A stretch of DNA of 33,204 nt from Pseudomonadota bacterium (lineage in GTDB: Bacteria; Pseudomonadota; Alphaproteobacteria; SP197): contig JAQCLG010000023.1 in assembly GCA_027592745.1 (NCBI GenBank), positions 1 to 33,204 of the forward strand, written 5' to 3'. Below the pieces are notes generated by a model. That model was not told where the DNA came from and made no database searches. It saw nothing but the letters and a program-made list of their open reading frames with translations. Positions 1 through 33,204 of this stretch are shown piece by piece. Every line of letters starts with the position of its first letter. The first letter of the stretch is position 1. The translations under genes were made by a program, and so were the position numbers.

Positions 1-811
1 CGTAATTGGCCAGCGATCCCTCGACCAGGTTGGGCGCACTCTCGAAGCCGTAGGCCTGGGCGAGCAGCGCGTTGGTCAAGCCGTCCCAGGGGTAGTAGTG
101 GCCGATGAAAATGCCGCTCGTGCCGCTGGCCGCCAGTGCCGTATCATCGGGATAGGTGTACTGCACGAGATGGCGCCGTTCGATGCCCTCGATCTCCATC
201 AGGTCGCTGACGCGCAGGCCCAGCAGGCCGCCGAACTCCTCCAGCCAGCGCCGGGTCAGCGTGTTGTCGCTGCTGGCAGCGGCAGGGCCGCCGTATTCGT
301 TCTGCGGGTTCTCGCCCCACACGATCAGCGGCACGCCAAGCTGCACGGCGATCCTGACCGGCACGGTGAAGATCGTGACGTGCTCGGGCCAGGAAATGTC
401 GCCGACGTGGACCAGCGCCAGCTTGTTGAGCCGGCGGCGGATCACCGGGTTCATCGTCACTTCGATGCTGTCGACGCCCAGCGCCTTGATGTTGTCGAGG
501 TTGCGTCGGCCGATATCGGAGAGCGAATCGGTCATCGCGGTGACGCAGAGGGGGTTGAGCCCGGCCTCAAGCAGGCGCAGTACCTGGTAGGTCGAATCCT
601 TGCCGCCCGACACGGGGACCAGGCAATCGTAGTTGCTGCCGTCGGCGCTGCGGTAGCGCGCGACAATCTCCAGGAACTCCCGCTTGCGTGCCTCCCAGTC
701 GACCTCGGCGCGCGCCGCGAAGGCGGTGCAGGCGCTGCACACGCCGTTCTCGTCGAAGCGCAGGTCCGGCTTGGTGTCGGGGTAGAGGCAGCGGGTGCAG
801 TAGCGGATCAT
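1..811 (-). CDS. pseA: N-acetyl sugar amidotransferase, PseA/WbpG type (3' end cut by window)
   Basis: Only the first 270 codons are present; the C-terminus runs off the left edge. The protein is an ATP-dependent amidotransferase-type enzyme that converts an acetamido sugar to an acetamidino form, as PseA does in pseudaminic acid pathways and WbpG in LPS pathways. Visible: two N-terminal Cys pairs (Cys5/Cys8 in MIRYCTRC and Cys25/Cys28 in VCSAC), likely binding zinc, and a PP-loop ATP site SGGKDS at about residues 68-73. The ATG at 809-811 is preceded by CTGGAG about nine bases upstream. It lies 13 bp after the pseC stop, so it is the last visible gene of pseB-pseC-pseA. Family assignment is firm; the exact sugar is inferred from the neighbours. 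Confidence 0.85.
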   Translation of the reverse strand, partial: MIRYCTRCLYPDTKPDLRFDENGVCSACTAFAARAEVDWEARKREFLEIVARYRSADGSNYDCLVPVSGGKDSTYQVLRLLEAGLNPLCVTAMTDSLSDIGRRNLDNIKALGVDSIEVTMNPVIRRRLNKLALVHVGDISWPEHVTIFTVPVRIAVQLGVPLIVWGENPQNEYGGPAAASSDNTLTRRWLEEFGGLLGLRVSDLMEIEGIERRHLVQYTYPDDTALAASGTSGIFIGHYYPWDGLTNALLAQAYGFESAPNLVEGSLANY

Positions 812-824
812 CGCGGCGCTCCAG

Positions 825-2015
825 TCAGGACAGCAGGTGACGCGCGAGCGCGGCAACGACACGGCGGACGTCGTCGTCGGTCATGGTCGGATAGAAGGGC
901 AACGACAGGCAGCGCGCGTAGTACGCCTCCGCGCCCGGCAGTTCCAGGTCTGGCGCCATGGCGCGGTAGTAGGGTTGGCGATGGACCGGGATGTAGTGCA
1001 CTTGGGTGCCCACCTTCTTGGCCGCCAGCGCGCGCATCAGCGCGCCCCGCGTCGTGCCGGCGGCGGCAAAGTTGATCAGCACGGGATAAAGGTGCCAGCC
1101 GCTCTCGCCCCACGCGACCCTGGGCACCGGGCGCAGCACCGGTGCGAGCGGAGCCAGCAGCACGTCGTAAAGCGCGGCGATGGCGCGACGGCGGGAAAGG
1201 AAGCGGTCGAGCTTGCCGAGCTGGGACTGGCCCAGCGCGCACAGCACATCACTGGCACGGTAGTTGAATCCCGGCGCGGGCAGCTCGTAGTACCAAGGGT
1301 TGGCTCGACCGTCGGCGTCGAACGCCATCTCGACGTTGACAAAGCCTTCGGGCGAGCGCTCCAGGCCATGGTTGCGCTGGCGCCGCAGGGTCGCCGCCAG
1401 GGCCCGGTCGTTGGTCGTAAGCACGCCGCCCTCGCCCATGGCGATCGCCTTGACCGGATGCAGCGAGAACATGGTGAGCGCCGAGAAATGGACGTCGCCG
1501 ACCGGGTGGTTGGCGACCCGTCCGCCCAGCGCGTGGCAGGCGTCCTCGACCAGGGCAAGGCCGTGGCGCGCCGCAACGGCGGCGATGGCCGCCATGTCGC
1601 AGGGCTGGCCATTGAGGTGCACTGGCAGGGCGGCGCGGGGTTGGGCGTCTCCGGCGCGTGCCAGAGCGGCCTCAAGATGGTCGGGGCCCATGAGCCCGGT
1701 ATCGGGATCGACATCGGCGAAGATCACCTGCGCGCCGACGTAGCGTGCCGCGTTGGCGGTCGCTACGAAGGTCACGGAGGGCACCACCGCAGTATCGCTC
1801 GGACCGAGGCCCAGCGCCAGCATGGCAAGGTGGAGCGCGGCCGTGCCGCTGGAGCAGACGACCGCCTGATCCGCCCCGGTTGCGGCCATGAAGGCCGCCT
1901 CGAAGGCTGCCACGCGCGGCCCGGTGGTCAGCATGTCGCTGGTCAACGCCGCAGTCACGGCGGCGATGTCATCTTCCTCGATGGTCTGGCGTCCGTAGGG
2001 CAGGAAGCCGTTCAT
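825..2015 (-). CDS. pseC: UDP-4-amino-4,6-dideoxy-N-acetyl-beta-L-altrosamine transaminase (DegT/DnrJ/EryC1/StrS family)
   Basis: This 396-residue PLP-dependent sugar aminotransferase is full length for the family. It would act second in CMP-pseudaminic acid synthesis, aminating C4 of the keto sugar made by PseB, in the cytoplasm. The N-terminus (FLPYGRQTIEEDDI, then TSDMLTTGP) is typical of PseC. CSSGTAALHLAM near residues 54-65 forms the cofactor phosphate pocket, EDACHALGG near 157-165 is conserved, and Lys189 in SLHPVKAIAMGEGG is the expected Schiff-base lysine. It starts 4 bp after the pseB stop and ends 13 bp before pseA, so the three genes are almost certainly one transcript. The product feeds surface glycans or flagellin glycosylation; which one cannot be told here. 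Confidence 0.93.
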   Translation of the reverse strand: MNGFLPYGRQTIEEDDIAAVTAALTSDMLTTGPRVAAFEAAFMAATGADQAVVCSSGTAALHLAMLALGLGPSDTAVVPSVTFVATANAARYVGAQVIFADVDPDTGLMGPDHLEAALARAGDAQPRAALPVHLNGQPCDMAAIAAVAARHGLALVEDACHALGGRVANHPVGDVHFSALTMFSLHPVKAIAMGEGGVLTTNDRALAATLRRQRNHGLERSPEGFVNVEMAFDADGRANPWYYELPAPGFNYRASDVLCALGQSQLGKLDRFLSRRRAIAALYDVLLAPLAPVLRPVPRVAWGESGWHLYPVLINFAAAGTTRGALMRALAAKKVGTQVHYIPVHRQPYYRAMAPDLELPGAEAYYARCLSLPFYPTMTDDDVRRVVAALARHLLS

Positions 2016-2019
2016 GGTC

Positions 2020-3018
2020 TCAGCCGATTGCCTCGATCAGGCGCGCGAGCTGGTTGCGACCGAGAAGTTCGGGGTTGTTGTTGCTCGCGTAGACAAACTG
2101 GTCGGGTACTGAGACTTCGCTCTGGCCGGGCTTGCGCTTCCACCAGCCGAAGGCGGGTTCGATGACGTAGCGGTCGTCCATTTCCAGGGTCGTGCGCGCG
2201 TCGTCCTCGGTGATCATCAGTTCGTGGAGCTTCTCGCCCGGGCGGATGCCGACATTGCGGATCGCCGCCTGTGGCGCCATGGCGCAGGCAAGATCGACCA
2301 CGGTGGAAGACGGGATCTTCGGCACGAATATCTCTCCGCCCCGCATCATCTGGAGAGAGGAGAGAACAAAATTCACCCCCTGATCCAGCGTGATCCAGAA
2401 ACGCGTCATGCGCTCGTCGGTGATGGGCAGCTCTTTCGCCCCTTCATCGAGCAGGCGGCGGAACAGTGGCACGACGCTGCCGCGCGAACCCAGCACATTG
2501 CCGTAACGCACCACGGCGAAGCGGGTTGCCACGGACCCCGCCATGTTGTTGCCGGCCACGAACAGTTTGTCGGAGGCGAGCTTGGAGGCGCCGTAGAGGT
2601 TGATCGGATTGGCCGCCTTGTCGGTCGAGAGCGCGACGACCCGGCGCACGCCGGCACGGATCGCGGCCTGCACCACGTTCTCGGCACCCAGGACGTTGGT
2701 GTGGATGCACTCGAAGGGATTGTATTCGGCCGCGGTGATCTGCTTGAGCGCGGCGGCATGGATCACGGTATCGATGCCGCGCATGGCGGTTTCCATGCGG
2801 TTGACGTCGCGCACGTCGCCGAGGAAGAAGCGCATGCAATCCTGCCCGCCGATCAACGGGTCCTGCTGCATCTCGTACTGCTTCAGCTCGTCGCGCGAAA
2901 AGACCACCAGGCGGGCCGGTTTCCAGCGCGCCAGTACGGATTTCACGAAGGCGCGGCCGAAGCTGCCGGTACCGCCCGTGACCAGGATCGAAGCGCCGTC
3001 GAGGTCGGGAAGCGGCAT
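2020..3018 (-). CDS. pseB: UDP-N-acetylglucosamine 4,6-dehydratase (inverting)
   Basis: First enzyme of the pseudaminic acid pathway: it removes water from UDP-GlcNAc and inverts C5. It is an extended SDR with TGGTGSFG near the N-terminus (NADP binding), SRDELKQYEMQ typical of PseB/FlaA1, STDKAANPINLYGASK carrying the Tyr-xxx-Lys pair, and RMTRFWITLDQGV and GGEIFVPKIPS further on. The ATG at 3016-3018 gives 332 residues. The frame stays open to a TTG at 3043-3045, which would add nine residues; neither has a clear ribosome binding site, and ATG is preferred because TGGTG then falls at the usual distance. It is the first gene of pseB-pseC-pseA; its promoter must lie in the divergent region up to 3333. 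Confidence 0.92.
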   Translation of the reverse strand: MPLPDLDGASILVTGGTGSFGRAFVKSVLARWKPARLVVFSRDELKQYEMQQDPLIGGQDCMRFFLGDVRDVNRMETAMRGIDTVIHAAALKQITAAEYNPFECIHTNVLGAENVVQAAIRAGVRRVVALSTDKAANPINLYGASKLASDKLFVAGNNMAGSVATRFAVVRYGNVLGSRGSVVPLFRRLLDEGAKELPITDERMTRFWITLDQGVNFVLSSLQMMRGGEIFVPKIPSSTVVDLACAMAPQAAIRNVGIRPGEKLHELMITEDDARTTLEMDDRYVIEPAFGWWKRKPGQSEVSVPDQFVYASNNNPELLGRNQLARLIEAIG

Positions 3019-3333
3019 GTCGAAGCGCCGGAGGTGCAGGGTCAAGGTGATGTCCGTATGGCTGTGGGAAGGCGGCGGGCAGGATGGGGTCGTTCCACAA
3101 CCTGTCCATGCTACCGCAGGCCGGGTGAACCTTTGTCACCAGCCTGGAAGCCGCTGCCATCGTGGCCTCTTGCGGCTTCGAGGGCAATGTTCATCACATG
3201 AACGCAAGGGTCAAGTTCATTCTGTGAACGTTGAAATCACAGCGATTCTGCGGCAGCACGGAGACCACCGCTGATTGGTGGCGCTGCCCTCCGCGCCGGG
3301 CTACGAGATGGCTCCCTCCGAGAAAGAAGGCCC
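3019..3333. other. Divergent intergenic region between pseB and the DODA gene
   Basis: About 315 bp separate the divergent starts of pseB and the dioxygenase gene, so both promoters must lie here. Apart from the twin palindromes at 3189-3229 there is an imperfect dyad GGTGA-N7-TCACC at 3124-3140. TTGAAA at 3231-3236 could be a -35 for the rightward gene, but no good -10 follows at normal spacing. No convincing small gene was seen: the open frames here lack motifs and ribosome binding sites. Confidence 0.6.
3189..3229. promoter_or_regulatory. Two tandem 15-bp palindromes GTTCA-N5-TGAAC, candidate operator
   Basis: Two dyads share the same five-base arms: GTTCATCACATGAAC at 3189-3203 and GTTCATTCTGTGAAC at 3215-3229. 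Their centres are 26 bp apart. They begin about 145 bp upstream of the DODA gene and about 170 bp upstream of pseB. Paired identical dyads between divergent genes are typical of a dimeric repressor or activator binding twice. No regulator gene is adjacent, so the protein and the regulated gene are unknown. Confidence 0.6.
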
Positions 3334-4134
3334 ATGCAGCCGGCCAGCCTGTTCCTTGGCCACGGTTCCCCGATGACGTTGTTCGAACCGTCGCCGACGC
3401 GGGCCTTCCTGACCACGCTTGCCGGCCGGTTTGCACGGCCCGATGCCATCCTGGTGGTCTCGGCCCATTGGCAGGCCGCCCGTCCCAGCCTCACCGCGGC
3501 GGCCTTTCCGGCCACGATCCACGACTTCGAGGGTTTCCCCGCGGAACTCTACCGCGCGACCTATCCCGCGCCGGGCAGCCCCGCCCTGGCGCGCCGTGTA
3601 GCGGACCTGCTCGCCCGGCAGGGCCTGGCCGCCGATCTCGACCACGCCCGCGGGCTCGACCACGGCGCCTGGATCCCGCTTGGCCTAGCCTGGCCAGCTG
3701 CCAAGGTCCCCGTCGTGCAGCTTTCCCTGCTGGCCGGCAAAAACGCTTCCGCCCACATGGCGCTGGGCCGCGCCCTGCGGCCGCTGGCGCGCGAAAACGT
3801 TCTGGTCGTGGGCAGCGGCAATCTCACCCACAACCTGGGCGAGGCGATCGCATGGATGCGCTCGGGCGGCCGCGGCGATGCGGCCTGGGCCAGCGAATTT
3901 GCCGGAGCGATGGGACAAGCCGTGCTGGGCGGCGACGACAAGGCCCTGGCCGAGTGGGAAACCGCGATGCCCCACGCCCGCCGCGCCCATCCCACCAGCG
4001 AACATCTCCTGCCGCTCCACGTCGTCCATGGCGCGGGCGGCGGCGCGGCGCGGCTCCTGTTCGACGCCATGGAGATGGGCAGCCTGTCGATGGCGGCCTA
4101 TGCCTTCGACCCGGTCGACGCCGCGGCGGTTTGA
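3334..4134 (+). CDS. DODA-type class III extradiol ring-cleavage dioxygenase (LigB/YgiD-like)
   Basis: A 266-residue metal-dependent dioxygenase of the DODA/LigB superfamily, cytoplasmic. Members open catechol-type rings, for example 4,5-DOPA, using Fe(II) or a zinc-like site. Expected metal ligands and acid/base histidines are visible: His10 in LGHGSP, His45 in VSAHW, His110 in LDHGAWIPL and His224 in SEHLLPLH; His63 (IHDFEGFP) and His166 (NLTHNLGE) are also conserved. The ATG is preceded by GAAGG at good spacing. Length is normal for the family. It is followed 47 bp later by a Rieske oxygenase on the same strand, suggesting one operon. The substrate cannot be deduced; many family members are uncharacterised. 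Confidence 0.87.
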   Translation: MQPASLFLGHGSPMTLFEPSPTRAFLTTLAGRFARPDAILVVSAHWQAARPSLTAAAFPATIHDFEGFPAELYRATYPAPGSPALARRVADLLARQGLAADLDHARGLDHGAWIPLGLAWPAAKVPVVQLSLLAGKNASAHMALGRALRPLARENVLVVGSGNLTHNLGEAIAWMRSGGRGDAAWASEFAGAMGQAVLGGDDKALAEWETAMPHARRAHPTSEHLLPLHVVHGAGGGAARLLFDAMEMGSLSMAAYAFDPVDAAAV

Positions 4135-4181
4135 CAGGGGCCTTGCCGGCTTCCATCTTTTGCGCGGCACGGGGATGGACC

Positions 4182-5384
4182 ATGGCACAGGAACCGCTTT
4201 CGCAACGCACGCATACGACCCTGGAGGCGATGGCTGCCGTGGCCAGCGACGGCAATGCCGCCTGGCTTACCCTGCCGCCCGACGCCTACTGCAATCCCGA
4301 AATCTTTGCCCTGGAGAAGGAAAGGATCTTCCGTTCCGGATGGATCGCCCTGGGGCGGGCCGACGAGGTCGCCCAGACGGGCGCCTATGTCGCGCGCGAT
4401 GTGCTCGGTGTGCCGCTGGCCATGGTGCGCGGCCATGACGGCATGCTGCGCGTTTTCACCAACATGTGCCGCCACCGCTGGATGCGCCTGCTGGAGGGCA
4501 GCGGACGCAAGGCGGTGATGACCTGTCCCTACCATGCCTGGGCCTACGGCATGGACGGTCGCCTGCGTTCGGCCCCGGACATGGATCGCCATCCCTGCCT
4601 CGACAAGGCGGAGATCCGGCTCGAGGAGGTCGCCCACGAGGTCTGGCAGGGTTTCGTCTATGTCAACCTGGACGGCAAGGCGGCACCCCTGGCGCCGCGC
4701 CTTGCCGATCTCGATCCCCGTCTGGCCGCCTACGGCCTCAAGGATTGGGTGACCGCAGCGACGATCGAGTGCGGAGAGATTCCCTGGGACTGGAAGGTCA
4801 TGCAGGACAACGGGGAGTGTTACCACCACGCGGGGCTGCACCCGGAAACCTTCCAGGAGACCTTCCCCGGCGAGGAAGCGGGCGCGCAGATCGGGCGCGA
4901 CTGGACCCTGTTGTGGACCCCGGCCCGCGAGGCCCTGCTGCAGGACGGCCCCGACGGCAAGGTCATGCCCGGCCTTTTCTTCCCGCCGCTGGCCGGGCTC
5001 GACGGTTTCCAGCGGCGCAACTTCCTGCTGGTCTACGTGCTGCCGAACTTCTTCATCTACCTGCAGCCCGATTGCGGCCTGCTGATCCGGGTCGTGCCCC
5101 TGGCAGCGGGGCGTTGCGCCATGGCCGCCGATGTCCTGGTGCCGGCGGCAACCCGGAACCTGCCCGACTACGCGGAGCGGCTGGCGCGCCTCGTTGCCTT
5201 CTTCGAGCGTTTCAACGAGGAGGACACGCCGGTCAATACGGCGATCCAGCAGGCCCTGGAGAGCGGATACGCCCACCGCGCCCCGCTGTCCCATCTGGAG
5301 GCGCACAACCGCCATGTCGCATGGTGGGTTGCACAGGCACTGACGCGGGACGATGCCGGCCAGGGGGCACTGGCAGCCGAGTAG
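4182..5384 (+). CDS. Rieske non-haem iron oxygenase, alpha subunit (GbcA/CntA-like features)
   Basis: A 400-residue Rieske oxygenase catalytic subunit. The Rieske [2Fe-2S] ligands are Cys96 and His98 (CRHR) and Cys115 and His118 (CPYHAW). The mononuclear iron site is DNGECYHHAGLH, with His215 and His220, and probably Asp348 in NEEDTPVNTAIQ. The residue bridging the two centres is Glu212 rather than the usual Asp. Glu at this position is known in carnitine and other quaternary-amine oxygenases, so demethylation or C-N cleavage is as likely as ring hydroxylation. The ATG at 4182 was chosen because the Rieske fold then begins at the normal distance; the frame is open far upstream but overlaps the DODA gene. 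No reductase gene is nearby, so electrons must come from a partner elsewhere. Confidence 0.88.
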   Translation: MAQEPLSQRTHTTLEAMAAVASDGNAAWLTLPPDAYCNPEIFALEKERIFRSGWIALGRADEVAQTGAYVARDVLGVPLAMVRGHDGMLRVFTNMCRHRWMRLLEGSGRKAVMTCPYHAWAYGMDGRLRSAPDMDRHPCLDKAEIRLEEVAHEVWQGFVYVNLDGKAAPLAPRLADLDPRLAAYGLKDWVTAATIECGEIPWDWKVMQDNGECYHHAGLHPETFQETFPGEEAGAQIGRDWTLLWTPAREALLQDGPDGKVMPGLFFPPLAGLDGFQRRNFLLVYVLPNFFIYLQPDCGLLIRVVPLAAGRCAMAADVLVPAATRNLPDYAERLARLVAFFERFNEEDTPVNTAIQQALESGYAHRAPLSHLEAHNRHVAWWVAQALTRDDAGQGALAAE

Positions 5385-5404
5385 ATGTGAAGCCGCTCCA
5401 GGCC

Positions 5405-5581
5405 TCAGCCTGTTTCGTCGGACTCCACTGCGTCGTCACGCTGGACGGCGGGCAGGGTGAAGCGCCCGGCCTCGAGATGGGCCAGGGCCCAGCGCACCAC
5501 GGCGGCTTCGGCCGAACCGCATGGCCGTTCGGGATGCTCGTCGCTGGCACGGTCCTGGGGGGCAGTGGTCGTTCCGGTCAT
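5405..5581 (-). CDS. Small unrecognised protein, 58 residues, downstream of soxG
   Basis: A short open frame with an excellent ribosome binding site: AGGAG lies about eight bases before the ATG at 5579-5581. The product begins MTGTTTAPQDRASDEHP and contains one likely amphipathic helix, AAVVRWALAHLEAGRF, then an acidic tail ending in ESDETG. There is no signal peptide or membrane segment. It starts 104 bp after the soxG stop on the same strand, so it could be the last gene of the sox operon, and it ends 20 bp from the convergent Rieske gene. I do not recognise the family. The ribosome binding site and operon position support it; the short length leaves real doubt. Confidence 0.55.
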   Translation of the reverse strand: MTGTTTAPQDRASDEHPERPCGSAEAAVVRWALAHLEAGRFTLPAVQRDDAVESDETG

Positions 5582-5685
5582 CGTCTGGCTCCTGCAACCG
5601 GCCGGCGCATGCGGCGCAGGCAGGCATCTGGAACCCCAACGTCCGGCACGTTCGCCGGGTTGCCGAAGCCGGAAGATTCCCCCTC

Positions 5686-6390
5686 TCAGGCCGAAAGAGC
5701 GCGCAGGGCCTCCAGGCCGACCGGGCGACCGCCGAACTCGGCCATGGCGTCGGTGAGGCATTCCCACATGTACACGGCCGAGGCCGAGTCCAGGACCATG
5801 TCCAGGGCATAGGACGTGCCGCGGTCGTTGCGGATCAGGATGGCGTTCATGCGTGCCACGCTGGTCTGGGTAATCTGGTGGTTCTCGAAGCGGTGGGAGC
5901 GCAGGTCGATGCCGCACATCTTGGCCATCATTTCAGGTGTGCGAGCACCGGTGATGGCAAAACGCGTGTTGGTGTCCGAACGGGGCACCGGGAAACAGAC
6001 CGCACCGTCCATGGTCCAGGCGCCGGCCAGACGGTCGATGGTGGTGCTGCCGGCATCGTCGCCCGAGAGCAGGACCAGTTCACCGTTCGACAGGCGCAGG
6101 GCCAGCGTGCCGTCGGCCTGGGCTCGGGCGCGGTTGGGCTCGGGCAGGTCGATACCCTGGCCCGTGGCCCAGCCCGCCATGTCCCAGCCCTTGTAGCCGG
6201 CGCGCGGCAGGGCGGCGAGATCGGCGATGGCCAGTTCGCGGGCCGCAGCCGTCTCGGCCGCCGCATCGCCGTAGTTCATGGGTGCGGCAAAGCCGTTGAC
6301 CTCGCCCCAGCGCGCGCCCAGCTGCGTCGTCACACGGTAAAGGTTCGAGCGGCGGGTGAGGTCCGTGGGCTTCATTGCGGCGTCAGCCAT
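5686..6390 (-). CDS. soxG: Sarcosine oxidase gamma subunit family protein
   Basis: Gamma subunit of a heterotetrameric sarcosine oxidase-type complex, a fold related to the tetrahydrofolate-binding GcvT/YgfZ proteins but thought to be structural. The chosen ATG (6388-6390) gives 234 residues. Supporting segments are LYRVTTQLGARWGEVNGFAAP near the start, GTLALRLSNGELVLLSGD in the middle, and TQTSVARMNAILIRND followed by SYALDMVLDSASAVYMWECLTDAM at the C-terminus. Alternative starts at 6402 and 6375 are possible; the frame extends to 6426 but the last bases then fall inside the repeat at 6421-6551. It follows soxA after 150-190 bp, unlike the tightly packed soxBDA genes, because that repeat lies between. 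Confidence 0.85.
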   Translation of the reverse strand: MADAAMKPTDLTRRSNLYRVTTQLGARWGEVNGFAAPMNYGDAAAETAAARELAIADLAALPRAGYKGWDMAGWATGQGIDLPEPNRARAQADGTLALRLSNGELVLLSGDDAGSTTIDRLAGAWTMDGAVCFPVPRSDTNTRFAITGARTPEMMAKMCGIDLRSHRFENHQITQTSVARMNAILIRNDRGTSYALDMVLDSASAVYMWECLTDAMAEFGGRPVGLEALRALSA

Positions 6391-6420
6391 GGCGGTGTCC
6401 ATTCGCAGCGCAAAATTGGA

Positions 6421-6551
6421 TGTCATCCCGGCCGAAGCGGAGCGGAGAGCCGGAACCCATGCCGGAACGCATCATGTCGCGCCGGCATCGGTGGCGAGGT
6501 TCCGGCCTGGGTCCCGGATCTGCAGCGCTGCGCGCCTTGTCCGGGATGACA
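6421..6551. repeat. 131-bp palindromic interspersed repeat between soxA and soxG
   Basis: The element is bounded by perfect 11-bp terminal inverted repeats, TGTCATCCCGG at 6421-6431 and CCGGGATGACA at 6541-6551. Inside are further complementary blocks (GGAACCCA near the left, TGGGTCCC near the right), so the transcript could fold into a long stem. It encodes nothing. This resembles the short TGTCAT...ATGACA palindromes scattered through many alphaproteobacterial genomes and looks like a non-autonomous miniature element or REP-like repeat. It may affect soxG expression through mRNA folding or processing. Confidence 0.8.
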
Positions 6552-6576
6552 GAGAAGGGGATTGACATGCCCAGAC

Positions 6577-9522
6577 CTACAGCTCCTGCCTGGCGCCTTC
6601 GGGATCGTAGAAGGGCAGCTTGACGACCTTGCAGGTGACAGTGTGGCTGGTGTCGATCTTGACCCGCTTGCCTGCCATGATGCCGCTGTCGACGCGGACC
6701 TCGAAGCTGGTGCCGGGTTCGGCCTGGTCGGGCGCGACATAGGCCAGGCCGATCGCCTTCTTCAGCGTGGGCGAATAGGAGCACGAGGTGACGCGGCCGA
6801 CGATCTCGCCGTCGCGGATCACCAGATGGCACTCCTTGGGCATGGCCGGGTTCTCGCCTGCGATCTCGAAGCCGACCAGCTTGCGGTGCATGTGGTCGCG
6901 CTGGATCTCGATCGAGCGCTTGCCGATGAAGAAGGGACGCTTCTTGGCCAGCGCCCATTCCATATCGGCTTCCAGCGGGTTGGTCAGGCCGTCGGTGTCC
7001 TGGCTGACGATGATGTGGCCCTTCTCCAGGCGCAGCAGTCGCTGGCATTCGACACCGAACGGGCGGATGCCGTGGTCCTTGCCGGCCGCAATGATGGCAT
7101 CCCACAGGGCCTCGCCCGAATGGGCAGGGCAGTGGATCTCGAAGCCCAGCTCGCCGACGAAGCCGACGCGCAGCAGGCGGCAGGGGATGCCCGCGACCGT
7201 GGCCAGACGCACGCCCATGTAGGGGAAGGCGGCGGCCGAGAGATCCTCGTCGGTCAGCTTCTCCAGCACCGCGCGTGACTTCGGCCCGGCGATGTTGACG
7301 CCGCAATAGGCGCCGGTGACGTTGGTGATGTCGACCTTCAGGCGCCACTGGGCGTTCCAGAAGAGCATCTCCTTGTAGACGCCGTCGACGCCGGAGGTGG
7401 TGGCCGTGACGTAGAAGTGGTTGTCGCCGAAGCGGCAGGCCACGCCGTCGTCGGTGATGACGCCGGTCATGTCGGTCATCAGCGTGTAGCGCGCCCGCCC
7501 GACCTCCTGCTTCTTGTAGGCCCAGGTGTACATGCGCTCCATCATCTCGGCGGCATCGGGCCCGCGCAGCTCCAGGCCGCCCAGGGTCGAGACGTCGATC
7601 AGACCGACCCCGCCGCGCACCGCCGCGGCTTCCTCGCGAATGTTCTCGGCCCGCCGGCTCGCATCGCTGTAGTACTCCGGGCGGTACCACAGGCCGGCCA
7701 GCATCATCTTTCCGCCGGCCTCGACATGGCGGTTGTGCATGGCGGTGAAGCGCTTGGGTTCGAAGCTGCGGCCTGCCAGCACGCCGATCTTCTCGGCCGT
7801 GTAGGGCGGACGTTGCGTCGTCATGCCGGCTTCGTTGACCGAAAGGCCGTTGGCCCTGGCGTTGAGGCGGATGGCGTTGAGCCAGCTATGGCGTCCCTGG
7901 CTCGGCCCCATGCCGCAGGTCGAGAACCGCTTCATCAGCTCGATGTGTGCGTAACCCTCGGCGACGGCGTTGTTGAGGTCGTGGACCTGGAGGTCCTCGT
8001 CGAAGTCCACGAAGTCCTTGCCCTTGACGTGCTCGAAGATCGGCCAAGGATGGTTCTGGCCCATCTCGCCCTTGTCGTTGCGCACGTTCGGCATGGCGCC
8101 ACGGGTGAAGCCGGCGTCCTTTGCCGCAGACCATCCGGCCGCACGGCCCTGCTCGATCACGGTATCGAGCAGGAAACAGGCCGCGACCGAACCGGCCGCA
8201 TGCATGCCCTCGGGAAGCTCGCCGATCTCGAACATGGCGGTGGCGTCGTTGTAGGGGGTCTTGCCGCCGGCGTGCCAGATCAGGTTGGCGGCAGGCTGCC
8301 AGCCGATCGAACTGACGATGAGATCGCAGTCGAAGGTGTCGTGGCGCTCGGCGACGCGGCCCTGCCCGGTGATCTTGGCGATGCGCGCGCCCTCGACGCC
8401 GTTGAGGTGGGGTTTGGCGATCGCCTCGTAGACGGTGGCGCCCAGGCTGACCGGAATGCCGCGGTCGGCGACGGCGTCGGCCAGTTCGTGGTGGGGCCGC
8501 TCGCTGTTGAGATCGGCGATGGCGGCAACCTCGATGCCGGCGTCCATCATGTCGAGGGCAGCGGCATAACCATCGGCATTGCTCGTGGCGATGACGGCGC
8601 GGCTGCCGGGCTTGACGCCGTAGCGGTTGATCAGGCGCTGCACGGCCGAGCCATACATCACGCCGGGCAGGTCGTTGTTGCGGAAGACCAGCGGCTGTTC
8701 GTAGCTGCCGGTCGCCACGACCACGGCCTTGGCGCGCAGCTTAAACATGCGGTTGCCCTGGATGACGGGCAGGAAGTGGTCGGTGAACCAGCCGTTGCAG
8801 TATGCGCCCGTCAGGACGCGGATGTTGGCCTGGGCCTCGACGGCCGCGACGAGCCTGGCGCGTTCCGCATCGGCACGCTGGCCCGCGGCATCGAATCGGG
8901 CATAACTCAGCGCACCGCCCAGGTGGGGCGTTTCCTCGACCAGCACGACCTCGATGTCGGGGCTGGCCTCGGCGGCTTCCAGGGCGGCCGCAAGGCCGGC
9001 GGGTCCGCCGCCGACGACGCAGACATCGGCCCACAGGTACTGCTTGTCGAAGTAGCCATGGTGGGCGTTGACGTCGACCTTGCCGAGGCCCGCCATGCGC
9101 CGGATCATCGGCTCCCAACGCTTCCAGGCGCCGCGCGGCTTGTAGAAGGCCTTGTAGTAGAAGCCGACCGGCAGGAACTTGCCCATGCGGTCGAGGTACT
9201 GCATGCGGTCGTTCTCGAGGCTGCCCGAGACGTTCTGCGGCTCGACCACCATGCCGGCCTCGACCATGCGGGTGTCGGCCACGACATTGGGATCGTCGCC
9301 GATCTGGACCAGCGGGTTGGCGTCGTGGCCTGCCATCGAGACCGTGGCGCGGGGCCGGTGGTACTTGAACGAGCGGGAAATGATCTTCACGTCGTTGGCC
9401 ATCAGGGCCGAGGTGATGGTGTCACCCTCGAAGGCCATGTAGCGCTTGCCGTCGAAGCTGAAGTCCAGCGGCTTCGACCGGTCGATGAAATGGCCCTTGT
9501 CGGCCAGGCGGTTGCGGTTCAT
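6577..9522 (-). CDS. soxA: Sarcosine oxidase alpha subunit family protein (NAD-binding and folate-binding GcvT domains)
   Basis: At 981 residues this is the large subunit of heterotetrameric sarcosine oxidase, which oxidatively demethylates sarcosine to glycine and passes the one-carbon unit to tetrahydrofolate. Domains in order: an N-terminal 2Fe-2S-like fold without the cluster cysteines (residues 1-100, with YMAFEGDTITSALMAN), a dinucleotide-binding domain with VVGGGPAGLAAALEAAE near 169-185, a second nucleotide-binding half with VVVATGSYEQPLVFRNNDLPG, and a C-terminal GcvT-type aminomethyltransferase domain from about 600 to 960. The ATG at 9520-9522 follows the soxD stop by 6 bp, with AAGGAG inside the end of soxD. 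The true substrate may be another N-methyl amino acid, because the delta subunit is atypical. Confidence 0.92.
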   Translation of the reverse strand: MNRNRLADKGHFIDRSKPLDFSFDGKRYMAFEGDTITSALMANDVKIISRSFKYHRPRATVSMAGHDANPLVQIGDDPNVVADTRMVEAGMVVEPQNVSGSLENDRMQYLDRMGKFLPVGFYYKAFYKPRGAWKRWEPMIRRMAGLGKVDVNAHHGYFDKQYLWADVCVVGGGPAGLAAALEAAEASPDIEVVLVEETPHLGGALSYARFDAAGQRADAERARLVAAVEAQANIRVLTGAYCNGWFTDHFLPVIQGNRMFKLRAKAVVVATGSYEQPLVFRNNDLPGVMYGSAVQRLINRYGVKPGSRAVIATSNADGYAAALDMMDAGIEVAAIADLNSERPHHELADAVADRGIPVSLGATVYEAIAKPHLNGVEGARIAKITGQGRVAERHDTFDCDLIVSSIGWQPAANLIWHAGGKTPYNDATAMFEIGELPEGMHAAGSVAACFLLDTVIEQGRAAGWSAAKDAGFTRGAMPNVRNDKGEMGQNHPWPIFEHVKGKDFVDFDEDLQVHDLNNAVAEGYAHIELMKRFSTCGMGPSQGRHSWLNAIRLNARANGLSVNEAGMTTQRPPYTAEKIGVLAGRSFEPKRFTAMHNRHVEAGGKMMLAGLWYRPEYYSDASRRAENIREEAAAVRGGVGLIDVSTLGGLELRGPDAAEMMERMYTWAYKKQEVGRARYTLMTDMTGVITDDGVACRFGDNHFYVTATTSGVDGVYKEMLFWNAQWRLKVDITNVTGAYCGVNIAGPKSRAVLEKLTDEDLSAAAFPYMGVRLATVAGIPCRLLRVGFVGELGFEIHCPAHSGEALWDAIIAAGKDHGIRPFGVECQRLLRLEKGHIIVSQDTDGLTNPLEADMEWALAKKRPFFIGKRSIEIQRDHMHRKLVGFEIAGENPAMPKECHLVIRDGEIVGRVTSCSYSPTLKKAIGLAYVAPDQAEPGTSFEVRVDSGIMAGKRVKIDTSHTVTCKVVKLPFYDPEGARQEL

Positions 9523-9528
9523 CGACGG

Positions 9529-9819
9529 CTACTCCTTGTCGCCGGCTGCAAAGTCCACGCGCTCCTTGAACACCTCGGAGGCGGCGTAGGTCTTCAGGAT
9601 GGTATCGGTGCGCGTGTCGCGTTCAGCGATGAACCAGAAGGCGGTCGGGGTGTGGTACCACCACTCCTTGACGACGCCGGCCAGGTTCTCCTGCAGATAG
9701 ACGTAGTCGACCCAGGTCTCGTTGTCGCAGCCGGGAGCGGGCAGCTCCTTGACCTCGCCGCCATAGGCGAACTCGGAGATGTTGCGCGGCCCGTTGAGCG
9801 GGCATGTCATGATCTTCAT
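9529..9819 (-). CDS. soxD: Sarcosine oxidase delta subunit family protein, variant lacking two zinc ligands
   Basis: A 96-residue small subunit. In characterised tetrameric sarcosine oxidase, delta binds zinc through a CxxC near the N-terminus and a His-x3-Cys further on. Here the first motif reads CPLNG, so Cys6 is kept but the second Cys is Asn9. The second motif reads WWYHTPTAFWF: His56 is kept, but the expected Cys is Ala60. The surroundings (EFAYGGEVK, ERDTRTDTI) are otherwise typical. The ATG at 9817-9819 gives MKIMTCPLNG and lies 13 bp after the soxB stop; the frame is open slightly further but overlaps soxB. Its position between soxB and soxA confirms its identity. Confidence 0.9.
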   Translation of the reverse strand: MKIMTCPLNGPRNISEFAYGGEVKELPAPGCDNETWVDYVYLQENLAGVVKEWWYHTPTAFWFIAERDTRTDTILKTYAASEVFKERVDFAAGDKE

Positions 9820-9832
9820 CTCTCGTGTCCCC

Positions 9833-11089
9833 TCAGTGGCCGACGCTGGCCGCACCCTTTTCGCCGAGCAGCGTGAAATCGTGGAAACGCTGCAGCGCGA
9901 AGGGCTTGATCAGGTCCGGCACCTTGCCTGTGGCCAGCATCTCGGCATTGCGCTTGCCGACTACGGGCGTGGCCTTGAAACCCCAGGTGCCCCAGCCGGC
10001 GTCGATGTAGTAGTCGTCGACCGGGGTCTCGCCCATGATCGGCGCGAAATCGGGCGTCATGTCGGTCATGCCGGCCCACTGGCGCAGCAGCTTGACCTCG
10101 CCGATGAAGGGCAGCAGTTCCATCATGTGCATCATCAGGCCCTCTTTGAAATCGAGGGTCGAGCGCGTCATGTAGACGCCATAAGGGTCGGTCGAGCCGC
10201 CCATCACCAGTTCGCCGCGCGAGGACTGGCTGACATAGACGTGCAGGCTGCCCGAGACGACGATGGCGTCGAGGAAGGGCTTGAGCGGCTGGCTGACGCA
10301 GGCCTGCAGCGGGATGGTCTTGATCGGCAGCTTGAAGCCGGCCATCCGCGCGACCTCGCCCGACATGCCGGCGACGCACTGGATCACCTTGCCGGCCCTG
10401 ATCGTGCCGCGGTTGGTGTGCACGCCCGTCACCCGCCGCGGGCTGCCGTTGGCCTTGGTGATCTCCAGGCCGGTGACCTCGGTCTTCTGGTGGATCGTCG
10501 CGCCGCGCCGGGCCGCACCGGCGCCATAGCCCCAGGCCACCGCGTCGTGGCGCGCGATGGCGCCGGGCGCATGGTAGAGCGCGCCCATGATGGGATAACG
10601 CACGTCCTCGGAATAGTTGAGCTGGGGCACCATCCTCTGCAGCTCGTCGCGCATCACGAGCTCGCTCTCGATGCCCATGTGCTTGTTGACCTCGGCGCGC
10701 CAGCGCATCGTGCGGATCGCGCTGTCGGTGTGGGCCAGCGTGAAATGGCCGCGCTCCGAATACATGATGTTCATGTCGAAGTCGTTCGCCAGGTCCTTAT
10801 AGAGGGTGACGGACTCGTCGTAGAACTTCACGCCTTCGGGGGTGAGGTAGTTGGAGCGGATGATGGTGGTGTTGCGCCCCGTGTTGCCGCCGCCGACATA
10901 ACCCTTCTCCAGCACCGCGACATTGGTGATGCCCCAGTCGCGCGCCAGGTAATAGGCCGTGGCAAGGCCGTGGCCGCCACCGCCGATGATGACGACATCA
11001 TAGGAATCGCGCAGTTCGCTCGCGGCCGGCAGCGCCCGCGGCACGGGGTGGCCCTTGGAAAGGCCGAATTTCAGCAGTCCGAACGGCAT
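9833..11089 (-). CDS. soxB: Sarcosine oxidase beta subunit family protein (FAD/FMN amine oxidase)
   Basis: This 418-residue flavoprotein is the catalytic subunit of the Sox complex and carries the noncovalent FAD and covalent FMN in known enzymes. A Rossmann motif DVVIIGGGGHGLATAYYLA starts at about residue 31, followed by EKGYVGGGNTGRNTTIIRSNYL, a hallmark of SoxB. RHDAVAWGYGAGA near residues 180-192 contains the likely FMN-linked His, and DAGWGTWGFKATP lies near the C-terminus. The ATG at 11087-11089 has GGAGAG at good spacing; the frame stays open far upstream but crosses noncoding DNA. It is the first gene of soxB-soxD-soxA-soxG, and its promoter lies in 11090-11395. Confidence 0.93.
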   Translation of the reverse strand: MPFGLLKFGLSKGHPVPRALPAASELRDSYDVVIIGGGGHGLATAYYLARDWGITNVAVLEKGYVGGGNTGRNTTIIRSNYLTPEGVKFYDESVTLYKDLANDFDMNIMYSERGHFTLAHTDSAIRTMRWRAEVNKHMGIESELVMRDELQRMVPQLNYSEDVRYPIMGALYHAPGAIARHDAVAWGYGAGAARRGATIHQKTEVTGLEITKANGSPRRVTGVHTNRGTIRAGKVIQCVAGMSGEVARMAGFKLPIKTIPLQACVSQPLKPFLDAIVVSGSLHVYVSQSSRGELVMGGSTDPYGVYMTRSTLDFKEGLMMHMMELLPFIGEVKLLRQWAGMTDMTPDFAPIMGETPVDDYYIDAGWGTWGFKATPVVGKRNAEMLATGKVPDLIKPFALQRFHDFTLLGEKGAASVGH

Positions 11090-11395
11090 CGTCGCTCTCC
11101 CGGCGCGCGCGCTGGGGCAACCTAGCGCATCGCTTGATACGTCGTCACGGGCCGAGCGGATGGTTGCGCGGCCTTTTGCGGGATGTAGACCAGCGGCGCG
11201 GGCCTGTCCATGGCGTTGTGGACCTTTCAGGCCCAATTTCGGACCAAAGAAGCCCAATTGGGACCGTGCCGCCCGACCTGCCATGCTGTGGCCAAGGTCG
11301 GGGCGCAAAAAGGCCGTCTGCGAGCCTTCCGACCGGCCGCCACCCTTGCGCGGCGGACCGGGAGGCCGCAGAACAACCCGCCAAACGGGAGTCCC
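11090..11395. other. Divergent intergenic region between soxB and the TPR gene
   Basis: This 306-bp region must hold the promoters for the sox operon (leftward) and the TPR gene (rightward). The clearest structure is the spaced direct repeat at 11220-11265. No clear sigma-70 -35/-10 pair was found for either gene. GGCCTTTTGCG near 11170 and GCAAAAAGGCC near 11307 are roughly complementary but 120 bp apart and probably chance. No gene is supported. Confidence 0.6.
11220..11265. promoter_or_regulatory. 21-bp-spaced direct repeat, candidate AraC-type activator site upstream of soxB
   Basis: GGACC occurs at 11220-11224, 11241-11245 and 11261-11265, and GCCCAATT at 11231-11238 and 11252-11259. 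The block therefore repeats every 20-21 bp, two helical turns, about 130 bp upstream of soxB. The second copy contains the 10-bp palindrome CCCAATTGGG at 11253-11262. Direct half-sites 21 bp apart are the usual arrangement for AraC-family dimers. GbdR and SouR, AraC-type regulators, control betaine and sarcosine catabolism in Pseudomonas, so a related protein is a reasonable guess, but no regulator gene is adjacent. Confidence 0.5.
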
Positions 11396-12337
11396 ATGTT
11401 GCGCCGTATCGTCCTTCTCGCCACCGCCGTCTTTCTCTGGGCCGCCGCGCCGGCCATGGCCGATGTCGAAGCCGACATCAATGCGGCCTATGCCGCGGCC
11501 GACGCGGGTGATCTTGCCGAGGCCCGCCGCCTGCTCACCTTGGTCGTCGATTCGGGCGAGCTCTCGCCGGACCGCCAGGCGGTGATGCTCGAGGCGCGCG
11601 GCGTGCTGCTGGTGCTGCTCAACGAACCGGCCGCGGCGCTGGAGGATCTCGATGCCGCACTCGCCCTGGCGCCCCAGTACAGCGATGCGCTCTACAACCG
11701 GGGCCTGGCCTACATCGACCTCGGTCGCTACGACGCGGCCATCGCGGACTTCCAGGCCGTGCTGGCGCTCGAGCCGACCGCGATGGATGCGCTGGAGCGC
11801 CTGGCTGCCAGTTTCGTCGCGGCCGGCCGGCCCGAGGAGGCGATCGCGGTCTACGACCGCGCCATCGCCCTCGCGCCCGAGGACGGCATGCTGGTCTACG
11901 GCCGCGGCGATGTGCTCTACGCCGCAGGCGACCTGACCGGTGCCATCGTCGACTACAGCACCGCGATCACCATGCTGGGCGAGGAGCCCGAGCTGTTCAT
12001 CGCCCGCGGCGATGCCCGGACCGACGCGGAGGACTTCGACAACGCCCTGCTCGACTACAACAAGGCGCTGTCGCTGCGGCCCAAGTCGATCAGTGCCCTG
12101 CTCTCGCGCGGCTACATGTTCGGCAAGCAGGGATTCTTCGAGTTCGCCATCCAGGATTTCGACACGGCGATCGACCTGGAGCCGGACTTCGGCTGGGCCT
12201 ATTTCGTGCGCGGCCAGGCCCATGCCGCGGCCGGCCACGACGAGGAAGCCGAGGCCGATTTCATGCAGGCCTATGTCCTGGGCGTGGAATCGGCCCAGCT
12301 CGACGAGCGCCTGCGCGCCATGGGCGTCATCGACTGA
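11396..12337 (+). CDS. Exported tetratricopeptide repeat (TPR) protein
   Basis: A 313-residue protein with an N-terminal signal peptide (MLRRIVLLATAVFLWAAAP, cleavage probably after AMA at about residue 22) and then tandem TPR-like helical repeats to the end. Recognisable units include YNRGLAYIDLGRYDAAIADF, AASFVAAGRPEEAIAVYDRA, DYNKALSLRPKSISALLSRG and YFVRGQAHAAAGHDEEAEAD, about seven in all. The mature protein should be periplasmic and act as a protein-binding scaffold; no catalytic domain is visible. The ATG at 11396 is preceded by GGGAG; the frame is open upstream but without a signal peptide. It is divergent from soxB and unlikely to share its function. The partner is unknown. Confidence 0.82.
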   Translation: MLRRIVLLATAVFLWAAAPAMADVEADINAAYAAADAGDLAEARRLLTLVVDSGELSPDRQAVMLEARGVLLVLLNEPAAALEDLDAALALAPQYSDALYNRGLAYIDLGRYDAAIADFQAVLALEPTAMDALERLAASFVAAGRPEEAIAVYDRAIALAPEDGMLVYGRGDVLYAAGDLTGAIVDYSTAITMLGEEPELFIARGDARTDAEDFDNALLDYNKALSLRPKSISALLSRGYMFGKQGFFEFAIQDFDTAIDLEPDFGWAYFVRGQAHAAAGHDEEAEADFMQAYVLGVESAQLDERLRAMGVID

Positions 12338-12454
12338 CTAACGCTTGACCTTCACAGCGGCCCGCCCGCGCAACGTGACCCTGGCGACCATCGTGCTCGA
12401 TTCCGATGCCGGCGGGCTGTTCCCCTCGTCCACCCCTCGCCACGGTGAGACACG

Positions 12455-13159
12455 ATGATGCAGGGCCGATACGGAACCCTCGTCGTTGCGGGCGCCAGCA
12501 GCGGCATTGGTGGTGAAGTGGCCCGTGACCTGGAGCCGCGCTGCAAGCGTCTCCTGGGGGTGGGGCGTCGTGACGCCCTGGCTGGTGAATCCGTGCGCGC
12601 GGACGTCACGACGCGCGAGGGCATCGACCAGATTGTGTCCGCACTGCGGGGCGAAGCGCTCGACGCCCTGTTGTACATGGCCGGCACCTGGGAGACGGAC
12701 GCCTTCACCGGCAACTACGCCTTCGAGGACTGCAGTGACGAGGATCTGGCGCGTGTCATGGCGGTCAACCTCATAGCACCCATTCGGCTTACCCAGGCCT
12801 TGCTGCCTGCCCTGCGTCGCGCTGACAACCCGAAGGTGATCTTCATGGGCGCCCTCTCGGGCCTCGACAACTTCCCGGCTCGCGAAGTCGCCAACTCGGC
12901 CTCGAAGTTTGGTCTGCGGGGCGTCGTCCATGCCCTGCGCGAAGAGCTGCGCCCTGACCGCATCGGTGTCACGGTGATCAATCCGGGCTACGTGGGAACG
13001 CCCCATGTGCTTGAGGAACTCCAGCGTGAGGGAACATCGCCCGACGAGGCAATCCCCATGGAGGACCTGCTGCTGATCCTCGAAACCGTTCTGGCGGTCT
13101 CGCGACGCACCTGCATCAAGGAGATCCAGCTTCCCGCGATGGCGGGACGCGGCGCCTGA
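12455..13159 (+). CDS. Short-chain dehydrogenase/reductase fold protein with the catalytic Tyr replaced by Asn
   Basis: A 234-residue SDR. The cofactor motif GASSGIGG (residues 13-20), the LLYMAGTW segment corresponding to NNAG, VMAVNLIAPIRLTQ and VINPGYVGTP are all present. In the catalytic region MGALSGLDNF...VANSASKFGLRG the Lys (151) and a nearby Ser (135) remain, but the residue four before Lys, normally Tyr, is Asn147. Ordinary SDR reduction chemistry is therefore doubtful; a non-catalytic or altered role is possible. Either of two adjacent ATGs (12455, 12458) may start it; the upstream GGTGAG is weak. Its last 44 bp overlap the 3' end of the convergent transporter gene. Confidence 0.82.
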   Translation: MMQGRYGTLVVAGASSGIGGEVARDLEPRCKRLLGVGRRDALAGESVRADVTTREGIDQIVSALRGEALDALLYMAGTWETDAFTGNYAFEDCSDEDLARVMAVNLIAPIRLTQALLPALRRADNPKVIFMGALSGLDNFPAREVANSASKFGLRGVVHALREELRPDRIGVTVINPGYVGTPHVLEELQREGTSPDEAIPMEDLLLILETVLAVSRRTCIKEIQLPAMAGRGA

Positions 13160-14093
13160 ACGCGCGCCAGCGTGGCAGGCGGCCCTCCAGGGAAAGGATG
13201 GCGACAAAGACCAGGGCGGCGCCGCCGAGCTGGGTCGGGGTCAGGCGCTCGTCCAGCAGCAGCGCGGCCAGCACCAGGGTCGCCACCGGACCGACAGTGG
13301 AGATCAGCGCCGAGCGCGAGGCGCCGACCCGCCGGATGCCTTCCGTGATGGCAAGAAACGGTAACACCGAGCAGAAGAAGGCCATGGCCGCCGTCCAGCC
13401 CCAGGCCGCGCCCGAGATGTCGAGCGCCGAGAGCGGTTCGGTCGCCAGGAACTGGCCGCAGGTCCCCAGGACCGCACCGCCGACGGCGGCCAGCGCCATG
13501 CGCGCGCTGCCCAGGCGCGGCCCCAGATGCTGGTTCAGCATGTAGTAGAAGGAAAAGACGAAGGCCGAGCCGATCGCCCACAGGCCACCTTCCAGGTTCG
13601 CCAGGAACAGGTCGAGATCGGTGGCGCCCATGACCAGGACGATGCCGGCCTCCGCCCCGACCAGGGCAATCACCTGGCGTGGCGGCGGCAGGCGGCGGCT
13701 GCGGATCGCTTCCAGGATCAGGACAAAGACGGGAAAGCTGAAGAGCAGGACCCGTTCGACCGAGACGTCGATCATCGTGAGCGCGGTGAAGTCGAGCAGG
13801 CTGGCGATCCAGTAGCCGATCAGGCCGCCCACCATCGCCAGACCGAGGTCGCGCGGCGGCATCGCAAGCCTGGAAAAGCCGCCCACCAGCCAGGCCCCGA
13901 CCAGCGCCAGCATGGGGAAGGCCAACGCGTTGCGCAGCGCCAGCACGGTCACGACATCGACGCCCTCAGCGAAGACGTACTTGGCGAAGATACCCTTGAG
14001 CGCGAGCGTCAGTGCCGAAAGCAGGACACAGGCGATGCCGATCAGCTCGGACCGCCGGCGCGCCTCGGCTTCGCTGGCGGTCGTGGCGTTCAC
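13116..14093 (-). CDS. EamA/DMT-family transporter, ten transmembrane segments
   Basis: A 325-residue inner-membrane protein of the drug/metabolite transporter superfamily, with two EamA repeats of about five hydrophobic helices each (from LIGIACVLLSALTLALKGIFAKY near residue 17 to LGGAALVFVAILSLEGRL near 290-305). Members export amino acids, nucleobases or drugs; the substrate cannot be read from sequence. The start is GTG at 14091-14093, sharing GTGA with the stop of the HIT gene, so the two are translationally coupled. The tail (RRRVPPSREAGSP) overlaps the SDR gene on the other strand by 44 bp. Confidence 0.86.
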   Translation of the reverse strand: MNATTASEAEARRRSELIGIACVLLSALTLALKGIFAKYVFAEGVDVVTVLALRNALAFPMLALVGAWLVGGFSRLAMPPRDLGLAMVGGLIGYWIASLLDFTALTMIDVSVERVLLFSFPVFVLILEAIRSRRLPPPRQVIALVGAEAGIVLVMGATDLDLFLANLEGGLWAIGSAFVFSFYYMLNQHLGPRLGSARMALAAVGGAVLGTCGQFLATEPLSALDISGAAWGWTAAMAFFCSVLPFLAITEGIRRVGASRSALISTVGPVATLVLAALLLDERLTPTQLGGAALVFVAILSLEGRLPRWRAFRRRVPPSREAGSP

Positions 14094-14461
14094 GCCTCGG
14101 GAACCAGGGCGCCGAGCTTGCGCCCGCCCAGGATATGAACGTGGAAATGGGGAACGAGCTGGCCGCTGTGGCTGCCCTGGTTGGCGATCAGGCGGTGGCC
14201 GTCACCGCAGTGCTCGGCTGCCAGCGCAGCGACGGCGCGCCAGAACGCCGTGATCTCCCCGTCGCTCGCCGTGGCGTGGAAATCGCCCTGGGCAATATAG
14301 CGCCCCTTGGGGATGACGAGGATGTGGACCGGGGCCTGGGGCGCGATGTCGGGGAAGGCCAGCACGTGCTCGCTGTCGTGCAGCACCCTGGCCGGCAGCT
14401 CTCCGCGCAGGATCTTCGCGAAGATGTTGTCGTCGTCGTAGGTCTCGAGGTCGATCGCCAT
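14090..14461 (-). CDS. HIT-family nucleotide-binding hydrolase (HinT-like)
   Basis: A 123-residue histidine-triad protein. The signature HFHVHILGG is near residues 104-112, with FAKILRGELPARVLHDSEHVLAFPDIAPQAPVHILVIPKG at the N-terminal side, as in Hint purine phosphoramidases that cleave AMP-linked substrates. Length is standard and the protein should be cytoplasmic. It overlaps the transporter gene by 4 bp and would be translated first. Upstream of the ATG there is only a weak ribosome binding site (CGGAC). Confidence 0.92.
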   Translation of the reverse strand: MAIDLETYDDDNIFAKILRGELPARVLHDSEHVLAFPDIAPQAPVHILVIPKGRYIAQGDFHATASDGEITAFWRAVAALAAEHCGDGHRLIANQGSHSGQLVPHFHVHILGGRKLGALVPEA

Positions 14462-14511
14462 GGGGGAGTCCGTTCGCTGGGCCGCGGCACTATCGCGCGC
14501 CGCCTGCGCAC

Positions 14512-14534
14512 TGTCATCCTCGGGTCGAAGCCCC
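14512..14534. repeat. Possible remnant of a TGTCATCC-type interspersed repeat
   Basis: TGTCATCCTCGGG followed by TCGAAGCCCC in the gap between the HIT and aldo/keto reductase genes resembles the left end of the 131-bp element at 6421-6551 and similar alphaproteobacterial repeats. No right-hand inverted repeat remains before the next gene, so it is at most a half copy. Confidence 0.3.
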
Positions 14535-14544
14535 GCCGGAGTTC

Positions 14545-15378
14545 CTACAGCACCTCCAGCGGCACCTTGCGCTCGGGTGCGGGGAAGGCGCGGTCGAGTT
14601 CGGCAAGGTCCTCATCCGTCAGCCGCAACTCGGCCGCCGCCCGGTTGGCCTTGATGTGGACGGGGTTGACCGCCTTGGGGATGGCGATGACATCGGGGTC
14701 GCGCATCGCCCAGGCGAGTGCGACCTGCATGGCGCCGGCGCCGTGGCGTTTCGCGACGGCCTCCAGCGCCTTGCCCGAAAGCCGCCTGCCCTGTTCCAGC
14801 GGCGAATAGGCCATGGTCGGCAGGCCGCGTTGGCGCTGCCAGGGCAGCAGGTCGAACTCGATGCCGCGGCGCGCCAGGTTGTAGAGCACCTGGTTGGTGG
14901 CACAGGCTGTCCCGCCCGATGCCGACCAAAGCGCCGCCATGTCGCCGGTATCGAAGTTGGAGACGCCCCAGCGCAGGATCTTGCCATCGGCGATCAGCTG
15001 CTCGAAGCCGGCGACGGTCTCGGCGATGGGGTGGCTGCCGGTCCAGTGCAGCAGGTAGAGGTCGATGCGGTCGGTCGCCAGCCGGTCGAGGCTCCGCTCG
15101 CAGGCCGCGACCACGCCATTGCGGCTGGCGTTGTGGGGATAGACCTTGGAGACCACAAAGGCATCGTCGCGCCGGCCCTTCAGCGCCCGTCCGACGATCT
15201 CCTCAGCCCCACCCTCGCCGTACATCTCGGCGGTATCGATGAGAGTCATGCCCTGGTCGCCCGCGGCGCGCACGGCGGCGACCTCGGGGCCGCTTTCGGC
15301 CGGGTCCTCGCCCATGCGCCAGGTGCCGAAGCCGAGCTGGGGCACCTTGGTGCCGTCGGGCAGGGTCACGGTTCTCAT
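14545..15378 (-). CDS. Aldo/keto reductase
   Basis: A 277-residue NADPH-dependent carbonyl reductase with a TIM-barrel fold. The catalytic tetrad is complete: Asp48 and Tyr53 in LIDTAEMYG, Lys78 in FVVSKVYP and His111 in YLLHW. The C-terminal part [17 protein letters not shown] provides the usual NADP phosphate pocket. The start (ATG 15376-15378) has GAGGAG at seven bases. The physiological substrate is unknown. It follows phoB on the same strand after 177 bp containing hairpins and is probably transcribed separately. Confidence 0.92.
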
Positions 15379-15477
15379 CGCTGCGCTCCTCGTGATGACG
15401 CGCGCAGGATGGCGGGGTTGAGAGTTGCTGTCACCTCTCAGGCCCGAGCACAGTTGTCTCCAGACGTCGTCACGTTT

Positions 15478-15511
15478 CCTGCCGTCCTCCGGTCAAGCCG
15501 GACCATGACAG
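15478..15511. repeat. Short palindromic element between phoB and the aldo/keto reductase
   Basis: TCCGG-TCAAG-CCGGA (arms 15488-15492 and 15498-15502) lies within CCTGCCGTCC...GGACCATGACAGG. It resembles the GGTCCGGCTTGACCGGA palindromes common between alphaproteobacterial genes. It may also help end phoB transcription. Nearer the phoB stop, AACCCCGCAGGGTGGTT at 15537-15553 can form a second weak stem. The remainder of the 177-bp gap shows nothing else. Confidence 0.4.
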
Positions 15512-15555
15512 GTATGAGGACAAGTGACCGTTGGGCCAACCCCGCAGGGTGGTTC

Positions 15556-16245
15556 TCAGGTCGCGTCCAGCGCGTAGCCGGCCGAACGGACGGTGCGGAT
15601 CAGGTCGTCGGTACCGGCCAGGTTGATCGCCTTGCGCAGGCGGCCGATGTGGACGTCGACCGTGCGCAGCTCGACGAAGATGTCGTTGCCCCAGACGCGG
15701 TCGAGCAGCTGCTCGCGGCTGAAGACACGGCCCGGGTTCTCCATGAAGAAGCGCAGGATGGCGAACTCCCGGGGACCCAGGTGAATCGGCTGGCCGGCCC
15801 GGCTCACCTTGTGGGCGGCCAGGTCCATGTGGAGGTCGCTGTAGGAGAGCGCCTCCTCGGCCAGTGCCGGGCGGATGCGGCGCATCACCGCACGGATGCG
15901 CGCCAGCAGCTCGGCGGGCGAAAAGGGCTTGGGCACGTAGTCGTCGGCGCCGACCTCCAGGCCACGCACCCGGTCCTGCTCCTCGCCGCGTGCGGTCAGC
16001 ATGATGATCGGCGTGTTGCCTAGGCCGCTGTCGCGGCGGATCTGGCGGCAGACCTCGATGCCCGAAAGCGAGGGCAGCATCCAGTCGAGGATCATCAGGT
16101 CGGGATTTTCCTCGCGGGCGATGATCAGCGCCTCCTGGCCGTCGGCCGCCTCGAGCACGCGGTAGCCGGCGTTCTCCAGGTTGTAGCGCAACAGCGCCAG
16201 GATCGGCGCCTCGTCGTCGACGATGAGAACCGTTGCCTTGGCCAC
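15556..16245 (-). CDS. phoB: Phosphate regulon response regulator PhoB
   Basis: A two-domain OmpR/PhoB regulator that binds Pho boxes when phosphorylated by PhoR. The receiver domain shows LIVDDE near the start, the phospho-acceptor Asp in LMILDWMLP and the conserved Lys in YVPKPFSPAELLARI. The winged-helix DNA-binding domain includes HLGPREFAILRFFMENPGRVFSREQLLDRVWG and VDVHIGRLRKAI. I chose the GTG at 16243-16245 (VAKATVLIVDDE, 229 residues), preceded by GGAGG about ten bases away. The frame extends to another GTG at 16264-16266 that overlaps the phoU stop. Last gene of the pst-phoU-phoB series. Confidence 0.92.
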   Translation of the reverse strand: MAKATVLIVDDEAPILALLRYNLENAGYRVLEAADGQEALIIAREENPDLMILDWMLPSLSGIEVCRQIRRDSGLGNTPIIMLTARGEEQDRVRGLEVGADDYVPKPFSPAELLARIRAVMRRIRPALAEEALSYSDLHMDLAAHKVSRAGQPIHLGPREFAILRFFMENPGRVFSREQLLDRVWGNDIFVELRTVDVHIGRLRKAINLAGTDDLIRTVRSAGYALDAT

Positions 16246-16262
16246 CAGTTTTGCTCCTCCGT

Positions 16263-16973
16263 TCACGGCTGTTCCTCGGCGCCCTGGACCGAGCTGCCCT
16301 TGGGCCGCTCGCGGTCGGGCAGGGAGCCCAGGATCATGTAGGTCACCATCTCGGCGATGTTGGTCGCGTGGTCGCCGATGCGCTCGATGTTCTTGGCGAC
16401 GAAATGGATGTGGGTGCCTGGCGAGATGACCCGCGGGTCGGCGATCATGTCGGCCAGGATCGCAAGGAAGATCGCGTTGTACATCTCGTCGATCGACTCG
16501 TCCTGGCGCCAGACGCGCTGGGCCAGGGCCGCATCGCCGTCCCGGTAGGCATTGAGCACGTCGGTCGTCATGCCGTAGACGGCGTTGCCCAGGCGGCGCA
16601 GCGCCTCGCGCTGGGGTACCTGGTGCGGCGTCTCGATGACCAGGCTGCGCTTGGCGATGTTGGCGGCCAGGTCGCCCATGCGCTCCAGGTTGGCGGCGAC
16701 CTTCAGGCCGGTCTTCACGCGGCGCAGGTCCTCGGCCATGGGCTGGCGCAGGGCGATGACGCGGGTCACCAGCTCGTCGACCTGGTGTTCGTGCTCGTCG
16801 ATCTGGGTATCCGATTCGATGACGCGCTGGGCGATCTCGCGGTCGCCCTCGACCAGCGCCTCCATGGCGCCGCGCAGCTGCGCCTCGACCAGGCCGCCCA
16901 TGGCCAGGATGTGGCGGTCGACCTGCTCGAGCTCGGTATCGTAGGAACGGACGATATGCTGGGTGGGAGCCAT
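16263..16973 (-). CDS. phoU: Phosphate signalling protein PhoU
   Basis: A 236-residue all-helical protein made of two similar three-helix bundles, each with metal-binding Glu/Asp clusters (NLERMGDLAANIAKRS in the first, NIERIGDHATNIAEMV in the second). PhoU links the Pst transporter to PhoR and shuts off the Pho response when phosphate is plentiful. The ATG at 16971-16973 gives MAPTQHIVRSYDTELEQVD, the usual N-terminus; the frame is open further but overlaps pstB. AAGGAC lies about a dozen bases upstream. It starts 23 bp after pstB. Confidence 0.95.
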   Translation of the reverse strand: MAPTQHIVRSYDTELEQVDRHILAMGGLVEAQLRGAMEALVEGDREIAQRVIESDTQIDEHEHQVDELVTRVIALRQPMAEDLRRVKTGLKVAANLERMGDLAANIAKRSLVIETPHQVPQREALRRLGNAVYGMTTDVLNAYRDGDAALAQRVWRQDESIDEMYNAIFLAILADMIADPRVISPGTHIHFVAKNIERIGDHATNIAEMVTYMILGSLPDRERPKGSSVQGAEEQP

Positions 16974-16996
16974 GGTGGTGCTGTCCTTCTGCCCGG

Positions 16997-17818
16997 TCAG
17001 CCGAAGCGGCCGGTGATGTAGTCCTCGGTCATCGAATTCTGCGGGCTCTGGAAGAGCTCGCCGGTATCGGCGAACTCGATCAGCTTGCCCAGGTGGAAGA
17101 AGCCGGTCATCTGCGAGACGCGGGCGGCCTGCTGCAGGTTGTGGGTGACGATGATGATGGTGAAGTTCTCGCGCAGCTCGTCGATCAGTTCCTCGATGTG
17201 TGCGGTCGAGATCGGGTCGAGCGCCGAGCAGGGCTCGTCCATCAGGATGATCTCGGGGCTGACGGCGATGGCGCGCGCGATGCACAGGCGCTGCTGCTGG
17301 CCGCCCGACATGCCGGTGGCGGGTTCGTTCAGGCGCTCGGAGGCCTCCTTCCACAGGCCGGCACGCTTCAGGCTCGATTCGACGATGCCGTCCAGCTCGG
17401 ACTTGCTGCGGACCAGGCCGTGGATGCGCGGGCCATAGGCGATGTTGTCGTAGATCGACTTGGGGAAGGGATTGGGCTTCTGGAACACCATGCCGACGCG
17501 GGCGCGCAACTGCACGACATCGAGCTTGGGGTCATAGATGTCCTGGTCGTCGACCGTGATCGTGCCACCCACCCTGCAGATGTCGATGGTGTCGTTCATG
17601 CGGTTGATGCAACGCAGGAAGGTCGACTTGCCGCAGCCCGAGGGACCGATGAAGGCGGTCACCGAGTTGGCGGGAATGTCCATCGTCACGTTGAAGAGAG
17701 CCTGCTTGTCGCCATAGTGCACGGTGACATCGCGGGCATGGACCTTGGTCGGCATGGCGACACCGCTGTGTGCATGCCGCACGGACACTGAGCTGGCACT
17801 GGTCGTGGCTTCTTTCAT
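16997..17818 (-). CDS. pstB: Phosphate ABC transporter ATP-binding protein PstB
   Basis: A 273-residue ATPase of the high-affinity phosphate importer. Walker A is GPSGCGKST, the Q-loop is [21 protein letters not shown] (a PstB hallmark), the signature is [14 protein letters not shown], Walker B is IILMDEP with the D-loop SALDP, and the switch His is in [12 protein letters not shown]. The first 21 residues are a non-conserved extension; an in-frame Met22 ([10 protein letters not shown]) could be the start. Forty base pairs follow the pstA stop. Confidence 0.96.
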
Positions 17819-17858
17819 CGATTCTGTTCCCAGGAGTTCTTTGTTCGCTCTTGTCCGT

Positions 17859-19160
17859 CTACCAGCGCCGCTCGAGGCGGCTCCGGAGCCAGATAGCGAC
17901 GGCGTTCATGCAGGCCAGAAAACCGAGCAGCACCAGGATTGCCGCCGAGGTGCGCGCGACGAAGCCGCGCTCCGGGCTGTCGGCCCAGATGTAGATCTGC
18001 GTCGGCAGGGCGGTCGAGGGGCTCATCATGCTGTCGGGTGCGGCCGTGATGAAGGCGTTCATGCCGATCAGCAGCAGCGGCGCCGTCTCGCCCAGGGCCT
18101 GGGCGAGGCCGATAATCGTGCCGGTCAGCATGCCCGGCATGGCCAGCGGCAGGACATGGTGCAGCACCGCCTGCTGGTGCGAGGCGCCGACGCCGAGCGC
18201 ACCCTCACGGATCGAGGGCGGTACCGCCTTCAGCGCGGCGCGCGAGGCGATGATGATGGTCGGCAGCGTCATCAGGGCCAGCGTCATGCCGCCCACGAGC
18301 GGGGCCGAGCGCGGCATGCCGAAGAAGTTGAGGAAAAGAGCGAGACCCAGCAGGCCGAACACCACCGAAGGCACGGCGGCCAGGTTGTTGATGTTGATTT
18401 CGATCATCTCCGTCCAGCGGTTCTTGGGCGCGAACTCCTCAAGGTAGATCGCGGCGGCGATACCGATGGGGAAGGAAAGCGCCAGGCAGACGGCGAGCGC
18501 GTAGAACGAACCGACGATGGCGCCCCACAGGCCGGCGAGTTCCGGGTAGCGGCTGTCGGCGCCGACAAACAGCGTCGTGTTGAAGGGCGTAGCGATGCGG
18601 TCCTGGGCCTCGAGCGTGTCGAACCAGGCGATCTGCTGGTCGTTCACGGTCCGCTGCGCCACCGGCGCATCGCGGTCGATGGCGCCCTTGTTGAGCTGGT
18701 CGATACGGTCGGAAGCCGGGACTTCAATGTCGAAGACGGTGCCGATCAGAGCGGGATCGGCGATCACCCGGTCGCGCAGGATGAACGGCGTGCCGCCCGA
18801 GATCATGTCGCGCAACTCTCGCGCCTGCGCAGCTCCAGCACCCGGGAACATGGCTTCGAGCGAATCGGCGACGATGCCGCGCCAGTCGGCCCGCGCAGGA
18901 TCGGCCGGGTCGATCCCTGCATCACGCAGGTCTACGGTGATCGTCACCTGGGTCTGCACGAAGGCTGGGGCGCCACGGATGATCAGGGTCGCGAGCAGGA
19001 TGCCCAGCACGCCGACCGCGATGGCGATGGCGATGATGCCATAGGCGCGGAAGCGGAAGTCGGCCCGGTAGCGGCGGCGCACACGGCGCGCACCCTCCTC
19101 CGACATCAGTTCGTCGCCGATGTTGCGGACTGGCTGCATGGTCGCCTCGATCTCACTCAT
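17859..19160 (-). CDS. pstA: Phosphate ABC transporter permease PstA (long form)
   Basis: A 433-residue inner-membrane permease, about 140 residues longer than E. coli PstA. After one N-terminal membrane helix ([22 protein letters not shown], about 40-61) comes a soluble, presumably periplasmic stretch to about residue 215. This resembles the long alphaproteobacterial PstA with an added N-terminal domain (probably DUF3333). The permease core has five further helices and the coupling loop [26 protein letters not shown]. Its start overlaps the pstC end by 8 bp. Confidence 0.92.
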
Positions 19161-20535
19161 AACGTTCCCTGTATTTCTTGGTCACGATCAGGGCGACCAG
19201 GTTGAGCCCCAGGGTGATGACAAAGAGCAGCAGGCCAAGTGCGAATGCGGCCAGCGTCTTGGGGCTGTCGAATGCCGTGTCGCCGATCAGCAGGGTGACG
19301 ATCTGGACGGTCACCGTGGTCACCGCCTCGAAGGGGTTGGCCGTGGCATTGGCGATCAGGCCGGCGGCCATGACCACGATCATGGTCTCGCCGATGGCGC
19401 GGCTGACCGCGAGCAGGACGCCGCCCACGATGCCCGGCAGTGCCGCGGGGACGATGACCTGGAGGATCGTCTCGCGCTGGGTTGCACCCAGTGCCGCTGC
19501 ACCGTCGCGCAGGCTCTGCGGTACCGCATGGAGCGCATCGTCCGAGAGCGAGGAAATGAAGGGGATGATCATGATGCCCATCACGGCACCGGCCGCCAGG
19601 GCGCTGTTGGGCGCGACGTCGAGCCCGATCGCCGCGCCGGTCTCGCGCAGCCAGGGTGCCACGGTCAGTACGGCAAAGAAGCCATAGACGATGGTCGGCA
19701 CGCCCGCGAGAATCTCGACCACCGGCTTGATCGCGGCGCGCACCCGGCCTGGCGCGTATTCGGCGAGATAGATCGCGGTCAGCAGGCCGATCGGGATGGC
19801 GACCAGCATGGCGATCAGACTGACCAGCATCGTGCCCGCCAGCACCGGCAGGGCGCCGAAGGCACCTTCCGCGGCGACCTGGTCGGCGCGGATCGGCATC
19901 TGCGGCTCCCAGTTGACGCCGAACAGGAATTCCCAGAACGGCACGAGCTGGAAGAATCGGAAGCTCTCGAAGAGCAGGCTGAACACGATGCCGACGGTGG
20001 TCACGACGGCGATCACCGAGCACAGCACCATCAGCCAGTAGCTCGTGCGCTCGACGCTGTTGCGGGCGCGGAACTGGGGTGCGACCCGGGTGCGCGCGAA
20101 GGCGATGGCACCCAGCGCCACGCAGATCACGACGACGAACATGGCGGTCGAGGAGATGCCGCGCAGCCGGTTGAGATGCTCGGCAGCGGCAGCGATCTCG
20201 GGCGCCGGCTCGCCGAACACGACGCCGCCGGCGATCGCCTTGATCTCGGTCTCGAGCAGGCTGAGCTGGGAGGAGTCGAGACCCGCCGTGATGGTTTCGG
20301 GCAGGCCGCCCATGACCAGGGTGTCGACGAAGGCGGGGCCAAGCATGAGCCAGGCAAGCGCAACGACCAGCGCGGGAAGGCCGCACCACAGGGCGACGTA
20401 AAGGCCATAGTAGGACATCTGGGAATGGGGCCGCACGGACTGGGCCGTGGCGCGCTGCCGGATGCGGCCGCGCCCCATCAGGTAGCTGTAGAGAATCAGG
20501 AGGCCGAGGACGAGGGGAAGATAGGTGATCAACAT
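19153..20535 (-). CDS. pstC: Phosphate ABC transporter permease PstC (long form)
   Basis: A 460-residue permease, longer than the 319 residues of E. coli PstC. The extra part is N-terminal: a helix at residues 1-20, another near 43-65, a soluble segment to about 130, and another helix (AMFVVVICVALGAIAFA). The core carries FEFLFG-like FWEFLFGVNW, GTMLVSLIAMLVAIPIGLLTAIYLAEY, VEILAGVPTIVYGFFA and the coupling motif RDGAAALGATQRETILQVIVPAALPG. The ATG at 20533-20535 has no strong ribosome binding site. It is separated from pstS by 120 bp with a hairpin. Confidence 0.92.
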   Translation of the reverse strand: MLITYLPLVLGLLILYSYLMGRGRIRQRATAQSVRPHSQMSYYGLYVALWCGLPALVVALAWLMLGPAFVDTLVMGGLPETITAGLDSSQLSLLETEIKAIAGGVVFGEPAPEIAAAAEHLNRLRGISSTAMFVVVICVALGAIAFARTRVAPQFRARNSVERTSYWLMVLCSVIAVVTTVGIVFSLLFESFRFFQLVPFWEFLFGVNWEPQMPIRADQVAAEGAFGALPVLAGTMLVSLIAMLVAIPIGLLTAIYLAEYAPGRVRAAIKPVVEILAGVPTIVYGFFAVLTVAPWLRETGAAIGLDVAPNSALAAGAVMGIMIIPFISSLSDDALHAVPQSLRDGAAALGATQRETILQVIVPAALPGIVGGVLLAVSRAIGETMIVVMAAGLIANATANPFEAVTTVTVQIVTLLIGDTAFDSPKTLAAFALGLLLFVITLGLNLVALIVTKKYRERYE

Positions 20536-20613
20536 GGGGGGCGTCCGTCAGGCCCCGGGAAGGGAATATCCGCGGATTCTGGGGCAGGGCCGCGGGAGGA
20601 GGAAGAAAGCAGA

Positions 20614-20642
20614 CCGCGGCCGATCGCTGGGACCGGCCGCGG
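20614..20642 (-). terminator. GC-rich hairpin between pstS and pstC, likely attenuator
   Basis: CCGCGGCC (20614-20621) and GGCCGCGG (20635-20642) are perfect complements around a 13-base loop. In the direction of pst transcription the stem is followed by TCTGCTTTCTTCCT, which is pyrimidine-rich but not a pure T run. Such a partial terminator would leave more pstS than pstCAB message, as is usual for binding proteins. It could also protect the pstS 3' end. Confidence 0.6.
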
Positions 20643-20655
20643 CAGAAGGCGAGAC

Positions 20656-21687
20656 TTACTGCGGTGCAGCCATTTCGGTGCCGTTCAGAGCGGCATCCTG
20701 CACGGCGGCGCGCTTGTCGTCGGCAAGGGCGACGAGGCCACGCTCGTTGAGATAGCCATCCGAGGACATGGCGGCTTCGCTGACGTACTCGGCAACGAAC
20801 TCGTCCAGGCCCGGGATCACGCCGCGATGGGCGTTCTTGATGTAGAAGTAGAGCGGGCGGGAGATGGCGTAGCTGCCATCGGCGATGGTCTCGAAGGACG
20901 GGCTGACGCCGCCGACCATGGAGCCGACCAGCTTGTCGCTGTTCTCGTAGAGGAACGAGTAGCCGAAGATGCCGTAGGCAGTGGAATCGGACTCAAGGCG
21001 CTGGACGATCAAGTTGTCGTTCTCGCCGGCTTCGATGAAGGGGCCGTCCGAGCGCATGCGCTGGCAGACTTCCTTCTTGCGGTCCTTGTCGAGGGCCTCG
21101 ATTGCGGGGAACTCCTCGCAACCCTCTTCCATGACCAGCTCGACCCAGGCGTCGCGTGTGCCGGAGGTCGGCGGCGGGCCGAAGACTTGGATGGCGATGG
21201 CAGGCAGCGAGGGATCGATCTCGTTCCACATGGTATAGGGGTTCTCGACGATCTCGCCATCGACCTCGACCTCGTTGGCCAGGGCCTGGAAGAGCTGGGC
21301 CTTGGTGACGTCCATCTGCGTGCCGTTGCGTGAGCTGGCAAAGGAGAGACCGTCATAGCCGATCAGCACCTCGGTGATGCTGGTGACGCCGTTGGCCTGG
21401 CAGAGTTCGTACTCGGAAGCCTTCATGGCGCGCGAGGCGCCCGTGATGTCGGCCGCGCCTTCGCCGACGCCCTCGCAGAAGATCTGCATGCCGCCGCCGG
21501 TGCCCGTCGACTCGACCACGGGCGAAGCCATGCCGGTCATGTTGGCGAAGTTCTCGGCCACCGCCTGGGTATACGGGAAGACCGTCGAGGAGCCGACGAT
21601 CTGGATCTGGTCACGGGCCTGCGCCGCGCCGACGACCAGCGCCATGGCCGCACTGGCCAGGGCAGCGCTCTTGAGAAGCTGATTCAT
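20656..21687 (-). CDS. pstS: Periplasmic phosphate-binding protein PstS
   Basis: A 343-residue exported binding protein. The signal peptide MNQLLKSAALASAAMALVVGAAQA is followed by IQIVGSSTVFPYTQAVAENF, then ESTGTGGGMQIFCEGVGEGAADITGASRAMK, which contains the phosphate-contacting Ser/Thr/Asp residues, and PPPTSGTRDAWVELV. These are diagnostic of the PstS type found in alphaproteobacteria. The ATG at 21685-21687 is preceded by GGAGGGG; the longer open frame upstream covers the promoter and is not coding. First gene of the pst operon, with Pho boxes about 100 bp upstream. Confidence 0.95.
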   Translation of the reverse strand: MNQLLKSAALASAAMALVVGAAQARDQIQIVGSSTVFPYTQAVAENFANMTGMASPVVESTGTGGGMQIFCEGVGEGAADITGASRAMKASEYELCQANGVTSITEVLIGYDGLSFASSRNGTQMDVTKAQLFQALANEVEVDGEIVENPYTMWNEIDPSLPAIAIQVFGPPPTSGTRDAWVELVMEEGCEEFPAIEALDKDRKKEVCQRMRSDGPFIEAGENDNLIVQRLESDSTAYGIFGYSFLYENSDKLVGSMVGGVSPSFETIADGSYAISRPLYFYIKNAHRGVIPGLDEFVAEYVSEAAMSSDGYLNERGLVALADDKRAAVQDAALNGTEMAAPQ

Positions 21688-21770
21688 GTCCCCTCCGGGA
21701 GATTGCAAGGTCTCTCGCACCGGACCGTCCGGAACGATTGCGGAGGCGACGCTACGGACAGGCCATAAAC

Positions 21771-21803
21771 GATATACGACCGTTGCATGACAGTTTGGTG
21801 ACA
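21771..21803 (-). promoter_or_regulatory. Pho box and -10 element of the pstS promoter
   Basis: Read on the minus strand, TGTCAC-CAAAC-TGTCAT (21803-21787) consists of two PhoB half-sites 11 bp apart, matching the known CTGTCAT-type box. Ten bases downstream is TATATC (21776-21771), a good -10. This is the classic layout in which PhoB replaces the -35. It sits about 85-115 bp before the pstS ATG. Confidence 0.82.
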
Positions 21804-21861
21804 CCGCCCGCGACGGACCCGGCACCGCACCATGCCGGAGCGGGTTTGCGATCTAGAGGTC

Positions 21862-21879
21862 TAGACAAATATGTGACAG
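21862..21879 (-). promoter_or_regulatory. Second, distal Pho box upstream of pstS
   Basis: On the minus strand CTGTCAC-ATATT-TGTCTA again shows two half-sites spaced by 11 bp, the second weaker. It lies about 75 bp upstream of the proximal box and could strengthen PhoB recruitment. Confidence 0.6.
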
Positions 21880-22066
21880 AAACATGAGGCTCCCTGCGGC
21901 GTGGCACGCCGGCAGCCTGCCGAGCGGCAATGCTTGAGGGCCGCCTCGTGCCTGGGGACAACATTCGACGGTCCCACGCAGGATTTGTGACGGCGGCATG
22001 CCCCTCCGACCGACTACACATGCCCTGGGAGCCGGCAAACGGAGCGCGAATCGGCGCCCCCGGAGA

Positions 22067-23287
22067 TCAGGCCACCCGGCTGAGGTACCAGTCGATGAAT
22101 TCGCGGGTCCAGCCCTCGTGCTCGGAATAACGACCCGGGGCGTAGCGGCGCGAGTTCACACCCTTCTGGTTGTCGTTGATGATCTTGGTGTCCTCGATCG
22201 TCGTGACATCCCACATCCACTTCAGCTTCTCGACGTCGAAATCGCGGCCTTCCTGGGCATCGCCGCGCACGACCCAGGAGACGCGGACCTCGCTGAAGCC
22301 GGTCGAGACCGGCGTGAAGCGGAACAGGGTGGCGTGGTCGGTGCAGAGATAGACGTAGAACAGCGGACCGAAGGCGATCAGGGCCTCGCCGTCGTCGGGT
22401 TCGCGTTCGGGATTGAGCAGCGGCGCGACATAACCGCCGTCCTGGGACAGCGTGTGGAAGCCGTCGCGGATCGGCTGGCGGAAGACGGTCCAGGGCTGGC
22501 GCGGATCGCGCGTTTCCGGGCCCAGGAAATCCACAGCATGGCCCTTGATCGACCAGGTCGCACGCCAGTCCTGCACCACCTTCTGGCGCCCCTCGGGATC
22601 GCGGTCGCCATCGTTCACGTAGGCGTTGACCTGGGTGTATTCGGGATGGGCCGGGGCGCAGTGGTAACACTCGTGGAAGTTCTCCACGGCGAGCTTCCAG
22701 TTGGCGTCGGTGGGGTAGAGTTCGGTGTGGACGACCTTGGCCCCGGCGAGGTTGGCATGGTCGATGTAGGGACCGAGATCGCGCGCCATGGCGGCGAAAT
22801 CGGCGACTTGCGGATCGCCTTCCGGGGCAAGGTTGATGAAGATCATGCCGTTCCAGACACGCACCGCACAGGTGTGCAGCGGCCAGTCCTCGGGCTTGAA
22901 GTCCTCGGCCATCTGGCGCGCGCGGATCAGCCTGCCCTCCAGGTCCCAGACCCAGGCGTGGTAGGGGCAGGTCAGGGTGCGGACGTGGCCCTTGGGGTTG
23001 AGGCAGATGCGGCTGCCGCGGTGGCGGCAGACGTTGAAGAAGGCATGGATCGCCCTGCTCTTGGCATGGACCAGGATGATCGACTCGCCGGCGATCTCGT
23101 AGGTGATGTAGTCGCCCGGCGTCGGCAGAGCACTGATGTGGTCGACGAACAGCCACTGCTTGGCAACGATCGCCTCGAGGTCGCGGGCAAAGACGCCGGG
23201 GTCGGTATAAAACGGCTGCTCCAGCGTCATGCCCGGCGTCTGGCGGGCGACGAGATCGGCGATGGGCATGTTGTCGATCACGGACAT
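22067..23287 (-). CDS. Rieske oxygenase alpha subunit, probable quaternary-amine (glycine betaine-type) monooxygenase
   Basis: A 406-residue Rieske oxygenase. Cluster ligands are Cys87, His89 (CRHRGSR), Cys107 and His110 (CPYHAW). The mononuclear site is ENFHECYHCAPAHPEY with His209 and His214, and probably Asp366 in IEDTKIINDNQ. Glu206 takes the bridging position, as in carnitine and betaine oxygenases. The C-terminus RYSEHEGWTREFIDWYL resembles GbcA-type enzymes, which demethylate glycine betaine to dimethylglycine. The ATG at 23285-23287 has CCGGAG at nine bases and overlaps the end of the BetI-like gene by 10 bp, so both are co-translated. No reductase subunit is nearby. Betaine is the best guess; carnitine, stachydrine or another N-methylated substrate is possible. 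Confidence 0.87.
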   Translation of the reverse strand: MSVIDNMPIADLVARQTPGMTLEQPFYTDPGVFARDLEAIVAKQWLFVDHISALPTPGDYITYEIAGESIILVHAKSRAIHAFFNVCRHRGSRICLNPKGHVRTLTCPYHAWVWDLEGRLIRARQMAEDFKPEDWPLHTCAVRVWNGMIFINLAPEGDPQVADFAAMARDLGPYIDHANLAGAKVVHTELYPTDANWKLAVENFHECYHCAPAHPEYTQVNAYVNDGDRDPEGRQKVVQDWRATWSIKGHAVDFLGPETRDPRQPWTVFRQPIRDGFHTLSQDGGYVAPLLNPEREPDDGEALIAFGPLFYVYLCTDHATLFRFTPVSTGFSEVRVSWVVRGDAQEGRDFDVEKLKWMWDVTTIEDTKIINDNQKGVNSRRYAPGRYSEHEGWTREFIDWYLSRVA

Positions 23288-23889
23288 GGCAGTGACTCCG
23301 GCTTGGGATCAAGGGCGTTGGCGACAAAGTCGAGGCCGGCGCGGATCGCGACCTCGCGGCTGATGGTGTCGGGCTCCAGCAGGTGCTGCAGCCACAGGCC
23401 GTCCGACAGGGCGACAAAGCCGCAGGCGGTCTGCCAGGCATCCAGCGCGATGCCGGCCTCGTGCGCGGCCGCAGCGAAGTGTTCGGCGGCGTCGCGGCGA
23501 AGTTCGTCATAGAGGCGGGTGTTGACCGCGCGCAGCTCGGGCACGGAGAGAGCGGCCACGGAATAGGCAAGCCATGCCGAGATCTCGGCGGGCTGCAGAT
23601 TGGTGAACATGTCGCGCGCCAGGGCGTCGAGCTGCGCGCGACCGGGTGCGCCGATGCGTTCGCGCCGTGCCTGGCAGGCGGCGTGCCACTCCGCGCCGAC
23701 GTGTTCGTAGGCTGCGACCAGCAGGGCGTCCTTGGACTTGAAGCAATGGCGGATCATACCGCGGGAGAGATCGGCCAGGCTGCAGATCGTCTCGACCGTG
23801 GTGTCGGCATAACCATGCCGATGAATCGACTCGATGGTCGCGTCGATCAGGGCCTTCTCGGCGGCCGGCATGGTTGTCGCTAACGCCAC
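23278..23889 (-). CDS. TetR-family transcriptional regulator, BetI-like
   Basis: A 203-residue regulator. The N-terminal helix-turn-helix spans roughly residues 25-60 (HRHGYADTTVETICSLADLSRGMIRHCFKSKDALL). The C-terminal ligand domain includes EISAWLAYSVAALSVPELRAVN and CGFVALSDGLWLQHLL, which resemble BetI, the choline/betaine-sensing repressor. The start is GTG at 23887-23889 with AGGAG six bases upstream; an internal ATG at 23871 is an alternative. It overlaps the Rieske gene by 10 bp and is preceded by a perfect 22-bp palindrome, so it probably represses itself and the oxygenase until the amine ligand appears. Confidence 0.88.
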   Translation of the reverse strand: MALATTMPAAEKALIDATIESIHRHGYADTTVETICSLADLSRGMIRHCFKSKDALLVAAYEHVGAEWHAACQARRERIGAPGRAQLDALARDMFTNLQPAEISAWLAYSVAALSVPELRAVNTRLYDELRRDAAEHFAAAAHEAGIALDAWQTACGFVALSDGLWLQHLLEPDTISREVAIRAGLDFVANALDPKPESLPCP

Positions 23890-23895
23890 GTCATG

Positions 23896-23917
23896 CTCCT
23901 ATACAGCTGTATAGGAG
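23896..23917. promoter_or_regulatory. Perfect 22-bp palindrome, probable operator of the BetI-like regulator
   Basis: The left arm CTCCTATACAG is followed directly by its exact reverse complement, with no mismatch and no spacer. It begins 7 bp upstream of the regulator's GTG. On the coding strand the last five bases, AGGAG, are the ribosome binding site. TetR regulators bind dyads of this size, so autoregulation is likely. If transcribed, the dyad could fold with CUCCU pairing to AGGAG. Confidence 0.78.
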
Positions 23918-23923
23918 ACTAGG

Positions 23924-23955
23924 CCCGCCGAACCGCCCGAGGCAAGCCCGGCGGG
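23924..23955 (-). terminator. GC hairpin directly after phoR
   Basis: CCCGCCG (23924-23930) and CGGCGGG (23949-23955) are perfect complements starting just after the phoR stop. No T run follows on the minus strand, so Rho-independent termination would be weak. It may separate phoR from the BetI-like gene downstream. Confidence 0.4.
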
Positions 23956-23956
23956 T

Positions 23957-25396
23957 TCACGATTTGCCCTGGACGCCCGTTGCGGTGTCGCCGGCTTCGA
24001 CCACCGCCGGCAGCCAGACGGTGAAGGTGGAGCCTACGCCGATGCGGCTCTCGACCTCCAGTTCGCCGCGATGGCGGTTCAGCACGTGCTTGACGATGGC
24101 AAGGCCCAGGCCGGTGCCCCCCAGTTCGCGGCTGCGCGCGGTATCGACCCGGTAGAAGCGTTCGGTCAGGCGCGGAATGTGCTGGGCGGGAATGCCCTCG
24201 CCCCGGTCGGTCACCGCGATCGAGATAGCCGGGCCGCGCGCGATGCGCAGGTGCACCGGGCTGACCGCATGGAGGCGGGCTACGAGCATGATCGGCGTGC
24301 CCGCACGGCCGTACTTCAGGGCATTGGAGACGAGATTGTAGATGACCTGCTCGACCTCGTTTTCGTCGCCGCGCACCGGGGGGAGGTCGCCGGGCACGGA
24401 GAGTTCGAGCGGCATGCGCCGTTCCTCGGCCTCGTAGCCCAGCGACGTCGTCAACCGCGTCAGCACGGCGGCGACGTCGACCTCGCCGGTCGGCTGGGCG
24501 TGCTCCTTGAGCTCGATGCGTGAGAGCGAGAGCAGGTCGCCGACCAGCCGGGCCATGCGCCTGCCCTGGTCGTCCATCATCTCCAGGAAACGCTCCTGGG
24601 CCTCGGTATCGTCGCGGGCAGGGCCGCGCAGGGTCTCGATGCAGCCGATCAGGGTGGCGAGCGGCGAGCGGATCTCGTGGCTGGCATTGGCGACGAAATC
24701 GACGCGCATCTGCTCGGTCCGGCGCATCGCGGTGATGTCGTGCAGCGCAATCATCACAGCCGGGCCGGCGCCGCTTGCGGCCGGCAGCGGCGCGACGTCG
24801 ACGGCATAGGCGCGCTCGACATGACCCGAGGGCAGACTGATCTCGGCGTTCTGGCTTTCCTGGTCGGCAAGGGCGGCATCGACCGCCTCGGTCAGGGCGG
24901 GATCGCGCACCACCCGAGCCAGGTCGCGCCCGGCCGCCCCCTCGCCGAACAGGGTGCGCCCGGCACGGTTCAGCCGCACGACCCGGTGATCGCGGGCGAG
25001 CAGCAAAAGGGGATCGGGCAGGGCGTCGAGCAGGCGGTCGGCCTCGGCCTGCAGCGCATCGATGCGGCGGTCGCGGCCGCCGACCAGCTCGCGCACCGCT
25101 TCGGCCATGGCACCGAGTGCGCCGCTCCCCGGCCCGCTGCGCAGCACCGGCGGGCTGGGCGTGCCGACATGGTCGAGCACGGCGAGCCAGCCGCCCAGCG
25201 CCTCCAGGTTGCGCGCCAGGGGGCGGACGAGGACCAGGGTCGCCGCACCCAGCAGAACGAGGCCGATGGCCAGGGCCAGGCTGTCGATGTGGCCGGTCAA
25301 CCGCAGGCCGCCCAGCACCGCGACCTCGGCCGCCAGCAGCGGCAGGGCGAGTTTCAGCCAGGTGCCGGTGACGGCGCCCAGCACCGGCGGCGCCAT
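23957..25396 (-). CDS. phoR: Phosphate regulon sensor histidine kinase PhoR
   Basis: A 479-residue membrane-bound kinase that phosphorylates PhoB when phosphate is low. Two N-terminal hydrophobic helices (about 14-32 and 40-58) are separated by a very short loop, as usual for PhoR, which senses through PstB/PhoU rather than a periplasmic domain. A PAS-like region (LLDALPDPLLLLARDHRVVRLNRAGRTLFG) follows, then HisKA with His240 in NASHEIRSPL, and HATPase_c with EQVIYNLVSNALKYG, TDRGEGIP and GGTGLGLAIVKHVL. It starts 6 bp after maeB and is likely co-transcribed with it. Unusually, two unrelated genes separate it from pst-phoB. Confidence 0.9.
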   Translation of the reverse strand: MAPPVLGAVTGTWLKLALPLLAAEVAVLGGLRLTGHIDSLALAIGLVLLGAATLVLVRPLARNLEALGGWLAVLDHVGTPSPPVLRSGPGSGALGAMAEAVRELVGGRDRRIDALQAEADRLLDALPDPLLLLARDHRVVRLNRAGRTLFGEGAAGRDLARVVRDPALTEAVDAALADQESQNAEISLPSGHVERAYAVDVAPLPAASGAGPAVMIALHDITAMRRTEQMRVDFVANASHEIRSPLATLIGCIETLRGPARDDTEAQERFLEMMDDQGRRMARLVGDLLSLSRIELKEHAQPTGEVDVAAVLTRLTTSLGYEAEERRMPLELSVPGDLPPVRGDENEVEQVIYNLVSNALKYGRAGTPIMLVARLHAVSPVHLRIARGPAISIAVTDRGEGIPAQHIPRLTERFYRVDTARSRELGGTGLGLAIVKHVLNRHRGELEVESRIGVGSTFTVWLPAVVEAGDTATGVQGKS

Positions 25397-25402
25397 GGCG
25401 CT

Positions 25403-27661
25403 CTAGTCTCCGGCGTCGAGCGCGGCGAGGGCGGCCATGTTGAGCATGTCGTTGACCGTGGCGCCCAGGCGCAGGATCTGCACCGGCTTTTCCATGCCGA
25501 CCAGGATCGGCCCGATGACATGGGCCCCGCCCATCGCCTCGACCAGCTTGTAGGCGATGTTGGCGGCATGGAGCGAGGGCATGACCAGCACGTTGGCCGG
25601 TCCGGTCAGCCGCGAGAACGGGTAATGGGCCAGCGCCTCGGCATCGAGCGCGGTATCGGCGGCCATCTCGCCGTCGAACTCGAAATCGACGTTGCGTGCC
25701 TCCAGCAGGCGCACCGCCTCGCGCAGTTCGGCGGTGTATTCGTGACCGCGGCTGCCGAAGTTGGAATAGGACACCAGGGCGACGCGGGGTTCGACGCCCA
25801 GGTCGCGCACCTTGGCCGCGGCCTGCACCGTGATGTCGGCCAGTTCCTCGCCGCTCGGCCGGTCGTGGATCGTGGTGTCGGCCATGAAGATGGTCTGCTT
25901 GGGCGAAACCAGGATCGACATTCCGAAGACGCGCTGCCCCGGCCGGGCGTCGAGCACGCGCTGCACATGAAGCAGCGCGTTGGCATAGGAGCGCGTCACG
26001 CCGGTCACCATGGCATCGGCATCGCCGGCGGCCAGGATCGCGGCGGCAAAGACGTTGCGGTCCTGGTTGATCCAGCGCTGGCAGTCGCGCCGCAGGGCGC
26101 CTCGGCGCTGCATGCGGCTGTAGACCAGGTCGGTGAAACGCTGGCGGTGGTCGGTGTCGCGGGCGTTGGCGATCTCCAGGCCTTCGGGCGAGATGCCCAG
26201 GGCCTTCATGCGTTCGCGCACCAGATCCTCGCGCCCGACCAGGATGGCCGAGCCCAGGCCCTGGTCGCGCCACAGGGCGGCGGTGCGGATGGTGCGTTCC
26301 TCCTCGCCCTCGGCGAAGACGACGCGGGCCTGCTTGGAACGTGCCGTCTCGAAGATCTGGTACATGCGGCTGGCGACCGGCGAGAGCCGGCCGGAGAGTT
26401 CGGCGCGGTAGCCCTCCATGTCGATGATCGGCTTGCGCGCCACGCCCGAATCCATGGCCGCCATGGCGACCGCGGCCGGCACGCGGCTGATCAGGCGCGG
26501 ATCGAAGGGTTTGGGGATGATGTATTCGCTGCCGAAGCGCAGGGAGGCGCCGGTATAGGCGCTTGCGACCTCGTCGGGCACGTCCTCGCGCGCCAGGGCC
26601 GCGATCGCCTCGGCCGCGGCGATCTTCATCTCCTCGTTGATCGTCGTGGCGCGCACGTCCAGCGCCCCGCGGAAGATGTAGGGGAAGCCCAGAACGTTGT
26701 TGACCTGGTTGGGATAGTCGGAGCGTCCGGTCGCCACGATGGCGTCGTCGCGGATCGCCTTGACGTCCTCGGGCGTGATCTCCGGATCGGGGTTGGCCAT
26801 GGCGAAGATGATCGGGCGGTCGGCCATCGAGCGGACCATGTCCTGGGTCACCGCGCCCTTGGCCGAGACGCCAAGGAAGATGTCGGCGCCGACCATGGCC
26901 TCTTCCAGGGTGCGCGCCTTGGTCGGCACCGCATGGGCCGACTTCCACTGGTTCATGCCCTCGGTGCGGCCCTGGTACACGGTACCCTTGGTGTCGCACA
27001 GGATGGCGTTCTCGTGGGGCAGGCCGCGCGCCTTGATCAGCTCCAGGCAGGCGATGCCCGCGGCGCCGGCGCCGTTGACCACGATGCGGCAGTTGCGGAT
27101 GTCCTTGCCCGCGATCTCCAGCGCGTTGATGACGCCGGCCAGGCAGATGATCGCCGTACCGTGCTGGTCGTCGTGGAAGACCGGGATGTCGACCAGCTCG
27201 CGCAGGCGCTGCTCGATGATGAAACACTCGGGCGCCTTGATGTCTTCGAGGTTGATGCCGCCGAAGGTCGGGCTGATCAGGCGCACCGTGTTGACGATGT
27301 CGTCGACATCCTCGCTGTCGATCTCGATGTCGATGCCGTCGACATCGGCGAAGCGCTTGAAGAGGACCGCCTTGCCTTCCATCACCGGCTTGGCGCCGAG
27401 CGCCCCCAGGTTGCCCAGGCCCAGCACTGCCGTGCCGTTGGAGACGATCGCCACAAGGTTGCCCTTGGAGGTGTAGTCGAACACGCTCGCAGGGTTGCGG
27501 AAGATCTCCAGGCAGGGGGCCGCCACGCCGGGCGAATAGGCGAGCGAGAGATCGCGCGCGGTGTCGAGCGGCTTGGTCGCCGCGATCGCCAGCTTGCCCG
27601 GCCGTCCCTCTGCGTGGAAGCGCAGAGCTTCGGCGTCGCTGACCTTCATCTGCTCCGTCAT
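25403..27661 (-). CDS. maeB: NADP-dependent malic enzyme with C-terminal phosphotransacetylase-like domain
   Basis: At 752 residues this is a full-length MaeB-type protein that decarboxylates malate to pyruvate. The malic domain has [16 protein letters not shown] with the catalytic Tyr, then [14 protein letters not shown] and [16 protein letters not shown], where Asp/Glu residues bind the divalent metal. The NADP domain has [16 protein letters not shown]. From about residue 430 a phosphotransacetylase-like domain follows ([18 protein letters not shown] to [18 protein letters not shown]), in known enzymes regulatory and responsive to acetyl-CoA rather than catalytic. The ATG at 27659-27661 has no strong ribosome binding site. 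phoR starts 6 bp after its stop. Confidence 0.95.
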
Positions 27662-27778
27662 CGGATGTTTGCCCGTGGTATGTCCGGTCTCCAGCCTATC
27701 CGGCGCACGCGCGCCGTCAAAGGCAATCCGTCGTCCTCGATGGTTGGGCAGACCGGCCCGCCGCGACCGGTGGTGCGC

Positions 27779-28435
27779 TCAACGGAACGGCACGGACAGA
27801 CAGAGGACAAGTCGCGTGATGCCCAGGCTACGGAGCGGCGGCGAGCGGTGCACCACGCCTGCTTCCCCTTCGGCCGAACCCCGGAAAAGGGCAACCGTGC
27901 GCCGCTCCACACCATGCAGCGGACCTTCGTAGCGCGCCTGTCCACGCAGCGCGTCGGCGGCAAGGCCAGGCGGGACGAGCTGGGTGCCCGGGCCGCGATA
28001 GGTCGTGATCAGGCGAAGCGCCACGCGGTCGCGATGGAACAGACGGCAGGCGTCGTGGTCGATGGCGTTGAGCCGCAGGTCAATTGTTCTGAGCCCGCCA
28101 AGCTGAGCGAAGCGGAGCACCAGTTGTCCGATTTCTCCGGCCAGCAGGCCGGCGGTATCGCCCGCTTCATGCCCGACTGTGTTGCAGGCGGCGAGGATAA
28201 GCGCGGCGTCGGCGTCGGCAGGGACTTCGTCATGGACGCGCGGCAATTCCTCCGGTGGCAGCGCATCCAGCCATCTCTCCAGCGCCGGCCGTGGCGGCAG
28301 GCGCCACAGGGCGAGGTCGGCCTCGCCCGATGCCGCGGCCGCAGCACCGTCGGCCTGCTCGTGCGCGGCCGTCCAGGGTCCGCACGCGTGGGACAGCACA
28401 CGCCGAAGGGGCGCCTTCACGACAGGACCGGACAT
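27779..28435 (-). CDS. DUF1826 domain protein, probably zinc-responsive
   Basis: A 218-residue protein whose C-terminal two thirds match the DUF1826 pattern: FAQLGGLRTIDLRLNAIDHDACRLFHRDRVALRLITTYRGPGT at about 109-151, ERRTVALFRG, and VVHRSPPL with His196. The conserved Cys130, His134 and His196 could bind a metal. No function is established for the family. It commonly sits beside COG0523 GTPases and Zur sites, as here. No ribosome binding site precedes the ATG at 28433-28435, so the message may have a very short leader. It is divergent from the GTPase gene with a Zur-type box between them. Confidence 0.8.
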   Translation of the reverse strand: MSGPVVKAPLRRVLSHACGPWTAAHEQADGAAAAASGEADLALWRLPPRPALERWLDALPPEELPRVHDEVPADADAALILAACNTVGHEAGDTAGLLAGEIGQLVLRFAQLGGLRTIDLRLNAIDHDACRLFHRDRVALRLITTYRGPGTQLVPPGLAADALRGQARYEGPLHGVERRTVALFRGSAEGEAGVVHRSPPLRSLGITRLVLCLSVPFR

Positions 28436-28465
28436 GAAACATCGTCTCTGGGCACGGAGGGGATT

Positions 28466-28483
28466 GTAATGTTATAACATTGC
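28466..28483. promoter_or_regulatory. Zur-type operator between the DUF1826 and GTPase genes
   Basis: GTAATGTTATAACATTGC contains a perfect 14-bp palindrome (AATGTTATAACATT, 28468-28481) and matches the AT-rich dyad known for the zinc repressor Zur in proteobacteria. It lies about 30 bp from each divergent start and overlaps the probable -10 region, so Zur with zinc would block both. The surrounding DNA is strongly GC-rich, which makes the AT-rich dyad stand out. Confidence 0.8.
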
Positions 28484-28510
28484 GCATCCTGTCAATCCTC
28501 TTCGGTCGCC

Positions 28511-29584
28511 ATGTCACTCATCCCCGTTACTGTCCTCACCGGCTTCCTCGGCGCCGGCAAGACGACCCTGCTCCAGCAGGTCCTGGCGGAGCCGGCCTTT
28601 GCCCGCACCGCGGTGGTGATCAACGAGTTCGGCGAGATCGGCCTTGATGGCGCGCTGGTCGTGGGCGGTCCCGAGCAGCTCGTGGCGATGACCTCCGGCT
28701 GCCTGTGCTGCACCATCCGCGGCGACATCCGGTCGACCCTTGTCGACCTGCTGCGGCGCCGCGCCGCCGGCGAGGTGCCACCCTTCGAACGCATCGTGGT
28801 CGAGACCACGGGCCTGGCCGACCCGGCGCCCGTCATCCACACGCTCATGGCCGATCCGTCTCTTGCGGGCGCATACGCCCTGGGCGGAGTGGTCACCCTG
28901 GTCGACGCCGTGCACGGCGCGGACACGCTTGAGCGACATGGCGAAAGCGTGAAACAGGTCGCGGTCGCCGACCGTCTGGTCCTGACCAAGGCGGAGTTGG
29001 CACGTGACCCGGCTTCCCGGCGGGAGCTTGGCGAACTGCGGACCACCCTGCGCCACCTCAACCCGGCGGCACCGATCCTGGAGCGCCACGATTCCGCATT
29101 ATGCTGCGAAGCACTGTTCGACACAGCCCTCTACGACCCGCTGAGCAAGTCGCTGGACGTCCGCCGCTGGCTTGCCGCCGAGGCCCTGGAAGGCGAGCAC
29201 GGGGGCCATCACCGCCATCACCACCACGACATCAACCGTCACGGCTCCGACATCGAGGCATTCTGCCTGACGCTCGAGACGCCGATGGAGCCGCTGCGCT
29301 TCTCGGTCGCCCTTGAGCTTCTGGCGGGCCATCGCGGCGACGACCTGCTGCGGGTGAAGGGCATCGTGGCGCTGAGCGACGATCCGGACCGGCCCCTGGT
29401 CGTCCACGGCGTCCAGCACATCTTCCACCGGCCGGTCCGCCTGCAGGCATGGCCCGACGCGGACCACCGCACACGCCTGGTCTTCATCACCCGCGGCATA
29501 CGGCGCGAGACGATCGCGGACTACCTGGCGGCCTGGGGACGCGACGAGGCCGCGGGCTGGCGCCCGCTGCCGGCTTCCGGCTAG
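28511..29584 (+). CDS. COG0523/CobW-family GTPase, putative zinc metallochaperone
   Basis: A 357-residue G3E-family P-loop GTPase. Walker A is GFLGAGKTTLL (11-21), the metal-binding motif CLCC is at 64-67, Walker B/switch is VVETTGLADPAP near 97-106, and the guanine-recognition segment reads LTKAE. A His-rich loop, GEHGGHHRHHHHDINRH (about 228-244), is typical of zinc-related members, and a CobW_C domain follows. A Zur-type box just upstream suggests expression in zinc starvation, as for ZigA/YeiR/ZagA-like proteins that deliver zinc to client enzymes. Cobalt or nickel roles are less likely. The ATG has no clear ribosome binding site. Confidence 0.9.
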   Translation: MSLIPVTVLTGFLGAGKTTLLQQVLAEPAFARTAVVINEFGEIGLDGALVVGGPEQLVAMTSGCLCCTIRGDIRSTLVDLLRRRAAGEVPPFERIVVETTGLADPAPVIHTLMADPSLAGAYALGGVVTLVDAVHGADTLERHGESVKQVAVADRLVLTKAELARDPASRRELGELRTTLRHLNPAAPILERHDSALCCEALFDTALYDPLSKSLDVRRWLAAEALEGEHGGHHRHHHHDINRHGSDIEAFCLTLETPMEPLRFSVALELLAGHRGDDLLRVKGIVALSDDPDRPLVVHGVQHIFHRPVRLQAWPDADHRTRLVFITRGIRRETIADYLAAWGRDEAAGWRPLPASG

Positions 29585-29586
29585 AG

Positions 29587-29629
29587 GTGTGAACATGCTC
29601 CGTGTCATTGGTCCGGAGCGGAATCACAC
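29587..29629 (+). terminator. Two-stem hairpin after the GTPase gene
   Basis: GTGTGA (29587-29592) pairs with TCACAC (29624-29629), and GCTCCG (29597-29602) with CGGAGC (29614-29619), separated by a symmetrical 4x4 internal loop. It starts 3 bp after the GTPase stop. No T run follows, so it is either a weak terminator or a 3'-end protecting structure. Confidence 0.4.
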
Positions 29630-29707
29630 AATGATCGGGCACCATGAATTGGTTCCGGGTCATCGCGATCCGCTCTAGCATCCAGAGAACCCGGTTTCGA
29701 GGACGCC

Positions 29708-30820
29708 ATGCCCGCCAAGAATGCCCCTGTCGATCTGAGCAGCGCCGCACAGGGGGCCGATGCCGCCTACCCCGGAGCCGCGCGCTCGGCCGCTGCCAAT
29801 GCGCCCGACGCGGTCGACCTGCGCAGCGACACGGTGACGCGCCCCGATGCCGCGATGCGCCGGGCGATGGCGCAGGCCGAGGTCGGCGACGACGTCTATG
29901 GCGACGATCCCAGCGTCAACGCGCTGGAGGCCCATGTCGCAGCCCTGCTGGGCAAGGAAGCAGCGGTCTTCTGCACCTCGGGCACCCAGAGCAACCTGGC
30001 GGCCATGCTTGCCCACTGCCAGCGTGGCGAGGAGATCATCGCCGGCACCGGCTACCACGTCCTGGCGGCCGAGGCCGGCGGCAGTTCGGCGCTGGGCGGG
30101 ATCGTCGCCTGCGCCCTGCCGGTCGGCCCCGACGGCGGCCTCGATCCCGACCATGTCGCCGCCGCGATCAAACCGGACGATCCCCACTACCCGATCAGTC
30201 GCCTGCTCTGCCTGGAAAACACCATGGGCGGTCGGGTTCAGACCGTGGCGCGCCTGCAGGCTGCCGCCGATGTCGCCCACGCCAGGGGCCTTTCGGTCCA
30301 CCTCGACGGCGCCCGCCTGATGAACGCCGCCGTGGCGCTGGGCGTGCCCGCGCGCGACCTCGCCGGCACCGCCGACAGCGTTTCGCTCTGCCTCTCCAAG
30401 GGCCTGGGGGCGCCCTGCGGCACAGTGCTGGCCGGCCCGGAGGCCTTCATCGCGCGCGCCCGGCGCCAGAGGAAGCTCCTGGGCGGGGCGATGCGCCAGG
30501 CCGGCATCCTGGCCGCCGCCGGCCTCCACGCCCTCAACCACAACGTCGAGCGCTTGTCGGAGGACCACGCCAAGGCGCGGCGCCTGGCCCGGGGCCTGGC
30601 CGAACTGCCGGGCTTCGGCGTCGACCTCGACGCCTGCCAGACCAACATGGTGTTCGTCTCGCTGCCCGGCCAGCGCTGGCAGCAGGTCCTGGAGCGGGTT
30701 TCGGGCGCCGGCATCGTGCTCGGACGCTCCGGCCGGTCGATCCGCCTGGTGGTGCACAAGGACGTCGACGCCGAGGGCATCGACCGCACCATCGCGGCCT
30801 TCTCGCAGGCCGCGGCCTGA
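29708..30820 (+). CDS. ltaE: Low-specificity L-threonine aldolase family (PLP-dependent)
   Basis: A 370-residue fold-type I PLP enzyme that splits threonine/allo-threonine into glycine and acetaldehyde. Markers are VDLRSDTVTRPDAAMRRAM, VGDDVYGDDPSVNALE, CTSGTQSNLAAM, LCLENTMGGRV, VHLDGARLMNAAV with the cofactor-binding Asp200, and the Schiff-base Lys231 in LCLSKGLGAPCG. The first 35 residues are a low-complexity Ala-rich extension not usual in the family; GAGGA before the ATG supports this start. Related beta-hydroxy-amino-acid aldolases or tyrosine/alanine-type lyases of the same fold are the alternative. It precedes mutS on the same strand by 66 bp. Confidence 0.9.
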   Translation: MPAKNAPVDLSSAAQGADAAYPGAARSAAANAPDAVDLRSDTVTRPDAAMRRAMAQAEVGDDVYGDDPSVNALEAHVAALLGKEAAVFCTSGTQSNLAAMLAHCQRGEEIIAGTGYHVLAAEAGGSSALGGIVACALPVGPDGGLDPDHVAAAIKPDDPHYPISRLLCLENTMGGRVQTVARLQAAADVAHARGLSVHLDGARLMNAAVALGVPARDLAGTADSVSLCLSKGLGAPCGTVLAGPEAFIARARRQRKLLGGAMRQAGILAAAGLHALNHNVERLSEDHAKARRLARGLAELPGFGVDLDACQTNMVFVSLPGQRWQQVLERVSGAGIVLGRSGRSIRLVVHKDVDAEGIDRTIAAFSQAAA

Positions 30821-30854
30821 GCCGGACTGCCCCATGGCGGGGGCGAATGTGCTA

Positions 30855-30873
30855 GGTTGCGCCCGACGCAACC
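30855..30873 (+). other. Stable hairpin in the mutS leader
   Basis: GGTTGCG (30855-30861) and CGCAACC (30867-30873) form a perfect 7-bp stem with a CCCGA loop, 13 bases before the mutS GTG. No T run follows. It may terminate ltaE transcripts or fold in the mutS 5' leader. Confidence 0.4.
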
Positions 30874-30886
30874 GACAGCCCCTGCC

Positions 30887-33204
30887 GTGACCGAAGACGC
30901 CCCAGACCACAGCCGGCCGGACCGGAGCCGCGACGAGACCGCCTCCCCACAGGAGGACGCGGAACGTGAGTCCGCGGCCCAGATGTCGCCGATGATGGCG
31001 CAGTACTGGACGATCAAGCGGGCCAATCCCGGCGTATTGCTGTTCTTCCGCATGGGCGATTTCTACGAACTGTTCTTCGAGGACGCACGCCAGGCCGCCG
31101 GCGCGCTCGACATCGCGCTGACCAAGCGGGGCAAGCACCTGGGGGAGGATGTCGCGATGTGCGGCGTGCCGGTCCATGCCGCCGAAACCTATCTCGAGCG
31201 CCTGATCCGCCAGGGTTTCAAGGTCGCGATCTGCGAGCAGGTCGAGGATCCGGCCGAGGCGCGCAAGCGCGGCGCCAAGTCGGTCGTCAGGCGCGACGTC
31301 GTGCGCATCGTCACGCCGGGAACGCTGACCGAGGACACCCTGCTCGATGCCAGGTCCTCCAACCACCTGGCCTGCCTGGCGCGTGCCCAGGACGATCTGG
31401 CCCTGGCCTGGATCGAGATGTCGACCGGCGCCTTTGCCGTCGAGGCGCTTTCCCTGGCCGGTGTCGGCGCCGCCCTCGACCGTGTGCAGCCGGCCGAACT
31501 GGTGCTCGCCGAATCCATGGCGGGCGAGACGGCGCTGGCCGATGCGCTCGCACCCTGGGCACGGCGCCTGACGCCGGAACCGGCCAGCCGCTTCGACAGC
31601 CGCAGCGCCGAACGTCGCCTCAAGGAACTCTATCGCGTCGAGGCGCTCGACGGTTTCGGCAGCTTCAGCCGCGCCGAACTGGCCGCCATGGGCGGCCTGG
31701 TCGGTTATGTCGAGCTCACGCAGAAGGGCCGCGTGCCGCGTCTGGCGCCGCCGCGCCGGGTCGCACCGGGCGCGCTGATGGCGATCGATGCCGCGACACG
31801 GCGCAACCTGGAACTGATCGTTGCGCTCGACGGCGGCCGCAGGACGAGCCTGCTCGGCGTCATGGATCGCACGGTGACCGGGGCGGGTGCGCGCCTGCTC
31901 GCCCAGCATCTCTCCGCGCCGCTGACCGACCCGGCGTTGATCGCGCGCCGCCTCGATGTGGTGGAGTATTTCGTCGGCGACGGTGACCTGCGGCGCGACC
32001 TGCGCACCCTGCTGGGCCAGGCGCCGGACCTGGAGCGCGCGCTAGGCCGCCTTTCCCTGGGTCGCGGCGGTCCGCGCGATCTTGCCGCCGTGCGGGCCGG
32101 CATGGCCGCGGGTGCCGCCATTGCCGCGCTGCTCGACGGTGCCGGTCCGCTCGCCCGCGACCTTGCCGCCGCGCGCAAGGCGCTCGACGGCCCCGCCGAT
32201 CTCGTTGCGGCGCTGCAGGACGCGCTGGTCGAGGAACCGCCCCTGCTCGCCCGCGACGGCGGATTCGTGCGCGCCGGCCATCTGGCCGACCTCGACGAGG
32301 CCAAGACGCTGCGCGACGCCAGCCGCCGCCACATCGCGGCCCTGCAGGCCCGCTACCAGCAGGAGACCGGGGTCAACGCGCTGAAGCTGCGCCACAACAA
32401 CATGCTGGGCTACTACGTGGAGATCGCCCAGCAGCCCGCCGACAAGCTCGACAAGGCGGTCTTCATCCACCGCCAGACCATGGCCAACGCCATGCGGTTC
32501 ACGACCGTGGAACTGGGCGAGCTGGAGGCCAGGATCGGCCGTGCCGCCGACCGCGCCGTGGCGCTGGAGCTGGAGGTCTTCGAGAGGCTGGTCGCCGCGG
32601 TCCTTGCCGCGGCCGAGGCGATCGCCCGACTGGCCCGCGCCCTGGCGCTGCTCGATGTCGCGGCGGGCCTTGCCCATATCGCGGTCGAACGCGGCTACTG
32701 CCGGCCCGTGGTCGACGATTCCCCGGCCTTCGCCATCTCCGGCGGGCGCCATCCCGTGGTCGAGGCCATGGCCGACCCGGCCGCGGGCCAGAGTTTCGTT
32801 GCCAACGACTGCGATCTCTCGCCCCAGCAGCGGCTGTGGCTGCTCACCGGCCCCAACATGGCGGGCAAGTCGACCTTCCTGCGCCAGAACGCGCTGATCG
32901 CGGTGATGGCCCAGGCGGGCAGTTTCGTGCCGGCGAAGTCTGCCCACATCGGCGTCGTCGACCGCCTGTTCAGCCGTGTCGGCGCGGCCGACGATCTCGC
33001 CCGCGGCCGCTCGACCTTCATGGTCGAGATGGTCGAGACCGCCGCCATCCTCAACCAGTCGGGACCGCGCGCCCTGGTGATCCTGGACGAGATCGGGCGA
33101 GGCACTGCGACCTTCGACGGCCTTTCGATCGCCTGGTCGGTGCTCGAGCACCTGCACGAGACGAACGGCTGCCGCGCGCTCTTTGCCACCCATTACCACG
33201 AGCT
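30887..33204 (+). CDS. mutS: DNA mismatch repair ATPase MutS (3' end cut by window)
   Basis: 772 codons are present; roughly the last 100 residues fall beyond the right edge. MutS recognises base mismatches and small loops and recruits MutL. The mismatch-binding domain includes [32 protein letters not shown] with the Phe-x-Glu wedge (FYE). Connector, lever and clamp follow ([15 protein letters not shown]). The ATPase has Walker [35 protein letters not shown], Walker [13 protein letters not shown] and FATHYHEL at the cut. The start is uncertain: GTG 30887 gives an Asp/Glu/Arg-rich tail of 32 residues; ATG 30983 (MSPMMAQYW) gives a more standard N-terminus. Neither has a clear ribosome binding site. 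Confidence 0.95.

Follow-up and report, generated by a model that had tools for sequence, protein, structure and literature searches.

In Ruegeria pomeroyi, the TetR-family regulator BetI1 acts both on the operon that encodes it and on a betB gene elsewhere in the genome, via a palindrome at the promoter, the BetI1 box, ATTGACG*CGTCAAT (PMC12442346). Of the known systems this is the closest analogue of the locus described here, which likewise combines a TetR-family regulator that has a BetI-type C-terminal domain with probable quaternary-amine metabolism, and for which the predicted targets are again the operon of the regulator itself plus an enzyme gene that is unlinked to it. The site, however, reads YTATAC-N4-GTATAG and is unrelated in sequence to the BetI1 box, and the predicted targets are Rieske oxygenases and not Bet enzymes. 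As in autoregulated operators of the TetR family, the palindrome lies in the promoter/leader of the regulator gene, with a target enzyme gene adjacent. The difference from the usual operators of this family is one of placement, in that the Shine-Dalgarno sequence (SD) is overlapped; the leader is very short and the operator lies at its beginning, which produces the overlap. No TetR operators overlapping a Shine-Dalgarno sequence were found in the open-access literature, and TATACAGCTGTATA had no match there, although searches of open-access text provide weak evidence of this kind. Another described system to be considered is the protection of the IS10 transposase from read-through by a hairpin that hides the SD.

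The palindrome CTCCTATACAGCTGTATAGGAG is located at positions 23896–23917 of the window, i.e., the whole 33,204-nt stretch of DNA that was analyzed. It consists of two 11-nt arms, 100% complementary and with no spacer between them, and it matches exactly, in sequence and coordinates, the 22-bp dyad without mismatches that an earlier note on this DNA had described (no strand is assigned to it). It is the sole perfect palindrome of the window with arms of at least 8 nt. Base composition predicts 0.030 perfect 22-bp palindromes in the window, and of 400 windows generated with a first-order Markov model, 14 hold one. When only the 67 bp separating phoR and tetR are considered, the expected number falls to 4e-5. 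The core of the dyad, CTATAC-N4-GTATAG (23899–23914, no strand assigned), has a G+C content of 37.5%, as against 68% for the window.

The adjacent regulator gene, tetR, is on the minus strand at 23278–23889 and encodes a TetR-family protein of 203 aa with a GTG start. On the minus strand the right arm of the dyad ends in AGGAG (23900–23896), followed by the 6 nt CATGAC and the GTG (23889–23887), just as had been claimed; one outer arm is simply the Shine-Dalgarno sequence of tetR. A related genome of the same genus, the congener, retains both the SD and the GTG, 7 nt apart, and has no in-frame ATG matching the one at 23872, so that the GTG is likely the tetR start. The translated sequence matches PF00440 (TetR_N, helix-turn-helix) with 40.1 bits (cut-off 24) and PF13977 (TetR_C_6, the BetI-type C-terminal domain) with 58.5 bits (cut-off 27). 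The two BetI equivalog models are not passed (NF001978, 96.3 against a cut-off of 118; TIGR03384, 90.1 against 201.3), and there are no bet genes beside the regulator, the neighbors being phoR, a Rieske oxygenase gene and pstS. Judged by its sequence, the regulator is not BetI proper, and the term "BetI-like" given to it earlier holds for the type of C-terminal domain but not for BetI itself, as the protein scores below both equivalog cut-offs and no BetI box is present.

The presumed operon partner, rieske1 (22067–23287, minus strand), overlaps tetR by 10 nt and encodes a Rieske oxygenase alpha subunit that is quaternary-amine demethylase-like. It does not pass the equivalog model of GbcA, the glycine betaine monooxygenase (302 bits against 670). 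Among solved structures, those nearest to it are 3n0q, 3vca and 4qup; 3vca is the proline betaine (stachydrine) demethylase Stc2. Upstream of tetR on the same strand is the sensor kinase gene phoR (23957–25396, minus strand), a possible source of read-through RNA. Past the phoR stop codon, at 23927–23956, there is a G+C-rich inverted repeat, CCCGCCG...CGGCGGG, without a T-run. The tetR-rieske pair (22067–23889) is seated between phoR and pstS, an arrangement that, among the genomes compared, is peculiar to the own genome and its congener; nine relatives within the family, as well as the more distant G016 and G018, have pstS immediately behind phoR, with no such pair in between.

Close orthologues of the regulator were sought in contigs of 84,980 species. 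Only one was found, in the congener, an uncultured Rhodospirillaceae (92–93% identity), and there were no further ones among 385 genomes of the class. The comparison is therefore one of few lineages, namely two species of one genus. The congener site CTCCTATACACACGTATAGAAG is identical at 18 of 22 positions, and the 30-bp flanks are identical at 16/30 and 16/30. Neither half-site, CTATAC or GTATAG, has changed, and the differences fall in the center and in one outer pair. In this orthologous regulator/Rieske pair, then, the core half-sites are intact within flanks that are about half identical, and the inverted repeat at the tetR promoter/leader is more conserved than its surroundings, a pattern used to recognize TetR operators. 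Because the half-sites are unchanged while the center and an outer pair are altered, the perfect symmetry across 22 bp is partly coincidental. The conserved unit is not the full 22-bp symmetry; what recurs is the 16-bp core YTATAC-N4-GTATAG, with a variable 4-bp center and variable outer pairs.

The half-sites are also retained at a second location that is unlinked to tetR. In pattern searches of the own genome and of the congener, CTATACN4GTATAG with at most one mismatch is found at exactly two places per genome. TATACN4GTATA with 0 mismatches is found at those same two places, where 0.19 are expected per genome, and no perfect copies are present in two genomes of a sister genus. The second sites, TTATACGAGTGTATAG and TTATACGTTTGTATAG, are orthologous between the own genome and the congener, and their cores are identical at 14/16 positions, compared with 9/30 and 8/30 for the flanks (alignment gaps scored as differences). 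In both genomes the site is directly upstream of another Rieske oxygenase gene, rieske2, whose protein shows 85% identity between the two and is related to carnitine monooxygenase (6y8j, 285 bits). In the own genome the rieske2 site overlaps the −10 region of a promoter-like sequence, TTGACG-17-GATTAT; in both genomes it lies upstream of the Shine-Dalgarno sequence and does not cover it. The site was not found at the rieske2 orthologues of eight relatives, and in seven of these eight no regulator with the recognition helix described below was found. Some 39 Rieske-type genes are present in the own genome, G000 (3.85 Mb), a count based on 40 matches, of which two are apparently fragments of one gene; on this basis a chance placement of the motif just upstream of a Rieske gene is unlikely. 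One more of these approximately 39 alpha-subunit genes, an unusually large set, is at 4746–5342 of the window.

Other candidates were set aside. A third site, AATACAATCGTATA (G000:C141:1470), upstream of an EamA-type transporter gene, was rejected, as the orthologous region of the congener does not have it. A near-match, TATACCTCGGTCTA (L132 and L133), is present in both genomes but differs in its second half-site. Dyads near other BetI-like genes (e.g., L009 and L010) were dropped, as these are downstream of the genes.

A regulator from another genus, that of genome G004, is 38–40% identical to the one described here (38% overall) and has almost the same recognition helix, LSRGMVRHYF, compared with LSRGMIRHCF. 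Its gene is divergent to another Rieske gene, a different paralogue. The intergenic region carries ATACGAGCGTAT and an imperfect tandem copy; the stretch ATACGATCATATTAATACGAGCGTAT represents two tandem ATAC-N4-(G/A)TAT sites. These are overlapped by a promoter-like sequence, TTGCCA-17-CATATT, and sit some 55–85 bp before the likely ATG, clear of any Shine-Dalgarno sequence. The site was not found at G004's own rieske2 orthologue. In a survey of 79 BetI-like upstream regions, TACN4GTA is present upstream of 3/3 regulators with this helix and of 2/76 others, and ATACN4GTAT with 0 mismatches upstream of 3/3 and of none of the others; it should be noted that two of the three helix-bearing regulators are from congeners, so that the agreement represents two independent lineages.

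The dyad is thus very probably the operator of the adjacent TetR autorepressor, predicted to control tetR-rieske1 in cis and rieske2 in trans. The earlier proposal of a TetR operator is borne out by the conservation in the congener, the match of helix and half-site in G004 and the second copy before rieske2, and a role at the DNA level is strongly supported. Points that speak against this reading are the small number of lineages compared, the negative strict sigma-70 scans at the tetR site and at the congener's sites, and G004, where the half-site precedes a different Rieske paralogue and the rieske2 orthologue has no site. Without inducer, the repressor would occupy YTATAC-N4-GTATAG across the initiation region and keep its own operon, tetR-rieske1, from being transcribed; the unlinked rieske2, where the site covers the −10 region of the putative promoter, would be blocked as well. 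Release would be by a substrate, which, from the relatives of the enzymes, is probably an N-methylated or quaternary amine. The set of two sites looks like an ordinary small regulon. A defined operator, YTATAC-N4-GTATAG, with a likely repressor and two likely targets would thus be available in a lineage where one genome holds about 39 Rieske genes, and a regulon of two genes helps to single out the oxygenases that respond to a common inducer.

A functional role at the RNA level, in addition to that of DNA operator, was considered as well. The 22-mer in the RNA form has a computed fold with a 9-bp stem, an AGCU loop and −11.7 kcal/mol, and thus the nine-bp stem with AGCU loop that had been proposed is reproduced. 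The congener RNA also folds into 9 bp (−8.8 kcal/mol), with a G-U pair at the altered outer position; this is a single C-to-U change in the outer arm, seen in one comparison, that with the congener. Only in RNA starting before the dyad or near its 5′ end could the stem hide the tetR SD. When the RNA starts at 23915 or higher, the computed probability that AGGAG is open stays under 0.0001; it is about 0.01 for starts around 23908–23911, and about 0.1–0.15 for starts from 23906 down to 23899. A strict sigma-70 promoter scan shows nothing at the tetR site or at the congener's sites. By eye, a weak candidate can be seen on the minus strand at 23916–23945, consisting of TTGCCT (23945–23940), 18 nt, and TAGTCT (23921–23916). 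The TTGCC is common to all three tetR upstream regions (own genome, congener and G004). By analogy with the G004 sequence TTGCCA-17-CATATT, and with weak matches, this candidate promoter may start RNA at about 23908–23911, inside the dyad. RNA from the gene's own promoter would then be without much of the 5′ arm, and RNA reading through from phoR would carry it.

With phoR on the same strand and 67 bp upstream, the operator may double as a translational insulator, whereby the dyad folds up in transcripts running on from phoR and masks the tetR SD. The tetR-rieske pair would then be silent in phosphate-operon RNA, and RNA from its own promoter, starting inside the dyad, would be translated. The fold, its maintenance in the congener by G-U pairing and the near closure of the SD in RNA starting at or above 23915 are consistent with such a dual role. 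Against it are the rieske2 operators, which are upstream of the SD, the position of the G004 sites, and the candidate promoter, from which RNA would begin within the dyad. The stability of the leader is modest relative to shuffled sequences (z of −2.1 and −1.4), and a search of Rfam gave no match. In addition, the core pairs are dictated by the DNA site and are uninformative on RNA, and because of this selection for RNA pairing is not demonstrable from these data; the single informative change in an outer pair, where G-U pairing is retained, is too little to show it. The similarity to IS10 is that a hairpin hiding the SD would form here if the RNA starts upstream of the dyad, and only then; in contrast to IS10, read-through RNA and selection for the hairpin are without support. 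The dual role, including that of a translational insulator, is therefore considered unlikely. Of the double role suggested in the earlier note, the DNA operator stands and the RNA switch is without independent support, the other sites being off the ribosome binding site and the predicted start of transcription inside the dyad. The same note had ranked the DNA role above the RNA role, and this order is retained. Thus a striking overlap with a ribosome binding site need not imply control at the RNA level.

Binding of the dyad by a palindrome-binding regulator other than the adjacent TetR should also be considered, since two sites per genome do not identify the protein and binding by TetR is a prediction. 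However, tetR is adjacent to the dyad, helix and half-site agree across genera, and where relatives lack this helix, their rieske2 orthologues have no site, which makes another regulator very unlikely. That the dyad represents a chance palindrome or a transcription terminator with no regulatory role is scarcely credible: about 3% of such windows should hold a perfect 22-bp palindrome, but this one is a conserved island within diverged DNA and has a conserved second copy, so that the conservation of both sites already contradicts this reading, and there is no T-run and a terminator search found none.

Apart from the operator of the adjacent tetR, several dyads were seen upstream of other regulators. 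At L015, an ATTGTAC-GAAT-GTACAAT dyad is found some 180 nt ahead of the helix region of another BetI-like regulator with the helix VAPGLLTHYF, and is probably the operator of that regulator. A perfect 26-bp palindrome, AAACATACCAACCGGTTGGTATGTTT, longer than the 22-bp dyad studied here, precedes the match start by about 40 nt at L028, before a TetR gene of another family. The sequence TAGACAAATGTATA (G007:C52:5700-5713), one mismatch from the motif, is upstream of a regulator with the helix VSHGLARHYF, and is possibly the operator of a cousin regulator.
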